Shown here: positions 1 through 64,000 of the stretch, piece by piece | Position numbering within the stretch: position 1 is the first letter of the stretch | Layout: every line of letters starts with the position of its first letter | NCBI RefSeq assembly: GCF_019880245.1 | Contig: NZ_CP082286.1 | Span: 2,870,521 to 2,934,520, forward strand | Direction: 5' to 3' | DNA from: Halobaculum roseum | GTDB taxonomy: Archaea > Halobacteriota > Halobacteria > Halobacteriales > Haloferacaceae | DNA: 64,000 bases | Translations under genes and position numbers: made by a program | Notes under the pieces: generated by a model | What the model saw: only the letters and a program-made list of their open reading frames with translations | Told to the model about the DNA's origin: nothing | The model's database searches: none

Positions 1-938
1 ATCGCGGTCGGAGAGAACGTCGCCTCCTCGAACTTGAGGAGTGCCATCAGGGCGGCGACGACCATCGAGATGACAGCGACGAACGCGACGTGGTCTGGCG
101 AGCGGTCGCCCGCGTAATCGGAGACGGTTTGGAATGCGACGTAGGCAGCAAAGATTCCGAGCAGGAGGACGGCCGGGGGCCAGGTCCAGATGTAGAGGCC
201 GATGGCGACGCCTGCAAGCGCACTCCAGTATAGAGTGGGCTTCAACTCGTCCCACTCGCTCGCCTGCACGAGTTCCCAGATTGGGAGGTCCCGCTGCGCG
301 ACAGCGAGCGCGACCATGAGCGCGACGACCGCGAACGCCTGGAAGAACGGTTCCGCGACGTTGTGGTCGGCGAACCCGACGAGGCCCCGACGGAGGAACG
401 TTCCTGGGAGGAGCATGAGGATGACCGCGCCGAAGAGTCCTGCAAGGCGGCCACCGAGGCGCTTCCCGATCAAATAGGTAGGAACCACGACGAGCGCGCC
501 GAAGACGGCGGGCGCAACGAGGAGCGTCTTGGCGACGAGCGCCTCGGAAGGGGAGCCGAGGCCGACGATGAGGGCGGCCGTGGCGATCAGTTGGTCGTAT
601 AGGGTACCGAACTGGCCGGAGTTGGTTCCGAACGGGTAGTACGTCCACGGGTCCCATGGCATCGTCGCCGGCCAGTTAGCGACGGTGTACCGGACCTGTC
701 TAAGGTGGTACCACGCGTCGTTACCGTTGAAGTATACCTGGCCGTCGCGAATGAAGTTGCCGTAGGACTGGAGGCGGATCCACAGCATGAACGCGACGAT
801 TGCGAGGAGCGCCGGCACATGATAGAAGTCGCGTACGACATCTGCGGCCGACTTCCCTGTAAAGGAGTAGTTTAGGCCTGGGACGGAAGAAGCGGGATTT
901 CCTCCGTCCGGGGTCGTGTCGCTATCGCTTCGACTCAT
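1..938 (-). CDS. aglB: Oligosaccharyltransferase AglB (STT3 family), N-terminal part
   Basis: The frame is open from ATG 938 to the window edge (312 codons, C-terminus missing). It should transfer the lipid-linked glycan to Asn of secreted proteins at the outer face of the membrane. Visible features are a first membrane helix near residues 41-56, the acidic motif GNDAWYH (residues 72-78, the first-loop Asp that binds metal in STT3/AglB), and the motif FADHNVAEP (residues 189-197) after several hydrophobic helices, which is the second conserved acidic loop. The catalytic WWDYG region would lie beyond the edge. It is followed upstream, on the same strand, by an alkaline-phosphatase-superfamily gene 222 nt away, and it anchors the whole left part as an N-glycosylation locus. 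The family call is secure; the extent is truncated only by the window. Confidence 0.93.
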   Translation of the reverse strand, partial: MSRSDSDTTPDGGNPASSVPGLNYSFTGKSAADVVRDFYHVPALLAIVAFMLWIRLQSYGNFIRDGQVYFNGNDAWYHLRQVRYTVANWPATMPWDPWTYYPFGTNSGQFGTLYDQLIATAALIVGLGSPSEALVAKTLLVAPAVFGALVVVPTYLIGKRLGGRLAGLFGAVILMLLPGTFLRRGLVGFADHNVAEPFFQAFAVVALMVALAVAQRDLPIWELVQASEWDELKPTLYWSALAGVAIGLYIWTWPPAVLLLGIFAAYVAFQTVSDYAGDRSPDHVAFVAVISMVVAALMALLKFEEATFSPTA

Positions 939-1160
939 TGCATCGATGGACTTGGAAAACGAGGATAAGCCTTGTGAAGTGGTCCGAAGTCATTTATTCC
1001 GATTAGCCAGCGTTCACGGTCACTCCAACGGTTTTCACACTTCTGTTCTGTCAAATACAATTTAATTTGTGAAGTTCTCCGGTAGCTAATCAATATGGAT
1101 ATCGGGATAACGCCGACAGCCCGCGGTAGAGGTAGCACGAGTCTATCGATGGCGTATACT

Positions 1161-2069
1161 TCAGAGATATCCGAGATCTCTCAGGTGTTCCTCAGGCGTA
1201 CCTATCCCGGTCGCTCCGCCGTCATCTCCCGTAGCATCGAACAGTTGGGGAGTCAGCCAGTCGCGGACGTCGTACACGGTCTTCGGTAGCCCCTCTACCC
1301 CCTGAGCGGAGACCATCGCTCGCATCGAGTGTCGGCCAACTTGGCTATCGTTCGTCTCCTGCGTCTGGATGCCGTGGTCAGACAGGAGGACGAGACGGTC
1401 GCAACGCTCTCGCAGGTCTCCGACCATCCTGTCGACTATCGAATAGTACTCAAACAGTATCTCCGGACGGTCCGCGTAGACGTGTCCCGCCGTATCTAGC
1501 ACGTGAGAGTGAACACCCGCGATTGGAACCTCCAACGTCGCCATCGCAGACAACCATCCAAGTTCCCGGCCCGTGTTCGCGATCAGATCTCGACGGAGGC
1601 GCTCGTGCGTTATTTTGTCGTCGGAAGCTTCGCTCATCCATCGCCAGGCCTCCAACAGGTGTGGTGCGTCGACGATCCCGGGCCACAACCACACCTGCCC
1701 GGTTTCGAACAGAGTTTCGTTCGCCGAGGTCCTGATTTGGATGCCGTCTTCGCTGCCGTCGCTACTCCTGAACGGTCTCCCGAGAAGACGACGCCACCTG
1801 CGAGGAAGATACTGTGTCACTTTACTCGCTGCATCCAATATCGGGTTCCCCCAGTCCTGTGCGTCTCCGGAGATACCGTGATCCTCCGGGCTGACGCCTG
1901 TCGCGACAGTAGCCCACACTTCCGGAGTGTACGGGACATCCTTTGTATGTGTAAACGTTTCAAGTTCGGCGTGCTCGTCGAGGAGTAAGTTATCACAGTC
2001 CCAGCGTGTCGCGAGTTCGTAGTCTGCTGCGTCCAAGGCGAGTACACAGACTGTTTCTGAAGCGCCCAC
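1161..2069 (-). CDS. Alkaline-phosphatase-superfamily enzyme (phosphodiesterase/NPP-like), 302 aa
   Basis: The start is GTG; an in-frame TGA lies just upstream, so no longer start exists. The metal-site skeleton of the superfamily is present: LALDAADYE near the N-terminus (first Asp), PYTPEVWATVATG (Thr nucleophile region), a DTAGH segment and LLSDHGIQ (Asp-His pair), then a further His in GRHSM. It lacks the CxPxR signature of formylglycine sulfatases, so a phosphodiester or phosphotransfer role is more likely than sulfate hydrolysis. It is shorter than typical NPP-type proteins of about 500 aa. The C-terminus ends in LRDLGYL, a tail shared with the three other superfamily members in this locus. 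The substrate is unknown; the neighbouring aglB suggests lipid-linked or protein-bound glycan. Confidence 0.8.
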   Translation of the reverse strand: MGASETVCVLALDAADYELATRWDCDNLLLDEHAELETFTHTKDVPYTPEVWATVATGVSPEDHGISGDAQDWGNPILDAASKVTQYLPRRWRRLLGRPFRSSDGSEDGIQIRTSANETLFETGQVWLWPGIVDAPHLLEAWRWMSEASDDKITHERLRRDLIANTGRELGWLSAMATLEVPIAGVHSHVLDTAGHVYADRPEILFEYYSIVDRMVGDLRERCDRLVLLSDHGIQTQETNDSQVGRHSMRAMVSAQGVEGLPKTVYDVRDWLTPQLFDATGDDGGATGIGTPEEHLRDLGYL

Positions 2070-2265
2070 AGTGGTAGATAGCGATCATGTGTATTGTGTT
2101 GTTTGGAATGGCGATGGCGCGGTTGCAGAACCTGATTGATGGTCGAAGAGGCCACAAGTGGGTATCATCGGAGACGCTCGGGAGTGAAGACAGCGTGGAG
2201 ACATCCTCGTAATGAAGCCGGAATTGACTTGTAGCCAGATGGCCGACGAGATGTCCACTGCGAGT

Positions 2266-3276
2266 ATGAGAGTACTGTGGCTACGGCCTACTACCGGTAA
2301 GAACATTAGTGTCGGCCGTGAGCGCATCGCTGAACATTTGGAGCGGAGGGGGGTGACTGTGGATGTCCGGGATGCAACTGGATGGGATGCTGTGGACGCG
2401 GCACGCGCGGCCTTCGTTGGTCGATACGATGCGATCGTTGGTACTGCACGCGCTGGACTCTACGTCGGGTACCCGCTCGCCGTTCTGGGTCGATTAGGGT
2501 TCGTCGCAGACATCGCGGATCCAATCGACCAGATTAGGGACCTGCCGGACTTACTCTTTCGGACGTTCAACTGGTATGAACTCTCCGTGCTTCGACGGAC
2601 GTCTCAGCGCGCGGCCGTCTACGAGAGCACACGCAATCGCTTGGCTGCCCACGGGCTCTCTACGACACCCGTCGAAAACGGAGTCGATTTCGACAAGTTC
2701 GCTGATCCCGAGGCGAGCGTCGTCCGCCAGACAGAATCGATTCTCACGGAAGCGGGTGTAGACGTCGACAAACCGATCGCGATGTACGTCGGTGGACTAT
2801 CGACTACGTACTATCTATTTGACATTCTGGGGGCGAGCGAACGCTGTTCCGACTGGCAGTTCGTGTTCCTCGGAGAGGGACCGTTAGCAGAGATGCTTCG
2901 AGACGCCAACAACGAACTGGAGAACGTCTTTTATCTCGGTTCGTTCGACTACGACCTTATTCCAGGATTTCTCTCTCACGCGTCGGCAGGGCTCTGCCTT
3001 GTTGGGATCGAACAACCGTTGAAAGTACTCGAATACGGTGCAGCCGGGTTGCCCACGATCGGGATGCACGGTGGGTTGTCGGATCGGTTCTCGGAGGACC
3101 AACTCCTCTTTGTCGACCCATCACCAGAATCGGTCGCAACCTCACTCGACGACCTCCGAACTGACCCGTCTCTCGCGAAGAAGTACGGTGAAAACCTCCG
3201 CGAAGAAGCAAAGCTCCACAGTTGGGCAGATATCGCAGATATCTACTACGAGCTCTTGGAGGCTAGCCTATCGTGA
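2266..3276 (+). CDS. Glycosyltransferase, GT4-like (group 1), 336 aa
   Basis: The open frame starts at ATG 2212, but the Rossmann-type first strand (MRVLWLRPTTGKN) begins at ATG 2266, which I take as the start. The N-terminal half contains the acceptor-side segment and a strand-turn ADIADPIDQIRDLPD. The C-terminal half has the nucleotide-sugar domain with PIAMYVGGLS, VFLGEGPL and a late KVLEYGAAGLPTIG segment. This last replaces the usual ExxxxxxxE region with KxLExxAxGxP, as in many GT4 proteins. The stop overlaps the next glycosyltransferase start by 4 nt (GTGA), indicating translational coupling. It probably adds one sugar to a dolichol-linked glycan on the cytoplasmic side. Donor and linkage cannot be read from sequence. 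Confidence 0.83.
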   Translation: MRVLWLRPTTGKNISVGRERIAEHLERRGVTVDVRDATGWDAVDAARAAFVGRYDAIVGTARAGLYVGYPLAVLGRLGFVADIADPIDQIRDLPDLLFRTFNWYELSVLRRTSQRAAVYESTRNRLAAHGLSTTPVENGVDFDKFADPEASVVRQTESILTEAGVDVDKPIAMYVGGLSTTYYLFDILGASERCSDWQFVFLGEGPLAEMLRDANNELENVFYLGSFDYDLIPGFLSHASAGLCLVGIEQPLKVLEYGAAGLPTIGMHGGLSDRFSEDQLLFVDPSPESVATSLDDLRTDPSLAKKYGENLREEAKLHSWADIADIYYELLEASLS

Positions 3277-4361
3277 ACCCTCTCATCGTCTCGAAGTATA
3301 CAGACAGAATCCACGGCATCCCCAGATACGCGAGCGAACTGTCCAGACTGATCGGGAACTCCACGCTCCTGAGGTACAACGCTCCGGAAGGGGCACAGCC
3401 GACCTGCCAGCACGAGGTCTACCACGAACGTCCGAACACACCGGCACCGGATGCGATAGGGAAGTTCGTGAAACACCCGTTACAACTCACCCGCGCGGAC
3501 GCCGACATCTACCACGCTGCAGACCCACGGGAGGTACTTCCGCTCAGGATGGCGCGACGTCGCCCTCTGGTGACGACACTCCACGACCTCATCGTGTACG
3601 AGTTCTCGAACGCGTTCAAGCGGCGGTGGACTGCCCTCTCGCGGTTCTATCTCCAGTTTCTCGACAGCAGTGATCGGATCATCGCCGTGAGTGAGTCGAC
3701 GAAGCGGGATGCCGTCGACCGACTCGGAATCTCTCCGGAGAAGATCGACGTCGTGTACCACGGAATCGACGACCGATTCCAACCCCTCTCGTCCGAACGA
3801 CAGACCTTGGAACTGGAAGACGATGCAGTCCTGATGGTTGGGCGTCCGCAACCCCGAAAGAACCACAGCGGTGTCGCGGCAGCGCTTGAGAGACTGGACG
3901 ATCGCGGCATCGAGTCGCATTTGTATATCGTAGGAGCGGATAGTGCCGATGTCGAACAGTTGCGGAACTCTGTCAAGTACGACGGGAACCGGATCCACCC
4001 TACTGGGTACGTCGACGATCATAGGCTCGTCGAGTACTACAACGCGGCCGATGTCGTCGCCGTTCCGTCGTACTACGAGGGGTTCGGGTTCCCCGTACTG
4101 GAGGCGATGGCGTGTGAGACTCCGGTCGTGACGAGTGACCGGTCTTGCCTGCCGGAAATCGCTGGCGATGCGGCGTTATTTGTGGAACCTGACGACCCTG
4201 GTGCCATCGCGGATGGGATCGAAGCGGTCCTGAGGGACCGAGTCGTGTCGTCGGAATTACAGCAAGCAGGGCTCGAACGGGCGAAGTCGTTCACCTGGGA
4301 GCGAACCGCTGAGCAAACCAGACTCAGCTACCAACGAGCGATCGACACGTACGCTCAGTGA
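3273..4361 (+). CDS. Glycosyltransferase, GT4 family, 362 aa
   Basis: The GTG start lies inside the stop of the preceding glycosyltransferase. This is a full-length GT-B enzyme. The N-terminal domain contains the TLHDLIVYEF strand-loop and IIAVSESTKRDA, the typical linker before the second domain. The C-terminal domain has VYHGIDDRF, VGRPQPRKNH and the catalytic/donor motif EGFGFPVLE, with E269 and E277 forming the E-x7-E pair of GT4 retaining enzymes. Closest in style to mannosyl- or glucosyltransferases of cell-surface glycan pathways. The end converges with the minus-strand phosphodiesterase gene 15 nt away. Confidence 0.9.
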   Translation: MNPLIVSKYTDRIHGIPRYASELSRLIGNSTLLRYNAPEGAQPTCQHEVYHERPNTPAPDAIGKFVKHPLQLTRADADIYHAADPREVLPLRMARRRPLVTTLHDLIVYEFSNAFKRRWTALSRFYLQFLDSSDRIIAVSESTKRDAVDRLGISPEKIDVVYHGIDDRFQPLSSERQTLELEDDAVLMVGRPQPRKNHSGVAAALERLDDRGIESHLYIVGADSADVEQLRNSVKYDGNRIHPTGYVDDHRLVEYYNAADVVAVPSYYEGFGFPVLEAMACETPVVTSDRSCLPEIAGDAALFVEPDDPGAIADGIEAVLRDRVVSSELQQAGLERAKSFTWERTAEQTRLSYQRAIDTYAQ

Positions 4362-4376
4362 ATCGGTCGGAGGCGT

Positions 4377-6008
4377 CTACCCATCCAAGTAGCCGAGGTC
4401 TGACAGGCGCTCTTTGACATCACTGTCATCACGCGATTCTCCGGGCTCTCCCCGCCGCTCGGGTGTTGTCGGCGGTACGTGATCGACCTGTAGCGACTCC
4501 CGGAACAGATCATCGAGTACCGACCCATCTATGTTCGATGGAACCCCGATGTCCAGAAGTGCCAACACCGTTGGCGCGATGTCCACGATGTCTGCTGTCC
4601 CGCCAGACTCTACAACACCGGGACCGTCGATGGAGTATATGCCCTCGGGGGCGTGTCCATTATGCTCCTGCCTGCGGAAGATGACATCTGACATGACGTT
4701 GTCGACTTGGTGGGTGGTCGAGGTCACGACCACGTCTGGTGCCTTGTCCGCTTCCGGCCCGTCGTATACTTTTTTGCTCAGCCGGACCTCGTCAAACACC
4801 TTCTCACCTGTCTTCGGATCGACGACACTCTTTAACCCTTCGGCAATCTCGCGTGCAACTTCGGGACGGTCTTCCGGGGAAACAATCCCATCCTCAAACC
4901 GATCTGTGTCATTGATATAAATCCCTCCCCAGCCCTTCGACTTCGAGTTCGCTGGGTCGATGTCGCCGTACGTAAGATCTGCGTCTACTGGGAGGTACCC
5001 GGAGACTCGCTTGTACAACCAGTCGGCGGTGTTGAATATCTTTGGATACCGCGACACCGTTTTTGCAATTCTGGACAGATCGATCTGTCGACTGACATCC
5101 TGTTTCTGTTGTTTCTCTTGGGATTTTTTGGTTGGCGCGACAGAGGCGTCGCCGCCTTCGTCCACCGATAGATACCCGTTCTTCTTCAGCCACCCATTCA
5201 GGTAGAACATGGAGTGATAATAACGGAATCCGTGGTCGGAGAGTAGTATGAAGTAATCATCTTCCGAGAGCTGTTCCCGGAACCAGCCAATTTGTTCATC
5301 GAACATCTCGTAGCCCTCGACGGCTCGTTCGGCCGCAGGAGAGAGGTCTCCAGTGCCGAGATCAGACACTAACTCATCGTACAATTCGTGTTGAATCCAG
5401 TCGGTGGCGCTCACCAAGTGGAAGAACAGGTCCCAGTCCTCGGTTTGGAACAGTCGTCGGGACCAGTCAAAGCGGGTCTCCTCGACTTGGATGAGATCCT
5501 CGACGTACGGCAGCGAGCCTCCAACATCTTCTGCATCGCCTTTGGGGGAGACTCGAAACTCGCCGAATTCGTCCTCCAGTTCGCGATACTCTTCGGGAAA
5601 TACTGTCTCGTCCCCTTGGGTCAGCAGTGAAGTCAACACGGGGGAATCTACTTGTGGGGGATAGCTCATCGGGAGATTAACCAGAATTGGAGTCCCACCA
5701 GCGTCGACAATGCGCTCGTAGAACGTCTCAACGGAGATGTCGCTCGATGTTGCTGCGCTGACTTCTGTAAGGGATCCCTCGAATTTCGTGAAGTCGAAAA
5801 TGCCGTGCTTCCCCGGATGGACACCGGTCGCGAATGAAGTCCAGGCAGGACCGGTGAGTGGGGGTGTCGTGCTTCGAAGTGTCCCAGACGCAGTCTCGTT
5901 GAGGAGCGACGACAGATTCGGCATAGCTCCAACATCGATGAGCGGGTCGATAAGGTCGAACGTGGCCCCATCGAGCCCGAATATAACAACCGATGGCTGA
6001 TCTTTCAT
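4377..6008 (-). CDS. Alkaline-phosphatase-superfamily enzyme (type I phosphodiesterase/NPP), 543 aa
   Basis: ATG 6008 is preferred to a TTG two codons upstream. All seven metal-site positions of the phosphodiesterase/nucleotide pyrophosphatase family can be seen in order: Asp in FGLDGATFD, Thr nucleophile in PPLTGPAWTSFATG, Asp and His in SATDWIQHELYD, Asp-His in LLSDHGF, and His in EHNGHAPEG. The central part carries a low-complexity KKSQEKQQKQD linker. It has no CxPxR sulfatase signature and no signal peptide, so it is presumably cytoplasmic. The C-terminus ends in SDLGYLDG after an acidic, charged stretch. Codon use is more A/T-rich than in the right half of the window. Likely acts on a phosphodiester in glycan or glycolipid metabolism; the exact reaction is unknown. 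Confidence 0.87.
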   Translation of the reverse strand: MKDQPSVVIFGLDGATFDLIDPLIDVGAMPNLSSLLNETASGTLRSTTPPLTGPAWTSFATGVHPGKHGIFDFTKFEGSLTEVSAATSSDISVETFYERIVDAGGTPILVNLPMSYPPQVDSPVLTSLLTQGDETVFPEEYRELEDEFGEFRVSPKGDAEDVGGSLPYVEDLIQVEETRFDWSRRLFQTEDWDLFFHLVSATDWIQHELYDELVSDLGTGDLSPAAERAVEGYEMFDEQIGWFREQLSEDDYFILLSDHGFRYYHSMFYLNGWLKKNGYLSVDEGGDASVAPTKKSQEKQQKQDVSRQIDLSRIAKTVSRYPKIFNTADWLYKRVSGYLPVDADLTYGDIDPANSKSKGWGGIYINDTDRFEDGIVSPEDRPEVAREIAEGLKSVVDPKTGEKVFDEVRLSKKVYDGPEADKAPDVVVTSTTHQVDNVMSDVIFRRQEHNGHAPEGIYSIDGPGVVESGGTADIVDIAPTVLALLDIGVPSNIDGSVLDDLFRESLQVDHVPPTTPERRGEPGESRDDSDVKERLSDLGYLDG

Positions 6009-6185
6009 ATCCAAGTCGTGCCGTTAACGCATGGAAAGTTTTGTCATTGGATCTCCCAACGAAATGGGTCGACAGCCATTGGGTCAGGACCGGCGTGGAA
6101 CCGACGACACAGAAGAGGAACAGTAGCCCGAGTGTGAACGACTGGACATCGGTAGACCGTGGTCGGGTCTCTTCTCGAGACCGAC

Positions 6186-7130
6186 CTATTCGATGTAACC
6201 GAAAGCTCGCAGGTTGTCTTTTACCTGTTCCTCGTCTATCTCTGATGTGTCGGAAACTGGGGGCTCAGCGATGATACGGCGGCGACCGTTGGACGGCGCC
6301 TCGTACCACGGTACCTCGGTCAGTTCCGGTCTGTGTATCCGGTTGGCATGCCCTCGGATCGGTACGGGCACCGGCCACGCTCGCTCACCGAACACCTCGC
6401 CATGGTCGGCCGAAACCACTGTTTTCCCACGAGTCTCCTCGATGAGACGTTTCACGGAGGGCACCGCCACCCGGAGATTGTCCTGATACGCTTCGACGAC
6501 TTCGGCCCTGGTCACCTCACCCCTCCGGAGTTGGTCGTAGACGCTGTCCGTTTGCTCCCGATTTGTGTCGACGTTCTCTAACGCCTCGGATCGAGCTGGA
6601 TTGGCGGTCCGGTTTCCGACGGCTGCTTCGCCGATAAACGGGGCGTGAGGCTGCATCAAGTGGACAACAATGCGCTTGTTCGGGTAGCGGTCGGCGGCTT
6701 CGATGCCACGTTGGACAACTGTCTCCGGTAGCGTCGTTCGAAGTTCCTCATCGAAGCCGTCCTCCCAGACTCGGTCGACGGCGTGGAAGTCGAGTTCGTC
6801 AGCGATCTTCGAGAGGTATACGTTCGCCGTCACGTAGACCGTATCGTGGTGTTCCCGACCAGTCCAGTGTCTCCGCACGAACTCCGGTGTGCCACCGACT
6901 CCCGAATCGATCTTCTTCAGTGTTCCACCGTTGAGTTCGCTCCAGAGGACTTCGGCGAACGTGTCGAACCGGCACGCGTCGAGGATAACGAGGATGTCCC
7001 AGTCCCGTTCCGGATACCGTTTCGCCGGGGGCCCAGAATCGAGAATTGGCTTGGCAATCTTCTCACGAAGAACCCATTCGACAGTCATTCGTGCGCTATC
7101 CATCACCCGTGGATTTCCAGTTCTGGTCAT
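6186..7130 (-). CDS. Sulfatase-like alkaline-phosphatase-superfamily protein, 314 aa
   Basis: The frame is open up to 7232, but ATG 7130 is preferred because TTAATAGG lies about 26 nt before it, as in a leaderless haloarchaeal transcript. Motifs are ILVILDACRFDTF (first metal Asp), GVGGTPEFVRR (Thr at the nucleophile position), HLMQPHAPF, and VVSADHGEVFGE (Asp-His). The nucleophile context is T-P rather than CxPxR, so formylglycine chemistry is not expected. The N-terminal MTVEWVLREK segment is amphipathic and there is no signal peptide. The C-terminus is LRAFGYIE, matching the tail of its neighbours. Head-to-tail with the next phosphodiesterase gene, 177 nt apart. Confidence 0.8.
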   Translation of the reverse strand: MTRTGNPRVMDSARMTVEWVLREKIAKPILDSGPPAKRYPERDWDILVILDACRFDTFAEVLWSELNGGTLKKIDSGVGGTPEFVRRHWTGREHHDTVYVTANVYLSKIADELDFHAVDRVWEDGFDEELRTTLPETVVQRGIEAADRYPNKRIVVHLMQPHAPFIGEAAVGNRTANPARSEALENVDTNREQTDSVYDQLRRGEVTRAEVVEAYQDNLRVAVPSVKRLIEETRGKTVVSADHGEVFGERAWPVPVPIRGHANRIHRPELTEVPWYEAPSNGRRRIIAEPPVSDTSEIDEEQVKDNLRAFGYIE

Positions 7131-7572
7131 TATAACCTTACCGACTACCGGGCCTATTAACAAACCATTCATCCACAAATAGTCCAACAGGACACTATCT
7201 GGTTGACACGACGTACTGGAACTGTTCGGCACTGTATATCTCGAACACAGCTCCGAATGATCGATCTGTGTTCGTTATCGAACCTGGCGTTTTATCCCCG
7301 CCTTGTGAGGGGCGATTTGTTGTCGATTGTCTAACTACCCTGTCGATCTTGACGGAAGTGAAGCCTATTTTCCGATCCAAGAGATCGGTTTCGATACCCG
7401 AAGCGAACTCCGATGTGGGACTTTCGGTAGGCGATCGCTTCTCCGAGTGGTTCATTTCCCGTTTCGAAACAGAACAGTAGGTCGATGGAGCGTTCGGGTC
7501 GACCAAATCAGACGGCGAATAACTGCGATATGATGACGTAACCGATTAACGTGCAGGGGGTCACGTTCGGGT
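7131..7572. other. A/T-rich divergent intergenic region, no gene supported
   Basis: This 442-nt gap separates a minus-strand sulfatase-like gene from the plus-strand flippase. Short frames exist on both strands (for example 7195-7506 minus) but none shows a recognisable domain or acidic haloarchaeal composition. It contains the promoter at 7153-7160 for the leftward gene. Nothing else is identifiable. Confidence 0.5.
7153..7160 (-). promoter_or_regulatory. TATA box for the 7130 sulfatase-like gene
   Basis: On the minus strand the sequence reads TTAATAGG, centred about 26 nt before ATG 7130. This spacing predicts a transcript that begins at or next to the start codon. Confidence 0.5.
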
Positions 7573-9063
7573 ATGGTATCGTCTCGGTCGGCTATCTTCT
7601 CCGGCGCCGGGTTTGTTTTCATCGGCATTGTGATCGAGATGGGGCTCTCGTTTTTCGGACAGCTGATCATCGCCCGAGAACTCGGTCGAGTGAGCTACGG
7701 CGCCGTTTCGATCGGCACAACAGTTCTCACATTCGGAGTGACGATCACGATCCTGGGACTCAATACGGGCCTCGCCCGGAACATTTCGCGCGCCGGATCG
7801 AACATCGAGGAACGGACGATGCTCAACTCGGCACTCGTTATCGCGGGTCTCACTTCTCTAACTGGAGCCGTCGTTCTCTACGCGACATCACCGACGCTCG
7901 CCGTGAATGTATTCGGTGACGGCAGCCTAACTCCCATCCTGCGGTTGTTTGCGGTCGTGCTCCCAGTCGCGGTGCTTTTCCGGGTCTCGCTGGGGGGGAT
8001 CCGAGGATATTCGATGACACGAGGCCGGATCTATGCTCAAAACATCACTCTACCGGTATCCAGGATCGTCGGGATCGCGGTAGCGATCCTCCTGGGTGGC
8101 GGGGCGCTTGCAGTCGCTGGTGCGTACACGTTCGCCTACATAATCGCTGCCGCCGTCGCCTTCGGCGTTCTGATCAGACACACGCCGATCGGAACAGGAG
8201 CGGTATCCAGTTACCGGGAACAGTCTCACAGTCTCCTCTCGTACTCGTTACCCCTTATTTTGTCGACGTCGATGACGAGGATCTACACGCAAGCAGATGT
8301 GCTGTTGTTGGGTGCCTCAAGCGTCGGGACGGGGGGGGTCGGCGTGTACCGTGTGGTCTACCCGCTGGCGGGCCTACTGACGACCTCGTCACTTGCGTTG
8401 GGATACATCTATCTCCCTGAAGTCTCGTCGCTACATGACGAGGACAACATCGAAGAGATCAGGAGCCTGTTCAAACTGACGGCAAAGTGGATAACGATAG
8501 CCGGACTGCCGATCATTCTCGCGTTCCTTACCATCCCCAGAGAGATCCTAACGCTCCTGTACGGCCAAGAGTACACTTCCGGGGCAGTGACGCTACAAGT
8601 GGTCTCGATCGGGTTTTTCCTTTCGATCGCAGCGGGCCCGAACGCGAAAACACTCATGGCGTTCGGAGAGACCCGCTACGTCGCAGTCGTCGATACGATC
8701 ACGGCTGCCACGAATGTCGTGCTCAATCTGCTACTCATTCCGCAACTCGGGATCCTGGGTGCAGGCATCGCGACGGTGATCTCCTACGTTGTACAGAATA
8801 TGCTGTACAGCGGTCGAATATACTACAAGAACAAGCTCTCTCCGCTGTCGTGGGGGATGGTCATTCCGACTGGCATCTGTCTCGCGTTCGGCTTCGGTAT
8901 CCTGTTAGTGGATTCTGTACAAGGGCTCTCGACATCCGTGCGCGTTGGTGGATACCTAATAGCTCTGGGGACAGTCGTTCTAGTGAGCACGTTCGTATCT
9001 ATTGGAGATCCGGAAAAAGAGATGATATCGGAGGTCTTCAGTCGTATTCGTGGACTCTATTGA
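7573..9063 (+). CDS. Lipid-linked glycan flippase, Wzx/AglR type (MATE-like), 496 aa
   Basis: Integral membrane protein with about 12-14 hydrophobic helices spread over its whole length. It starts MVSSRSAIFSGAGFVF and continues with the family hallmark ARELGRVSYG near residue 40. Members of this polysaccharide-biosynthesis family move lipid-linked sugars across the membrane; in Haloferax, AglR has this role for dolichol-phosphate-mannose. Here it lies among glycosyltransferases and aglB, so a dolichol-linked oligosaccharide is the likely cargo. Its 3' end overlaps the convergent methyltransferase gene by 7 nt. A paralogue with a damaged start lies at 11349. Confidence 0.9.
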   Translation: MVSSRSAIFSGAGFVFIGIVIEMGLSFFGQLIIARELGRVSYGAVSIGTTVLTFGVTITILGLNTGLARNISRAGSNIEERTMLNSALVIAGLTSLTGAVVLYATSPTLAVNVFGDGSLTPILRLFAVVLPVAVLFRVSLGGIRGYSMTRGRIYAQNITLPVSRIVGIAVAILLGGGALAVAGAYTFAYIIAAAVAFGVLIRHTPIGTGAVSSYREQSHSLLSYSLPLILSTSMTRIYTQADVLLLGASSVGTGGVGVYRVVYPLAGLLTTSSLALGYIYLPEVSSLHDEDNIEEIRSLFKLTAKWITIAGLPIILAFLTIPREILTLLYGQEYTSGAVTLQVVSIGFFLSIAAGPNAKTLMAFGETRYVAVVDTITAATNVVLNLLLIPQLGILGAGIATVISYVVQNMLYSGRIYYKNKLSPLSWGMVIPTGICLAFGFGILLVDSVQGLSTSVRVGGYLIALGTVVLVSTFVSIGDPEKEMISEVFSRIRGLY

Positions 9064-9665
9064 GTCGGAGTTTTCTCTGGCGACAGTCTCGCCATAAAAT
9101 CGTCTTCGAAAGACTCGTAACCTATGTCGTAGAGGAACTGGGTGACCCCGTTCGTGGACGCTCGTGCGAACTTTATTTCGTCGACAGTCCACCCCTTTCG
9201 CTCTGCCAACGTCTCTATCGTGTCTGGGCAGAACCACATCGTGTGGTCGTTGATAACCGAGACATTCATCCCGGGGATCAGTTTGCGCGCAATCTGAACA
9301 AGTGCAAATGGGTAGGGGGTCGACAGTATTAGTTCCCCTCCCTCGCGAAGGTGACTCTTGCAAGAATCAAAGAATTCGCCGGGAGCAACCATGTGTTCGA
9401 TGACTTCGCCGGCGACGATCACGTCAAACTCCTGGTTCAAATCGAACGACTCGGCATCGGCGACGTACACATCGTATCCATGCTCGGAAATCCGCTCTAT
9501 CTTTTCGGCGTCCAGATCGATTCCCACACATTCAGAAGCATTCGAGACCAATTCATCGTGGAACCACAGATCGTCGTCTGGCCAGCGACCGACGCAGCCC
9601 ACGTCGAGAACACGTTTATTCTGTATCCGTGGAAGGATGTAGTCGATAACTGTCTGTCGAGTCAT
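9057..9665 (-). CDS. Class I SAM-dependent methyltransferase, 202 aa
   Basis: ATG 9665 is chosen over an in-frame GTG at 9689 because a TATA-like CTATTTTTAATT lies about 30 nt before it. The SAM-binding fold shows motif I VLDVGCVGRWPDD, the acidic end of strand 2 in CVGIDLDAEKI, motif ADAESFD and the post-II FDVIVAGEVIEH. The last belongs to the methyltransferase-11/UbiE-like group. In a glycosylation island the acceptor is probably a sugar hydroxyl or carboxyl. Haloferax AglP methylates a hexuronic acid, but orthology is not shown here. It overlaps the end of the flippase gene on the other strand by 7 nt. Confidence 0.85.
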   Translation of the reverse strand: MTRQTVIDYILPRIQNKRVLDVGCVGRWPDDDLWFHDELVSNASECVGIDLDAEKIERISEHGYDVYVADAESFDLNQEFDVIVAGEVIEHMVAPGEFFDSCKSHLREGGELILSTPYPFALVQIARKLIPGMNVSVINDHTMWFCPDTIETLAERKGWTVDEIKFARASTNGVTQFLYDIGYESFEDDFMARLSPEKTPTQ

Positions 9666-9689
9666 CTTCGATATATGGCGAGATGGCAC

Positions 9690-10063
9690 TAATTAAAAAT
9701 AGTGCCGACTCCGGGGGATCTGCATTCGATGTTTTATCAATCTTATAACGTAGTACAGACGATCGATTTAGTTCTTAATCGTTGTAGATATTGGTGAAGT
9801 GATGTGTCCGTCGCGACCATATGTGATTAGTCCACTGAACCCATTATGGACTCCGCGGCCGGGTAGCGGTGACTATTCGAACGATTACGCGCCCTCCGGA
9901 GACAGTCGCGACTTCACGCAATGAGGACTATAGCCCAGTTTTCGTACTTCACGGCGGTATATCGGCTCCCGACCGCGTTTTGTGTCCCGCGCTCGATCGG
10001 TGCCGACCCCACGAACTGTTTTTGTTTTGGTCAAAGTCCGATAACGACCCGGGACCGTTCTCA
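9690..10063. other. Intergenic spacer within the glycan island
   Basis: 374 nt between two leftward genes. The part near 9690-9800 is A/T-rich and holds the probable promoter of the methyltransferase (9692-9702). The rest contains short frames without recognisable features. Confidence 0.45.
9692..9702 (-). promoter_or_regulatory. TATA-like element for the methyltransferase
   Basis: The minus strand reads CTATTTTTAAT, centred about 32 nt before ATG 9665. It is slightly further than the ideal 26 nt but is the only A/T block in range. Confidence 0.4.
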
Positions 10064-11152
10064 CTACGGCCCGATGCTGTCGTAAATGCCGTCGAGGTCG
10101 TTCAACACGCTGTTCCAACTGCGTCTTCGCGCGACTTCGGTGGCGGCGTTCGACCAGCGCCTCCAGATTTCGCTGTCGGTCAACAGTTCCTCGAGCTCGT
10201 CCGCGATCCGCTCGCTCTCGTACGGAACCCGAATGACTCCCTCCTCAAGCTCATCAGCCAACGAGAGGGGAACAGACACGACTGGACGACCAGTCGCGGC
10301 ACCTTCCAACATGCTTGCCGGACCGCCTGATTCGCTCCGGCTTGTGACGAGGAGAGTTCTCGCTTTCGCGTACTCGTGTTTGATCTTATCGTGGGGAACG
10401 AGACCGGCAAACGTGACTCGGTCGGAGACTCCGCGATTCTCCGACACCGAGAGAAGTTCTTGGTGATACTCCTCGTCGACGATCGGACCCACTACTCGAA
10501 GGTGGAGGTTCTCGTGATCACGGTCGGTGTCGATCAATTCGGCCAGCGCTTCGATGGATAGTTCGATGTTCTTCTCCGGGATAACCTGCGCGACCATCAG
10601 GAGTCGACCTGCGATCGGATCAGTCGACTCACCGGCGGCGTCGAACTCGTCGAAATCCACGCCGTGGGGGATCTTGTGTATTATGCCTCGGTCGAACCCC
10701 ATCCGGTCCAGAAACCCCAACTCCTCGTCGTCGAACCCAGTCACCGCATCGACAAGTTCCCGTTCTACGTACTTCAGCGGGTTCTTATCGGGATACACGG
10801 CTCCAACGTCAGCCTTGAGAATAGACGGAGTCCTCGGATTCAGTATGGCGACAATCTCGGGAAACACCTGACCGTAGGAGTGCAGGTGGAGAACATCGGT
10901 ATCGACCCGGAACCGAACAGGATTGGCAATAGGGAGAATCTGATGTCCAAACGTCCTTGCCGGGAACCGGACAATTTCTATGCCTTGCTCCTCTGTCCTC
11001 CCCTTCTCGTGTCCCGCTCCTGATCCGTTCGGTAGGAGCGTCGTCGTCAAAACCGTAACCGAGTGGCCCGCTTGCGCCTGTCGAGTAGCGACTTTCTCGT
11101 GCCAATGTGCGAACTCCAGATCGAACGTAGGGCAAATATGGGTCACTCTCAT
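10064..11152 (-). CDS. Glycosyltransferase, GT4 family, 362 aa
   Basis: The open frame extends to 11269, but MRVTHICPTFDLEF at 11152 is the natural first strand of a GT-B fold. Other features are LHLHSYGQVFPE, IPHGVDFDEFD before the donor domain, LLMVAQVIPEKNIE, and SESGGPASMLEG, whose paired acidic residues flank the donor site as in GT4. The N-terminal HEKVATRQAQAGHSVTVLT is the usual acceptor-domain helix. A TTTATA box about 50 nt upstream supports this start. Placed between two flippase genes, it probably extends a dolichol-linked glycan. Confidence 0.88.
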   Translation of the reverse strand: MRVTHICPTFDLEFAHWHEKVATRQAQAGHSVTVLTTTLLPNGSGAGHEKGRTEEQGIEIVRFPARTFGHQILPIANPVRFRVDTDVLHLHSYGQVFPEIVAILNPRTPSILKADVGAVYPDKNPLKYVERELVDAVTGFDDEELGFLDRMGFDRGIIHKIPHGVDFDEFDAAGESTDPIAGRLLMVAQVIPEKNIELSIEALAELIDTDRDHENLHLRVVGPIVDEEYHQELLSVSENRGVSDRVTFAGLVPHDKIKHEYAKARTLLVTSRSESGGPASMLEGAATGRPVVSVPLSLADELEEGVIRVPYESERIADELEELLTDSEIWRRWSNAATEVARRRSWNSVLNDLDGIYDSIGP

Positions 11153-11202
11153 CGTAGATCTCCAGCGTCTGCCAGCTGTGTCGGATTGTAGTAGAACTCT
11201 AG

Positions 11203-11208
11203 TATAAA
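11203..11208 (-). promoter_or_regulatory. TATA box for the 11152 glycosyltransferase
   Basis: TTTATA on the minus strand, 51-56 nt before ATG 11152, would give a leader of roughly 25 nt. Confidence 0.4.
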
Positions 11209-11348
11209 GGCCCACCGCTGTATGCGACTGAGGCTTACAACGTGACAGAGTATCACTAACGTATTTCACCCGCAGTCATCCTAATTTACGTCGGAGCATG
11301 TAACCAAGCGAAGAACCCCAGATTGCCAAGAGAACCTAATCGAGTAAT

Positions 11349-12872
11349 ATGTCAAAGAAATATTGAAATCTGTTCAAGGGTGGAGTGATCATATTCGCCG
11401 GTTTAGTCTTCCAATTAGTAGTCTCGTTTCTCGCGAAGATTGTAATCGCCAGAACCATCGGTCGAGTAGACTATGGTGCCGTTACTCTCGGATCGACACT
11501 TCTCACAATTATCTCGACGTTCGCGATATTGGGGATGAACCACGGTCTAAGCAGATACATCCCACGCAAAGACGATGTTGAGTACAAACGGAGTGTCGTT
11601 CTCTCGGCGTATCAGATTGCAATTCCGACAGCAGTTGTGGCGGGCTTAGTGGTAGTCCTCTTCTCAGACGAGATCGCGGTACGTCTGTTTAACGACCCCT
11701 CGGTCGGTGACATCCTTTGGATCTTTGGTCTCGCGATCCCCTTCGCTGTCACCGTGCAGGTCGGGATCGGCACGATTCAGGGACTTCAACTGTCAGTTCC
11801 AAAAGTCGCCGTACGAAACGTCACCCAGCCGCTCACGAGGTTCTTACTTGTAGGTGCGGTGGTGTTCTACGGCTTCGGGAAGACCGGAATGGCGTGGGCG
11901 TACGCAGGTGGCCACATCGCTGCTGCGTTACTTTTGCTCTACTACGTATTCAATCACCTTCCGCTCTTAGAACGGAAGCCATGGACACGGATGCACTCGG
12001 AACTACTCACGTTCTCGCTTCCCCTCGTCGTGACATCAGCAATGGTCGTCCTGCTTTCACGAGTTGACTCGTTCATGCTTGGGGTGCTCGCTACAACCGG
12101 CGATGTCGGAGTGTACGGAGTCGTCTACCCGATGGCAGAACTGTTGACTGCAGGTCTCGCATCGTTTGGGTTCCTCTTCACCCCAATACTCTCTGAACTG
12201 CACGCGGACCAAGAGTTGGAGGAGATGCGTCGTCTCTGCCAAGTTGTGACAAAGTGGATATTCATGGTGACGCTCCACGTTTTCATGATTCTCACGGTGT
12301 TTCCCGAAATCACCATCTCCCTCTCCTTTGGGGCGGAGTATGCTGACGGTTCGTTGGCCCTTACGAACCTGGCATTCGGCTTCTTCTCCCATGCTGTGCT
12401 CGGTCCGAATGTAAATGCGCTCACGTCTATCGGAAGAACCCGGATGATAATGTATGATAATGTCGTCGTGACAGCCCTTAGTATCGCGCTCAATATTCTC
12501 CTGATTCCACAGTTCACCTACATCGGTGCGGCGGTTGCGACTACAGTTTCGTACGTCTTCCTCAACATTCTCTATACGGTTCAAATCCATCGAGTAACCG
12601 GGATCCATCCGTTCACGGCGGCGATGGTCCGTCCTGGAATAATCGCAGCGATATCTATTGCGACAATCTATTTGCTAACCAACGAGTACCTCTCTTCGAC
12701 TCCACTCACGTTGTTCGCGAATTTCTTTGTGTTCATCGTCGTATACACGTTTGGTGTCCTCAGTTTTTGGGGAATCAAGGAGGAGGAGATCGACCTGCTC
12801 TTACAGATGGAAGATCGGTTTGGCGTCGATCTCTCGATGCTAAAAAAGGTAGTAGTCAGAGTGATGAAGTGA
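11349..12872 (+). pseudogene. Second Wzx/AglR-type flippase, interrupted by TGA at codon 6
   Basis: From ATG 11349 the frame reads MSKKY, then TGA (11364-11366), then NLFKGGVIIFAGLVFQ and about 490 further residues without interruption. Aligned without gaps to the intact paralogue at 7573, the stop falls at position 6 and F9, G11, F16, G18, V20, S26 and F27 all match, so the true N-terminus very probably lies before the stop. The rest has the family hallmark ARTIGRVDYG and about 12-14 membrane helices. Restart at GTG 11385 would remove the first 12 residues and place the start in helix 1. The gene may therefore be inactive, rescued by reinitiation, or affected by a single-base sequencing error. 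Followed by a convergent sulfatase-like gene. Confidence 0.75.
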
Positions 12873-12900
12873 GATAGATCCCTGTGAAGAAAGTCGAGAA

Positions 12901-14070
12901 CTACTCCATGTATCCCAACTCTCGTAGGGTTTCCTCGTCGGCGTCATAGCGGGTGACCCCGCCCTCGATGTTGAACTCCCTGATGGACGCGATCAGGTCG
13001 TCGTCGTCGGCCGCCGGTGAGCCTTCTAGCGTCCGCGTGCGGTACGGTTCCGAGCGCGAGGGATCGTAGGTTGTGATGTGCTGCTGGTTCATCGCCGCGC
13101 GCCGGTCACCGTACAGCGCGAACGCGACATCGCGCGACTCCTTTCCCAGTTCGTGCTCTTCGTCCCGCAGTAGCGTCGGCACGTCGATCAAAGACACCAC
13201 GGCGCCGAGTTCGGCGTCGACGTTGCTCATGCCGAACGGGACGCGGTGTAGAAGCGGGTGGAGCAGCCCCGGATGGCCCCACGTGTCGTCCTCGCCGAGC
13301 AGTTCGCCGTGGTCACCCGTGAACACGACGCGGGTGTCGTTCGGAATCTGTTCCCACAGGCGCGCCAACTCGAAGTCGAGTTCCTCGACCTCGCGACGGT
13401 AAAGGTCGCGGACTGTGTCTGCCTCCGAGTGGGGGAGGGCCCCCGCGACGGCCCGGCGCGACAGCCGGTTGGCGCGGTCGCGATCGATGGGGGCGCTGTA
13501 GGGGTCGTACGGGTGGTGTGGTTCCATGAAGTGAAGCCAACCGAACCACTCGTCGTGTCCCTCGATCTCGTCGAAGAACTCGGCGATTACGTCGTCAGCA
13601 CGGCGGAACGACTTGTCGAGCCTGACGACCTTCGCTCGTGCGTGCTCGAAGGCGTTCCACATCGTTGAGGCGATCCGGTACGCTTGCGACCCCAGTTCGA
13701 GGCGGTCGGAGATTCGCCCGGCGATTCCCTCGCCGCCGGCGCGCGGCGAGGTGAACGAGTCGAACCCCTCGTCGTAGTTGTACTCGGGGGAGAGTAGGTG
13801 GTTCGTCGTTACGCCCACGTGCTTGCCCGGGAGGTGCGTCGCGACGCTTGTTTCGCGGTGAAGGCCGCGCTCGGTTGCGTACTTGCCGCCGACGATTGCG
13901 GGGAAGCTCCCGAACGTCTCTGGGAACGTAGAGAATGCGAAATTATGCTCAGTGTCAACATACGATCGGGTTCGAGGCATGTACTCGAAATGATCGTAAC
14001 GGAGGGAGTCGACAGTGACGAGCAGTGTTCGTCCCTCGGTCATACCAAATCGGTGCTGTGCACCATCCAT
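12901..14070 (-). CDS. Sulfatase-like alkaline-phosphatase-superfamily protein, 389 aa
   Basis: ATG 14070 is used; ATG 14043 (MTEGRTLLVT) is equally possible and a longer frame to 14136 is unlikely. Motifs are LLVTVDSLRYDHFE (metal Asp), FSTFPETFGSFPAIVGG (nucleophile region with Thr/Ser, no CxPxR), WLHFMEPHHPYDP, VVFTGDHGELLGE (Asp-His) and GHPGLLHP. The tail is LRELGYME, as in the other three family members here. Its G+C-rich codon use resembles the right part of the window rather than the neighbouring flippase. Divergent from the SQD1-like gene, with which it shares a 119-nt promoter region. Probable phosphate- or sulfate-ester chemistry on a glycan; substrate unknown. Confidence 0.82.
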   Translation of the reverse strand: MDGAQHRFGMTEGRTLLVTVDSLRYDHFEYMPRTRSYVDTEHNFAFSTFPETFGSFPAIVGGKYATERGLHRETSVATHLPGKHVGVTTNHLLSPEYNYDEGFDSFTSPRAGGEGIAGRISDRLELGSQAYRIASTMWNAFEHARAKVVRLDKSFRRADDVIAEFFDEIEGHDEWFGWLHFMEPHHPYDPYSAPIDRDRANRLSRRAVAGALPHSEADTVRDLYRREVEELDFELARLWEQIPNDTRVVFTGDHGELLGEDDTWGHPGLLHPLLHRVPFGMSNVDAELGAVVSLIDVPTLLRDEEHELGKESRDVAFALYGDRRAAMNQQHITTYDPSRSEPYRTRTLEGSPAADDDDLIASIREFNIEGGVTRYDADEETLRELGYME

Positions 14071-14154
14071 AGACTTTCCCTTTTGAAATGGCCAGGTCGT
14101 AAGTGTCAGAGAATAGTTAAACAACTGTCCGGGCACATGGCTACGAAGACAAAA

Positions 14155-14160
14155 TTTATA
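14155..14160 (+). promoter_or_regulatory. TATA box of the SQD1-like gene
   Basis: TTTATA preceded by an A-rich stretch, centred about 32 nt before ATG 14190. The transcript should have almost no leader. Confidence 0.55.
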
Positions 14161-14189
14161 CCTTTGGTGACTCAGATATCGAGTAACCG

Positions 14190-15404
14190 ATGACGATCCT
14201 GATCACGGGTGCCGACGGCTACCTCGGCTGGCCCACGTCGCTGCGAATCGCATCCCGAACGGACGACCGCGTCGTCCTTGTCGATAACTTCGGTCGGCGC
14301 GAGTGGGTCTCGGAGGTCGGCTCAGTCTCCGCGACGCCCGTCGCGGACATCGACACGCGCCTCGAAGCGGCCGAGGAGGTCCACGGCCTCACCAACCTCT
14401 CGTTCGTCGAGGGCGACCTCACCGACCGCGCGTTCGTCGACGAACTCCTTCAGGTGCACGAGCCCGAGACGATCGTCCACACGGCCGCTCAGCCGAGTGC
14501 CCCCTACTCACAGATCAACGGCGAGCGCGCCAACTTCACGCAGCACAACAACATGCAGTCCACGCGCAACCTCGCGTGGGGACTGCACGAGAACGACCTC
14601 TCGGACACGCACCTCATCGAGACGACCACGACTGGCGTCTACGGCGCTCCCGAGTTCCCCATCCCCGAGGGCGGCGCGACGATGGAGAACCAGGGCGACC
14701 GCGACGACGTTCCCTTCCCCGCGATGGCAGGGAGCTGGTACCACCTCACCAAGTCCCACGACGCGGCGAACCTCCGTCTCGCACACAAGCAGTTCGGCAT
14801 CCCCGTCTCGGACGTGCGCACCGCGATCACCTACGGCGCCGCGACCGAGGAGACCGCGGCCGACGACCGCCTCGCGACCCGCTTCGACTTCGACTACTAC
14901 TTCGGTGTCGTCGCCCACCGCTTCGCCGCGCAGGCGATCGCGGGCTACCCGATCACCGTGTACGGCAAGGGCGAGCAGCGCAAGCCGTTCGTCTCGCTCG
15001 AGGACGCCGTCGAGGGACTCGCTCGGCTCGCGCTGAACGATGTCGACGACCGGCCCGACGACCACGTCGTCTACAATCAGGTCACGCGCCCGATCTCAAT
15101 CGTCGAGATGGGCACGACGATCGCGAACGTCGCCAACGAGTTCGGCTTCGACACCGCGGTCGAGCACTTCGAGAACCCGCGCGACGAGGACGAGACCCAC
15201 CAGATGGAGATCGAGAACGACCGCTACATGGACCTGATCGGCACCCGGCGGGTAACCTTCGAGGAGGGTATTCGCGGCGTCTTCGAGCGGCTGGCCGACC
15301 ACACCGACCGCATCAGTGCCTACGAGGACCGCTTCCTCCCGGGCGTCCTCGAGGACCGTCTCGACGACGATAAGGAGGAGACGCCCGCGGCCGCGGACGA
15401 CTGA
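14190..15404 (+). CDS. SQD1-like NAD-dependent epimerase: probable UDP-sulfoquinovose synthase
   Basis: 404 aa, extended short-chain dehydrogenase fold. The NAD motif is GADGYLGW at residues 7-14. Signatures shared with plant SQD1 and Sulfolobus Agl3 are visible: QPSAPYS (101-107), TQHNN (117-121), the TTTTGVYG strand near 145-152, the catalytic pair Y184/K188 in YHLTKSHD, and a TRFDFDYYFG segment matching the NRxDYDxxFG of SQD1. Those enzymes combine UDP-glucose with sulfite to give UDP-sulfoquinovose. In Sulfolobus acidocaldarius this feeds an N-glycan. Here it is the first of three consecutive epimerase genes downstream of aglB and glycosyltransferases, so a sulfonated sugar in the surface glycan is the natural inference. 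The acidic C-terminal 20 residues look like a haloarchaeal extension. Confidence 0.82.
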   Translation: MTILITGADGYLGWPTSLRIASRTDDRVVLVDNFGRREWVSEVGSVSATPVADIDTRLEAAEEVHGLTNLSFVEGDLTDRAFVDELLQVHEPETIVHTAAQPSAPYSQINGERANFTQHNNMQSTRNLAWGLHENDLSDTHLIETTTTGVYGAPEFPIPEGGATMENQGDRDDVPFPAMAGSWYHLTKSHDAANLRLAHKQFGIPVSDVRTAITYGAATEETAADDRLATRFDFDYYFGVVAHRFAAQAIAGYPITVYGKGEQRKPFVSLEDAVEGLARLALNDVDDRPDDHVVYNQVTRPISIVEMGTTIANVANEFGFDTAVEHFENPRDEDETHQMEIENDRYMDLIGTRRVTFEEGIRGVFERLADHTDRISAYEDRFLPGVLEDRLDDDKEETPAAADD

Positions 15405-15439
15405 GCGACGCGACCCACCGACACCCTAGTTCACCACGC

Positions 15440-16405
15440 ATGCACGTTCTCGTTACCGGCGGCTGTGGCTACATCGGCAGCGCGCTCGTCCCGATCCTCC
15501 GGGACGACGGGCGGGTCGACCGCATCACCGTTCTGGACAACCTGTCGATGTCATCGCCGCGGAACCTCATGGGAAGTGGGCTTGGCAGCGACGACCGTCT
15601 GCGCTTCCGGCGTGGCGACATCACCGAGTACGGTGACGTGGAGTCGGCGATGCGCGGGTGCGATACCGTCATCCACCTCGCGGCGATCACGGGCGCCGAC
15701 AGCACACACGATCGACGCGAGGAGACGTTCCACGTGAACTACGACGCGACGCGGAACGTCCTTCGCGCGGCGGGGAAACTCGACGTCTCGAACGTCGTGT
15801 TCGCTTCCTCGTGCAACATCTACGGCCGTGCGGCCTCCCGCGATATCGACGAGACGGTCGAGCCCGACCCGCTGAACCCCTACGCCGAGTCGAAGTACGA
15901 GGCCGAGGACCTCCTAGCGGACGCGATCGACGAGTACGGCTACGACGGCACTGCGCTCCGCATGAGCACGAACTACGGCTACTCGCCCGGAATGCGGTTC
16001 AACCTCGTCGTCAACCACTTCGTCTTCCGGGCGATCACCGACCGTCCGCTTACAGTGTACGGTGACGGGTCGAACTGGCGGCCGTTCATCCACGTCAAAG
16101 ACGCCGCTCGCGCGTACGCCCAGGCCGCATTCGAACCAGAGGACTGGCCCGGACGCGTCTACAATGTGGGCGCGAACGAGGCCAACTACCGTGTCGAGGA
16201 GATCGCCGAAGCCGTCCGCGATGAACTCGACCGCGACCTCGACATCACGTATCTGGAGGACGAGCACCCGGGGCCCTCGTATCACGTGAACTTCGACCGC
16301 GTCGCCGAAACGGGATTCGAGCTCGAACACGGCCTTCGAACGGGAATTGCCGACTTGGCCGAGCGATTCCAGAACGGCACCGGCAGGGGACCCCTCGATG
16401 AGTGA
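15440..16405 (+). CDS. NAD-dependent epimerase/dehydratase (extended SDR), 321 aa
   Basis: The NAD-binding motif TGGCGYIG sits at residues 6-13 and the acidic end of strand 2 in VLDNLSMSSP. HLAAITGADS follows, then the SSCNIYG strand and the active-site pair Y148/K152 in NPYAESK. A FIHVKDAARAY motif marks the sugar-nucleotide binding side. Members epimerise or dehydrate UDP- or dTDP-sugars. It lies 35 nt after the SQD1-like gene and 63 nt before another epimerase, so the three probably form one transcript supplying activated sugars. The exact sugar cannot be deduced. Confidence 0.87.
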   Translation: MHVLVTGGCGYIGSALVPILRDDGRVDRITVLDNLSMSSPRNLMGSGLGSDDRLRFRRGDITEYGDVESAMRGCDTVIHLAAITGADSTHDRREETFHVNYDATRNVLRAAGKLDVSNVVFASSCNIYGRAASRDIDETVEPDPLNPYAESKYEAEDLLADAIDEYGYDGTALRMSTNYGYSPGMRFNLVVNHFVFRAITDRPLTVYGDGSNWRPFIHVKDAARAYAQAAFEPEDWPGRVYNVGANEANYRVEEIAEAVRDELDRDLDITYLEDEHPGPSYHVNFDRVAETGFELEHGLRTGIADLAERFQNGTGRGPLDE

Positions 16406-16468
16406 GACTGCCACCTCCATCGGATGTGGATCGCGAGATATTTGGATCGACACTGAGGCAGAACGCGC

Positions 16469-17458
16469 ATGAGCACGACAGACGCCTTCCACGTTGCAGT
16501 CACGGGTGCGGCCGGATTCATCGGCAGCCGCGTCGTCAAGATCCTCCAGCGTGACCACCCCGAATGGGAGATCACCGCCCTCGATAACTTCTATCTCGGG
16601 ACTGTCCGCCAGATCGACGATGTCGAGGTCGAACACGTCGATATCCGTGACCGCGACTACCTCGAGGACGCGCTCGCGGGTACCGATATCGTGCTCCATC
16701 TCGCGGCGATCAGCGGCGTCGACGACTGCGACACCAACCGCGATCTCGCGTACGACGTGAACGTCACTGGGACGAACAACGTCGCCTGGTTCTGTCGCAA
16801 GACCGGCGCTGGACTGGTCTTCCCGTTCAGCATGGCAGTCCTCGGCGACCCGGAATCGTTCCCGATCTCTGTTGACGACTCGCGTGATCCCTTGAACTGG
16901 TACGGGCGAACGAAGGTTCTCAATGAAGATGCAATCGAGCACTTCGCGGACGGCGCGTTCCCCGCACACCTGTACCTGAAGTCCAATCTCTATGGCGAAC
17001 ACACGATCGGCGATAGTCGCGTTTCGAAGGGGACCGTCATCAACTTCTTCGCGAACCGGGCCGCTGCCGGTGAGCCGCTCACGGTCTACGAGCCGGGAAC
17101 GCAGGCACGCAACTTCATTCACGTCAAGGACGTGGCCCGCGCATACGTTCACAGCGCCGAACGACTTCAAGCGCAACTCGATGCCGGGGAGACCGGCGTC
17201 GAGAAGTACGAGATCGCCTCCCGTGAGGATCCCGGCGTGATGGAAGTCGCCGAACTCGTCCAACGACATGCCGCGGAGATCCTTGGGACTGAGGTCGACA
17301 TCGAGTTGGTCGAGAACCCACGAAGCGGGGAGACGCTGGTCGACTCCTTCGAGGTAGACATCTCCGCGGCCGAGGAAACGCTGGGATGGACGCCTCAGGA
17401 AACCGTCGAGGGATCGATTCAGGACCTCCTCGCGGCGAAGGCACAAGAGGAGTCTTGA
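16469..17458 (+). CDS. NAD-dependent epimerase/dehydratase (extended SDR), 329 aa
   Basis: The Rossmann motif TGAAGFIGSRVV is near residue 12, ALDNFYLG follows strand 2, and HLAAISGVDDC precedes the active site. The catalytic pair Y145/K149 is in NWYGRTK, with a preceding FPFSMAVLG strand supplying the Ser. RNFIHVKDVARAY is the usual substrate-side motif. Third in the row of epimerase genes. It ends 1 nt before the convergent TrmB gene. Likely UDP-sugar 4-epimerase or dehydratase; not assignable to one sugar. Confidence 0.87.
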   Translation: MSTTDAFHVAVTGAAGFIGSRVVKILQRDHPEWEITALDNFYLGTVRQIDDVEVEHVDIRDRDYLEDALAGTDIVLHLAAISGVDDCDTNRDLAYDVNVTGTNNVAWFCRKTGAGLVFPFSMAVLGDPESFPISVDDSRDPLNWYGRTKVLNEDAIEHFADGAFPAHLYLKSNLYGEHTIGDSRVSKGTVINFFANRAAAGEPLTVYEPGTQARNFIHVKDVARAYVHSAERLQAQLDAGETGVEKYEIASREDPGVMEVAELVQRHAAEILGTEVDIELVENPRSGETLVDSFEVDISAAEETLGWTPQETVEGSIQDLLAAKAQEES

Positions 17459-17459
17459 T

Positions 17460-18320
17460 TCACGTCTCGTCGTACGGATCGTCGGCGAGCGTGTCGTGGT
17501 CCCACGTCAGCCCGAAGTAGCGACCCAACCCTGCGACGAACGAGTGGTTCTCGGTAACGGCGGCCTGTCGCTTGTGTAGCGGAACGTCCTCCTCTTCGAC
17601 GAGGAGGACCGCGTCGCCGGAGTCGTAGTCCAGGCTGGGGTCGATGAGCGTCCCACGCCATGGAAGCCGTGTCGCACTAAACCGATACTCGACAGCCGGA
17701 TACTCTGTACGGATGTACTCCACCATGTCGCGTTGGATCGACCTGTTCGCTGGTTCAAGCAGGTCGGGGTCGAGAAACAGGATTCTGAGTTCGCAGTCCC
17801 GCTCGTAGGCCTCCGCGAACGCGGGTTCGATCGCCTCGAAGTACTCGAAGCTCTTCGTTATCACCCGGATCTCGTGTTGCGCATCCGCGTACAGTGTTCG
17901 CGTCTCGCGCTCGCTCGGTTCACCGACATCGACCACGTGAAAGAGTTCCTCGGTGGGTGAGATATCCTCACTCGCCTGCTCGTACAACGGACCGAACGCC
18001 GCGACGAACTCCTCGCGCGTGTCCTCGATTCGTGCGCGGTCGGTCTCGTAGGACTGTCGTCGGTTCTCGATCGCGCGGTTGAGGATCTCCTCGGGCGGCT
18101 TCGGTTGGTACTGCTTCGGCCGCCCGGGGATCTCCTTCAGATATCCCAGATCGGCCAACTCATCGAGGACACCGTAGATGCGTGCCTTCGGAATCCCCGT
18201 CGCCTCCGAGAGATCCGGCGCCGTCGTTCTGCCTAACTCGATCAGGCGCTCGAGTGCCTGTTCCTCGTACTCCGTTAATTCGAGCGGATCGAGGAGGTCC
18301 CCCGTGTCGTGACTGCTCAT
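17460..18320 (-). CDS. TrmB-family transcriptional regulator, 286 aa
   Basis: ATG 18320 is preferred to an upstream GTG because CTTATCAG lies 22-29 nt before it. The N-terminal winged helix-turn-helix spans about residues 12-75: LTEYEEQALERLIELG, then the recognition part GIPKARIYGVLDELADLGYL with PGRPKQYQ in the wing. A coiled linker (ENRRQSYETDRARIEDTREEF) leads to a C-terminal sugar-sensing or PLD-like domain. TrmB proteins sense sugars and control transport or metabolism in archaea. Its position between the epimerase genes and the hexosamine module suggests local control of sugar-nucleotide synthesis; this is inference. Confidence 0.85.
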   Translation of the reverse strand: MSSHDTGDLLDPLELTEYEEQALERLIELGRTTAPDLSEATGIPKARIYGVLDELADLGYLKEIPGRPKQYQPKPPEEILNRAIENRRQSYETDRARIEDTREEFVAAFGPLYEQASEDISPTEELFHVVDVGEPSERETRTLYADAQHEIRVITKSFEYFEAIEPAFAEAYERDCELRILFLDPDLLEPANRSIQRDMVEYIRTEYPAVEYRFSATRLPWRGTLIDPSLDYDSGDAVLLVEEEDVPLHKRQAAVTENHSFVAGLGRYFGLTWDHDTLADDPYDET

Positions 18321-18430
18321 AGCGGCCGTATGTACGTCTCGCTGATAAGCCACGGCGGTTCTCCCCGATTCTCACGACACGTGCTGTGTCCGATAGCTTC
18401 ATATCGGTTGCGTCTGTGGTTACTCACAAC

Positions 18431-18565
18431 ATGAGTAACTCAACGCGAGACGACGATCACCTCCATGACCTCGAGGACGGGGCGGGGTGCACGGAAATCT
18501 GGGAGAAACTCAGCGAACAGCGAGACGAGGACGCACGGACAGCGGATTCCGGTCAAGACGACTAG
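18431..18565 (+). CDS. Small acidic protein, 44 aa
   Basis: ATG 18431 to TAG. The product begins MSNSTRDDDHLHDLED and contains GAGCTEIWEKLSEQRDEDA, an acidic, partly helical composition with a single Cys. No known domain is visible. It has typical haloarchaeal acidity and codon use and stands alone between a leftward TrmB gene and the rightward hexosamine module, with ATG at the end of a 110-nt divergent promoter region. Possibly a conserved micro-protein. Confidence 0.55.
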   Translation: MSNSTRDDDHLHDLEDGAGCTEIWEKLSEQRDEDARTADSGQDD

Positions 18566-18621
18566 GGAAGTCGGTGACTCGGGTGCGAAAGACACAGTAG
18601 TCCGCTCTGGTGTTCACGGGT

Positions 18622-19815
18622 ATGTCAATTGATTCCGCAGTCGTCCTCGCGGCCGGCGAGGGCCAACGACTCAGACCGCTTACGAAGTATCGACCGAAGC
18701 CGATGCTCCCGGCCGCGAATCGACCGATCCTGGAGTACGTCTTCGACGCACTGATCGACGCCGGGGTCGATGACCTCCACGTCGTCGTCGGCTACGAGGG
18801 CGACCGCGTGCAGAACCACTTCGGGCCGACCTACCGGAACCGGACGATCAAGTATCACACCCAACAGAAGCAGCTCGGAAGCGGGCACGCACTTCTCCAG
18901 GCCCGGGACGCACTCAATGGAGATTTCCTCGTCGTCAACGGCGACGAGGTCGTCGATACGGAGACGATCGAGGCTGTCGTCGATGCCCACTCGGCGGAGG
19001 ACATCTGTACGCTCGCGGTCGTCGAGTCGGCCGAGGCGCCGATGTACGGTGCCGTTACGCTCGATGAGTCGACTGTTACCGAACTCATTGAAAAACCCGG
19101 AACGGGCTCTTATCGCCTGCTCAACACGGGCGTGTACGCACTCGGTCCCTCGTTCTTTTCGACCGTCGAGAACGTCGAGCGGACGGACGGCGAACTCGCA
19201 CTCACCGACGGTATCGCTGATGTGATCGACCGCGGCGGCCACGTCCGCGGCGTCATGGCCGATGGCCTTCATTCTGAGGTGACCTACCCGTGGGATCTCA
19301 CCGCCCTCGCCAGCACGCTACTGGCGGACGGCCGCGTCGACGAACCAGAGGCGGCTCCGGGCGTATACGTAGCCGACTCCGCGTCGATCGCCGAAACCGC
19401 CGACCTGTACGGGCCAGTCGTCATCGGCTCCGACACCGTCATCGAACCCGGCGCAGTCGTCGGTCCCGATGCTGCGATCGGGCCCAACACGACTATCGAA
19501 GCGGGCGCGGTCGTGCGTCGGTCGGTCCTCGACACGGACACGCGTGTGGGTGCGAACGCGACCCTCGTCGACTCTATCACCGGCCAAGGTGCCGAGATCG
19601 GGGCCGGTTCGACTGCGCCAGGTGGCCCCGCAGACGTTCGTGTGGGTGACCGCGTTCACGAAAACGAACGGCTCGGGTGTGTCCTTGCCGACCGGGCACG
19701 TCTCGGCGGCGGTGCGACAGTCTCTCCGGGGCTGCTCGTCGGTCCGGGGGCCGATATCGGTGCGGGGGTCACCCTTCGTCGTAACGTCGGCGAGGACACG
19801 GAGGTGCAGGGCTGA
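18622..19815 (+). CDS. Sugar-phosphate nucleotidyltransferase with C-terminal hexapeptide repeats, 397 aa
   Basis: ATG 18622 fits better than GTG 18610 because the first strand follows directly. The N-terminal nucleotidyltransferase domain has the signature LAAGEGQRLRPLT and KPMLPAANRP, VVNGDEV (metal Asp) and IEKPG. The second half is a left-handed beta-helix of hexapeptide repeats (from about residue 245: GVYVADSASIAET, IGSDTVIEPGAVVGPDAAIG). Such two-domain proteins are glucose-1-phosphate thymidylyl/uridylyltransferases or archaeal GlmU. Its stop overlaps the glmS start by 1 nt, so both belong to one transcript for UDP-hexosamine supply. Confidence 0.86.
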   Translation: MSIDSAVVLAAGEGQRLRPLTKYRPKPMLPAANRPILEYVFDALIDAGVDDLHVVVGYEGDRVQNHFGPTYRNRTIKYHTQQKQLGSGHALLQARDALNGDFLVVNGDEVVDTETIEAVVDAHSAEDICTLAVVESAEAPMYGAVTLDESTVTELIEKPGTGSYRLLNTGVYALGPSFFSTVENVERTDGELALTDGIADVIDRGGHVRGVMADGLHSEVTYPWDLTALASTLLADGRVDEPEAAPGVYVADSASIAETADLYGPVVIGSDTVIEPGAVVGPDAAIGPNTTIEAGAVVRRSVLDTDTRVGANATLVDSITGQGAEIGAGSTAPGGPADVRVGDRVHENERLGCVLADRARLGGGATVSPGLLVGPGADIGAGVTLRRNVGEDTEVQG

Positions 19816-21620
19816 TGTGCGGGATCATCGGCTGCGTCGGCCATGACGACGAGACGCTCGATGTCGTCCTCGACGGACTGGAGACGCTGGAGTACCGTGG
19901 CTACGACTCAGCGGGCGTCGCACTCGCTGGCGACGAGATCGATGTGGAGAAGAAGGAAGGACGGCTCGAAGCGCTCCGCGAGGAGATCGCCACACATGAG
20001 GTGGATCCCTCCGGCGAAATCGGGATCGGGCATACGCGGTGGAGCACGCACGGCCCGCCGACGGACGAGAACGCCCACCCGCACACCGACGAGTCCGGCA
20101 GAGTCGCGGTCGTCCACAACGGCATCATCGAGAACTATCAGTCGCTCCGCGACGAGCTCGAATCCGAGGGCGTCACCTTCACGAGTGAAACGGACACCGA
20201 GGTCGTTCCCCACCTGTTCGCCGCGAATCTCGAAACGGATCTGGACGCAGAAGCCGCGTTCCGTCGGACGCTCGACCGAATCGACGGGAGCTACGCGATC
20301 GCCGCGGTCGTTGCAGGGGATGACCGCATCTTCGCGACGCGTAACGACTCTCCGCTCGTGCTCGGGGTCGGCGAAGATCGCTACTACCTCGCAAGCGACG
20401 TGCCGGCGTTCCTCGAACACACGCGCGATGTGGTCTACCTCGATGACGGCGAGGTCGCGATCATCGACGCCGAGGGCTGGGCCGTCACTAACCGTGACGG
20501 AGAGCCCGTCGAAAAGGACGTATCCACGGTTACGTGGAGCGCCGAACAGACGGGGAAAAGCGGCTACGACCACTACATGCTCAAGGAGATACACGAACAA
20601 CCTACCGCGCTAAGACAGGGGCTGAGTGGCCGTCTCGATGAACTCTCCGGCGAGGTAACCGTCGATGAACTCGACACCGTCGCCACGCCCGAGACGATCC
20701 ACTTCGTTGCCTGTGGGACCTCCTATCACGCAGCCCTGTACGGCGTCGAACTGTTCCGCGAGGCCGGCGTCCCCGCACAGGCGTTCCTCGCCAGCGAGTA
20801 CGCGACCGGTCCAGCGCCGGTCCCTGAGAACGGTCTCGTCGTCGGCGTCACACAGAGCGGGGAAACGGCTGACACCCTCTCAGCGTTGCGAGAGGCGCAG
20901 GGACGCGGCGCCGTGACGCTCGCGCTCACGAACGTCGTGGGATCGACGGCCGCCCGTGAGTGCGACCACGCGCTGTACATTCGCTCTGGCCCGGAGATCG
21001 GCGTCGCTGCAACGAAGACGTTCTCCTCGCAGCTCACCGCGCTGAACCTCCTCGCGGAGACGGTTACGGACGGTGCAACCGGGTCCCGTGATCTGGTCGC
21101 CGCGCTCCGCGATATCCCGGGCGACATCCAGCAGGTGCTCGACGAGACGACCGCGGAGGAAATCGTCGACGAGTACCGGGACAACGAGTCGTTCTTCTTC
21201 ATCGGGCGCGGTCTCCACTTCCCGGTCGCGCTCGAAGGCGCGCTGAAGTTCAAGGAAATAACCTACGAGCACGCCGAAGGCTTCGCGGCGGGCGAGCTGA
21301 AACACGGCCCGCTCGCGCTCGTCACGCGCAACACGCCGGTGTTCGCGATCGTTACCGGCGACGGCGAGCGCGCCCGCAAGACCATCGGGAACGTCAAAGA
21401 GGTCGAAGCCCGCGACGCCCCGGTGGTCGCGGTCACCGACGGCCAGTCCGATGTCGAGCGGTATGCCGACCACGTGCTGGAGATCCCTGAGACTCACCCG
21501 CGGACCGCACCGATGCTCGCGAACGTCCAGCTCCAGCTCGTCGCATACCACATGGCCGACCGACTCGGGCGCTCGATCGACAAGCCGCGCAACCTCGCCA
21601 AGAGCGTCACCGTCGAGTAA
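19815..21620 (+). CDS. glmS: Glutamine--fructose-6-phosphate aminotransferase
   Basis: 601 aa, full length. It starts MCGIIGC, so Cys2 becomes the N-terminal nucleophile of the glutaminase domain after Met removal. HTRWSTHG and HNGIIENY are the glutamine-site motifs. Two SIS domains follow (CGTSYHAAL near residue 298 and the second from about 450), ending in the C-terminal fructose-6-P site DKPRNLAKSVTVE. It converts fructose-6-phosphate and glutamine to glucosamine-6-phosphate, the first committed step to UDP-GlcNAc. It is flanked by nucleotidyltransferases on both sides (1-nt overlap upstream, 52 nt downstream). Confidence 0.97.
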   Translation: MCGIIGCVGHDDETLDVVLDGLETLEYRGYDSAGVALAGDEIDVEKKEGRLEALREEIATHEVDPSGEIGIGHTRWSTHGPPTDENAHPHTDESGRVAVVHNGIIENYQSLRDELESEGVTFTSETDTEVVPHLFAANLETDLDAEAAFRRTLDRIDGSYAIAAVVAGDDRIFATRNDSPLVLGVGEDRYYLASDVPAFLEHTRDVVYLDDGEVAIIDAEGWAVTNRDGEPVEKDVSTVTWSAEQTGKSGYDHYMLKEIHEQPTALRQGLSGRLDELSGEVTVDELDTVATPETIHFVACGTSYHAALYGVELFREAGVPAQAFLASEYATGPAPVPENGLVVGVTQSGETADTLSALREAQGRGAVTLALTNVVGSTAARECDHALYIRSGPEIGVAATKTFSSQLTALNLLAETVTDGATGSRDLVAALRDIPGDIQQVLDETTAEEIVDEYRDNESFFFIGRGLHFPVALEGALKFKEITYEHAEGFAAGELKHGPLALVTRNTPVFAIVTGDGERARKTIGNVKEVEARDAPVVAVTDGQSDVERYADHVLEIPETHPRTAPMLANVQLQLVAYHMADRLGRSIDKPRNLAKSVTVE

Positions 21621-21672
21621 GGATCGACGGCGAGTCGCAACGACTTACCGTTCTCCGAAATCCCCACCCGAT

Positions 21673-22881
21673 ATGCAAACCATTGTTCTCGCCGCCGGCC
21701 AGGGGACGAGAATGCGCCCGCTGACGGATCGCCGACCCAAGCCGATGCTGCCGGTCGCCGGGGATCCGTTAGTCGCACACACAGCCGAGGCCGCAGTCGC
21801 GGCCGGTGCCAGCGAGCTGGTGATCGTCGTCGGCTACGAGGCGGACGAGGTACGCGACTACTTCGGTGAGGAGTTCGCGGGCGTCCCCGTCACGTTCGCG
21901 GAACAGCCTAACCAGCGCGGTACCGCCGACGCCGTCCGCGCGGGCGCGTCACATCTCGACTCGGGTCCGTTCGCCGTGCTCAACGGGGACGCCCTGTACG
22001 ACCGCGGATCGCTGGCGACGCTGTACGACTCGGCACCGGCCGTCGGGTCGTATCGTGTCGACAACCCCAGCACCTACGGTGTCCTCCACACCGACCGGTC
22101 GGGGGATCGACCGCGTGTGACCGGGGTCACCGAGAAACCCGCGGATCCGCCTTCGAACTTGATCAACACTGGCGCGTACGTGTTCCCTGCTCAGGCGCAC
22201 GACTGGCTCGATGTCGGCGAGAGCGAACGCGGCGAACTCGAACTCACGGACGTTCTCGAACGGGCTTGTGTGGAGGCCCACGTCACTGCGGTTCCGTTTG
22301 ACCGGTGGCTCGATGTCGGCCGCCCGTGGGAGCTGCTCGAAGCGAACGAGTGGAAGCTCGACGAACTCGATCGGCGGGTCAACGGCGACGTACACGAGGA
22401 CGCGGATCTTCGTGGCGCGGTCGTCGTCGAGAACGGCGCCGAGATCGATTCGGGTGTGGTGATCGAGGGGCCAACGTTGATCCGGTCAGGCGCGAGCGTG
22501 GGTCCCAACGCGTACGTACGCGGACGAACGCTCGTCGGTCGAGACGCGAAGGTAGGCCACAGCGTCGAGGTGAAAAACAGCGTACTGATGGGGGGTGCCA
22601 CCGTGGGCCACCTCTCGTACGTCGGCGACAGTCTCCTCGGACGCGACGTGAACTTCGGCGCGGGGACGACCGTCGCGAACCTGCGTCACGACGACGAGGA
22701 CATCCGGACGCTGATCAAGGGCGAGGTCGTCTCGACCGGACGGCGGAAGTTCGGGGTCGTCTGCGGCGACGGCGTGAAGACTGGTATCCAGACGAGTTTG
22801 AACGCCGGAGTGAAGCTATCGTCCGGGGCACGAACCGGGCCTGGCGAACGTGTGCTTCGCGAACCGGGATCCGACCACTAA
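21673..22881 (+). CDS. glmU: GlmU-type bifunctional nucleotidyltransferase/acetyltransferase, 402 aa
   Basis: ATG 21673 is where the signature begins (MQTIVLAAGQGTRMRPLT). The pyrophosphorylase domain carries KPMLPVAGDP, LNGDALYD and TEKPADPP. A C-terminal left-handed beta-helix from about residue 255 is followed by motifs resembling archaeal GlmU acetyltransferase: VKNSVLMGGATVGHLSYVGD, FGAGTTVANLRHD and RRKFGVVCGDGVKTG. It would acetylate glucosamine-1-phosphate and form UDP-GlcNAc. The beta-helix here is closer to true GlmU than that of the paralogue at 18622. Confidence 0.85.
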   Translation: MQTIVLAAGQGTRMRPLTDRRPKPMLPVAGDPLVAHTAEAAVAAGASELVIVVGYEADEVRDYFGEEFAGVPVTFAEQPNQRGTADAVRAGASHLDSGPFAVLNGDALYDRGSLATLYDSAPAVGSYRVDNPSTYGVLHTDRSGDRPRVTGVTEKPADPPSNLINTGAYVFPAQAHDWLDVGESERGELELTDVLERACVEAHVTAVPFDRWLDVGRPWELLEANEWKLDELDRRVNGDVHEDADLRGAVVVENGAEIDSGVVIEGPTLIRSGASVGPNAYVRGRTLVGRDAKVGHSVEVKNSVLMGGATVGHLSYVGDSLLGRDVNFGAGTTVANLRHDDEDIRTLIKGEVVSTGRRKFGVVCGDGVKTGIQTSLNAGVKLSSGARTGPGERVLREPGSDH

Positions 22882-22886
22882 CCGTT

Positions 22887-24044
22887 CTATTCCGCCTGGA
22901 ACGCCTCCCGCAACTCCGCGTCCACGTCCCACGTTCCGTCCCCCTCCCCACGCAGGAGCTTCACCGCAGCCCGAAACAGCGACACCTGCGTGTCGAACAG
23001 CGCGTACGTCGGCTGCAACGATCCCAGCGAGTCCCGAGCCCCGAGCCACACGAACGCCCCCAACGCTACCGGCACCGCGAGCCCGAGCGGCCCGCCCACC
23101 GCGACCGCTCCCAGCGACGCCAGTCCCACGCCGGCCATCACCAGCGTCGGCGAGACGCCCATGAACCACCAGTTGAACGGTAACACCACTCGTCCATAGC
23201 CATCGTAGCGACCGAGCATGTCCCGCTGTCGCCACAGCAACCGCAGCAGGCCCATCGCCCGACGGTCCTTCTGTGTCCGCCGTTTCCGGAACTCGGAGTG
23301 ACTCGCCTCCCTGTACCGGATCGCCGGATCGAACACCACCCGACCGCCGTTCTTGCGGATCTTCAGCGCCAGCTCGGTGTCGTCGGCGATGGAGTCCTCG
23401 TCGATCGCGACGATCGAGTCGCGCTCGAACGCCGAGAACGGCCCGTGGAAGATGAACGTCGAGTCCACGTGCGACTCCAGCGTCTGTATTCGCGCCTGCA
23501 CGTCGCGATACCCTCGCTCGACCTCGCTGCCGCCGAGCACCTCCGCGTTTCGGCCGGTCACAGCCTCTATCTCGGGGTCGGCGAGGTTCGCGACCGCCTC
23601 CCGCAGCGCGTCCTCTGCGACCTTCGAGTCGCAGTCGGTCTTCACGACGACCTCGTTGCTCGCGGCGGCGTACGCCTCGTTGAGCGCTACGGCGAGCCCG
23701 CGCCGTTCCGTCTCCTCGATCAGCCGCAACTCGGGCGCGTCGCGCTCGGCGAAGAACTCCCGAACGATCTCCGGCGTGGCGTCGTCGCTGGAGTCGACGA
23801 CGACGACCTCCATCTTCTCCGGGGGATAGTCCCACTCGCAGATCCCCGCCAGCTTCGACTCGACGATGCGTTCCTCGTTGTACGTCGGGAGCACGACGCT
23901 CACCGTCGGCTCGACTTCATGGTCCTTGTCGGCCGGCGATCCCTCGGGACCGCGGACGACGTACAACAGGCCGTACAGGAGATACGGAAGGCCGGTGAGG
24001 CTGATCAGCCCCGCCAACCTGGCGAAGTGGCGACGCGCTCGCAT
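22887..24044 (-). CDS. Membrane-associated GT2 glycosyltransferase, 385 aa
   Basis: A hydrophobic N-terminal segment (residues 12-32) precedes a GT-A domain with VSVVLPTYNEERI, VVVVDSSDD and KTDCDSKV (DxD-type metal site). Later come FHGPFSAFERDS and DDTELALKIRKNGG, then an RRTQKDRR segment in the place of the QxxRW motif of processive GT2 enzymes. Two to three helices follow near residues 290-335. It probably makes a membrane-linked polysaccharide or glycolipid step. It is convergent with glmU (5 nt) and divergent from aglJ. Confidence 0.87.
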   Translation of the reverse strand: MRARRHFARLAGLISLTGLPYLLYGLLYVVRGPEGSPADKDHEVEPTVSVVLPTYNEERIVESKLAGICEWDYPPEKMEVVVVDSSDDATPEIVREFFAERDAPELRLIEETERRGLAVALNEAYAAASNEVVVKTDCDSKVAEDALREAVANLADPEIEAVTGRNAEVLGGSEVERGYRDVQARIQTLESHVDSTFIFHGPFSAFERDSIVAIDEDSIADDTELALKIRKNGGRVVFDPAIRYREASHSEFRKRRTQKDRRAMGLLRLLWRQRDMLGRYDGYGRVVLPFNWWFMGVSPTLVMAGVGLASLGAVAVGGPLGLAVPVALGAFVWLGARDSLGSLQPTYALFDTQVSLFRAAVKLLRGEGDGTWDVDAELREAFQAE

Positions 24045-24170
24045 GTCCCGTGGTTGGCCGACTCCCTACAAAACGACGGCGGTCGGGCGGCCCGTGCCGA
24101 TCTCGGTGACGAGGAACACCCCGGTTCGCTCCCGAAACCCCTAACTCGCCACCCACTCCACCCCACACAC

Positions 24171-25175
24171 ATGACCGACGACGTCTGCGTCCTCCTCCCC
24201 ACGTACGACGAGGCGGCCACGGTCGCGGACGTCGTCACCGACTTTCGCGATCACGGCTTCGAGAACGTCCTCGTCATCGACGGCGGCTCCACCGACGACA
24301 CCCGCGAGCGTGCCCGCGAGGCGGGCGCCCGGGTCGAGATCCAATCCGGAACCGGGAAGGGCCAGGCGATCCGCGAGGCGGTCCGCGAGCACGTCACCGC
24401 CGAGTTCGTCCTCATGGCCGACGCCGACGGAACCTACCGTGCGAGCGACGCGGAAGCGATGCTCGAACCGCTCCGCGAGGGCACCGCCGAACACGTCATC
24501 GGCGACCGCTTCGCCGACATGCACGAGGACGCGATGAGCGGCCTGAACCGCGTCGGCAACACGCTCTTCAACGGACTGTTCTCGCTCATCCACCGCGAGG
24601 ACTACAGCGACATCCTCTCGGGATATCGCGCGTTCACGGTCGACTCCTTCGAACGCCTCCGCCTCTCGGCCGACGGCTTCGGCATCGAGACGGAGCTGGC
24701 CGTCGAGTGCGCGCGCCACGGGGTGCGCACGGCGGTCGTCCCGATCACCTACCTCCCGCGACCGGACGGCTCGAACACGAACCTCCATCCCGTCCGGGAC
24801 GGCGGGATCATCCTGATGGCGATCTACCGGCAGGCGAAGACCTCGAACCCGTTGTTCTACTTCGGGAGTGCGGGCGTGGTCTCGGGGCTCGCGGGAGCCA
24901 TCGTCGCGGCGTACGTCGGCTACGACTGGTTCGTCAACGGGATCCCGCACAACGTGCTCGCGATCGTCGCGGGCGTCGGGATCATCCTCGGCGTGCAGCT
25001 GCTCATCTTCGGCGTGCTCTCGGATCTCCTGGTTACCCTCCACAGCGAGACGCTCGATCGCGTCGAGGCGCTCGAACGGGAGGTCGACGGAGCGGACACG
25101 AGTTCCGAGGTCCCCACCGAGGGATCGACGAACCCGACGGAGACAGAAGAGCGCGTGGGTCCACCCGAGCAGTGA
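24171..25175 (+). CDS. aglJ: Dolichol-phosphate GT2 glycosyltransferase, AglJ type, 334 aa
   Basis: ATG 24171 lies directly before the first strand (MTDDVCVLLPTYDEAATV). Motifs are VIDGGSTDDT, GTGKGQAI, LMADADGTY (DxD) and SGYRAFTVDSF. Two C-terminal membrane helices lie near residues 225-245 and 258-285, with a charged coiled-coil tail (HSETLDRVEALEREVDG). This architecture matches haloarchaeal AglJ, which adds the first sugar to dolichol phosphate in N-glycosylation. It lies 23 kb from aglB but still in the same extended locus, 127 nt from a divergent GT2. Confidence 0.85.
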   Translation: MTDDVCVLLPTYDEAATVADVVTDFRDHGFENVLVIDGGSTDDTRERAREAGARVEIQSGTGKGQAIREAVREHVTAEFVLMADADGTYRASDAEAMLEPLREGTAEHVIGDRFADMHEDAMSGLNRVGNTLFNGLFSLIHREDYSDILSGYRAFTVDSFERLRLSADGFGIETELAVECARHGVRTAVVPITYLPRPDGSNTNLHPVRDGGIILMAIYRQAKTSNPLFYFGSAGVVSGLAGAIVAAYVGYDWFVNGIPHNVLAIVAGVGIILGVQLLIFGVLSDLLVTLHSETLDRVEALEREVDGADTSSEVPTEGSTNPTETEERVGPPEQ

Positions 25176-25871
25176 GGGACTCACTCGACGGTCGGCCGAT
25201 CCGTTCTTCTTGGAACTGAGAGGACCCGCAGTGTAACCTGAGTTCGTTTGTACGCAACGGTTGTCGGACAAGGGGCAGGCAGCCTCCGGACAGGACGAAG
25301 GAGTTCCTCACTCGGAAGTTCGGACGCGCAGGGTCGAGGGGCGTCGATGGGAGCGCTCGTCCGGAGTGCTGGCGTTCACAATCGGCTCACCATCCCGGTA
25401 ACTGGTGTTTGAACGGGTGTGTGGGTATTGTGAATGGGCTGTGATGGAATGGTGTCGTCGATCGATGTCGTTCAGAAGCTGCCGTCTAGGGGCTGATGCC
25501 GTGGGTTTGGAGCACATACGGGAACTCATACTGACCCATCTGGGGCTAAGATCGCGGCGACGATACGGAAAACACGCAGACTGCGGCCGTGTGTGAACGC
25601 GTTCCCGAGTCGATGGTGCAGCCAGTCGTCTTTCTCAACGCCACAGCGTGCACCTGCTCGGCGATTAGAAGGCCGCAGGGTTCCCACACTCCCTCACTCG
25701 ACTTGTCGATCAGTCTCTTTCCGGGAGTCTCCTGCGGCTGTGACTGCCCTTCCACGCCTGCTGCGGTCTCAACACACGCGTTCGACCGACAAGAACGAGC
25801 AAATCCCATCCGGTCGGCTGGTGAAATCACGATCTGCAATGGACGTCGGACGAGAGCGTTCGTCGGACCCT
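25176..25871. other. Gene-poor region, about 700 nt
   Basis: Only short, poorly supported frames are seen. The minus-strand frame 25546-25839 may be a transposase remnant (listed separately). The composition is less G+C-rich than in flanking genes, consistent with degraded mobile DNA. Confidence 0.45.
25546..25839 (-). pseudogene. Possible degraded C-terminal tail of an IS1341-type TnpB
   Basis: The frame contains RSNACVETA and QPQETPGKR followed by SSEGVWEPCGL. From memory these resemble the variable C-terminal tails of haloarchaeal TnpB proteins, after the zinc finger. No RuvC-like catalytic residues, no zinc finger and no target-site repeats are visible, so it would be only a fragment. 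The call rests on motif resemblance and is weak; a chance frame is possible. Confidence 0.28.
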
Positions 25872-26198
25872 TCAGAAGGGAAGGATCGAGCGGAACCGCC
25901 CGAGCAGCGACCCGGCACCGCTACGGCGACGGTCCTCGAAGATCGGATGCAGGCGGTTGAGCAGGTCGCGCTCGGTTTCGAATTCCTCCTCGGGAAGCTC
26001 GTGCAGCACCTCGGCGAGATCGAGGGTGTTGCCCGCGGCGTCGTAGGGAACCTGGGTGTTCCCCATCGACGCGACCAGCTCCTCGGTCGTCGCCGGGAAC
26101 CGAACGCCGGCCCGGTCCAGGCGTTCGTCGAGCGCCGCGATGCCGAACTCGATGGATTCGGGCTCCTCCGTGTCCCCCTGCGGCGGTCTGGCTGCCAT
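25872..26198 (-). CDS. Conserved haloarchaeal protein, 108 aa (DUF5789-like?)
   Basis: Starts MAARPPQGDTEEPESIEF and contains FPATTEELVASMGNTQVPYD and LDLAEVLHELPEEEFET. This style resembles small haloarchaeal proteins grouped as DUF5789; the name is from memory and uncertain. It is acidic, with no membrane segment and no cysteines. Divergent from the ribbon-helix-helix gene, 84 nt apart, with a shared promoter region. Function unknown. Confidence 0.7.
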   Translation of the reverse strand: MAARPPQGDTEEPESIEFGIAALDERLDRAGVRFPATTEELVASMGNTQVPYDAAGNTLDLAEVLHELPEEEFETERDLLNRLHPIFEDRRRSGAGSLLGRFRSILPF

Positions 26199-26282
26199 TA
26201 CGCCGCGTTGCCGCCCCGGGGACTAAAACGGACGGGCCCCGGCTCCGTCGCGCTTATCGGTCGCGCGCCCCTCCGTCGAGCC

Positions 26283-26492
26283 ATGACCGACTACACCACC
26301 GTCTCCATCCCGAAGGACCTGGCCGAGCGCGTCGAGGAGACCCTCGAAGGGACGAGCTTCTCGTCGACTTCCGACCTCGTTCGGTTCCTGTTGCGAAGTA
26401 TCGTCATCCAACACCAGAAACGGGGATCGCTTTCGGAGGCCGAGTTCGAGGAGATCACCGACCAGCTTCGGGATCTCGGCTATCTGGAGTAG
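26283..26492 (+). CDS. Ribbon-helix-helix (CopG-like) DNA-binding protein, 69 aa
   Basis: ATG 26283. The N-terminus TTVSIPKDLAERVEETLE forms the beta strand and first helix of the ribbon-helix-helix fold, and SSTSDLVRFLLRSI forms the second helix. The remainder is an acidic helix ending DQLRDLGYLE. Such proteins bind DNA as dimers. No toxin-like partner is adjacent; the nearest gene is divergent. Probable transcription factor with unknown targets. Confidence 0.82.
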   Translation: MTDYTTVSIPKDLAERVEETLEGTSFSSTSDLVRFLLRSIVIQHQKRGSLSEAEFEEITDQLRDLGYLE

Positions 26493-26528
26493 CGCGGTCG
26501 CGACGCCGACCACGCGCGACACACGGGC

Positions 26529-27047
26529 TCACTCTTCGACCCGCTCCTCGGGCGGCTCGGCGTCGACGACGACGAGCTCGCGCCGGCGTCCCCGGCGGTC
26601 GTACGCGATCACGTTCTCCCGTTCGTACGGCGGAACCGCCACCAGCACCGCGGCCGCGAGGTCGTCCTCCTCGGTGAGGTGCCGGTCGCCGCGGGGATGT
26701 GAGAGAAAACGCGCGCGACCCGCAGGGCGCCCCAGGTCCATCCCGAACACCGCCGACACGGAGCCGCCGGCCGAGGGGAAGTAGAAGTGCGTGAGCACGG
26801 GCGTCGCCGGATCGATGTCTGTGGGTGCGTCGATCAACTCGCCCGCTGGCGTCGCGTCGAGCACCACGTTCTCCGCCTCGGGGTCGGCGTCGGCCGCGCG
26901 CTCACACAGCAGCGCGAGCAGGTCGACGGTGATGTGAACGGGCGCTGGATCGTCCCGCGTCGCGTCGTGCTCGGTGTCCACCTCGCCCGCGGTGGCGTCC
27001 TTCGTCCCGTTTACCGCGTCGTCGGCGAGGCCGTCCACGGGGCTCAC
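26529..27047 (-). CDS. Conserved haloarchaeal protein of unknown function, 172 aa
   Basis: The GTG start lies 10 nt after the stop of the MBL-like gene upstream, suggesting one transcript. It is acidic, with an N-terminal low-complexity part (about 40 residues) and a compact C-terminal part containing VLTHFYFPSAGGSVSAVFGM and AAAVLVAVPPYERENVIAYDR. No cysteines, signal or membrane helix. No family recognised. Confidence 0.68.
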   Translation of the reverse strand: MSPVDGLADDAVNGTKDATAGEVDTEHDATRDDPAPVHITVDLLALLCERAADADPEAENVVLDATPAGELIDAPTDIDPATPVLTHFYFPSAGGSVSAVFGMDLGRPAGRARFLSHPRGDRHLTEEDDLAAAVLVAVPPYERENVIAYDRRGRRRELVVVDAEPPEERVEE

Positions 27048-27057
27048 GACGGGACGG

Positions 27058-27738
27058 TCACCCGAGGAACTCCCGGAGCGTCTTCGCGTACAATCCCGGC
27101 GCGTTCCTGCGAGAGCCGTCGAGTGCGGCCGCGAGCGCCCGCCCGCCGTCCTCCATGACGCCGGCGCCGTGACCGCACAGCACTCGCTCGGGATCGATCC
27201 CTCCGAGCGCGCGCCGCGGTGGGAACAGCCGTAGCATCGGGTGGACGCCCAGTTGCTCGGACCCTGTCCGCATGTACGAGGAGGTCCCGACCGCTTCCGG
27301 GACGTACAGCGTCCCGCCGTCCTCGTCGTACAGCCCGACCTCCTGCCATGGCGGGATCGACGAGTCGCGGACCGTGATCGCCCGGAGCCCGCCCAGCCTG
27401 CGCCCGAACCGCTCGACGGGCGCGTCGAGCTTCGTCGCGACGCCGGTCATCCAGTCGGGCACGTACACGGGCACGTCGTGGCGGCGCGCGATCACAGCGG
27501 CGTCGCGCTTGTGGCGGTCGAGGCAGACGACCGTCCCCGCGACCTCGCCGTCCAGATCCGCGAGGAGGTCGTCGACGCCGTCGGCGTCCACGGGATCGAG
27601 CACCCACAGGTCGCCGTCGACAGATAGTGCGTGGCTCGCCCGCTCCATCGTCTCCCCGGGATAGGCGATCCACCCAACGCCGTCGTCGAACTCGTCGATC
27701 ACGGCGAGATCGGCGTCGCCGGAACCTTTCATCGCCAT
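27058..27738 (-). CDS. Metallo-beta-lactamase-fold-like protein with altered metal motif, 226 aa
   Basis: ATG 27738 (or 27732). The layout resembles MBL-fold hydrolases: strands WIAYPGETMERAS and LWVLDPVDADGVDDLLADL, then TVVCLDRHKRDAAVIARRH where the HxHxDH motif is normally found, then VPVYVPDW, and late LCGHGAGVMEDGG. Most metal ligands are missing (only DRHKRD remains), so catalysis by the usual binuclear site is doubtful. Fold assignment is an inference from the strand pattern. Operon with the gene that follows at 27047. Confidence 0.62.
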   Translation of the reverse strand: MAMKGSGDADLAVIDEFDDGVGWIAYPGETMERASHALSVDGDLWVLDPVDADGVDDLLADLDGEVAGTVVCLDRHKRDAAVIARRHDVPVYVPDWMTGVATKLDAPVERFGRRLGGLRAITVRDSSIPPWQEVGLYDEDGGTLYVPEAVGTSSYMRTGSEQLGVHPMLRLFPPRRALGGIDPERVLCGHGAGVMEDGGRALAAALDGSRRNAPGLYAKTLREFLG

Positions 27739-27796
27739 CGGGGGACGAAACGGGCGCCGCGGGCTTAAGTGGGGTGCCGCCGGAAGGGCGGACGAG

Positions 27797-28561
27797 ATGA
27801 CGACGCGACCCGCGACGACGCAGCCGCGCCCGGCCCTGGCGTCGCTGGCGCTGGAGGTGACCGACCTCGGGCGCGCGGCGGCGTGGTACGCCGACACGTT
27901 CGGCCTCGTCCCGACCCGGCGAACCGAGACCGAATGCGCCTTCGACGTGGGCGGCACCGAGTTCGTCCTCAGGCGCCCCGACTCGGTCCCGCGCGGCGGC
28001 CTCCACACTCACTTCGCGTTCGAGACGCCCGGCCGCGAGTACCCCGCGTGGCGCGCTCGGTTCCTGGAGGCCCCCGAGATGGACTTCGGCTCCTTTCGCT
28101 CGCTGTATCTGGAGGACGCCGACGGCCACGCCCCGGAGATCGGCGGCACCGCCCCCGACGGAACCGGCGCGGGATTGGTCGGGATCTTCGAGGTGGTGCT
28201 GGAAGTGGCGAACGTCGACCTCGCGAGCGACTGCTGGTCCGCGCTGGGGTTCTCGGCGGTCGACCGCGGCGACGAACGCCGAAGGGTCCGGATGCGCGGG
28301 CCATCGGGCGCCGAGCGACAGTTCGACGTGGAGCTGTGGGAGCCGCAGTTGGGGCTCGCGGGCGCGCGGGGCGGCGTCCACGTCGACCTCGCCGTCCGGG
28401 TGCGCGAGCCCGCGGCGGTCGCCGACCACGCCTACGGCGACCTCCCCTCGGTGACGGTCCGGGAGTCGCCCGACGGCTCGGTCGAGCTGTACGACCCCGA
28501 CGGCCATCACCTCGTGTTGCTGCCGGCCGACGGGGCTGCGGCCGCGGAGGACGTGTCGTGA
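27797..28561 (+). CDS. Two-domain VOC (glyoxalase/dioxygenase-like) protein, 254 aa
   Basis: Two vicinal-oxygen-chelate modules are seen: residues about 13-120 (LASLALEVTDLGRAAAWYAD, GLHTHFAFE, LYLEDADGHAPEI) and about 125-245 (GIFEVVLEVANVDLASDCW, GVHVDLAVRV, ELYDPDGHHLVLL). Potential metal ligands are the His in HTHF and Glu in the end strands. VOC proteins include glyoxalases, extradiol dioxygenases and antibiotic-binding proteins; the substrate cannot be told. The stop overlaps the cupin gene by 4 nt (GTGA), so the two are coupled. Confidence 0.87.
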   Translation: MTTRPATTQPRPALASLALEVTDLGRAAAWYADTFGLVPTRRTETECAFDVGGTEFVLRRPDSVPRGGLHTHFAFETPGREYPAWRARFLEAPEMDFGSFRSLYLEDADGHAPEIGGTAPDGTGAGLVGIFEVVLEVANVDLASDCWSALGFSAVDRGDERRRVRMRGPSGAERQFDVELWEPQLGLAGARGGVHVDLAVRVREPAAVADHAYGDLPSVTVRESPDGSVELYDPDGHHLVLLPADGAAAAEDVS

Positions 28562-29166
28562 ACGAGGAACGCCCCGGCGGCGCTGGCGGCGACGACAACG
28601 GCGACAGCAACGAAGACGGCGACGCTTACGACGACACGTACGACGACGAAGCCTCCGAGGCTGCGGACCACGGCTACCGCCACGTCGCGGTCGACGACGT
28701 GCCGAACACGCCGAACCCGACGCGCGCGAAACGCGAGTTGGACGAGGCGGTCGGGGCGTCGCTGTTCGGCTGCAACTACTACGAGGCCGATCCCGGCGAG
28801 CGGGTGCCGTGGGGGTACCACCGTCACCCCGATCACGAGGAGCTGTTCTACGTGATCGCCGGGGAGCTGGAGATCGAGACGCCCGCCCGCACGTACCGCG
28901 TCGGCGCCGACGAGGCGTTCTTCGTCCCCGCTGACGGGCCCAACCGGGCGGTCGCCGTCGGCGACGGGCCGTGCCGGTTCCTCGCGGTCGGCGCGCCCAA
29001 GGACGCCGACGGCGCGGTGATCTGCGAGGAGTGTCCCGCCTGCGGCGCCGAGACCGACCGCGAGTACGAAGTCGAGGCCACGGGCGAGGGGGCCGACCCG
29101 GCTGCCGAGGTGTACGTCCTCCGGTGTGCGGCGTGCGGTGCGGAGACCGACCGCTTCTCCGGGTAG
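28558..29166 (+). CDS. Cupin protein with C-terminal CxxC pairs, 202 aa
   Basis: The GTG start overlaps the VOC gene stop. An acidic N-terminus of about 35 residues leads to a cupin barrel with motif 1 WGYHRHPDHEELFYVIAGE (His/His/Glu metal ligands) and motif 2 EAFFVPADGPNRAV. The last 50 residues carry CEECPACGAETDRE and LRCAACGAETDRFSG, two CxxC-type pairs that could form a zinc ribbon. Coupling to the VOC gene suggests a shared, probably metal-dependent, metabolic role. Function not known. Confidence 0.85.
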   Translation: MNEERPGGAGGDDNGDSNEDGDAYDDTYDDEASEAADHGYRHVAVDDVPNTPNPTRAKRELDEAVGASLFGCNYYEADPGERVPWGYHRHPDHEELFYVIAGELEIETPARTYRVGADEAFFVPADGPNRAVAVGDGPCRFLAVGAPKDADGAVICEECPACGAETDREYEVEATGEGADPAAEVYVLRCAACGAETDRFSG

Positions 29167-29224
29167 CGTCGGTGTCCGGGAGCCCGCCCATACCGGGGCG
29201 AATAGTGTCCGCGCCGTGCCCGTG

Positions 29225-29515
29225 TCAGTTCAGTCGGTCGATGTCGATGCCGACGTCCGGCGGCGAGACGATGAGAAACCCGCGGAAGTGTGTGAGTTCG
29301 CCGCCCATCTCGTTGATCTGGCGCGCGAACCCGCTGGCGAGCTCGTTCAGGTCCCCCTGGACTGCAAGCACGAGTACGTTGCCGTATTCGACGTTGCGCA
29401 CCCACTGCTCGGGCTCGGTCTCCCCGTCGAGCACCCCCAGGACCACGTCCCCCACCGTCCCCTCCGACTCGATCATCTCCTCGGCGTCGCGGAGGTCGAG
29501 CCCGAAATCGCTCAT
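29225..29515 (-). CDS. Conserved haloarchaeal protein, 96 aa (DUF5779-like?)
   Basis: The open frame goes to 29659 but ATG 29515 (MSDFGLDLRDAEE) is supported by a TATA-like CTTTTGAAAG about 26 nt before it. It contains GTVGDVVLGVLDGETEPEQW, NVLVLAVQGDLNELA and GGELTHFRGFLIVSPP. The compact alpha/beta pattern is known to me from haloarchaea only. Function unknown; the DUF number is from memory. Confidence 0.78.
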   Translation of the reverse strand: MSDFGLDLRDAEEMIESEGTVGDVVLGVLDGETEPEQWVRNVEYGNVLVLAVQGDLNELASGFARQINEMGGELTHFRGFLIVSPPDVGIDIDRLN

Positions 29516-29535
29516 ATCGCCGCTCACGGCGTGTG

Positions 29536-29545
29536 CTTTCAAAAG
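29536..29545 (-). promoter_or_regulatory. TATA-like box for the 29515 gene
   Basis: The minus strand reads CTTTTGAAAG, centred 25-26 nt before ATG 29515, predicting a leaderless transcript. Confidence 0.5.
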
Positions 29546-29793
29546 GGTTCGGTCCGCGGTCCGACGCCCGTCTGACCCCGAGGGTTCCGGCGAGGACCCC
29601 GAACCCGTAATCGACCGGGGCGCCGAATCCCCGTTCGCCAGTCGACGCCGATCACGCATCCGTCAATACCATGCATATAAGGATATACTAAGAGTCGGGG
29701 TCGATTCATAGTCGACGCCCTCTTGCGATTATCCCATCGATCGAACGTTCGTGAACGTTCCTCGACGGCGACGCGACCTGTCCGACCACAACG

Positions 29794-29800
29794 CTTTACA
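29794..29800 (+). promoter_or_regulatory. TATA-like box of the branched-chain amino-acid operon
   Basis: CTTTACA centred about 26 nt before ATG 29823. It places the transcript start at that ATG, which is not in frame with the catalytic part of LeuA; this is why it matters for the start problem of leuA. Confidence 0.45.
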
Positions 29801-29853
29801 ATCAGTTCTGCTCTCCCATGCGATGATGTCCCATAATCAGGACTCGTCGGTAA

Positions 29854-31071
<1,218 letters not shown>

Positions 31072-31139
31072 CCGGCGGGGGTGCAATCGTTGCCACCCGC
31101 GTCACGGTTATGAGGCCCGCGCTGATAACCCTCGGTGAG

Positions 31140-31235
31140 ATGACGACGAGATCCGCGCCGACCGCCGTTCGCCCGGCGCCCGCGGAGCGCGTCGTCGCCC
31201 TTCTCGCCGGGGTCGCGGGTATCGTAGGGGCGTGA
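31140..31235 (+). CDS. Putative ilvB leader peptide, 31 aa
   Basis: ATG 31140 with GGTGAG directly before it. The peptide is MTTRSAPTAVRPAPAERV followed by a tail rich in Val, Leu, Ile and Ala (VALLAGVAGIVGA). Its stop codon forms the first bases of the loop of a perfect 6-bp hairpin (31227-31242). It lies in the 270-nt gap between leuA and ilvB. A control role like that of bacterial ilv leader peptides is inferred; a chance ORF is possible. Confidence 0.35.
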   Translation: MTTRSAPTAVRPAPAERVVALLAGVAGIVGA

Positions 31236-31242
31236 CCGCCCC
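31227..31242 (+). promoter_or_regulatory. Hairpin overlapping the leader ORF stop
   Basis: GGGGCG (31227-31232) pairs perfectly with CGCCCC (31237-31242) around the loop TGAC. The stop codon TGA occupies loop positions. A ribosome at the leader stop would prevent its formation. No U-tract follows. Confidence 0.4.
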
Positions 31243-31341
31243 CACAACACCCACCCCGACGCACGTACCGACCGAACCCGACCAGCGACCAGCGATCACC
31301 GACCGCGAACGAATGACACACACGGACGGAGGAACACGACG

Positions 31342-33168
31342 ATGAGCGAGCCAGCGACCCCCGACGCCGCGTCGCCCGAGGAGGGCGACGACGAGGGGCG
31401 AACCGACCGAGCGGAACAGCCGGAACAGACGGACGAGGAGGCCGCAGCAGCACGCGAGGACGCGGCGACGCGCGCACCGGGCAGCGGCGCGAACGCGGTC
31501 GTCGCCGCGCTCGAGGCCGCGGGCGTCGAGACCGCCTTCGGCGTGCAGGGCGGTGCGATCATGCCCGTGTACGACGCGCTCTCGGAGTCGTCCGTCCACC
31601 ACATCACGATGGCCCACGAGCAGGGGGCCGTCCACGCGGCCGACGCCTACGGCATCGTCCGCGGCGACCCGGGCGTCTGTCTGGCGACCTCGGGGCCGGG
31701 CGCGACGAACCTCGTCACGGGCATCGCCGACGCGTCGATGGACTCGGACGCGATGCTCGCGCTGACGGGGCAGGTGCCCTCGGACATGGTCGGCTCGGAC
31801 GCGTTCCAGGAGACAGACACCGTCGGCGTCACCGCGCCCATCACGAAGCACAACTACTTCGCCAGCGACTCCGACGAGGTCGGCCGCACGGTCGGCGAGG
31901 CGTTCGCGCTCGCGAACACCGGCCGCCCGGGACCGACCTTGGTCGACCTCCCGAAGGACGTGAGCTTCGGAGAGACCGACCGCCCGGTCGGCGAGCCGAC
32001 GGCGCCCGAGCGCGCGGTGCCCGACGACGAGGCCGACGAGGAGCAGGTCGAGGCGGCCGCACGCGCCATCGAGACGGCCGAGCGTCCCCTCTGCCTGTTC
32101 GGCGGCGGCGTGATCAAGGGCGACGCGACCGAGCAGGCCCGGGCGTTCGCACGCGAGTTCGGCATCCCGGTCGTGACGACGATGCCGGGCATCGGGAGCT
32201 TCCCCGAGGACGACGACCTCTGTCTCTCGTGGGCCGGCATGCACGGCACCGGCTACGCCAACATGGCGATCACCCACACCGACTGCCTGATCGCGGTGGG
32301 CACGCGCTTCGACGACCGCCTCACCGGCGGCGTCGACACCTTCGCCCCCGAGGCCGAGGTCGTCCACGTCGACATCGACCCCGCCGAGATCTCGAAGAAC
32401 GTCCACGCCGACTACCCGGTCGTCGGCGACGCGGGGACGGTGCTCGACCAGCTCGACGCCGCCATCGGCTACGGCGACGCCCCCGACACCGAGGCGTGGC
32501 GCGAGCAGTGCGCCGAGTGGCGCGAGGAGTACCCGATGGACTACGCCATCGACCCCGACGAGCCGGTGAAGCCGCAGTTCGTCGTCGAGGCGTTCGACGC
32601 CGCCACCGGCGACGACGCGTACGTCACCACCGGCGTCGGCCAACACCAGATGTGGGCCGCCCAGTACTGGACGTACCGCGAGCCGCGCACGTTCGTCTCC
32701 AGCCACGGGCTCGGAACGATGGGATACGGCCTGCCCGCCGCAGTCGGCGCGCGCGTCGCGGCCGACGACGACCGCGAGGTGATCAGCTTCGAGGGCGACG
32801 GCTCGTTCCTGATGACGATCCAGGAGCTGTCGGTCGCCGTCCGCGAGAACCTCGACATCACGGTCGTCGTGCTCAACAACGAGTACATCGGGATGGTCCG
32901 CCAGTGGCAGGACGCCTTCTTCGAGGGCAACCACATGGCCTCCCAGTACGACTGGATGCCGGAGTTCGACACGCTCGCGGAGGCGTTCGGCGCGAAGGGC
33001 TTCCGGATCGACGAGTACGACGACGTGGAGGCGGTCGTCGAGGAGGCGCTTGCCTACGACGGCCCCTCGGTCGTCGACGCCCACATCGACCCCGAGGAGA
33101 ACGTCTACCCGATGGTCGCCAGCGGCGCGGCGAACGGCCAGTTCGCGCTCGCGGAGGACCAACTATGA
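31342..33168 (+). CDS. ilvB: Acetolactate synthase, large (catalytic) subunit
   Basis: 608 aa with a ribosome-binding GGAGG at 31328-31332. An acidic, disordered N-terminal extension of about 48 residues precedes the three thiamine-diphosphate-enzyme domains. The catalytic Glu is E93 in MAHEQGAVHAADAYG. GRPGPTLVDLPKDV closes the first domain and FGGGVIKGD opens the central one. The ThDP motif starts near residue 484 (FEGDGSFLM through VVLNNEYIGM). It makes acetolactate or acetohydroxybutyrate from pyruvate, the first common step of valine and isoleucine synthesis. Its stop overlaps ilvN by 4 nt. Confidence 0.96.
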   Translation: MSEPATPDAASPEEGDDEGRTDRAEQPEQTDEEAAAAREDAATRAPGSGANAVVAALEAAGVETAFGVQGGAIMPVYDALSESSVHHITMAHEQGAVHAADAYGIVRGDPGVCLATSGPGATNLVTGIADASMDSDAMLALTGQVPSDMVGSDAFQETDTVGVTAPITKHNYFASDSDEVGRTVGEAFALANTGRPGPTLVDLPKDVSFGETDRPVGEPTAPERAVPDDEADEEQVEAAARAIETAERPLCLFGGGVIKGDATEQARAFAREFGIPVVTTMPGIGSFPEDDDLCLSWAGMHGTGYANMAITHTDCLIAVGTRFDDRLTGGVDTFAPEAEVVHVDIDPAEISKNVHADYPVVGDAGTVLDQLDAAIGYGDAPDTEAWREQCAEWREEYPMDYAIDPDEPVKPQFVVEAFDAATGDDAYVTTGVGQHQMWAAQYWTYREPRTFVSSHGLGTMGYGLPAAVGARVAADDDREVISFEGDGSFLMTIQELSVAVRENLDITVVVLNNEYIGMVRQWQDAFFEGNHMASQYDWMPEFDTLAEAFGAKGFRIDEYDDVEAVVEEALAYDGPSVVDAHIDPEENVYPMVASGAANGQFALAEDQL

Positions 33169-33917
33169 CGGGCGAGGACGAGCACGCCGCCACGGACGGC
33201 GGCACCGACCACCCGGCCGACTCCCCGATCGCGGAACACGCCCGCCCCGCCGGCGGCGACGCGCCCGAGACGGGGCTGGCGGGACCGACGCCCGAGGAGC
33301 GCCCGCACCCGTCGGGCCGCCGCGACGAACACGGCGTCCGCAAGGAGCCGGACGACGGCGGCGAGCCGACCCGTCGGGCGACCGTCTCGGCGCTCGTCGA
33401 GGACGAACCCGGCGTGCTCGCGCGCGCCGCCGGCCTGTTCCGCCGGCGCCAGTTCAACATCGAGAGCCTGACGGTCGGCCCGACGACCGTCGAGGGCCAC
33501 TCGCGGATCACCCTCGTCGTCGAGGAGACCGAGGCCGGCATCGACCAGGCGAAAAAGCAGCTCGCGAAGCTCACGCCCGTCATCGCGGTGGGCGAGCTGA
33601 GCGACGACGCCGTCGCCGCCGAGCTCGTGCTCCTGAAGGTTCGCGGTGAGGAGCCCGACAAGGTCCACGCGATCACCTCGATGTACGACGGCGAGACGCT
33701 CGACGCCGGCCCGCGAACCATCACGGTGCAGATCACCGGCGACGAGAACCTCATCGACGACGCGATCGACGCGTTCGACCAGTTCGGCATCATCGAGATC
33801 GCCCGGACGGGCCAGACGGCCCTGGAGCGGGGCGACTCCCCGACGACGCCCGGCGAGGAGCCCGGCCACTCGGCGGGCTCGACCGACGACGACGAGTTCA
33901 CCAACTACGACGACTGA
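33165..33917 (+). CDS. ilvN: Acetolactate synthase, small (regulatory) subunit
   Basis: The ATG overlaps the ilvB stop (ATGA). 250 aa with a long acidic N-terminal extension of about 68 residues, then an ACT domain ([33 protein letters not shown]) and the ilvN C-terminal domain ([28 protein letters not shown]), plus a 30-residue acidic tail. It activates the catalytic subunit and brings valine feedback. The N-terminal extension is longer than in bacterial IlvN; usual for haloarchaea. Confidence 0.95.
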
Positions 33918-33946
33918 GACCCTTCACACAGACACACACTACAACG

Positions 33947-35006
<1,060 letters not shown>

Positions 35007-35014
<8 letters not shown>

Positions 35015-35195
35015 GGAGCGCGACCGAGTCGCCGCGACCGACGGTGACCGCACAGGCGACGGCCGCGCCGGCGACGGTCGCTCCAGCGACACCATCGCCG
35101 ACGTGGACCACACCGCGCCCTACCCCGAACCGAACGACGTGTGGTCGCGCGGCTTCGCGCGCGCCAGCGACGACCCGAGGGACGTACGCCGATGA
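35007..35195 (+). CDS. Small acidic protein between ilvC and leuC, 62 aa
   Basis: ATG 35007 overlaps the ilvC stop by 8 nt and the stop overlaps the leuC start by 4 nt (ATGA), a strong sign that it is translated. Product: an acidic, Gly/Asp-rich first half and then [12 protein letters not shown]-like sequence ([19 protein letters not shown]). No cysteine, no known domain. It may assist or regulate the pathway enzymes, or serve mainly to couple translation to leuC. Function unknown. Confidence 0.6.
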
Positions 35196-36649
35196 GTCGG
35201 GGCACGCTGTACGACAAGGTCTGGGAGCGCCACAAGGTCGCCGACCTGCCGAACGGACAGGACCAGCTGTTCATCGGCCTCCACCTCGTCCACGAGGTGA
35301 CCAGCCCGCAGGCGTTCGGCATGCTGCGCGAGCGCGACATGGCGGTCGCGTTCCCCGACCGCACCGTCGCCACGACCGACCACATCGTCCCGACCGACCC
35401 CGAGGGGCGCGAGCGCCCCCTCGCGGACGAGCGCGCCGAGGAGATGCTCACGCATCTCGAGCACAACACCGAGGAGGCGGGCATCCGCTTTTTCGGCCTC
35501 GACGACGACCGGCAGGGCATCGCCCACGTCGTCGGCCCGGAGCTGGGCTTCGTCCAGCCGGGCATGACCGTCGTCTGCGGCGACAGCCACACCTCCACCC
35601 ACGGCGCCTTCGGCGCCATCGGGATGGGGATCGGCACCAGCCAGATCCGCGACGTGTTCGCCACCGGCTCCATCTCCGCGGACAAGAAGGCCGTCCGCCG
35701 CGTCGAGGTCACCGGCGAACTCGGCGACGGCGTCGGCGCGAAGGACGTCATCCTCCACGTGATCCGTGAACTCGGCGTCGACGGCGGCGTCGGCCACGTG
35801 TACGAGTACGGCGGGGAAGCCATCCGGAGCCTCGACATGGAGGGACGGCTCGCGGTGTGCAACATGTCCATCGAGGGCGGCGCCCGCGCGGGCTACATCA
35901 ACCCCGACGAGACGACTTACGAGTACCTCCGGGGCCGCGAGTTCGCGCCCGAGGGTGACGAGTTCGAGGAGCGCAAGGAGTACTGGGAGTCGATCCGCTC
36001 GGACGAGGACGCCCAGTACGACGACTGGGTCGAGGTCGACGCCGACGACCTCGCGCCGCAGGTGTCCTGGGGCACCAACCCAGAGCAGGTCGTGGGCGTC
36101 GACGAGCCCGTCCCGGCCCCCGACGAGACGCGCGATCCCGAGGCCGCCGAATCGGCACAGGATCACACCGAGGTCACGCCGGGAGAGACGATGGAGGGAC
36201 ACGAGGTCGACGTGGCGTTCCTCGGCACGTGCACGAACGGCCGCGTCGCGGACTTCCGCGAGGCCGCCCGCGTCCTGAAGGGCCGCGAGGTCGCCGACGA
36301 CGTGCGCGCGCTCGCCGTTCCCGGTTCGGGTACCGTCAAGCGCAAACTGGAGGCCGAGGGCATCGATCAGGTGTTCAAGGACGCCGGCTTCCAGTGGCGC
36401 GAGGCCGGCTGTTCGATGTGTCTGGCGATGAACGACGACGCGCTGGAGGGCGACGAGGTCTGTGCGTCCTCCTCGAACCGCAACTACGTTGGCCGCCAGG
36501 GGAGCACCGAGGGGCGCACCCACCTGATGTCGCCGGCGATGGTCGCGGCCGCGGCCGTCGAGGGCGCCGTCACCGACGTGCGCGAGTTCGACGTGGCCGA
36601 GTCCGTCGGGGACCCCGATGCCGACGCCGACGCGGAGGTGGACGCATGA
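35192..36649 (+). CDS. leuC: 3-isopropylmalate dehydratase, large subunit
   Basis: 485 aa. ATG 35192 overlaps the stop of the small ORF. Aconitase-fold signatures are LFIGLHLVHEVTSPQAF, VCGDSHTSTHGAFG, and the iron-sulfur cysteines in FLGTCTNGR and GCSMCLAMN. NRNYVGRQGS is the substrate-side motif. A charged insertion (about residues 265-335) precedes the first cluster cysteine region. It isomerises 2- to 3-isopropylmalate together with LeuD. The stop overlaps leuD by 4 nt. Confidence 0.96.
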   Translation: MSRGTLYDKVWERHKVADLPNGQDQLFIGLHLVHEVTSPQAFGMLRERDMAVAFPDRTVATTDHIVPTDPEGRERPLADERAEEMLTHLEHNTEEAGIRFFGLDDDRQGIAHVVGPELGFVQPGMTVVCGDSHTSTHGAFGAIGMGIGTSQIRDVFATGSISADKKAVRRVEVTGELGDGVGAKDVILHVIRELGVDGGVGHVYEYGGEAIRSLDMEGRLAVCNMSIEGGARAGYINPDETTYEYLRGREFAPEGDEFEERKEYWESIRSDEDAQYDDWVEVDADDLAPQVSWGTNPEQVVGVDEPVPAPDETRDPEAAESAQDHTEVTPGETMEGHEVDVAFLGTCTNGRVADFREAARVLKGREVADDVRALAVPGSGTVKRKLEAEGIDQVFKDAGFQWREAGCSMCLAMNDDALEGDEVCASSSNRNYVGRQGSTEGRTHLMSPAMVAAAAVEGAVTDVREFDVAESVGDPDADADAEVDA

Positions 36650-37263
36650 GCGACGACGGGGACGGCGCCGCAGTGCCCGCGATCCGTCGGGTCGCCGGCA
36701 CCGGCGTGCCGCTCCGCGGCGACGACATCGACACCGACCAGATCCTCCCCGCGCGGTTCCTGAAGGCGGTCACGTTCGACGACATGGGCGAGTACGCCTT
36801 CTACGACCAGCGTCGCGACGCCGACGGCGAGTTGAACGACCACCCGTTCAACGAGTACCAGGGCGCGAACGTCCTCGCGGTCAACGACAACTTCGGCTGC
36901 GGCTCCTCCCGGGAGCACGCACCGCAGGGACTGATGCGCTGGGGCGTCGAGGCCATCGTCGGCGAGTCGTTCGCGGAGATCTTCCAGGACAACTGCAAGT
37001 CGCTGGGGATCGCGACGCTCGCCGTCGACCACGAGGACGCCGTCGACCTCCAGGACTTCATCGAGGCGAATCCCGACGCCGGCATCGAGGTCGACGTGCG
37101 CGCGGAGACCGTCCGCTACGACGGGAAGACCGTCGATGGCGACGTGCCCGACGCGATGCGCGAGGCGCTCTTGGAGGGTATCTGGGACACGACCGCCGTG
37201 ATGCGGACGAACCTCGACCGCGCGAAGGAAGTCAACGACAGCCTCCCGTACACCGATGACTGA
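36646..37263 (+). CDS. leuD: 3-isopropylmalate dehydratase, small subunit
   Basis: 205 aa. The ATG overlaps the leuC stop. Swivel-domain signatures are [29 protein letters not shown] (substrate loop) and [15 protein letters not shown]. It forms the active dehydratase with LeuC. Its stop overlaps the leuB start by 8 nt. Confidence 0.96.
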
Positions 37264-38239
37264 GGTCCCCGAGATCGCGGTGATCGAGGGCGACGGCATC
37301 GGCCGCGAGGTCGTCCCCGCGGCCGTCGAGGTGCTGGACGCCGTCGGCGACTACGCGTTCGCCGAGGCCGAGGCGGGCGACGCGACGCTCGACGAGACGG
37401 GCGAGGCGCTGCCCGCGGAGACGTACGAACTCGCCGCCAGCGCGGATGCGACGCTGTTCGGTGCCGCGGGCGAGTCCGCCGCGGACGTGATCCTCCCGCT
37501 TCGCGAGGCCGTCGGCTCGTTCGTCAACGTCCGTCCCGCGCGGGCGTATCCCGGCGTCGACGCGCTGCGGCCGGAGACGGATCTGGTCTTCCTCCGGGAG
37601 AACACCGAGGGCGTGTACGCCGGTCACGAGGACCGCCTCACCGACGACGTGTCGACGCTGACGCGCGTCGTCACCGAGACCGCCTCACGGCGCCTCGGCG
37701 AATTCGCCTGCGAGTACGTCGGAGAGCGCGGGAAGGACGGCTTCACCGTCGCGCACAAGGCGAACGTGATGCGCGAGACCGACGGGCTGTTCCGCGACAC
37801 GGTGCTCGCGGAGGCGGAGGCCGCGGGCGTCGACGCCGACACCGTCCTCATGGACGCGTTCGCGACGCGGGTGTGTCTCGACCCCGAGCAGTTCGACGTG
37901 ATCGTCTGCCCCAACCTCGCGGGCGACGTGCTCTCGGATCTCGCGGCCGGTCTCGTTGGTGGACTCGGGCTGCTCCCCTCCGCGAACGTCGGCCCCGAGC
38001 GCGGACTGTTCGAGCCGGTCCACGGCACCGCGCCCGACATCGCGGGCGAGGGGGTCGCGAACCCGTCGGCGACGATCCTCTCGGCGGCGATGCTCGTCGA
38101 GTCGCTCGGCGACGACGACGCCGGCGCGCAGATTCGGTCGGCCGTCGAGAGCGTCCTCTCGGACGGGCCACGAACGCCCGATCTGGGCGGCGAGGCGACG
38201 ACCCGCGAGGTGACCGACGCGGTGCTGGCCCGGCTCTGA
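37256..38239 (+). CDS. leuB: 3-isopropylmalate dehydrogenase
   Basis: 327 aa, beta-decarboxylating dehydrogenase family. [17 protein letters not shown] is the N-terminal motif, [10 protein letters not shown] and [14 protein letters not shown] carry the substrate arginines, AHKANVM the catalytic Lys, and [16 protein letters not shown] the metal Asp residues; [12 protein letters not shown] ends the cofactor site. It oxidises 3-isopropylmalate to 2-oxoisocaproate, the last specific step of leucine synthesis. Last gene of the operon. Confidence 0.95.
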
Positions 38240-38255
38240 GCGGGCGGACGACGGC

Positions 38256-38295
38256 GCGACCGGGGAGGACGCGACCGGGGAGGACGCGACCGGGA
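38256..38295. repeat. 15-bp tandem repeat, about 2.7 copies, after leuB
   Basis: The unit GCGACCGGGGAGGAC occurs at 38256-38270 and 38271-38285, with a partial third copy at 38286-38295. It lies in the gap after the operon; no function is apparent. Confidence 0.75.
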
Positions 38296-38359
38296 CTGGC
38301 CTTCCGACCGACCCCGGGCAACAGGTTCACTTCTCTCGACGGCGTAGGTCCGTGCGGCC

Positions 38360-38596
38360 ATGTCCGAGGCAGCACTCGACCCCGAGGAGTGCCCGCACGA
38401 CCTCGACGCCGAGTACCTCTACCAGTCGGACGCCGAGGTGTTGCGGATCGAGTCGACCGACCCCGGGATCGCGTTCGTCGTCGCGGTCCCGTGCCCCGAC
38501 TGTGACGCCTCGCTGGAGGTGACGACGAGCGCCGAGTCCGTCGAGGAGTCGGCGCTGTCGCTCCCGCTCGACGACGCCGAGGACGTGTACGACTGA
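38360..38596 (+). CDS. Small haloarchaeal protein with CPHD and CPDC, 78 aa
   Basis: ATG 38360. Starts MSEAALDPEECPHDLDAEYL and contains VAVPCPDCDASLEV and a serine/acidic tail. Cys and His of ECPHD and CPDCD could bind one zinc. Divergent composition from a transcription factor; function unknown. It is 121 nt from leuB, likely a separate unit. Confidence 0.75.
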   Translation: MSEAALDPEECPHDLDAEYLYQSDAEVLRIESTDPGIAFVVAVPCPDCDASLEVTTSAESVEESALSLPLDDAEDVYD

Positions 38597-38636
38597 CGCG
38601 ACGCGCCCGGGTTCCCTCCGTGGGCGTCGCCGCTGT

Positions 38637-39092
38637 TTACTCCTGATACGCCAGCCGGACCTGCTCGAACTTCCCCTTCGATTCGAGGTGTCGCTGGAGC
38701 TCGTCGGCGTACTCCTGCGTGAGGCGCTCGGCGGCCTCGAGCTTCTGTTTGTCGACCCCCCCGCCGCCGCCGGCGCCCAGGAGCGCGTCCTTGATGTCGG
38801 AGACGATGTCGCCGAACGGGCCGCCCGAGGAGTCCCCGTCCGGGTCGGGTCCGCCCATCGCGCCCATCTGCTTCGAGACGTTGTCGAGCTCGGGCATGAT
38901 CTGTGGCAGCTTCGACGTGTCGGCGACGATCCGGGCGTCTTCGGGGTCTTCGGCGTCCTCGATCTCGAACTCGACGGCCGTCATGATCAGCCCCCACTCC
39001 TGGTTCGAGAACTCCGACTGGCGGATCCGGTCGTTGAACTCGCGGTCGACGGTCATCCGCTCGCCGACGATGGCGTCGGTCCAGTTGCTCAT
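38637..39092 (-). CDS. Conserved haloarchaeal protein (DUF5799-like), 151 aa
   Basis: Starts MSNWTDAIVGERMTVDREF and contains NQEWGLIMTAVEFEIED, a DTSKLPQIMPELDNVSKQM segment, a Gly/Asp linker and a C-terminal helix EAAERLTQEYADELQRHLE. Soluble, acidic. Convergent with the 78-aa gene. The family name is from memory. Function unknown. Confidence 0.8.
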   Translation of the reverse strand: MSNWTDAIVGERMTVDREFNDRIRQSEFSNQEWGLIMTAVEFEIEDAEDPEDARIVADTSKLPQIMPELDNVSKQMGAMGGPDPDGDSSGGPFGDIVSDIKDALLGAGGGGGVDKQKLEAAERLTQEYADELQRHLESKGKFEQVRLAYQE

Positions 39093-39198
39093 GCCCGTAC
39101 GATCGCGGGGGGCGGGTATGTCGGTTTCCCTCCCCGACGTCCGCGGCGGCCCTCGGGGCCGTCGCTCCCCGCCGATCCCGTGAACTCGTCCGCCGGGT

Positions 39199-40806
39199 CT
39201 ACTGGTACTCCGTGATCGTCAGCGTGTAGCTGCCCGACCCGCTGTAGGAGTCGACGTCGACCTGCATTTCGGTGGACGTGTCGGGGTCGTCGACGGTGAT
39301 CGACTCCTGGCTGTCCGTCGAGCGCGACGCGTAGTCGTAGTCGCCGGGCGAGGCGTTCCGTGTCGTGCCGGTGTTGACGTAGAGGTCGAAGTCGGCGTCC
39401 GCGGGTCCGTCGAGTTCGACCACGACACGGCTCGGCGGGGAGTAGTTCCACGACCACGTGTAGTCGTCGTAGTCCCAGTAGCCCGAGAGGCTCCCGTCGA
39501 CCGATCCGGTCGTCGAGTCGCCGCTTCCCCCGTCACCGCCGTCGTCGCCTCCATCGTCGCCGCCGCCCGAGTCGGCCGGGTCGGTCGTGACGGCCGCGAG
39601 GGCGTCGACCTGGCCGCTGCCCTGCTCGTCCGCGGAGAGGCCGATGTCGGCCGCGGTCGCCTTCAGGTGATCGCGCAACTGGAGGTTCGTCAGGTCCGGC
39701 CACGCCGCGAGCGTGAGCCCGGCGACGCCGGAGGTTACGGGCGTCGCCATCGAGGTGCCCGACAGCTCCTCGTAGGAGCCGCGCGCCTCCGTCGTCGTCG
39801 AGAGGACGTTCACGCCCGGCGCACAGAGCTCGACGCTGTCGCCGTACTGCGAGAACGACGCGAGGTTCTCGTTCGAGTCGACCGCCGAAACGGCCACGCA
39901 CTCGCTGTAGGCCGCGGGGTAGCTCACCGACGACGTCCCGCTGTTGCCGGCGGCGGCGATCACGAGCACGCCGTTGTCGTCGGCGTAGCTGACGGCGTTC
40001 TTCATCGTGTCCGTGTAGCCCCCGCCGCCGAGGCTGAGGTTGATCACGTCCGCGCCCTGGTCGGCCGCCCACTGGATCGCGTCGGCGATGTCGGCGGTCG
40101 AGCCGGAGCCGGACTCGTCGAGCGAGCGCCCGTTGATCAGGGTGGAGTTCCCCTGCCCGGCGACACCCGTGCCGTTGTCGACGACAGCGGCCGCACAGCC
40201 GGAGACGTGCGTGCCGTGGTACTCGTCGCTCGGCGCGTCGGGAGCCGGGTCCGAGTCGCCGTCGGCGAAGTCGTAGCCGGGGTTCGACGCGTAGTTGCCC
40301 GCGAGGTCCGGGTGGTCGTACTGCGCGCCGGTGTCGACGACGGCGACGGTGACCGACGAGTCGCCGAGCGTCGTGTCCCACGCGTCGTCGGAGTTCACCT
40401 GCTGGGGCGCGTACTGGCTGGAGAACTGCGGGTCGTTCGGCGACAGCTGCGTCTCCAGCGTCGCGTTTCGCTCCGCGTACTTGATTTTCTCCTTCTTCGT
40501 GATCGCCTCGATGAAGTTCTCCCGGGCCACGTCGGCGGCCTCCTCGGGGAACTTCACGGCTACGTAGCTGAGCGTCTCGTTGCTGTGGACGACCTCGGCG
40601 TTGCCGGGCACGTACTGGGCGACCTCGCCCTCGATGTCGTCGGCCGTGACGGAGACGCCGACGAGGATCTCGTCCTCCTTCGGACCGGGCGAACGACCCT
40701 TCCGGGCGGAGGCGACCCCTCCGAAGGCGGCCGCGCCGGCCGCCGCGCCGGCCAGCTTCAGGAACCCACGACGCATCGTGTCGACACGTTCGGTGTTGTC
40801 TGTCAT
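39199..40806 (-). CDS. Secreted subtilisin-like serine protease (halolysin type), 535 aa
   Basis: ATG 40806; the Tat signal is MRRGFLKLAGAAAGAAAFGG (residues 11-30), so the folded enzyme leaves by the Tat route. A propeptide of the I9 type runs to about residue 120. The S8 catalytic triad is D158 (VVDTG), H197 (HGTHVSG) and S352 (GTSMATP), with oxyanion N288 (AAGNSG). A Gly/Asp-rich linker near residues 415-435 leads to a C-terminal beta domain of the PPC type (VELDGPADADFDLYVN, SYTLTITEYQ). It is expected to degrade external protein in brine. Divergent from the NYN gene across an A/T-rich promoter region. Confidence 0.94.
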   Translation of the reverse strand: MTDNTERVDTMRRGFLKLAGAAAGAAAFGGVASARKGRSPGPKEDEILVGVSVTADDIEGEVAQYVPGNAEVVHSNETLSYVAVKFPEEAADVARENFIEAITKKEKIKYAERNATLETQLSPNDPQFSSQYAPQQVNSDDAWDTTLGDSSVTVAVVDTGAQYDHPDLAGNYASNPGYDFADGDSDPAPDAPSDEYHGTHVSGCAAAVVDNGTGVAGQGNSTLINGRSLDESGSGSTADIADAIQWAADQGADVINLSLGGGGYTDTMKNAVSYADDNGVLVIAAAGNSGTSSVSYPAAYSECVAVSAVDSNENLASFSQYGDSVELCAPGVNVLSTTTEARGSYEELSGTSMATPVTSGVAGLTLAAWPDLTNLQLRDHLKATAADIGLSADEQGSGQVDALAAVTTDPADSGGGDDGGDDGGDGGSGDSTTGSVDGSLSGYWDYDDYTWSWNYSPPSRVVVELDGPADADFDLYVNTGTTRNASPGDYDYASRSTDSQESITVDDPDTSTEMQVDVDSYSGSGSYTLTITEYQ

Positions 40807-40857
40807 GCGACGACACCACAGGCGGAGGTCCACCACTTAATTCTACTGTAGTCTATC

Positions 40858-40876
40858 CAAATATAATATATAGAAT
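40858..40876. promoter_or_regulatory. A/T-rich promoter block between protease and NYN gene
   Basis: A 19-nt block of almost only A and T (ATATAATATATAGA core) lies in an otherwise G+C-rich divergent region. It probably serves one or both flanking genes, but the distance to either start (about 60 and 200 nt) does not fix which. Confidence 0.4.
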
Positions 40877-41072
40877 CGGGAATTTTAACTCGAATAAACG
40901 ACACGTGAGTGGCTTCTCACGGTCGGCTGGGGCGGGCAGGAGAGCCCGTCTCGCGGCCGAACCCGACAACGAACCGGCCGGATTAGAATTACTTCTATCC
41001 CGCGTGAAGAAAAGGCTCAAATAGGGGGTGACGAACCGGAACGCGTATCGGCCGGCACCCGCACCCGCGAGC

Positions 41073-41654
41073 ATGGGACTGATCGAACGGCTCCTGGGGA
41101 GACGCGGGGGGCCGTCAACGGGGGACGGGACCCCCGACCCGCGGGACGGCGACGCCGGACGCGACCGTGACGGCGGCCGCGACGGGGCGACATCGGGGCC
41201 GCACGGGCCGTGGCGCGACGCCGGCGGGGGGCTCGCGAGACCCCGCGGGGTCGCGCTGTTCGTCGACGGGCCGAACGTGTTCCGCGAGGAGTTCGACGTG
41301 GACCTGGCGGACCTGCGCGCGGCCGCGGAGGCCGACGGCGACCTCGTCACGGCGCGGCTGTACCTCGACGAGCACGCGACCCCGGGGCTGATCCAGGCCG
41401 CCGAAGCCAACGGGTTTCAGGTGGTCACCACCAGCGGCGACGTGGACGTGAAGCTCGCCGTCGACGTGGCGTCGTTCGCCGCCGAGCGGCGCGCGGCCAC
41501 GGTCGCGGTCGCCTCCCGCGACACCGACTTCAAGCCGGCGCTGGAGGTCGCCAACGAGTACGGCCTGCGGACGCTCGCGATCGCGCCGGGGAGCTACGGA
41601 CGGTCGGACGCGCTCCGCCGGAGCGCCGACGAGGCGGTGACGCTCGGGGAGTAG
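41073..41654 (+). CDS. NYN-domain (LabA/DUF88-like) protein, 193 aa
   Basis: ATG 41073 (MGLIERLLGRR) after a charged, disordered leader of about 50 residues. The NYN nuclease fold shows VALFVDGPNVFREEF, VTARLYLDEHA, TTSGDVDVKLAVDVAS and VASRDTDFKPALEVA; the conserved Asp residues form the metal site of PIN-like RNases. Probable RNA-cleaving or RNA-binding protein. Substrate unknown. Confidence 0.86.
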   Translation: MGLIERLLGRRGGPSTGDGTPDPRDGDAGRDRDGGRDGATSGPHGPWRDAGGGLARPRGVALFVDGPNVFREEFDVDLADLRAAAEADGDLVTARLYLDEHATPGLIQAAEANGFQVVTTSGDVDVKLAVDVASFAAERRAATVAVASRDTDFKPALEVANEYGLRTLAIAPGSYGRSDALRRSADEAVTLGE

Positions 41655-41740
41655 GGACCCGACTAGCGGTAGCGACGGCGCGCGTGCTGCCCCCCGGAAC
41701 CACCCATACGCATTTGTTCTTTCACTATCAATTGGTACGT

Positions 41741-42139
41741 ATGAACCACGTCCTCCTCGCCATCGACGAGAACGACGACCGCGCGGTCGCCCAGGCGGAG
41801 ACGGTTCGGGACCTGTTCGACGCGGAGGACACGACCGCGCACCTGCTACACGACTTCACTGATAACGTCGAGGGCGCGTCGGTCGGGCAGATCGGCGCCG
41901 TCCGACACGCGGCTACGATCCTCGAGGACGCCGGGATCGCCGTCGAGTACCACGAGACGAGCGGAACCCCCTCGCGATCGATCATCGAGGCCGCCGACGA
42001 ACTGGACGTGGACGTGATCAGTATCGCCGGACGCAAGCGCTCGAAGGCCGGGAAGGCGCTCTTCGGGAGCGTCTCCCAGGAGGTCGTCCTCGGAACGGAC
42101 CGTCCGGTCCTCTTTTGCACCCGGAAAGACGGGGTGTGA
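41741..42139 (+). CDS. Universal stress protein (UspA family), 132 aa
   Basis: ATG 41741. NHVLLAIDENDDRAVAQAE is the first strand and loop. VISIAGRKRSKAGKALFGSV carries a G-x2-x-GxS-type nucleotide loop variant, followed by TDRPVLFC. Single-domain stress protein, cytoplasmic; stands alone. Confidence 0.9.
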   Translation: MNHVLLAIDENDDRAVAQAETVRDLFDAEDTTAHLLHDFTDNVEGASVGQIGAVRHAATILEDAGIAVEYHETSGTPSRSIIEAADELDVDVISIAGRKRSKAGKALFGSVSQEVVLGTDRPVLFCTRKDGV

Positions 42140-42248
42140 CCGGCGGACGTTCCCTACGGGACGGTTGTCCACCTGAAGGTTCGTCCCGCCGCTTCAACCG
42201 CCACCCGTCGACCTGCGGCTCGTCGCGCTCACCCGGACGACGGAGCGG

Positions 42249-43244
42249 TCACGCCAGCGGCGTTCGCTCGACGACCGTGCCGTCGTAGGTGGGGTACTGC
42301 TCGACGACCTCGCCCTCGTCGAGGTCGCCCTCCTCGATCATCTCCTCCAAAAGCCACCACGCAACCTCGACGTGATCGCTTTTGACGGTGTAGAACTCCT
42401 CGGGGACCTCCAGCGACTCGAACCGCTCGGGGTCGGCATACGTCTTCCCGTACACGAGCGTGCCGTCGTCCGTCACCTCGTCGAACGGGCGGCGGAGGTT
42501 GCGCGCCATCCGCTTGAGGCGGTTGCGGTGCTGTGCGGCGTCCTTGAACACGGACGTGCAGAAGTACACCTTCTCGTGGTCGCCCATCACGTCGAGGATC
42601 TCCTCCTTCGAGCCGTCGACGGCGGACATGTGACCCTCCTGTAGCTCGAAGCCCTGCTCCTGCATCCGGCGGTAGTTTCCGTCGGACATCTCGAACTCGT
42701 TGACGTTACAGAAGTCCGCGGCCCCCTCGTCGAGGAACTCCAGGAACTCCTCCTCGGCGCGGATGCCGGGGATCTCGAACGCCGGCGTCAGCCCCTCCTC
42801 GCGGGCGACGTAGAGGATGTCCTCCCACTCGGTGCCGTGGAGGTCGCCCCACTGCTGAACGGGCGGGTGAAAGCGGATCTCGTCGAGGCCGGCCTCCGAG
42901 AGCCGGCGCATGTTCTCGCGACCGCCGGGGATCCCCGTGTAGAGGTGGGTGTGGTGATCCTCGCCGAACTCCTCCTTGAGCAGGCGGAGATAGCGCGTCG
43001 TCTTCCCCATCGCCTCCTGCGGTTCGCCGCCGGTGATGGAGGTGCCCAGCGCCGACATCCGCTTGGCCTCCTCGATCACGTCCTCGTCGGACTCGACGAG
43101 GCGCTCGTTGGCGTACACGTCGGTGACGTTCTTGCGGTTCTCCCCCAGCGGGCAGTAGAAACAGTCGCGCTGGTCGCAGTAGCCGTAGACGAACAGCACC
43201 ATCTTCCCCCCTTTGGCGCACTGTTCACAGCCCTTCGAGATCAT
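42249..43244 (-). CDS. Radical SAM protein with CX4CX2C motif, 331 aa
   Basis: The iron-sulfur motif is CDQRDCFYC (C23, C28, C31), i.e. CX4CX2C instead of the canonical CX3CX2C. Two further cysteines lie before it (CEQC, residues 6-9). The TIM-barrel part shows TGGEP (SAM amine contact), GLDEIRFHP and ADFCNVNEFE. Family members exist across archaea with unknown substrates. Stands alone, leftward, before the Tat lipoprotein genes. Confidence in the superfamily is high; the reaction is unknown. Confidence 0.88.
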   Translation of the reverse strand: MISKGCEQCAKGGKMVLFVYGYCDQRDCFYCPLGENRKNVTDVYANERLVESDEDVIEEAKRMSALGTSITGGEPQEAMGKTTRYLRLLKEEFGEDHHTHLYTGIPGGRENMRRLSEAGLDEIRFHPPVQQWGDLHGTEWEDILYVAREEGLTPAFEIPGIRAEEEFLEFLDEGAADFCNVNEFEMSDGNYRRMQEQGFELQEGHMSAVDGSKEEILDVMGDHEKVYFCTSVFKDAAQHRNRLKRMARNLRRPFDEVTDDGTLVYGKTYADPERFESLEVPEEFYTVKSDHVEVAWWLLEEMIEEGDLDEGEVVEQYPTYDGTVVERTPLA

Positions 43245-43395
43245 TCAGTAAGTGTCCTTTTCGCCCGAGCGGCAAAAGCGGTGCGATACCGCGTCGTTCG
43301 TCCGTGTGGGGCTGTGACGCGGCCGTCCTCGTGGGCCGGGCCACCGCCGTGCGGCAACCACGAAACTGATACCGTTAGCCGTCCACGTGGCGGGC

Positions 43396-44070
43396 ATGTC
43401 ACGAGAGGTACGCAGACGGGAGTTCCTTCGCGCGACCGGCGGAGCGCTCGCGGCGGGGACCGCGATCGCGACCAGCGGCTGTCTCGGCGTCATCACCGGC
43501 TCCGAGCCCGCCGAGTTCTCCGCGAGCGTCGCCTCCGTCCCGGACGCGACGCTGGAGTCGACCGGGTTCGAGGAGCACCGGATCGAGCCCATGGAGATCA
43601 CCCGCGAGTTCACCGTCGCCGGCCAGACCCGAGAGGTCGTCGTGACGAACCAGGTCGCGCAGTACGACAAGGCCGCCGAGGTGCTCGGCGAACGCATCCG
43701 CGCGTCGCTGTTCACCGCGTTCTCGACGCCGGCGGTGGACATCGCCGGGCGGACCCTCAACCCCATCGCCGAGTTGAGCACGCGCGAGCTCGCCCGGCGG
43801 ATGCTCACCCAGTACGAGGGGATCGACGACCTCCAGTCCGACGGCGAGGAGACGGTGGAGGTGCTCGGAACCGACACGACCGTCGGGCTGTTCACCGCCG
43901 ACGCGACGATCGCGGAGGGAGTCACGACGGAGGTCCGGCTCCACGTCTCGGAGGCCGTCCGCGCGGGAGAGGACTTCGTCGTCACCGTCGGCGCGTACCC
44001 GACGCGGCTGTCGGGACAGGCCGAGGACGTTCGTGCGATGATGCGTGGCGTGACCCACGGCGGGGAGTGA
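43396..44070 (+). CDS. Tat-exported lipoprotein (DUF6517-like), 224 aa
   Basis: ATG 43396. The signal MSREVRRREFLRATGG has the RRxFL motif, then a hydrophobic stretch and a lipobox-type TSGCLG with Cys at about residue 25. The mature part is beta-rich (SASVASVPDATLESTGFEE, EVVVTNQVAQYDKA, ELARRMLTQYEGIDD). Membrane-anchored outside the cell; function unknown; the family name is from memory. Confidence 0.82.
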   Translation: MSREVRRREFLRATGGALAAGTAIATSGCLGVITGSEPAEFSASVASVPDATLESTGFEEHRIEPMEITREFTVAGQTREVVVTNQVAQYDKAAEVLGERIRASLFTAFSTPAVDIAGRTLNPIAELSTRELARRMLTQYEGIDDLQSDGEETVEVLGTDTTVGLFTADATIAEGVTTEVRLHVSEAVRAGEDFVVTVGAYPTRLSGQAEDVRAMMRGVTHGGE

Positions 44071-44077
44071 CCCGGTG

Positions 44078-46417
44078 ATGCGGGGACCCGACAACGACGC
44101 CCACGGCGGGATCGATCCCACGCGGCGGGACGTGATCGCCGCCGTCGGCGCCGGCGGCGCCGCGACGCTGGCGGGCTGTTCGGGCGTTCTCGGCGGCGAC
44201 GACGCCCCCGAGAGCGAGCCCGTCGAGGGCGACCGCGCGCGGGCGCTCGCGGAGGCACACGCCCCGGACCTGTACTTCGGCGTCGGCGAGCGCTGGTTCC
44301 CGACGGACCCCCGCGAGTACCTCGAGGGCGACGGCTCCACGCTGGACGGCTTCGCGGCGTTCGACGGCTACGCCGGCGAGTACGACCCGGGCGGCGAGCC
44401 GCCGAACCGCACGGCCTTCTACAACGCCGTTCGCTACCCCGACACCGACCTGACCGTCGTCCAGTACTGGTTCTACTCGGCGTTCGACCAGTTCTCGGTC
44501 AACTTCCACTGGCACGACTGGGAGGTGCTGCACGTGTTCCTCGACGTGGGGGAGGAGTCGGGCGACCCCGACACCGGCGACCCGACGCTGTTCGTCGCGT
44601 CCTCACACTCCCGAAAGGTGCCGAACAACGAGTTCCTCGACCCCGAAACCGAGCGCGCGAGCGTCATCGCCGAGGTGGGGAGCCACTCCTCGGCGTTGGG
44701 GGTCAACGAGACGCCCGCGGAGTTCGAGCGGTTGCCGATCTCGACGGACATCCCCGACATCTCCAACGGGCCGCTGGCGCCCTCGGACATCCCCGCGGCC
44801 TACGGGCTGCCCCGCGGGGAGGGATATCGACTCCCGTTCGCGGTGCCGGAACTCGACGACGCGCCGGTGTACGAGCACCCCGAGCTGCCGAACGTCACTC
44901 GGGAGCACCTCGTGCCCGAGGGGATGACCGTCGGATCGTTCTCGGGGATCCCCTCCCCGCCCGACGACCTCCCACTCCGGGAGACGGGGCTCATGTTCGC
45001 GTTCGAGGACGCCGAGGGCGTCGCGGAGGCGGACTACGACTACGCGCTCGAACCGATGGCCGACCTCGACATCGAGACCTACGACGGCCCGCAGTTGAGC
45101 TTCGAGTTCTCCGTCCCCTCCTTCGCGGAGGACGCGATCGCCTCCCACCTCACGACGGTGGGAACGCCCCGGGAACAGCCCCGGTTCGCCGACCCGATCG
45201 CCGACGTGACCGACCCCCGTCACCGGTCGGCGCTCTCGGAGCGCTTCGACGTGGACGTGACGGGTCTCGCGGGCGACGTGGTCGGTCTGCTGCGGGAGGC
45301 GACCGCCAGCGACGACGCGCCGGGAAGCAACGGCGTCGACACGACGGAGCCGACCGTCGAGGGGGTCGCGCTCCTCGAATCCGATCCGGAGGCGGTGCCG
45401 ACGTTCAACGGCGTCGTGGCCCTCCGGGACGTGCCCGAGGGCGAGCACACCCTCACCGTCAACGGCGCGGGCGTCGCGCCGTTCAGTCAGGGCCTCGCAC
45501 ACGAGGAGGACGGCGAGCCGACGACCGCCGGCGTCGACGGCGACGTGGTCGTCGCGCCCAACGAGGACGCGGTGAAGGTGCGGGCGGCCCCGCCCGCGGA
45601 CGCTCCCGGCGTCAGCCGCGTCGCCGTCGAGGACGACTTCGCCGGGTCGGTGTACGAGGGGCTTCCGCCGAGCGCCGCGGGCGGCGGCGAGGGCGGCGAG
45701 GCCGGGAGCACCGAGACGGGAACGCCCACCGGCAGCGCGGACGCGGCCGAGGGAGGCGACCGCGGCGTCGCGGTGTACGCCCACCGCGCGGGCGCCTACA
45801 CCGCCGAGGTCGAAGACGAGGAGGGTGCGGTCGGCGCCTTTCGGGTGAACCCCGCGGCCGACCAGTCGACGGCGACGATCCGGGAGGCGCGGACCGGGAA
45901 GGCGTCGCTCACGTCGTTCCTGCTCACCGTCCTCACGGAAACCACGGCACAGGCGGCGGTCTTCGAGGACGGCGACGCCGAGGGCATCGACGAGGTCGGC
46001 GTGCCCGACAGCACCGCCGAGCAGGCGGGGGACGCCGCCGATGTCGTCGACGACGTGCTGGCGGCAGCAGCGGAGGCGGCCGGCGGAGACGACGACGATG
46101 ACGACGACGGCACCGGAAACGGCAACGGGGGCGGAAACGGCGGGGGCGCCGGCGGCGGTCCCGGCGGCCTCACCGGCCTCCTGCGGGCGCTGGAGGCGAC
46201 GACGACGGCCGCGAAGCGCGCGAACGAGGCGGCACGGGCCGGGAACGCCGAAGGCGCCGACAACCGCCTGCGCGGGCTCAGACAGCGGACCGAGGCGCTG
46301 ACCGACGCGCTCGAACGGAACCGCGACGACCTTCCCGGACGACTCCCGGCGCTCGTTGAGCGGCGCTTGCCGCAGGTAGAACGACGGATCGACCAGGCGC
46401 TCGACGCCGACGCCTGA
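44078..46417 (+). CDS. Large Tat lipoprotein with NLP/Vps62-like HxHDWE motif, 779 aa
   Basis: ATG 44078 (GTG 44075 also possible), 7 nt after the previous lipoprotein gene. The signal contains PTRRDVIAAVGAGGAATLAGC with lipid-attachment Cys. Residues 144-149 are HWHDWE after QYWFYSAFDQFSVNF, resembling the GHRHDWE metal motif of NLP proteins and the Vps62/DUF946 beta-sandwich. The middle is beta-rich; the C-terminal 200 residues hold an acidic D-run (GGDDDDDDDG), a Gly-rich linker and a helical bundle (RLRGLRQRTEALTDALERN). A surface-anchored protein of unknown function, probably Ca/metal-binding. Confidence 0.8.
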   Translation: MRGPDNDAHGGIDPTRRDVIAAVGAGGAATLAGCSGVLGGDDAPESEPVEGDRARALAEAHAPDLYFGVGERWFPTDPREYLEGDGSTLDGFAAFDGYAGEYDPGGEPPNRTAFYNAVRYPDTDLTVVQYWFYSAFDQFSVNFHWHDWEVLHVFLDVGEESGDPDTGDPTLFVASSHSRKVPNNEFLDPETERASVIAEVGSHSSALGVNETPAEFERLPISTDIPDISNGPLAPSDIPAAYGLPRGEGYRLPFAVPELDDAPVYEHPELPNVTREHLVPEGMTVGSFSGIPSPPDDLPLRETGLMFAFEDAEGVAEADYDYALEPMADLDIETYDGPQLSFEFSVPSFAEDAIASHLTTVGTPREQPRFADPIADVTDPRHRSALSERFDVDVTGLAGDVVGLLREATASDDAPGSNGVDTTEPTVEGVALLESDPEAVPTFNGVVALRDVPEGEHTLTVNGAGVAPFSQGLAHEEDGEPTTAGVDGDVVVAPNEDAVKVRAAPPADAPGVSRVAVEDDFAGSVYEGLPPSAAGGGEGGEAGSTETGTPTGSADAAEGGDRGVAVYAHRAGAYTAEVEDEEGAVGAFRVNPAADQSTATIREARTGKASLTSFLLTVLTETTAQAAVFEDGDAEGIDEVGVPDSTAEQAGDAADVVDDVLAAAAEAAGGDDDDDDDGTGNGNGGGNGGGAGGGPGGLTGLLRALEATTTAAKRANEAARAGNAEGADNRLRGLRQRTEALTDALERNRDDLPGRLPALVERRLPQVERRIDQALDADA

Positions 46418-46554
46418 GTGGTCACGACTTCCCCGTCCCGCCGTTCCCACCGCGCTCCGGTACACGATGCCCGGCGACCACGGAGGCGACGCCGTCGGGC
46501 GCCCCTCGTCCCGGGAAGGACAACCGTTACGTACGCACACCCGAATGAGGATAC

Positions 46555-47463
46555 ATGACCGAGGAGACCGATCTGGAGGAACTCAAGCGCGGGACCGACC
46601 TGGTCAAGCGCGGGTTCGCGCGGATGCAGAAGGGCGGCGTGATCATGGACGTGGTCAGCCGCGAGCAGGCCCGCATCGCCGAGGACGCCGGCGCGGTCGC
46701 CGTGATGCACCTCGAATCCGTCCCCGCCGACATCCGCAAGCGCGGCGGCGTCGCGCGGATGGCCGACCCGGGCAAACTGGAGGAGGTGATCGACGAGGTG
46801 TCGATCCCCGTGATGGGCAAGTGCCGCATCGGTCACACCGCCGAGGCGCAGATCCTCGAGGCCGCCGGCGCCGACATGCTCGACGAGTCCGAGGTGCTCA
46901 CCACGGCCGACGAGCGCTACCACATCGACAAGCGCGAGTTCACCGCGCCGTTCGTCTGCGGCGCCCGAAACCTGGGGGAGGCGCTGCGCCGTATCGACGA
47001 GGGCGCGGCGATGATCCGCACGAAGGGCGAAGCCGGCACCGGCGACGTGAACCAGGCGGTCACCCACCAGCGCTCCATCCAGCGTTCGATCCGCAAGCTC
47101 TCGGGCATGAACTACGAGGAGCGCGACGAGTGGGCCCGGGAGAACGAGGCGCCCCGCGAACTCGTCCACGAGACGGCCGACATGGGTCGCCTTCCGGTCG
47201 TCAACTTCGCCGCCGGCGGCATCGCGACGCCGGCCGACGCCGCGCTCATGATGCAGCACGGCTGCGACGGCATCTTCGTCGGCTCGGGCATTTTCGGCGC
47301 AGAGGACCCCAGCAAGATGGGCGAGGCGATCGTCCAGGCCGTCAACAACTACGACGACCCCGAGACGCTCACGGAGATCGCGAAGGGCATCGGCGCCGGC
47401 ATGAAGGGTCAGGCCAACGAGACGATGCCCGAGGAGGAGAAGCTCCAGGGCCGCGGCGTCTGA
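46555..47463 (+). CDS. pdxS: Pyridoxal 5'-phosphate synthase, PdxS subunit
   Basis: 302 aa. [17 protein letters not shown] is the N-terminal strand, [14 protein letters not shown] the lysine region, [15 protein letters not shown] the phosphate loop, and [17 protein letters not shown] a second loop; [15 protein letters not shown] ends the barrel. It builds pyridoxal phosphate from ribose-5-P, glyceraldehyde-3-P and ammonia delivered by PdxT. No pdxT is adjacent here, so the glutaminase must be elsewhere. Confidence 0.97.
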
Positions 47464-47501
47464 CTCCGAGCCGATCCCACCGTCCCTCCGCTCGCACGAA
47501 C

Positions 47502-47510
47502 GTTTTTATC
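47502..47510 (+). promoter_or_regulatory. Orphan TATA-like box
   Basis: GTTTTTATC in a G+C-rich gap, 174 nt before the next ATG (47683). No start codon of a plausible gene lies 25-35 nt downstream. It could give a long leader or a small RNA. Confidence 0.3.
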
Positions 47511-47682
47511 CGATACCGGAACCAGAGCCGCGCGACCGTCGTGACCTGAAGCCGGCCGCGGGGCGCACGCGGGTGCGCGACACGCCGTCCCGCGGAGCGC
47601 GCGGGCCGTGTCGCCTGTCAGCCACAGTCACACTCGTGTCGCCGCCGCGACGTTGAAACCGGCGGGCACCGTAGCGACCGCC

Positions 47683-48195
47683 ATGTCCGATGCGCACGCG
47701 GGTCCGGGCCCCGGCGAAGACGCGGACACCGATGCCGACGCGAACGCGGACGCCGACGCGGATCCCCTCGCGGACGTGGACCCCGATCGTCACCCCGTGG
47801 TCCTCTTCGACGGCGTCTGCAACCTCTGTCACGGGGCGATCCGGTTTCTCGTGCGCCACGACGACGCCGGCGTCTTCCGGTTCGCGCCGCTGGACTCGTC
47901 GGTCGGGCAGGCACTTCTGGAGCGCCACGGCCTGCCGACGACCGACCACGATTCGATCGTCCTCGTCGACGCCGACGGTACGCACCGGAAATCGGCCGCG
48001 GCGTTGCGAATCGCACGGCGGCTCGACCCGCCGTGGCACCTGCTGTGGGCGCTTCGGGTCGTACCGCGTCGGCTTCGGGATGCCGCCTACGATCTGATCG
48101 CCGAGTACCGATACGACGTGTTCGGGAGGAGGGACGCCTGTGAGATCCCGGAGCCGGAGATCAGGGAGCGGTTCGCCGAACGCGCACTGGAGTGA
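47683..48195 (+). CDS. DCC-family thiol-disulfide oxidoreductase-like protein (DUF393), 170 aa
   Basis: ATG 47683 after which a low-complexity Asp/Ala stretch (about 40 residues) precedes VVLFDGVCNLCHGAIRFL, the DxxCxxC signature of the family. FRFAPLDSSVGQ and SIVLVDADGTH follow, and PPWHLLWALRVVPRRLRDA. Redox role likely but unproven. Confidence 0.88.
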   Translation: MSDAHAGPGPGEDADTDADANADADADPLADVDPDRHPVVLFDGVCNLCHGAIRFLVRHDDAGVFRFAPLDSSVGQALLERHGLPTTDHDSIVLVDADGTHRKSAAALRIARRLDPPWHLLWALRVVPRRLRDAAYDLIAEYRYDVFGRRDACEIPEPEIRERFAERALE

Positions 48196-48260
48196 CCACC
48201 GGGGCGGCGAGTACAGCGTGGGCATCGAGCGACCGCGAGCGCCACGAGTGACCGCGGTAG

Positions 48261-49139
48261 CTACAGCACCGTCGCGCCGTCGCCGACGGCGGTCTGGTAG
48301 GCGCGCGCGCCGACGCCGGCGTCGGCGAACCCCTCGACCATCGCCGCCGCGACCGACCGACGGTCATCCGGCCGACACACCGCGAGCACGCTCGGGCCGG
48401 CGCCGCTGACGGTGACGCCCGTCGCGCCGGCAGCCAGTGCGGCTTCCCTGACGTCCGCGTAGCCGGTGATCAGCTTCGCGCGCGCCGGGGTCACCACGGG
48501 GTCGTCGAGCCCGCGGCCGACCAACTCGGGGTCCGACCGGCACATCCCGGCCGTCAGCGTCGCGGCGTTGCCGACCGTCTCGACGTGATCGGCCATCGAC
48601 ACGGAGTCGGGGACGACCTCGCGGGCGTCGCGCGTGGAGACCACCACCTCCGGGAGACACGCGACCAGCGACAGGTCCGCGTCGACGCTCGTCGCGCCGT
48701 CGTCGCTGCGGACGATGGTGAACCCCCCGAGCAGCGCCGGAGCGACGTTGTCGGCGTGTGCCTCCCCGGAGACGACTGCCTCGCCCTCGGCGGCGACGGA
48801 AACCAGGTCGTGACGGCTGTAGCCCCGGTCATACAGCTCGTTGAGCGCGACCGCGGCGGCGGCGGCCGACGCGGCGGAGGACCCCAGCCCCGAGGATGGA
48901 CGCACGCCCTTGTCGATGTGGATGTGGGCGGGCGCCTCGAGCGCGTCGGCGACGGCGCCGACGACGTTTTTCTCCGGGTCCGTCGGAATGAACTCCGCGC
49001 CCGCGCCGGTCACCTCGATGGTCGTCTCGGCGGCGCGTTCCACCGAGACGGTGTCTGCGGGGTGCGAGAGCGCGACGCCGAAGGTGTCGAAGCCGCTCCC
49101 GAGGTTCGCGCTGGTTGCCGGCGCGCGCGCGGTTACCAT
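48261..49139 (-). CDS. thrB: Homoserine kinase
   Basis: 292 aa, GHMP kinase. ATG 49139 begins MVTARAPATSANLGSGFD; a longer start at 49166 is unnecessary. The phosphate loop is PSSGLGSSAASAAAA, and TGVTVSGAGPSVLAV is the third GHMP motif. It phosphorylates homoserine for threonine synthesis. Stands alone on the minus strand. Confidence 0.94.
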   Translation of the reverse strand: MVTARAPATSANLGSGFDTFGVALSHPADTVSVERAAETTIEVTGAGAEFIPTDPEKNVVGAVADALEAPAHIHIDKGVRPSSGLGSSAASAAAAAVALNELYDRGYSRHDLVSVAAEGEAVVSGEAHADNVAPALLGGFTIVRSDDGATSVDADLSLVACLPEVVVSTRDAREVVPDSVSMADHVETVGNAATLTAGMCRSDPELVGRGLDDPVVTPARAKLITGYADVREAALAAGATGVTVSGAGPSVLAVCRPDDRRSVAAAMVEGFADAGVGARAYQTAVGDGATVL

Positions 49140-49250
49140 GCCGCGTCGGTCCGGCGCGGCGGGCAAAAGGATGACGTTCGGGGCGAGCGTCTGCCGCTCC
49201 GTTTCGGTCGCGAGCGAGACGTGACGCGAGAGCCGGCCGCAGGCGCGGGG

Positions 49251-49499
49251 TTACCGACGCGCGGTGACGAACACGAGCGGTCCGACGACGACCAGCACGA
49301 TGCCGAGGAAGAGGTAGTGGACCGGAACGAGCGACTGCGGCGTGAGCAGGAATATGACGCCGAACAGCATCGTGTTGAGCGCCATCGCTTTCCGCGAGAC
49401 CGGCAGCGTGGCGAGCGTCGTCAGCACGAACCCGAGCAGCAGCGCCTGTCCGACGTTGTACGGGAGCAGGAAGCTGTCGACGATCTGGAGCGGGATCAT
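49251..49499 (-). CDS. Small membrane protein, 82 aa
   Basis: Three hydrophobic helices: residues about 14-32 (VGQALLLGFVLTTLATL), 38-52 and 58-79 (VHYLFLGIVLVVVGPLVFV). No enzymatic motif. Probably a conserved haloarchaeal membrane protein; located between thrB and the next leftward membrane gene. Confidence 0.72.
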   Translation of the reverse strand: MIPLQIVDSFLLPYNVGQALLLGFVLTTLATLPVSRKAMALNTMLFGVIFLLTPQSLVPVHYLFLGIVLVVVGPLVFVTARR

Positions 49500-49619
49500 C
49501 TCTTGTCTCCAGTTCGCCCGGGGCGCCGCATTAACGTTCCGTTCTCGCTCGTTTACCTTCGCCCGGTACGGTGACGGGTCGCGATCGAGGGGGTTCCTCC
49601 TCCGGGATCGACGATCCCG

Positions 49620-49964
49620 TCAGTTCGGCCGGTCGTTCGCCGGCGTCGTCGGGTCCCCCCGTGAGCCGTCCGTCGCGTCCTCGGACCCGTCCCCGTCGGA
49701 TCCCTCGACCGACGAACCCGACGGCGGAACCTCGCGCTCGGCGTCCGGCCCGGTGATGTCGAGCGGCCGGATCCAGCCGTACCAGACGGCGAACACGGTG
49801 AGCCCGTAGCCGAAGATGAACACCAACCGGCCGAGGTCGTTGAACCCGAGGACGCCAAGCTGACGGCGGACGATCCCCGTCCCGGCGATACCGACGACCA
49901 GCACCACCGCGAGCAGGAGTCGGTCGCGGGTGATCCGGTCGCGAAACCGCGTGTCGTCGCCCAT
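49620..49964 (-). CDS. Small membrane protein, 114 aa
   Basis: ATG 49964 (MGDDTRFRDRITRDRLL). Helices: about 16-34 (LLLAVVLVVGIAGTGIV) and 44-62 (LGRLVFIFGYGLTVFAVW). The tail is acidic and serine-rich. Short 2-helix protein of unknown role. The longer open frame to 50093 overlaps the divergent Eis-like gene and is not needed. Confidence 0.68.
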   Translation of the reverse strand: MGDDTRFRDRITRDRLLLAVVLVVGIAGTGIVRRQLGVLGFNDLGRLVFIFGYGLTVFAVWYGWIRPLDITGPDAEREVPPSGSSVEGSDGDGSEDATDGSRGDPTTPANDRPN

Positions 49965-50065
49965 ACTCACGCTGGGTGTTCCAGCACCGAGAACCCCGCG
50001 ATCCGGCGTGGGTGTCGGTCCCAAGGCGTCACAAACGCTTTCCCCGACGGCGAACCCCTCGTCAC

Positions 50066-51328
50066 ATGCACTACAGCGCGGTCCCCGACGCACACGAGAA
50101 CGTCTTCGACGGGCACCTCGTGTACGCCTTCTCGCCGGAACGCGGACCTGATCACGAGCCGGAGGGTCCCGACCGTCCGGCGTCGTTTCACGCCAGGGGG
50201 CTCTACGACACCGAGGACATCGAGAACGCGGTGGACCCGGAGGACCCGAGGGATCCCGAGGATCTCGACGCCGCCGACCTCGCGGTCGTGTGCGGCTACT
50301 ACGACTTCGCCGCCCGCATCCGCGGCGGCGTCCGCGACGTGGCCGGCGTCTCGGCGGTCGCGTCGCCGCCGGAGGCGCGCCGACGCGGACTCGTTCGGGA
50401 CCTCCTCGGTCACGTGCACCGCGAACTCCGCGACGACGGGGTCGCCTTCGCCGCGCTGTGGCCCTTCGAGTACCCGTTCTATCGACGGCTCGGGTACGAA
50501 CGGATCTGTGACTACGCGCGGATCGAGGTCGCCCCCGACGCGCTGTCGAGCGCGTGCCCGGATCCGGCGGGGTCGTACGAGCAGCTCGACGCCGACGACT
50601 GGCCCCGTCTGGACGCGGTGTACGACGAGTGGGCGACCGCCGAGTTCCGGCTGAACCGCAGTGAGGATTGGTGGCGCAATCGGGTCTTCGAGTCGTGGGG
50701 AACCGACCCGTACGTGTACGGGTGGACCGACGGCGACCCCGGCGACGCGCTCCGTGGCTACGTGGTCTACACGATCACGGACGAGGACGATGCCGAGGGG
50801 AAGACGATGGCCGTGAGCGAGTTCGCCCACGTCGACCGCGAGGCGTGCGGTCACCTCCTGCGCTTCTGTCGCAACCACGACTCGCAGGTCGAGCGCGTCC
50901 GATTCACCGGGCCGGCAAACACTCGCCTGTTCGACGACCTCGACGACCCGCGAGCCGCGGAGACGGAGATACGGCCGGGACCGATGGCCCGTGTCGTCGA
51001 CGTGGGGCGAGCGTTGGAGGAGATCGCGTACCCGGAGGACTTCGATGTGACTCTCGTGCTCGACGTGCGCGACGACGCCTGCGAGTGGAACGACGACGCC
51101 TTCCGTCTCCACGTCGCCGACGGCCGAGGAGCCGTCGAACGCGTCGGCGACGACGCCGAGGCCGACGCGTCGCTCGACATCGGCGCGCTCTCGCGACTTG
51201 TCGTCGGCTCGCACGGGGTGGACAGGCTGGTCGAACTCGGCACCGTCGAGGTCGCTTCCGAGTCTGATCGCGAGACGCTGGCGACGCTCTTCCCCGAGAC
51301 GGATCCGTTCCTTCGGGAGGGGTTCTGA
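50066..51328 (+). CDS. GNAT acetyltransferase, Eis-like, 420 aa
   Basis: ATG 50066. The N-terminal GNAT domain shows VAGVSAVASPPEARRRGLVRDLL (acetyl-CoA loop Rx2GxxA variant) and FYRRLGYERI. A second GNAT-like half follows (about 170-300), and a C-terminal sterol-carrier-like domain (VTLVLDVRDDACEWNDDAF, DASLDIGALSRLVVGS). This three-part layout is that of Eis-type N-acetyltransferases. Substrate unknown. Confidence 0.88.
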   Translation: MHYSAVPDAHENVFDGHLVYAFSPERGPDHEPEGPDRPASFHARGLYDTEDIENAVDPEDPRDPEDLDAADLAVVCGYYDFAARIRGGVRDVAGVSAVASPPEARRRGLVRDLLGHVHRELRDDGVAFAALWPFEYPFYRRLGYERICDYARIEVAPDALSSACPDPAGSYEQLDADDWPRLDAVYDEWATAEFRLNRSEDWWRNRVFESWGTDPYVYGWTDGDPGDALRGYVVYTITDEDDAEGKTMAVSEFAHVDREACGHLLRFCRNHDSQVERVRFTGPANTRLFDDLDDPRAAETEIRPGPMARVVDVGRALEEIAYPEDFDVTLVLDVRDDACEWNDDAFRLHVADGRGAVERVGDDAEADASLDIGALSRLVVGSHGVDRLVELGTVEVASESDRETLATLFPETDPFLREGF

Positions 51329-51449
51329 GTCGCGACAGGGGACGTTCGAACCCTTCGGCTACCGTTACCGCTGGACGGCGGCGGGGTGCGGGTGCTAACC
51401 AACCGAGACAAGACGCGAGACTACCGTCTCAGTTTCGTTAGAACGCGGA

Positions 51450-51503
51450 AATTGGGTGGCTGGGGAGCCAGTGGCCCAATTCTCACCGGCCAAGGGCCGG
51501 TGA
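51450..51503. other. Two strong stem-loops beside the tRNA gene
   Basis: First: AATTGGG (51450-51456) with CCCAATT (51475-51481) enclosing TGGCT/AGCCA around a GGGG loop. Second: TCACCGGCC (51483-51491) with GGCCGGTGA (51495-51503), a perfect 9-bp stem with a 3-nt loop. They lie downstream of the leftward tRNA and after the rightward acetyltransferase gene. They could end transcription of either or form part of a small RNA. No U-tract. Confidence 0.55.
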
Positions 51504-51512
51504 TACCTTGGA

Positions 51513-51586
51513 TGGGCCAACACGGATTTGAACCGTGGACCTCCCGGTTATCAGCCGAGCGCTCAACCTGACTGAGCTATTGGCCC
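51513..51586 (-). tRNA. tRNA-Ile (anticodon GAU)
   Basis: 74 nt. The acceptor stem GGGCCAA pairs perfectly with TTGGCCC, discriminator A. The anticodon loop is CTGATAA, giving GAU. The T arm contains GGTTCAAATCC. No CCA is encoded and no intron is visible. It stands between the Eis-like gene and fxsA, in a region with two stem-loops downstream. Confidence 0.96.
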
Positions 51587-51683
51587 AGGCGAGCGCATCT
51601 TCGAGTAGTGGGAGGGATTGGTTAAGCGTTTCCGTTCGGCACCGGCGTCACGTCATGCGGTTGCACGGCTCGCGACGACGGGC

Positions 51684-52295
51684 TTACCGCGGGCGGTCCT
51701 CGCGTTCGTCCCCGTCGTCGACCTCCTCGAAGTCGACGTCGACGACGTCGTCGTCCGCGGCGTCGGTCGCGTCGCGCTCGTCCGCGGTCGCCCCGCCACC
51801 GAAGCCCGCGGTTCCGGCCGGTCCGGTCCCACCGGTCGCGTCGCCGCCGGCGGCACCGTCCGGGTTCGGGAACCCGCCCGTCCAGACCGCGCCCGTCGCG
51901 AAGCCGTCCATCCGCGCGTCGACGTACGGCACGACGACGTAGCGGCGCAGCAGCTCGCGGATCGGGTACCGTGTCGGCGGGATCGCGAGCAGGAACCCGA
52001 TCACGTCGGTCACCAGCCCCGGCGTGAGCAGGAACGCGCCCGCGGCGATCAACAGCCCGCCGTCGAGTACCTCGCCGGTCGGCACCTCGCCGGTCGCGAG
52101 CTTTCGTTGGACGGCACGAAGCGTGTGGCGCCCCTCGGCGCGCACGAGCAGCATCCCGAGCAGGCCGGTGAGGACGACCAGCGCGACCGTCTGCACCGCC
52201 GTCAGGAGGTTCGTCGCCACCCACAGCAGGAACGCCGCGTCCGCCAGCGGGATCGCGAGCAGGGCCACGAGCAGGTAGCGAACCCGAATGCGCAT
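51684..52295 (-). CDS. fxsA: FxsA-type membrane protein, 203 aa
   Basis: N-terminal half with four hydrophobic helices in the FxsA pattern: YLLVALLAIPLADAAFLLWV, VALVVLTGLLGMLLVRAEG, then the signature DGGLLIAAGAFLLTPGLVTDVIG. The last 75 residues are Gly/Asp-rich and disordered. Originally linked to phage exclusion in E. coli; in archaea the role is unknown. Confidence 0.88.
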   Translation of the reverse strand: MRIRVRYLLVALLAIPLADAAFLLWVATNLLTAVQTVALVVLTGLLGMLLVRAEGRHTLRAVQRKLATGEVPTGEVLDGGLLIAAGAFLLTPGLVTDVIGFLLAIPPTRYPIRELLRRYVVVPYVDARMDGFATGAVWTGGFPNPDGAAGGDATGGTGPAGTAGFGGGATADERDATDAADDDVVDVDFEEVDDGDEREDRPR

Positions 52296-52422
52296 ACTCG
52301 GGCTATCCGATCGCGGTGTATAGCCCTTTTGGAGGGTCTCCGGTCGCGGCTCGCGCCCCCTCCGCGTCCCGGTCGACGACCGCGAACGCCGACTTTACCC
52401 TCGGGCGCCTCCGAACGCGAGT

Positions 52423-53988
52423 ATGACCGACGACACGCGCGTCCAGTGGCGCGACTGGGGCGCCGACGCGTTCGCGGAGGCCGAACGAACGGGGCGACCC
52501 GTGCTGCTGTTTCTGACGGCGACGTGGTGTGACGACTGCCACCGGATGCTCGTCGAGACGTTCGGCGAGCCGCGCATCGCGGCCAACGTCAACGACGGCT
52601 TCGTCCCGGTGAAGGTCGACGTGGACCGAGAGCCGCGCGTCCGCGAGCGATACAACATGGGCGGGTTCCCCTCGACGGTGTTCACCACGCCCACGGGTGA
52701 GCTACTCACCGGCGCGACGTACCTCGGCCCCGACGGCTTCCGAACGGTGCTCGATCGCGTCCGCGAGACGTGGGACGAAAGCGGCGAGGAGGCCGGGCGC
52801 GTGCCGCGCGCCCTCGCGGGCAACGAGACGCCGGAAGGGTCCGTCACGACCGCCATCGAGGAGCACCTCGCGGGGCAACTCGACTCGCAGTGGGACCCCG
52901 AGTTCGCCGGCTGGGGCGACGACGCGAAGTTCCCCATGCCGCGGACGATCGAGTTCGCGCTCAAGCGCGACCGGTACAAGGCGACGCAGACGCTCGATGC
53001 GATCGAGCGCAACCTCCTCGACGACGACGGCGGCGTGTTCCGCTACGCCGGCGCGCGCGACTGGTCGGACCCCGCCCGGGAGAAGCTGCTCGCCGACGAC
53101 GCGGGCGTCCTGCGCGCGTTCGCCAACGGCTATCTCTACACCGGCGACGAGTCGTACCGCGAGACCGCCGAGTCGGTCCGCGCGTTCCTCGACGCCGACC
53201 TCTGGTCGGGGTTCGCCTACGGCGCGAGCGTCGGGCCCGACGGCGAACGCACCGACATCACCGCCTACGCCGGCGGTAACGCGCTCGCCGCCGACGCCAT
53301 GCTCACCCTCGCGGCGTACACCGACGACGAGCGCGCCCGGGAGTCCGCCGAGAAGGCGCTCGCGTACCTCCGCGAGACGCTCGTCGACGCCGACGGAACC
53401 GTCCGCCATCTCGACGCCGACGACGCCGAGACCGACCTCCTGGAGGACGTGGCCCGCGTGGCGGCCGCGTTCTGCACCGCCGAGTCGGTCCTCGGCGACG
53501 GCGTCGGCGTCGCCCGCGCGGTCGCCGACCGGGGACTCGACGTCCTCGGCGACGCCGACGCGTTCCGGGACGGCCCCGCCTCGGGGCCCGGGATGCTCGA
53601 TCGACCGCTGCGCCCCATCGACGGCGTCGTCGAGTTCGCCGACGCGCTCCTGGATCTCGCGGCGCTCACCGGCGAGGACGCCTACCGCGAGCGCGCCGAG
53701 GTCGCCGTCGGCGCCTTCGCCGGCGCGGCCGAACGAATGGGCGCGCAGGTGGCCGGCTACGGCTCCGTCGCCGGTCGCCTCACGCGCGACCCGCTCGTCG
53801 TCGACGTGGGCGCGCCCGTCGGGGCCGACCTCCACCGCGCCGCGTTGCGGATCGCGGATCACGAGGCGGTCGTCGTCCCCGACAGCGACTGCGCCCCCGA
53901 GGGAACGGCCTCCCTCCGCGGCCGCGAGGACGGGCGCGCCGAGTCGCCCGACGCGTTGATGCGGCTGGTCGCCGACGCCGCCGAGTGA
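52423..53988 (+). CDS. Thioredoxin-fold DUF255 (YyaL/SSP411-like) protein, short form, 521 aa
   Basis: The N-terminal thioredoxin-like domain is VLLFLTATWCDDCHRML (residues 26-42, with CDDC pair) and VPVKVDVDREPRVRERYN. The large alpha/alpha-barrel part follows (GWGDDAKFPMPRTIEFALK, GGVFRYAGARDWSDPAREKLL, NGYLYTGDESYRETAES). About 150-200 residues shorter than bacterial YyaL. The conserved KFPxP motif is present. Function unclear; sugar or thiol chemistry has been proposed for the family. Confidence 0.9.
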   Translation: MTDDTRVQWRDWGADAFAEAERTGRPVLLFLTATWCDDCHRMLVETFGEPRIAANVNDGFVPVKVDVDREPRVRERYNMGGFPSTVFTTPTGELLTGATYLGPDGFRTVLDRVRETWDESGEEAGRVPRALAGNETPEGSVTTAIEEHLAGQLDSQWDPEFAGWGDDAKFPMPRTIEFALKRDRYKATQTLDAIERNLLDDDGGVFRYAGARDWSDPAREKLLADDAGVLRAFANGYLYTGDESYRETAESVRAFLDADLWSGFAYGASVGPDGERTDITAYAGGNALAADAMLTLAAYTDDERARESAEKALAYLRETLVDADGTVRHLDADDAETDLLEDVARVAAAFCTAESVLGDGVGVARAVADRGLDVLGDADAFRDGPASGPGMLDRPLRPIDGVVEFADALLDLAALTGEDAYRERAEVAVGAFAGAAERMGAQVAGYGSVAGRLTRDPLVVDVGAPVGADLHRAALRIADHEAVVVPDSDCAPEGTASLRGREDGRAESPDALMRLVADAAE

Positions 53989-54053
53989 CCGACGGGCCGG
54001 GCGATCGCTCGGGCGGGTAAACCCGGAGTGTGTTTTTTCATCCCCCATCCCGT

Positions 54054-54060
54054 GGAGGTG
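54054..54060 (+). promoter_or_regulatory. Ribosome-binding site of the TrmB gene
   Basis: GGAGGTG ends 2 nt before ATG 54063. Most genes here have no such site, so it decides the start. Confidence 0.55.
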
Positions 54061-54062
54061 GT

Positions 54063-54866
54063 ATGGCTGACCTTCGCGACCTGGGGCTCTCCGAGTACGA
54101 GTCTCGCGCGTACCGCGCCCTCCTCGACGCCGGGCCGGCAACCGCCAAGGAGTTGTCCGACGCCAGCGGCGTGCCGATGGGCCGGGTGTACGACGTGCTC
54201 AACAGCCTCGAACGGCATCGGCTCGCCCGGAGTCAGGCCGCGAGCAGACCGAAGAAGTACCTCGCGGTCGAGCCGGACGCGGCCCTCGACCGACTGCTGG
54301 AGGAGAAGAAGCGCGAACTCGACGAGCAGGCCGAGCAGTACGAGACCGTCGTCGACGAGCTCTCGACGGAATTGGAGGCGGGTGACCCGCCCGACGAGCA
54401 GTTCTGGACCGCCGCGCTCGGACCGGAGGACACCGCGGACCTGCTGCTCGAACGGCTGTCGGCGGCCGACGAGCGCGTCGTGATGATCGCCGCCGCGCCG
54501 GCGTCCGGACTGGACATCGGCGCCGTCGGCGAGTCGATAACCGAGGAACTGGAGGCGGCGCTCGAACGCGGCGTCGACGTGTCGCTGCTGCTGTCGGAGG
54601 AACTGCCGGCGCAGCTCCCCGAGAGCGTCGGGCAGCGCTACTTCGATCGGATGGCGGACCACCCGAACTTCACTGTGCGGACGGCGCCGGGGTTGCGCGG
54701 GACGTTCACGCTTGTCGACGACGCGGAGGTGTGCATGGAGGTACCGAGCCCGGTCGACCCAGACGAGTCGTTCGCGATGATCGACCTGAAGGACCCCGAG
54801 TTCGCGGGCGACGTTCGGCGGGCGTTCCGCGAGCGGTGGGAGGAGGCGGCGCCGCTGGGACTGTAG
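54063..54866 (+). CDS. TrmB-family transcriptional regulator, 267 aa
   Basis: ATG 54063 follows GGAGGTG, a strong ribosome-binding site unusual for this organism. Winged HTH at residues about 8-70 (LSEYESRAYRALLDAGPAT, GVPMGRVYDVLNSLERH), coiled helix EEKKRELDEQAEQYE, then the C-terminal domain from residue 115. Short TrmB compared with sugar-binding types (about 340 aa). Target genes unknown; stands alone between a DUF255 gene and mptA. Confidence 0.86.
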   Translation: MADLRDLGLSEYESRAYRALLDAGPATAKELSDASGVPMGRVYDVLNSLERHRLARSQAASRPKKYLAVEPDAALDRLLEEKKRELDEQAEQYETVVDELSTELEAGDPPDEQFWTAALGPEDTADLLLERLSAADERVVMIAAAPASGLDIGAVGESITEELEAALERGVDVSLLLSEELPAQLPESVGQRYFDRMADHPNFTVRTAPGLRGTFTLVDDAEVCMEVPSPVDPDESFAMIDLKDPEFAGDVRRAFRERWEEAAPLGL

Positions 54867-54953
54867 CGTCGCCGTCGGCAGTGTCGTGTCGGCCGATGTG
54901 CGACCGGTTCACGGGCGGTCGGAAAGGAGGCGATCCGAGGCCGCCAGCGGCGG

Positions 54954-55880
54954 TTACTTCCGGAGTTCCTCGCGCAACGTGCCCATGGTGATCTCGCGCT
55001 CGGCGTGGGCGTTGTGCTGGTGGATGGACTCGTCGTTCGACTGCTTCATGTGGACGACCACGTCGTCGTCGAGGTTGTCGTAGCGCTCGACCACGTCCTC
55101 GGCCATCGTCCGGACGCAGTCCTCGACGAACTTGGCGTCCATGTGGGCTTGGTACGTCATGTGGTCCTCGTCGGGACGCTTGGCGTAGTTGTAGATCCGC
55201 GCGCTCATCGCGTCGCGGGCCGTGTCTATCACGTCGAGCAGATCGACGTCGGGCGATCCCTCGGCGGTGAACGAGAGCGTGGCGTGCCCGCGCTGGGAGT
55301 GTCCCGGCTGGGGGACCTCGTCGAGGAACTCATCGGCGACCTCGTCGTCGACGCCCAGGTCGTCGAGCTTCTCGCGGGCGCGCGACTCGGACATGCCCTG
55401 CGAGCACGGACAGACGGTCATGCCGGTCACCTCGGCGCCGATCTCCTCGCGCGTGCCGTCCTCGTCGGCGACCGCGCTGGCGATGACGGAGAACGTCGAC
55501 TGCGTCTCGCGGCCGGAGGCGGGGGTGTCCTCGCGGGCCGCAAGCTCCGCGGTCATCTCGATCTCCGCGGTCGTCGTGTAGTCGTGTTTCGCGAGCAGCC
55601 GCTCGGCGGCGTCGCCGCAGACGTCCTCGATGCGGTACGCCTCGTCGCGCGTCGCCGCCTCCAGCACCTCGTCGATGACCTCCATGTTCCGGCTCATGTC
55701 GATCCCCTTGCGCTCGCTCGGGAGGTCGACGAACACCGAGAACTCGGCCATGAACACCCACGGTCGCTGGTCGCCCCGATCGATCTTCACGAGCTTGTCG
55801 ACGCCGGTCACCCCGACCTGACTCAGTCCGACGGAGACGTCAGGCCGACTGGCCTGCACGTCCGGCAACTGGTGACTCAT
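54954..55880 (-). CDS. mptA: GTP cyclohydrolase MptA (FolE2 family)
   Basis: 308 aa. The metal-binding motif is [12 protein letters not shown], with [12 protein letters not shown] and [15 protein letters not shown] as further conserved parts; [11 protein letters not shown] ends the protein. The archaeal Fe(II)-dependent enzyme converts GTP to a 7,8-dihydroneopterin cyclic phosphate for tetrahydropterin cofactors. Stands alone on the minus strand. Confidence 0.95.
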
Positions 55881-55994
55881 TGAGTGGATACTCCCAAGGG
55901 TCGGCGCTGATTAGTGGTTTCGAAAGCTGAAGGTCGCCGTCGGACGCGCCGAACGCGCGCTTCGTCGGTTCGGGTCGGGGGGGTCGTCGCGCGC

Positions 55995-56411
55995 TCAGGG
56001 CCAGTCGTCGCGCGTGTCCTCGTCGAAGTGCGCCGACTCCTCCTCGGGGTCGGTCAGCGTCCAGCCGGCCGCCTCGGCCGCCTGCGACAGCGGGAGGTAC
56101 TCCCAGCCGGTCTCCTCGGCGACCGCGCGGTCCTCGTCGGTCGTCCCGACGAACACGTGTCGGTCCGTGTCGAACTGGCGTTTCACGTTCTCCAGCGACT
56201 CCGTCACGCCCCGCGGCCCCGAGAAGAAGTCCTGGCGGACGCGGTGCTTTCGGGTGAAGTTGGTGACCACGTACGTGGGCTTCTCGGAGACCACGCCGAC
56301 GTACTCGGTCCACCCGCGCGCGTCGTTGAACACCGTGTTCGGGTCGGCCAACGACTTCAGCGCGTCCAACTCGAAGGCGAGCGTCATGTCGCTCGAACCG
56401 CCGCCATCCAT
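55995..56411 (-). CDS. Conserved haloarchaeal protein (DUF7124-like?), 138 aa
   Basis: ATG 56411 (MDGGGSSDMTLAFELDALK) is chosen; the frame to 56498 adds an Arg-rich, non-haloarchaeal stretch. Contains DARGWTEYVGVVSEKPTY, RKHRVRQDFFSGPRGV and FVGTTDEDRAVAEETGWEYLP. An alpha/beta fold of Rossmann-like strand order is likely. Function unknown. Confidence 0.78.
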   Translation of the reverse strand: MDGGGSSDMTLAFELDALKSLADPNTVFNDARGWTEYVGVVSEKPTYVVTNFTRKHRVRQDFFSGPRGVTESLENVKRQFDTDRHVFVGTTDEDRAVAEETGWEYLPLSQAAEAAGWTLTDPEEESAHFDEDTRDDWP

Positions 56412-56538
56412 GGGCGTACTCCGGGGGTGGCGCCGAAAACGGTGTCGGTCCGGGGCTTCCGCTATCCGGCAGTCACACATCCCGTCAGCCGGTCGCACAT
56501 CCCGGCTGTCGGTCGCTCGCTCCGCGTCTACCGACCGA

Positions 56539-56847
56539 TCAGCGCGTGTCGGTCGCCCGCTCCCCGCCGTCCGACGCGACCGTCACCCCGTCGTCCGACG
56601 CCGCGGCGTCGGCGGTCCACCTCGTCCGTCCCGCTCCGACGACCCGGTAGTACGACGTGTGCACCACGACCTCCCCGGCGTCGAGATCGGGGACGGACCG
56701 CCGTTCGCCGGCGATCAGCGCGAGGAAGTCGGCTAACGCGCGCTCGCTCAACTGATCGACGTGCCGGACCGTCGCCTCCTCGGCGACGGACTCGGCGTGA
56801 CGCACCGTCAGTTTCGGGCCGTTTCGTGTCACGTGGTACCAATACAC
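56539..56847 (-). CDS. Conserved-looking protein with GTG start, 102 aa
   Basis: No ATG is in frame at the right place; GTG 56847 gives MYWYHVTRNGPKLTV. The protein continues with HAESVAEEATVRHVDQLSE, ADFLALIAGERRSVPDLD and VVVHTSYYRVVGAGR, then an acidic tail. The A/T-rich TAAGTAATAAT lies directly upstream. The composition is haloarchaeal and the fold appears compact. The frame stays open far upstream on the minus strand, so only the part from GTG is credible. Confidence 0.6.
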   Translation of the reverse strand: MYWYHVTRNGPKLTVRHAESVAEEATVRHVDQLSERALADFLALIAGERRSVPDLDAGEVVVHTSYYRVVGAGRTRWTADAAASDDGVTVASDGGERATDTR

Positions 56848-56984
56848 ATGATTATTACTTAACGTTGTGGGTGCGAACGAACAGGCGGCGGTGGGGCATC
56901 GACAGTGGATCCGGGAGAACGAGAACCCGAAGGAGAAACGGAACGAGAAACGAACACGAACGCGACGGTCGCCGGACCGGTGGG

Positions 56985-58229
56985 TTACTCGGCGGTCGCG
57001 CCCTCGGTCTCGAGATCGTCGACGGAGAAGCCTTCGGTCATGAGGAGGTCCGTCTGGCCGCTCACGTCGACCTGCTCGCGCATGAGCTGCTTGTACGCCG
57101 ACTGGGGCGCGAGGTTGCCGATGAGGACCCCGCCGACGATCTTGCCGTCCTTCAGCGCGAGGCGGCGCCACTCGTCGTCGCCGAACGAGCGCATGACCTC
57201 GTCGTCGCCGAGCGTGGGGTGACCGAAGGAGAGGAACGGGAAGTCGAAGTGCGTGATGGAGTACGAGGAGACCCAGCGGAACTCCGCGGACTCGTACTCG
57301 AGCATGTTCTTCGCGGCGATGGTGCCCTGCTCCTTCGCGCTGCCCCACGCGCCGTTTTGCGCCCGTTCGCCGAGGATCACGTCGTGGAAGCGGGTGATGT
57401 CGCCGGCAGCGAACACGTCCTCGTCGTTCGTCCGCATGTACTGGTCGACGACGATGCCGTCGTCCGTCTCGATGGGCGTGTCCTCGACGAGTTCGGTGTT
57501 GAGGTTCAGCCCGATGGCGACGCCCGCGAAGTCTGCGTCGAAGCGCTCGCCGTTGGGGTCGACCGCGGCGGCGACGTGGCCGTCGTCGTCCGTCTCGAAG
57601 TGTTCGACGCCGGACTGGAAGACGGGCTCGACGCCGCGCTCGCGCATCGCCTCGTGCATGATCTCGGCGCCCTCCTCGTTGAGCGCGTAGCGCCACCAGG
57701 AGTCCCCGCGCATGAGGTACTTGCCCTCGACGCCCTGGGCGCCGCAGATGGCGGCCAGGTCGATGCCGAGCAGGCCCGCGCCGACGATGACGGCGTCCTC
57801 GGCGTCCTCGGCGGACTCGCGGATCCGACGGGCGTCCTGGAACGTCCAGAAGTGGTGGACGCCGTCGGCGTCGCTCCCCTCGACGGGGAGCTGTTGGGGG
57901 GTGCCGCCGACCGCGAGAAGTAGCTTGTCGTACTCCAACACGTCGCCCTCGTGGGTCTCGACCTCGTGGGCGTCGGTGCGGATGTCGGTGACGAGGGTGT
58001 TCAACGCGAGGTCGATGTCGCGCTCCTCGTACCACCCCTCCTCGTGGATGGAGATGGGCGCCTCGGGAAGCTTCCCCTTGGCGAACTCCTTGATGAGGAT
58101 GCGATTGTAGAGGGCCTCCCCCTCGTCTGTGATCACGGTAATGTCGGCGTCGGGTGCCTCCTCCCGGAGGGTCTCGGCGGCGGAACTGCCGGCGATCCCG
58201 TCACCGATGATGACGAACGACTCGCTCAT
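56985..58229 (-). CDS. NAD(P)/FAD-dependent oxidoreductase (rubredoxin/nitrite reductase-like), 414 aa
   Basis: FAD motif VIIGDGIAGSSAAETL at the N-terminus, second dinucleotide motif VIVGAGLLGIDLAAI near residue 145, and VFAAGDITRF (FAD C-terminal motif). FWTFQDARRIRE precedes the NAD domain. No redox-active CxxC pair is seen, so not a thioredoxin-reductase type. A leaderless promoter (CATTAACC on the minus strand at 58249-58256) supports ATG 58229. Likely transfers electrons from NAD(P)H to an iron-sulfur or rubredoxin-like partner not found nearby. Confidence 0.9.
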   Translation of the reverse strand: MSESFVIIGDGIAGSSAAETLREEAPDADITVITDEGEALYNRILIKEFAKGKLPEAPISIHEEGWYEERDIDLALNTLVTDIRTDAHEVETHEGDVLEYDKLLLAVGGTPQQLPVEGSDADGVHHFWTFQDARRIRESAEDAEDAVIVGAGLLGIDLAAICGAQGVEGKYLMRGDSWWRYALNEEGAEIMHEAMRERGVEPVFQSGVEHFETDDDGHVAAAVDPNGERFDADFAGVAIGLNLNTELVEDTPIETDDGIVVDQYMRTNDEDVFAAGDITRFHDVILGERAQNGAWGSAKEQGTIAAKNMLEYESAEFRWVSSYSITHFDFPFLSFGHPTLGDDEVMRSFGDDEWRRLALKDGKIVGGVLIGNLAPQSAYKQLMREQVDVSGQTDLLMTEGFSVDDLETEGATAE

Positions 58230-58248
58230 ACCGGCGATTCGGATTCGG

Positions 58249-58256
58249 GGTTAATG
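58249..58256 (-). promoter_or_regulatory. TATA-like element of the FAD oxidoreductase
   Basis: CATTAACC on the minus strand, centred about 24 nt before ATG 58229. Confidence 0.4.
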
Positions 58257-58297
58257 TGGGTTGCTATCGACGTGAGGATTCACGAGGGTACGTACCA

Positions 58298-58342
58298 GGG
58301 GAATTCACCCGATCCTCTAGGGGGGTTCACCAGACCCTCTAG
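58298..58342. repeat. Two 22-23 bp imperfect direct repeats in a divergent promoter
   Basis: Copy 1 at 58298-58320 and copy 2 at 58321-58342 both have the form GGGG..TTCACC..A..CTCTAG and are immediately adjacent. They sit between two divergent genes and look like operator half-sites. Confidence 0.6.
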
Positions 58343-58432
58343 GAGTAGAAGGGACTTCCCGGCCGACGGGGATGGTGACCCGCGATGCCGGTTCGCCGCA
58401 CATTCAAGAGTACTCGATCCCAACGATGGAGC

Positions 58433-59071
58433 ATGAAGCTCCGGCAGAACGTCCGCCACTGGGCCGCGAAACGCGCGCTCACCACGCCGGTCGTCGGCGG
58501 CTACGTCAACGACAAGCTCGTCGGCATGCACACGGACATCTTCCTGAACAAGGCCGACGAGGACCGTCGCGAGGAGCGTCGCGACCACCTCGACGACTTC
58601 TTCGACGCGACGATGGACACCTACGTCGCCGCGCTGGACGCCGGCTACCCCGAGGCGGAGGCACGCGAGATCACCCACGTGCAGGCCAACTTCGACTTCT
58701 TCAATCACGGCTGGGCGGAGATGATGGAGATCCCCAGCGACGAACTGGAGGAGCACTACCGCCGCTACGAGGAGTTCTTCGAGCGTTACGACATCACCAT
58801 CGACGACCCGCTGGGCGAGTTCCGCCCCGCCGACGGCGTCGCCGACCCCCCTGCAACTCCGGAGCGGATGGCCAAGGGGGAGTTCGAGAACGCCGTCGCC
58901 GGCTTCGCCGACGACGCGTACGTCGAGGACGCCGACGGCGAACTCCACGTCGGGGGCACCGACGAGCCCGAGGAGGTCGACGTGAGCGCCGCTCCGGGAG
59001 TCGACGGAGACGAAATCGACGGGTCCGATCTCGACGACGACGATGCCGACGACGAGGCGAAGGCGGACTGA
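58433..59071 (+). CDS. Conserved haloarchaeal protein (DUF6149-like), 212 aa
   Basis: ATG 58433 (MKLRQNVRHWAAKRAL). Helical: VNDKLVGMHTDIFLNKADE, DDFFDATMDTYVAALDAGY, AREITHVQANFDFFNHGWAEMM, HYRRYEEFFERY. The last 60 residues are acidic and disordered. No cysteines. Function unknown; the family number is from memory. Confidence 0.82.
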   Translation: MKLRQNVRHWAAKRALTTPVVGGYVNDKLVGMHTDIFLNKADEDRREERRDHLDDFFDATMDTYVAALDAGYPEAEAREITHVQANFDFFNHGWAEMMEIPSDELEEHYRRYEEFFERYDITIDDPLGEFRPADGVADPPATPERMAKGEFENAVAGFADDAYVEDADGELHVGGTDEPEEVDVSAAPGVDGDEIDGSDLDDDDADDEAKAD

Positions 59072-59079
59072 GCGACGAC

Positions 59080-59421
59080 CTACTCCTGCCAGTCGGGGTT
59101 CGGCCGCGGCGGGCTGAAGACGTCGATCCCCTCGACGCGCTCGTCGCCCCTGTTCTCGGCGCCGTGAACCTCCTCGCCCGCGAGGACGTACGAGTCGCCC
59201 GCCTCGCAGACGACCTCCTCGCCGTCTGCCAGGACGAACGTCAGGGCACCTGCGGTGATGAATCCCGCCTGCTCGTGGTGGTGGCTGTGCGACGGCACCT
59301 CCGCGCCCGGCTCGATCGAGAAGTGCTGGACGCTCATGTTCTCGCCCGCCGCGAGTTGCGCGAGGTGGACGCCGTCGACCGCCTCCGTGTCGCCGCTCGG
59401 GTCGTGGGGTACGTGGTCCAT
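59080..59421 (-). CDS. Single-domain cupin protein, 113 aa
   Basis: ATG 59421 (MDHVPHDPSGDTEAVDG). Cupin motif 1 SHSHHHEQAGFITAGALTF (three His and Glu for the metal) and motif 2 GDSYVLAGEEVHGAENRG. Convergent with the DUF6149-like gene (8 nt). Metal-binding small-molecule protein; substrate unknown. Confidence 0.9.
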   Translation of the reverse strand: MDHVPHDPSGDTEAVDGVHLAQLAAGENMSVQHFSIEPGAEVPSHSHHHEQAGFITAGALTFVLADGEEVVCEAGDSYVLAGEEVHGAENRGDERVEGIDVFSPPRPNPDWQE

Positions 59422-59526
59422 ACAGTGGTCGGCGACGGCGCACCTCTTAGTTCCGCCGCCGCAGGGGGCGCGACCGCCCCGCCGACGGTGACAAGGTTCA
59501 ATTCCGATGACGGGCAACCCATCGGT

Positions 59527-60051
59527 ATGTACGCGGTCGTCGGCTGTCGCTCCTGTGGCACCTACTGGCTCGTCTCGGACCCGGACGCTCAAGACTCGGC
59601 GACGTGCCCGCGTTGCGACACGCGACACCCGACAGACCGGCTCAAGCGTTTCTACGAGTCCGAGAACCGCGCGGCCGCCGCGCAGGCGCGGGCGAAGCTG
59701 CTCGCCGACAAGCGCGGGCAGTCGGGGGCGTTCGAGCGCGCCGGATCGGTCGCCGAGCTGGAACGCGAACTGGAGGGGTTCGAGGGCGCCGTCGACGACC
59801 GCGAGTACCTGGCGCGGTCCGGGCTGGACCCCGACGAGGTCGAGTCCGCCGGCAGCGACGACGCCGGCGGGTCGCGCTCGCGCGACGAGATCGTCCGCGA
59901 CGCCATCCGCGAGGGCGACGCGACCGAGGAGGCCGTCGTCGCGTACGCGACCGACCGCGGCGTCCCCGCCGAGGCCGCCCGCGACATCCTCGACCGGCTG
60001 GCGCGCCGCGGCGAGGCGACCGAGTCGGGCGGCGAGTATCGACTCCTGTAA
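59527..60051 (+). CDS. Zinc-ribbon haloarchaeal protein (DUF5817-like), 174 aa
   Basis: ATG 59527. The N-terminal ribbon is VVGCRSCGTYWLV and ATCPRCDTRH (two CxxC pairs). A coiled helix follows (NRAAAAQARAKLLADKRG) and a C-terminal winged-helix-like part (SRDEIVRDAIREG, EAARDILDRLARRGEATESG). DNA- or RNA-binding likely. Family name from memory. Confidence 0.85.
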   Translation: MYAVVGCRSCGTYWLVSDPDAQDSATCPRCDTRHPTDRLKRFYESENRAAAAQARAKLLADKRGQSGAFERAGSVAELERELEGFEGAVDDREYLARSGLDPDEVESAGSDDAGGSRSRDEIVRDAIREGDATEEAVVAYATDRGVPAEAARDILDRLARRGEATESGGEYRLL

Positions 60052-60064
60052 CCGCGACGGAGCG

Positions 60065-60070
60065 TTTATA
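60065..60070 (+). promoter_or_regulatory. TATA box for the 60094 membrane protein
   Basis: TTTATA centred 27 nt before ATG 60094, a textbook spacing for a leaderless transcript. Confidence 0.6.
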
Positions 60071-60093
60071 CGGGATCGCGGACCAGTCCGAGC

Positions 60094-60489
60094 ATGTCGA
60101 TCACCGCGGGGGAGGCGCTCGCCGGCGTCGCGACCGCGGCCGCGGCGGCGGAGACGTTCCACGCCACGCTCGCCTGGCCCCTCCAGGCCGGAGCTACGGC
60201 GGCCGACGCGCCCCCGTATGCCGGCCTCCTGTTCCTCGCGACGTTCGTCTCGCTGCTGGGCGTCTTCCTGACGATGCACGGCGCGGCGGCGTACGCGCTG
60301 CTCGTGTGGGAGGTGACGACCGGGATCGCGGCGTGGGTGTACGTCCACCCCGCAGTCGGCGGGTTCTTGATCGCGGCGGCCGCGGTTCAGACGCCGATGG
60401 CGGCGCACCTGTGGGGCGACCCGCTGCAGGTCCGGCGGCGGACGGTGTGGGCGATCCGGGCGCTCGCGACCCACCTCGACGAGCGGTAG
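60094..60489 (+). CDS. Membrane protein, 131 aa
   Basis: Four hydrophobic helices (about 5-30, 42-60, 66-84, 88-106: AGLLFLATFVSLLGVFLTM and others). No catalytic motif. Leaderless promoter. Convergent with hmgA. Function unknown. Confidence 0.75.
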   Translation: MSITAGEALAGVATAAAAAETFHATLAWPLQAGATAADAPPYAGLLFLATFVSLLGVFLTMHGAAAYALLVWEVTTGIAAWVYVHPAVGGFLIAAAAVQTPMAAHLWGDPLQVRRRTVWAIRALATHLDER

Positions 60490-60550
60490 CGACCCTCCTG
60501 CGCCGGCGGTAGAGCCGGGGCCGGAAGAACGGTTCTCGTCGCCGTCGCGT

Positions 60551-61771
60551 CTATCGGCCGAGACTCGCGTGCGCCGACGAGAGGTTTCGCGAGGCGAGCG
60601 CCGACAGCAGCGAGAGTTCGCCCGCCAGGGCCGCGACCGCGACGGCCTCCGCGAGCGCGTCGGCGTTGCTGCCGGCGGGATCGCCGCCGCCGGCGATGCC
60701 GAGCACGTCCAGCGCCTCCGACTGCGTGGGGAGCTTGGTGCCGCCGCCGACCGTCCCGACCTCCAGCGACGCGATGGTGACGCTGACGTACAGGTCACCG
60801 TCCCCGTCGACCTCGGCGGTCGTGATGGCGTTGGCGCCCTCGACGACCTGCGCGGCGTCCTGCCCGGTCGCGAGGAACATCGCCGCAACCGAGTTGGCGA
60901 CGTGGGCGTTGAACCCGAGGCTGCCCGCCTTCGCGGAGCCCACGAGGTTCTTGCGGGTGTTCACCTCCGCGACCGCCTCGGGGGTCGTCTTCAGCGTCTC
61001 CCGGACGGTCTCGCGGGGGATCGTCACGTCGGCGGCGACCGTCCGCCCGCGTCCCTCGACGGCGTTGATCGCGGCGGGCTTCTTGTCGGTGCAGAGGTTC
61101 CCCGACAGCGCCACGAGCGAGGCGCTCGTCTCCGATTCGATCACGTCGCAGGCCTCCTCGGTCGCGATGGTCGCCATGTTCATCCCCATCGCGTCCTTCG
61201 TGTCGTACGCGAAGCGCACGAAGACGGTGTTGCCGACGACGTACGGCGTCGCCTCCTTCAACTCGCCGTGGCTCGTCGTCGACTCGGCGGCCTCCCGCAG
61301 CGCCTCGGTGTTGTCGCGCACCCACGAGGAGAGCGCCTCGGCCTCGGCCACGTCGGCGACGCGGAAGGCGGGCGCGCGGGTCATTCGGTTCTTCAGGACG
61401 CGGGCGCCGGCGCCGCCGGCGGTGTTCAGCGCGGCACAGCCGCGGTTCACCGACGCGAGCAGCGCGCCCTCGGTCGTCGCCATCGGGAGGTAGTGCTCGC
61501 CGGAGATGGCGCCGCCGTCGATCGCGACGGGGCCGACGACGCCAAGCGGGATCTGGATCGCACCGAGCATGTTCTCGATGTTCGCGTCGGCGGCCTCGGC
61601 GGGGAAGCCGTAGTCGCCGCTGGTGGAGAGATCGGCGCCGGAGTGGTCCTCGACGAGCAGCCGTCGCGCCGCCGCGGCGGTGTCGGCGTCGGCGTGCTCC
61701 TCCAGTTCGTACAGCCGGAGGTCGCCGTCGCGCACGCGCTCGGCGAGTTCCTCGGCGTCCGTGTCGGTCAT
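60551..61771 (-). CDS. hmgA: 3-hydroxy-3-methylglutaryl-CoA reductase, class I
   Basis: 406 aa. Signatures are ENMLGAIQIPLGVVGP (substrate), TKDAMGMNMATIATE and LEVGTVGGGTKLPTQ; the C-terminal catalytic His region is LLSALASRNLSSAHASLGR. It reduces HMG-CoA with NADPH to mevalonate, the committed step to archaeal isoprenoid lipids and dolichol. A CTTAG element about 26 nt before ATG 61771 is a possible TATA box. Confidence 0.97.
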   Translation of the reverse strand: MTDTDAEELAERVRDGDLRLYELEEHADADTAAAARRLLVEDHSGADLSTSGDYGFPAEAADANIENMLGAIQIPLGVVGPVAIDGGAISGEHYLPMATTEGALLASVNRGCAALNTAGGAGARVLKNRMTRAPAFRVADVAEAEALSSWVRDNTEALREAAESTTSHGELKEATPYVVGNTVFVRFAYDTKDAMGMNMATIATEEACDVIESETSASLVALSGNLCTDKKPAAINAVEGRGRTVAADVTIPRETVRETLKTTPEAVAEVNTRKNLVGSAKAGSLGFNAHVANSVAAMFLATGQDAAQVVEGANAITTAEVDGDGDLYVSVTIASLEVGTVGGGTKLPTQSEALDVLGIAGGGDPAGSNADALAEAVAVAALAGELSLLSALASRNLSSAHASLGR

Positions 61772-62087
61772 GGATCGGTGTGGTCGGGGGTGTCGCTAAG
61801 TCGTGTCGATTCTGGCGATCACTCGGTTGTGGGAGCGGTGGCGCGACAGCGACGTTCGGTTCCGCTATCGCGGAGTCGCAGTTCCCCGAAAGCCCCACCC
61901 GTGGTTCGGACGGGCCGAGCGTCGAACTCGTTCGTTGGGTGTGCACGTACCGCGGTCGGCGCGCGCCGGCCGGCCTCTGTGCCGGCCGGACGCGTGCGAG
62001 GGATGAGTGACCGAGCGGAGCGAGGGAGCGAATCGGCTGGGGAGGACGTGGTCGCGGTTCGGTTGCGGTGGGCGAGACTGAAAGGGG

Positions 62088-62173
62088 CCGGTTCGCTCGT
62101 GAGCCGAGGCGACGCAAGCACCGGAGGCCGAAGGCCGAGGAGCACAGCGAGACGCAGGCCACGAGCGAACCGG
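62088..62173. repeat. 14-bp perfect inverted repeat with 58-nt spacer
   Basis: CCGGTTCGCTCGTG at 62088-62101 and its exact complement CACGAGCGAACCGG at 62160-62173. The spacer is rich in GGCCGA repeats. The RNA would form a long hairpin. Confidence 0.75.
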
Positions 62174-62180
62174 GGGCTTT

Positions 62181-62384
62181 CGCGGTCGTCGTGTTCGCGG
62201 TCGTCGTGTTCGCGGTCGTCGTGTTCGCGGTCGTCGTGTTCGCGGTCGTCGTGTTCGCGGTCGTCGTGTTCGCGGTCGTCGTGTTCGCGGTCGTCGTGTT
62301 CGCGGTCGTCGTGTTCGCGGTCGTCGTGTTCGCGGTCGTCGTGTTCGCGGTCGTCGTGTTCGCGGTCGTCGTGTTCGCGGTCGT
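62181..62384. repeat. 15-bp tandem array, 13.6 copies
   Basis: The unit CGCGGTCGTCGTGTT repeats without a mismatch from 62181 to 62375 (13 copies) and ends with a partial copy at 62376-62384. It is a minisatellite-like tract in non-coding DNA; such perfect repeats imply recent expansion. Confidence 0.95.
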
Positions 62385-62467
62385 TCCGACTCCCCACAAA
62401 CCAACAAGCCAACCGAGATCCGATCGTTCCCGAACCGTTACCACCCCGCCGACCACACCCCAGATCG

Positions 62468-64000
62468 ATGACCGAACCCGCCGACCTCGTCGTCACGAAC
62501 GCCGAGGTACACACGCTCGCCGACCCCGACGAGACGCACGAAGCGTTCGCCGTCCGCGACGGCCGCGTCGTCCGCCTCGGCTCCACCTACGACGTGGAGT
62601 TCCTCGCCGGCGCCGACACGACCACGATCGACGCCGGGGGGCGCGTCGCGATCCCGGGGCTGATCGACGCGCACACGCACCTCCTCAACGCCGGACGAAC
62701 GCTCGTCCACGCCGACCTCTCGGCGGCCGACTCCCCCGACGAGGCCGTCGAGTTGCTCCGCGAGCGCGCCGCCGAGGTCGACACAGACGCCGGCGAGTGG
62801 GTGCTCGGTTTCGGCTACGACGAGTCGACGTGGGACGAGTCGCGCCCGCTAACGCGCCAGGATCTCCACGCAGTCTCCGAGACGACGCCCGTCGTCGCCG
62901 TCCGCGAGGACATGCACGTCGCGAGCGTCAACGACCCGGTGTTCGAGCGCCTCCGCGACGAGATGCCCGACGACGACGTGCGAACGGAGGGCGGCGATCC
63001 GACCGGCGTGATCGTCGAGGAGGCCGTCGACCCCGTCTACGAGGCGATCGAACCCGACGCCGCCGAGGCCGAGGAGCTGATCCGGGCCGTCCAGTCGACC
63101 GCCAACGAGCGCGGCGTCACCGCGGTCCACGACATGGTCAGGCAGTCGAGGGCGCCGGAGGTGTACCGCGACCTGGACCTCGCGGACGAGCTCACCCTCC
63201 GTGTTCGGATCAACTACTGGGCCGACCACCTCGACTCGCTGATCGACGCCGGGCTCCGCACGAACCACGGCAGCGACATGGTGCAGACCGGCGCGGTGAA
63301 GTCCTACACCGACGGCACGTTCGGCGGTCGAACCGCGAAGCTCCACGAACCGTACGCAGACGATCCCGAGGAGACGGGGACGTGGGTGCTCGACCCAGAC
63401 GGGATCCGCGACCTCGTCGCCCGCGCCGACGACCACGGCTTCCAGGTGACGCTGCACGCTATCGGCGACGCAGCGGTCGACGCGGTGCTCGACGCCTACG
63501 AGGACACCGACGACCCGGGCGACTCCCGCCACCGGATCGAGCACTCGGAACTCGCGAGCGACGAGGCGATCGAACGGATGGCCGACCTGGGCGTCGTCGC
63601 GTCGATGCAGCCCAACTTCCACAAGTGGGGCTTCGAGGGCGGGCTGTACGACGACCGCCTCGGCGACCGGCGAACCGACGCGAACCGCCTGCCGGCCTAC
63701 CTCGACGCCGGCGCGCCGCTGGCGTTCGGCAGCGACTGCATGCCGCTGGACCCCCTCCTCGGGGTTCACTACGCGGTCAACGCCCCCAGCGAGGGCCAGT
63801 CGCTCGGCGTCACCGAGGCGCTTCGGGCGTATACCGGCGGCGCGGCCTATGCCGGCTTCGACGAGGACCGACTCGGGACACTGGAACCGGGCAAGCGAGC
63901 CGACTTCGTCCTGCTCGACGACTCCCCCTGGGAGCAGTCCGACCGGATCGACGAGGTCGAGGCGGCGCTGACGGCCGTCGACGGCCACGTGGTGTACGAC
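62468..64000 (+). CDS. Amidohydrolase (YtcJ/imidazolonepropionase-like), 3' end off the window
   Basis: ATG 62468; 511 codons are present and the stop lies beyond the edge. IPGLIDAHTHLLNAG carries the metal HxH. FQVTLHAIGDAAVDAVLDAY (metal His), EHSELASDEAIERMADLGV and AFGSDCMPLDPLLGVHYAV (metal Asp) follow the YtcJ layout. GVTEALRAYTGGAAYAGFDE and LEPGKRADFVLLD end the barrel. Metal-dependent hydrolase of a C-N or C-O bond; substrate unknown. Nearly complete, since family members end shortly after this point. Confidence 0.9.
   Translation, partial: MTEPADLVVTNAEVHTLADPDETHEAFAVRDGRVVRLGSTYDVEFLAGADTTTIDAGGRVAIPGLIDAHTHLLNAGRTLVHADLSAADSPDEAVELLRERAAEVDTDAGEWVLGFGYDESTWDESRPLTRQDLHAVSETTPVVAVREDMHVASVNDPVFERLRDEMPDDDVRTEGGDPTGVIVEEAVDPVYEAIEPDAAEAEELIRAVQSTANERGVTAVHDMVRQSRAPEVYRDLDLADELTLRVRINYWADHLDSLIDAGLRTNHGSDMVQTGAVKSYTDGTFGGRTAKLHEPYADDPEETGTWVLDPDGIRDLVARADDHGFQVTLHAIGDAAVDAVLDAYEDTDDPGDSRHRIEHSELASDEAIERMADLGVVASMQPNFHKWGFEGGLYDDRLGDRRTDANRLPAYLDAGAPLAFGSDCMPLDPLLGVHYAVNAPSEGQSLGVTEALRAYTGGAAYAGFDEDRLGTLEPGKRADFVLLDDSPWEQSDRIDEVEAALTAVDGHVVYD

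Follow-up and report, generated by a model that had tools for sequence, protein, structure and literature searches.

With a little more than even confidence, we read the in-frame TGA at 11364-11366 as the trace of a nonsense mutation that arose recently in the gene of an accessory surface-glycan flippase and that would leave the gene either near-null or with weak rescue from a start further downstream. The site lies in a stretch of 64,000 nucleotides (C1:2870521-2934520) that was analysed as a whole and is called the window here. According to the scenario we favour, an accessory haloarchaeal flippase gene of the MOP superfamily would have gained a nonsense codon at position six, just before the first transmembrane helix (TM1). 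Translation from ATG 11349 would then end after five residues, and the downstream start GTG 11385, perhaps also CTG 11370, would give weak translation at most, making the gene a near-null allele or a young pseudogene. As such, the change looks like an ordinary loss of function that involves no new mechanism. It offers a clean case of an archaeal surface-glycan gene that is open but for one early stop, and it calls for caution in annotation, as a gene finder choosing the GTG 11385 start would mask the lesion.

What remains open of the gene runs from GTG 11385 to 12872 on the forward strand and encodes 495 amino acids, without a further in-frame stop or frameshift in its 495 codons. In a profile search, its product matched PF01943 (Polysacc_synt) over residues 5-273 with 82.3 bits, compared to a curated cut-off of 28.2, and its residues 2-494 align with haloarchaeal flippases at identities of up to 50%, which constitutes a full-length match. 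We therefore regard the interrupted gene as encoding a predicted polysaccharide/oligosaccharide flippase of the MOP superfamily, with a predicted role in glycan-lipid translocation. Among its haloarchaeal counterparts in PF01943, those of Haloparvum sedimenti, Halolamina pelagica, Haladaptatus salinisoli and Halegenticoccus soli are 46-49% identical to it over nearly the whole length and have in common with it an LFxGG-like pre-TM1 motif and a neighbourhood of glycosyltransferases, whereas a stop in the pre-TM1 segment is found only in the present copy. For the N-glycosylation of Haloferax volcanii, PMC5867893 lists Agl15 as a predicted flippase and AglR as a flippase-related protein; a similar role is presumed here from family and cluster, with glycosyltransferases and a UDP-sulfoquinovose synthase-like gene nearby. 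A close orthologue by which the TGA could be dated, that is, one exceeding about 50% identity along the entire protein, was not found in 170 genomes of the family, 392 genomes of the order, 72,556 plasmid records or the genome_contigs collection, and a 24-base pattern around the TGA site had no match in viral_contigs. The genome itself holds four matches to the interrupted flippase, itself included. The intact divergent paralogue in the window, flippase A (7573..9063, +; 496 amino acids), is 34% identical to it and stands far apart from it in the tree, so that the redundancy between the two suggested in the earlier note finds no support.

Read directly from the assembly, the codons ATG (11349), TCA, AAG, AAA and TAT precede the TGA (11364-11366), and AAT, CTG, TTC, AAG, GGT and GGA lead from there to GTG (11385); the TGA is in the same frame as ATG 11349 and the flippase ORF of 11385-12872. 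As an in-frame TAA is located 5' of this ATG, at 11337, ATG 11349 is the sole in-frame ATG, GTG or TTG between the two stops. It lies 12 codons before GTG 11385, a distance equal to that in the paralogue, with close relatives having at least 13. On the grounds of frame, distance and elimination, and not of upstream sequence similarity, we consider it the putative original start, now followed by a five-codon remnant (MSKKY) that ends in the in-frame TGA (11349..11366, +). A frameshift origin was rejected: the only starts nearby in other frames are TTG 11323 and TTG 11363, in frames unlike the family, and GTG 11380, the frame of which stops immediately, and no start codon in another frame was found to lead into the NLFKGG motif downstream of the TGA. 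The gap-free alignment to the paralogue at 7573 proposed in the earlier note could be reproduced from the translations, including F9, G11, F16, G18, S26 and F27. Its assertion that conserved residues flank the TGA on both sides did not hold, however, as all six of these residues are located downstream and M1 alone is shared upstream.

The six codons NLFKGG (11367..11384, +) represent the family's pre-TM1 motif, which is now situated between the TGA and the next usable start. In the 37 relatives used for conservation and profile counts, which do not include L062 and L070, the last five columns of this motif are occupied by L in 26, F in 25, K in 18, G in 26 and G in 28 sequences, and the interrupted flippase carries the commonest residue (L, F, K, G, G) at each of them. 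When both strands are counted, a single one of 127,964 six-codon windows reaches the profile score of NLFKGG, namely NLFKGG itself, and the other two frames at this position score -7.0 and -14.1. Thus, the continuation of the frame upstream of GTG 11385 is far more than chance would give, and the coding frame reached at least the codon after the TGA. The column of the TGA is filled by Arg in 23 of the 37 relatives, Lys in 5, Gln in 3, a gap in 2 and Trp, Glu, Ser and Thr in one each (Arg/Lys in 28/37), in line with the single codon change proposed earlier. Further upstream, the family frame signal fades by the measure of the same profile, as the three codons before the TGA, KKY, do no better than chance, with 35,869 of the 127,964 windows (28%) scoring as well.

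The 5' ends of relatives, which were read from the best-scoring loci (up to 30) of each genome search, bear out the claim of a natural N-terminus upstream of GTG 11385. All 39 relatives with at least 35% identity (35-50%; 37 placed by local alignments reaching the N-terminus, L062 and L070 by eye) start 13-23 codons upstream of the GTG 11385 column, 34 with ATG and 5 with GTG. In the alignment tally, which also counts one copy of the window itself, no relative has ATG, GTG or TTG at this column, where Ser or Gly predominates. Upstream of it, an in-frame stop comes no closer than 16 codons in any of the 37 close relatives. In a second, named collection, taken together with a stretch of genome G304, 23 of 23 loci at 35% identity or above (L108 included, by eye) likewise start upstream of GTG 11385; 12 of these proteins also belong to the first set, and one locus (L181, from G304) represents a decayed copy. 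Six loci were left out of the alignment tallies, namely L062, L070, L051, L044 and L043, in which the local alignment begins past residue 12, and L108; read by eye, all of them start upstream. Homologues that consistently begin at GTG 11385, named previously as the observation that would argue for a natural start there, are therefore not what is found, with 0 of the 39 relatives starting at this position among the matches listed.

The interrupted flippase resembles a general class of young pseudogenes, those that carry a single nonsense codon in their 5' part, in that its ORF is open except for one early lesion. Its natural frame begins upstream of GTG 11385 and runs into the TGA, a disrupting lesion of the kind that is one mark of a pseudogene. 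Unlike plain young pseudogenes, however, it has an alternative downstream start, so that loss of function is uncertain. The decay considered in the earlier note is plausible and, if true, recent. By a simple count, 3.2% of the single substitutions in the ORF create a stop; with transitions weighted, zero stops would be observed with a probability of 0.70 after 0.01 substitutions per site, of 0.16 after 0.05 and of 0.03 after 0.1, so that any release from selection would have to be recent, and the absence of a second lesion equally argues for a recent change. The interrupted flippase keeps 71 of the 82 columns with a conservation of 90% or more and departs from the other 11. Together with the open body of the gene, this suggests that the protein was under selection until recently, or still is. 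The fraction of conserved columns kept is the fourth lowest of 38 sequences, and when departures are corrected for overall divergence, the interrupted flippase ranks third highest of 38 (residual z 2.3). These departures are suggestive only, as two relatives without the stop, L006 and L039, deviate more strongly at such columns and the interrupted flippase is without a close sister in the tree, its end branch being 0.83 compared to a median of 0.42. Members of the family do decay, to judge by the copy in G304: L181 (G304:C1:1763000-1772000, about 2717-4197), which aligns with the interrupted flippase along part of its length at 51% identity, is a clear pseudogene with two TAG codons and a frameshift.

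Could the gene nevertheless have retained its function? The alternative that survives best is a tolerated trimming of the N-terminus, in which a functional flippase would be made from GTG 11385, leaderless or reinitiated after the five-codon ORF, and would do without about 12 pre-TM1 residues. We consider this improbable, and such a shift to the downstream start less likely than a recent loss of function. In its favour, TM1 (IIFAGLVFQLVVSFLAKIVIA) is intact downstream of the GTG and the ORF is otherwise open. The GTG-started form would keep TM1, but would lose the conserved pre-TM1 segment, including the motif, and every basic residue before TM1; among the matches listed, no relative starts at this position. 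If the form were functional, the conserved pre-TM1 segment of such flippases would be dispensable. Leaderless initiation as such would not be exceptional. An A/T peak at -26 to -30 ahead of 165 predicted starts indicates that leaderless starts are usual in the genome; these starts constitute an acidity- and codon-filtered gene set, on the upstream regions of which the promoter model was trained, and no A/T signal was seen in a first, crude gene set. For Haloferax, PMC4983044 reports 72% leaderless transcripts, with GUG in 6% of the leaderless ones at about half the coverage. While a promoter-like score is indeed found ahead of GTG 11385 (posterior 0.926), it does not exceed the background (95th percentile 0.935) or the score of ATG 11349 (0.947), the intact paralogue scoring 0.993, and the best-scoring A/T-rich stretch is at an offset of -29, too near the GTG when compared to the usual -36 to -38.

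Reinitiation at GTG 11385, the other route to a trimmed protein and one already raised in the earlier note, may occur, but is disfavoured by the gap of 18 nt between the TGA and the GTG. In Haloferax volcanii, reinitiation drops by 60% at 13 nt and is abolished at 22 nt, as stated in PMC10666635; with a gap falling between these two values, reinitiation here should be weak. The arrangement expected for termination-reinitiation, with stop and restart overlapping or a few nucleotides apart, is absent.

Two further alternatives do without a mutation of the kind we favour, and to each of them we accord only a small chance. In the first, the TGA would be a sequencing or assembly error and the gene intact in the organism. 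The nearest relatives are about 50% identical, and we keep this small chance open because the sequence stems from a single assembly of a single strain. Against it stand the near completeness of the genome (99.91%, 4 contigs, 3.72 Mb) and the nature of the TGA site, which is neither a long homopolymer nor a repeat; a substitution error at such a site is unlikely. In the second, which we deem no less doubtful, the N-terminus would have been lost by recombination near 11367, with MSKKY and the TGA representing non-coding flank. This would account for the misfit of KKY to the family profile and for a 12-codon leader that is shorter than those of all 37 aligned close relatives (shortest 13), but the presence of an in-frame ATG at the paralogue's distance and of the stop in an Arg/Lys column fits a point change, and there is no repeat at the joint.

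That the TGA serves as a tolerated dose-limiting device, by which a low level of flippase from a downstream start or from UGA readthrough, in a shorter or rarer form devoid of the conserved pre-TM1 segment, would tune the choice of exported surface glycan against the neighbouring flippase, appears very unlikely to us. Still harder to credit is that UGA readthrough or recoding yields a limited amount of full-length flippase. While the conserved motif residues do resume in frame right after the TGA, a search for Sec tRNAs, not exhaustive as regards suppressor tRNAs, found none over the cut-off in the genome, its five sub-threshold matches being ordinary Ser, Gln, Thr, Arg and His tRNAs, which speaks against selenoprotein-type recoding. 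In addition, a stop at the TGA column occurs in 0 of the 39 close relatives among the matches listed, and TGA functions as a regular stop codon in this genome, standing at the end of 10 of the 17 listed genes in the window. Phase variation, also brought up in the earlier note, is rejected: around the TGA, tandem and direct repeats are absent and only short imperfect inverted pairs occur, and the 5' DNA of the flippase occurs once in the genome, leaving no repeat tract, invertible segment or silent cassette able to restore the frame.

The recent nonsense mutation that we favour would have occurred in a gene island (1161-12872) that encodes glycosyltransferases, phosphodiesterase-like proteins, a methyltransferase and two flippases. 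Its genes have a G+C content of 0.52-0.60 each, compared to 0.66 for the window. Next to the interrupted flippase, a group 1 glycosyltransferase is divergently transcribed (10064..11152, -; start ATG 11152 chosen by eye), and an intergenic stretch of about 200 nt is common to the 5' sides of both genes. From its sequence, the island together with its flanks looks like a variable surface-glycan island, in which the loss of a single flippase is unremarkable; in Haloferax, alternative glycosylation clusters are highly variable between isolates, as described in PMC5867893. Beside the island, a sulfatase-like gene is found at 12901, followed at 14190-15404 (+) by a UDP-sulfoquinovose synthase-like gene, which matches NF041015 with 338 bits, below the curated cut-off of 575, and then by two sugar epimerase/dehydratase-like genes. 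Within the island, the protein encoded at 6186-7136 (-) has no Pfam match at an E-value of 0.001. Its relatives adjoin 8 of the 23 loci with flippase homologues in the second collection (at least 35% identity, among the matches listed), and it may represent a conserved flippase partner without an assigned role.

Follow-up and report, generated by a model that had tools for sequence, protein, structure and literature searches.

In Escherichia coli, a short ORF of branched-chain amino acid (BCAA) codons accompanied by a hairpin likewise lies upstream of ilvB, in the ivbL-ilvBN arrangement. Stalling on a leader peptide requires ribosomes that run close behind RNA polymerase and a termination process that responds to RNA structure, both of which are debated for archaea. 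T-rich tracts and aCPSF1 are held responsible for termination in archaea. In the ilvBNC attenuator of Corynebacterium glutamicum, the control codons are CUU and GUA (PMC11857589), and in Haloferax transcription-translation coupling is supported by co-purification (PMC8576121). A preliminary description of the locus studied here held that leader-peptide control is not established for archaeal ilv operons and our literature search, conducted on open-licence papers, agrees with it, since no report of such control in archaea was retrieved.

The locus belongs to a stretch of 64,000 nucleotides of Halobaculum DNA (the window), in which ilvB, encoding the large subunit of acetolactate synthase (31342..33168, plus strand), is followed by ilvN and ilvC. 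The 3' end of leuA is at 31071 and ilvB starts at 31342. The 31-codon ORF with a Val/Leu/Ile-rich end that had been noted upstream of ilvB is real in the window (leader ORF 1, 31140..31235, plus strand, 31 codons and a TGA, probably leaderless) and the same ORF end is found in relatives. Its translation is MTTRSAPTAVRPAPAERVVALLAGVAGIVGA and its final codons are GGT ATC GTA GGG GCG TGA. The Ile/Val/Leu-rich tail VVALLAGVAGIV (31191..31226, plus strand), recognised by a positional gradient and by codon usage, is written GTC GTC GCC CTT CTC GCC GGG GTC GCG GGT ATC GTA. The stop codon (31233-31235) was said to lie in the loop of a 6-bp G+C hairpin, and both the arms and the UGAC loop are indeed found (GGGGCG-UGAC-CGCCCC, 31227..31242, plus strand): GGGGCG at 31227-31232 and CGCCCC at 31237-31242 enclose the stop codon plus one base, with a possible outer pairing of G31224-U31225 with A31244-C31245.

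Conservation was followed in 67 haloarchaeal ilvB loci, obtained in one scan of a genome collection, and in 99 genomes of the genus, family and order, 94 of which have ilvB orthologues; upstream regions of further Halobacteriales families were added to this set. All named haloarchaeal ilvB loci that include upstream DNA have the leader (one locus, L032, cut at a contig end, stands outside the count), and leader and hairpin are also present in nearly all of the loci added from the other families. In nearly all cases, the leader ends in [I/V/L] V G [A/V] and at most one extra residue before the stop, as in MTSHDAHAVRSTPDAGASDAAVGAIRSLIIVGA of Haloferax, MRRHTTAAARASVPGAVAPIIVGV of Halorubrum and MTVRASLSARVRTVDTSALAPIRIVGAS of Natrinema. 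A haloarchaeal genome contains the pattern ATYGTAGGGG...CCCC about once, at ilvB, and the reversed-pattern control mostly gave 0. No recognisable leader was found at ilvB in L162 or in the early-branching lineages L169 and L170, and the other classes of the phylum gave only scattered pattern matches without an in-frame stop, so the element looks confined to Halobacteriales. It is one and the same element upstream of ilvB across most families of this order: the frame, the stop, the Ile/Val/Leu tail and the hairpin were checked across haloarchaea and all are kept. What is strictly conserved is nevertheless narrower than first described, as the signature comprises the hairpin and the one to three codons that end the tail, and not the whole Val/Leu-rich tail of Halobaculum; in the window, the conserved control region within this tail is the last Ile-Val pair (31221-31226, plus strand). 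Upstream of trpC (24 loci) and hisG (22 loci) of related genomes, a scan that took in only ORFs with a TATA-like box found no comparable conserved leaderless ORF. Such leaders are thus not general to haloarchaeal amino-acid operons, as far as tested.

A different leader precedes ilvB in one genus (L155, genome G018, about bases 470-560). It is leuA-like, encodes MPHIEGTSVVPADRVLPRAA (...ADRVLPRAA), contains the rare Val-Leu codons GTT CTT and has its stop in a perfect 6-bp hairpin (GAGCCG-CCUGA-CGGCUC), and it seems to have arrived at the same layout independently.

Codon and position statistics on 76 non-redundant leaders, thinned for similarity, argue that the ORF is translated. The combined share of Ile, Val and Leu is 0.04-0.19 at positions -16 to -10 and 0.26-0.42 at -9 to -4, and it reaches 51, 61 and 99% at the last three positions, with no similar rise in the remaining two frames of the leader DNA. 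The stop is TAG in 53 leaders, TAA in 14 and TGA in 9, an interchangeability that is the mark of a translated ORF. The residue preceding a fixed GTA is Ile in 72 leaders, Val in two, Leu in one and Phe in one, and the codons seen there are ATT, ATC, GTC, GTA and CTC; the use of several codons for Ile, Val or Leu before GTA places the constraint on the products of the operon, and a constraint at the level of bases cannot account for it. GTA itself accounts for 17 of the 2113 Val codons in ilvB of the same genomes and is universal at the leader tail except in a diverged copy (L160, see below), while ATT accounts for 85 of 1016 Ile codons in ilvB vs 91 of 145 leader Ile codons. Leader tails therefore favour rare codons for Ile and Val, as control regions do. 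Codons for the operon's products are enriched near the hairpin and, with frame, ATG, promoter distance and stops all kept, the comparison points to a short translated ORF directly upstream of the operon.

The start of this ORF is marked by a TATA-like box, GGTTATGA (31106..31113, plus strand), about 30 nt before the leader ATG, from which transcription is predicted to start a few nucleotides from the ATG. Of the 76 non-redundant leaders, 62 have a TATA-like motif at -36..-22 from the leader ATG; at that distance, the motif is found before none of 54 second-ORF starts and before 1 of 76 ilvB starts. The leader mRNA is thus probably leaderless, as are most protein-coding transcripts of Haloferax (72%, PMC4983044).

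In the window, the fold of the whole leader retains the hairpin with a stability only slightly higher than that of shuffles (z -1.26), so that folding energy by itself is no proof of the hairpin; conservation supplies it. When pairs are counted in a hand-anchored register, which favours the hairpin and leaves the ORF statistics untouched, the core four base pairs are present in 75 of 76 leaders. In 75 of the 76, the arms enclose the entire stop codon, in 74 they are 5-9 nt apart, and they hold a constant phase with the ORF; L151 and L152 have the stop 3' of the core arms. Because the 5' arm, GTAGGGG, is almost invariant, most pairs are uninformative alone and covariation support comes from few events. 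Changes in both arms keep the pairing in L054 and L056 (GTAGGGC...GCCCTAC, that is GGGC/GCCC), both arms have also changed in L160, where a GGGGUU/AACCCC hairpin encloses the stop, and the AT-rich L167 and L168 (leader peptides MKAVVRTKEGLFVSCAAVQVFVGA and MKAVVRTKNGLFVSCAAVQVSVGA) have altered arms and a kept hairpin. L160 is the second ilvB copy (a paralogue) of genome G035, with its own diverged leader and a peptide ending in AAVVAIVAIIGVHA. RNAalifold applied to a MAFFT alignment returned no pairs; loop lengths differ between leaders and MAFFT puts the gaps across the stop codon from where they belong. A single hairpin stands out as conserved in the 76 leaders, and no conserved antiterminator was seen beside it in the hand-anchored pair count.

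Past the hairpin, most genera have a T/pyrimidine tract at a fixed distance. G makes up 2% of the first 16 nt beyond the hairpin arm vs 24% farther on, T reaches 46% at +12..+14 after the hairpin (the maximum of 2000 shuffles is 27%), and TTC occurs in the tract of 58 of 76 leaders vs about 16 expected. Intergenic termination sites in Haloferax show a T stretch with a TC dinucleotide, many have upstream hairpins, and one tested hairpin gave 59% termination (PMC7237163); the tract fits a site of pausing or termination 10-20 nt past the hairpin. In Halobaculum, the genus of the window, the site is occupied by a G-poor and C/A-rich stretch that is poor in T (31243..31262, plus strand; the sequence 3' of the hairpin is CCACAACACCCACCCCGACG). 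As the T tract is missing there and TTC is missing in 18 of the 76 leaders, termination may not be the outcome everywhere. The window contains no bacterial-type terminator, a scan for sigma-70 promoters and bacterial terminators being empty.

A second ORF (leader ORF 2, MTHTDGGTRR, 31313..31345, plus strand) ends in a TGA that overlaps the ilvB start as ATGA. An ATG open up to this overlap exists in 60 of 84 non-redundant spacers vs about 12 in dinucleotide shuffles, and 70 of the 91 spacer ATGs are in the ORF 2 frame, other ATGs being rare in the spacer. ORF 2 is missing in a quarter to a third of the leaders, and its amino-acid composition follows from the C/A-rich spacer alone and is hence no evidence. 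In most tested Haloferax pairs, ATGA overlaps impose strict coupling by termination-reinitiation (PMC6728339); the overlap is the same here, but the upstream partner in these pairs is an ordinary gene whereas it is a leader ORF of 6-50 codons in the ilvB operons.

What sequence comparison finds conserved is thus the promoter, the ORF with its codons and stop position, the hairpin, the tract behind it and the coupled ORF 2. We propose, with a probability of about 0.6, that the element acts as a ribosome-mediated sensor of branched-chain aminoacyl-tRNAs, controlling ilvB and the genes behind it by attenuation at the hairpin. Transcription would begin at or near the leader ATG, and the first ribosome would load onto the leaderless message behind RNA polymerase. 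With charged Ile-, Val- and Leu-tRNAs, it would reach the stop codon and depart, leaving the GUAGGGG arm to pair with the CCCCUAC-type arm, and the hairpin so formed would cause RNA polymerase to pause, or to end transcription, in the pyrimidine tract that follows 10-20 nt later. If charged tRNAs are scarce, the ribosome would stall at the rare Ile/Val codons (ATT/ATC GTA), which adjoin the 5' arm, and hold this arm in its mRNA channel, so that the polymerase reads through; downstream ribosomes would then start at ORF 2 and pass to ilvB at the ATGA overlap. A ribosome whose A site holds the final Ile or Val codon would cover the 5' arm of the hairpin. This footprint geometry would account for control codons that lie against the arm and for a strict constraint that ends a few codons upstream. 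A ribosome waiting at the stop would cover the hairpin as well, and the model therefore needs fast release. The sensor part, in which BCAA codons would be read by a translating ribosome and tied to the hairpin, is well supported by the comparison. The effector part we infer to be termination, pausing or control of reinitiation; translation, stalling, a transcriptional outcome and a response to amino acids are all predicted from the conserved features.

The leader-peptide layout of the preliminary description is supported, with corrections: the kept frame, tail and hairpin and the rare Ile/Val codons agree with it and suggest regulation, but a single hairpin is conserved and no terminator/antiterminator pair. 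It was also incomplete, as the second, coupled ORF, the leaderless start and the tract after the hairpin belong to the element.

The same sensor could act on translation instead. Ribosomes finishing or stalling on ORF 1 would set initiation at ORF 2 and hence, through the ATGA, at ilvB, and the hairpin would block or recycle ribosomes rather than RNA polymerase. The excess of stop-overlapping second ORFs (60 spacers against some 12 expected) with few other spacer ATGs, the strict termination-reinitiation at ATGA in most of the Haloferax pairs tested (PMC6728339) and the lack of a T tract in Halobaculum would all suit this possibility. We consider it less likely, however, because a quarter to a third of the leaders have no ORF 2 and because most genera keep the tract at a constant distance from the hairpin, which points to RNA polymerase. 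An arrest peptide, whose I-V-G-A/V end would stall the ribosome at the stop in response to some ligand, be it a free amino acid or not, in the manner of TnaC and tryptophan, would account for a C-terminal motif kept beside the stop codon in nearly all leaders. It is nonetheless improbable: about 45% of the leaders have an extra, unconserved residue before the stop, so that the distance from motif to stop is not fixed, the G-A/V is simply a product of the GGGG arm, and Val may be preceded by I, V or L.

The element could also be read as DNA, with GTAGGGG-N-CCCCTAC a palindromic transcription-factor site downstream of the promoter and the ORF incidental to it. That an inverted repeat stands just 3' of the promoter in one copy per genome is what an operator would predict, but the spacing of the half-sites varies over 5-9 nt while the repeat keeps its phase with the reading frame, a stop codon of one kind or another is never missing, and neither the upstream Ile/Val/Leu gradient nor the rare codons would be explained, all of which makes an operator very unlikely. 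Finally, a chance ORF in GC-rich DNA next to an incidental hairpin would be compatible with the unexceptional fold of the window taken alone (z -1.26); it is refuted by the conservation across leaders, and the trpC and hisG upstream regions of the same genomes have no comparable ORF, so that we give it practically no credit. Attenuation at the hairpin thus remains our preferred reading.

The neighbouring leuA shows a peculiarity of its own, the apparent lack of a usable in-frame start. In 63 of 63 haloarchaeal loci (L001-L073), a TATA-preceded leaderless ATG ORF, for example one starting MSHNDTEDSSGSPAGRVLPGH, precedes LeuA; in the window (29826-29900), the ORF MSHNQDSSVTSPAERVLPGHAECN, closed by a stop, runs into the conserved junction CGAGTTCTTCC. 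The LeuA frame (EFFQGTL...FDTTLRDGEQ) is offset by +1 at a G[AG]TCGAGTTCTTCC junction, which is GAACGRGTTCTTCC in Halobaculum and Halobonum and where the rare Val-Leu codons GTT CTT are found, and 50 of the 63 loci have no ATG, GTG or TTG nearby in the LeuA frame. This seems to be a candidate programmed +1 frameshift, needed in all 63 loci. Pfeiffer and Dyall-Smith described a problem with the start codon of Haloferax volcanii leuA2 (HVO_1510); in the part of their text that deals with it, which makes no mention of the ilvB leader, they counted an out-of-frame ATG combined with slippage among the options and speculated that translation occurs only when leucine is lacking (PMC8305020). Our 63-locus comparison favours the option of an out-of-frame ATG and slippage, across the order. 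As far as that part of their text describes it, HVO_1510 resembles the ilvB leader in being a neighbouring gene of the same pathway with an out-of-frame ATG ORF and possible slippage, and differs in that recoding would take place within the structural gene, whereas the leader ORF of ilvB stands apart from the gene and has a hairpin around its stop.

Taken together, the ilvB leader may be the first archaeal amino-acid attenuator, with a leaderless leader peptide, a stop within a pause or termination hairpin and an ilvB-coupled ORF in most Halobacteriales, and with a leucine-linked frameshift at leuA the cluster would read BCAA supply twice through the ribosome, a proposal to which we give about even odds. 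The element suggests a mode of control of branched-chain amino-acid synthesis in most haloarchaea and the possibility of regulatory leader peptides on leaderless transcripts. Being conserved and in single copy in the genetically tractable Haloferax, it offers a direct test of archaeal coupling and attenuation.

In database searches, Pfam gave no match to four leaders up to E 10, and Rfam none in the leader at E up to 1 and nothing above threshold in a search of the operon; in 14 loci of other genera, no Rfam hit reached the gathering score. Elsewhere in the window, on the minus strand at 37275-37322, Rfam reported a sub-threshold Guanidine-II riboswitch match (23.1 bits vs a gathering score of 32, E 0.47), which is probably due to chance.

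The element would thus work like a bacterial attenuator, yet it fits no Pfam or Rfam family tested. Unlike bacterial attenuators, it lies in an archaeal host, its leader ORF is predicted to be leaderless, it has one conserved hairpin with the stop in the loop instead of terminator and antiterminator alternatives, a T/pyrimidine tract takes the place of the bacterial U-run, and a second ORF is coupled to ilvB. The closest likeness is to bacterial amino-acid attenuators such as E. coli ivbL-ilvBN and the ilvBNC attenuator of C. glutamicum, with a short ORF upstream of ilvB, BCAA control codons and an adjacent RNA hairpin, the codons being ATT/ATC and GUA in the haloarchaeal leader and CUU and GUA in C. 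glutamicum.
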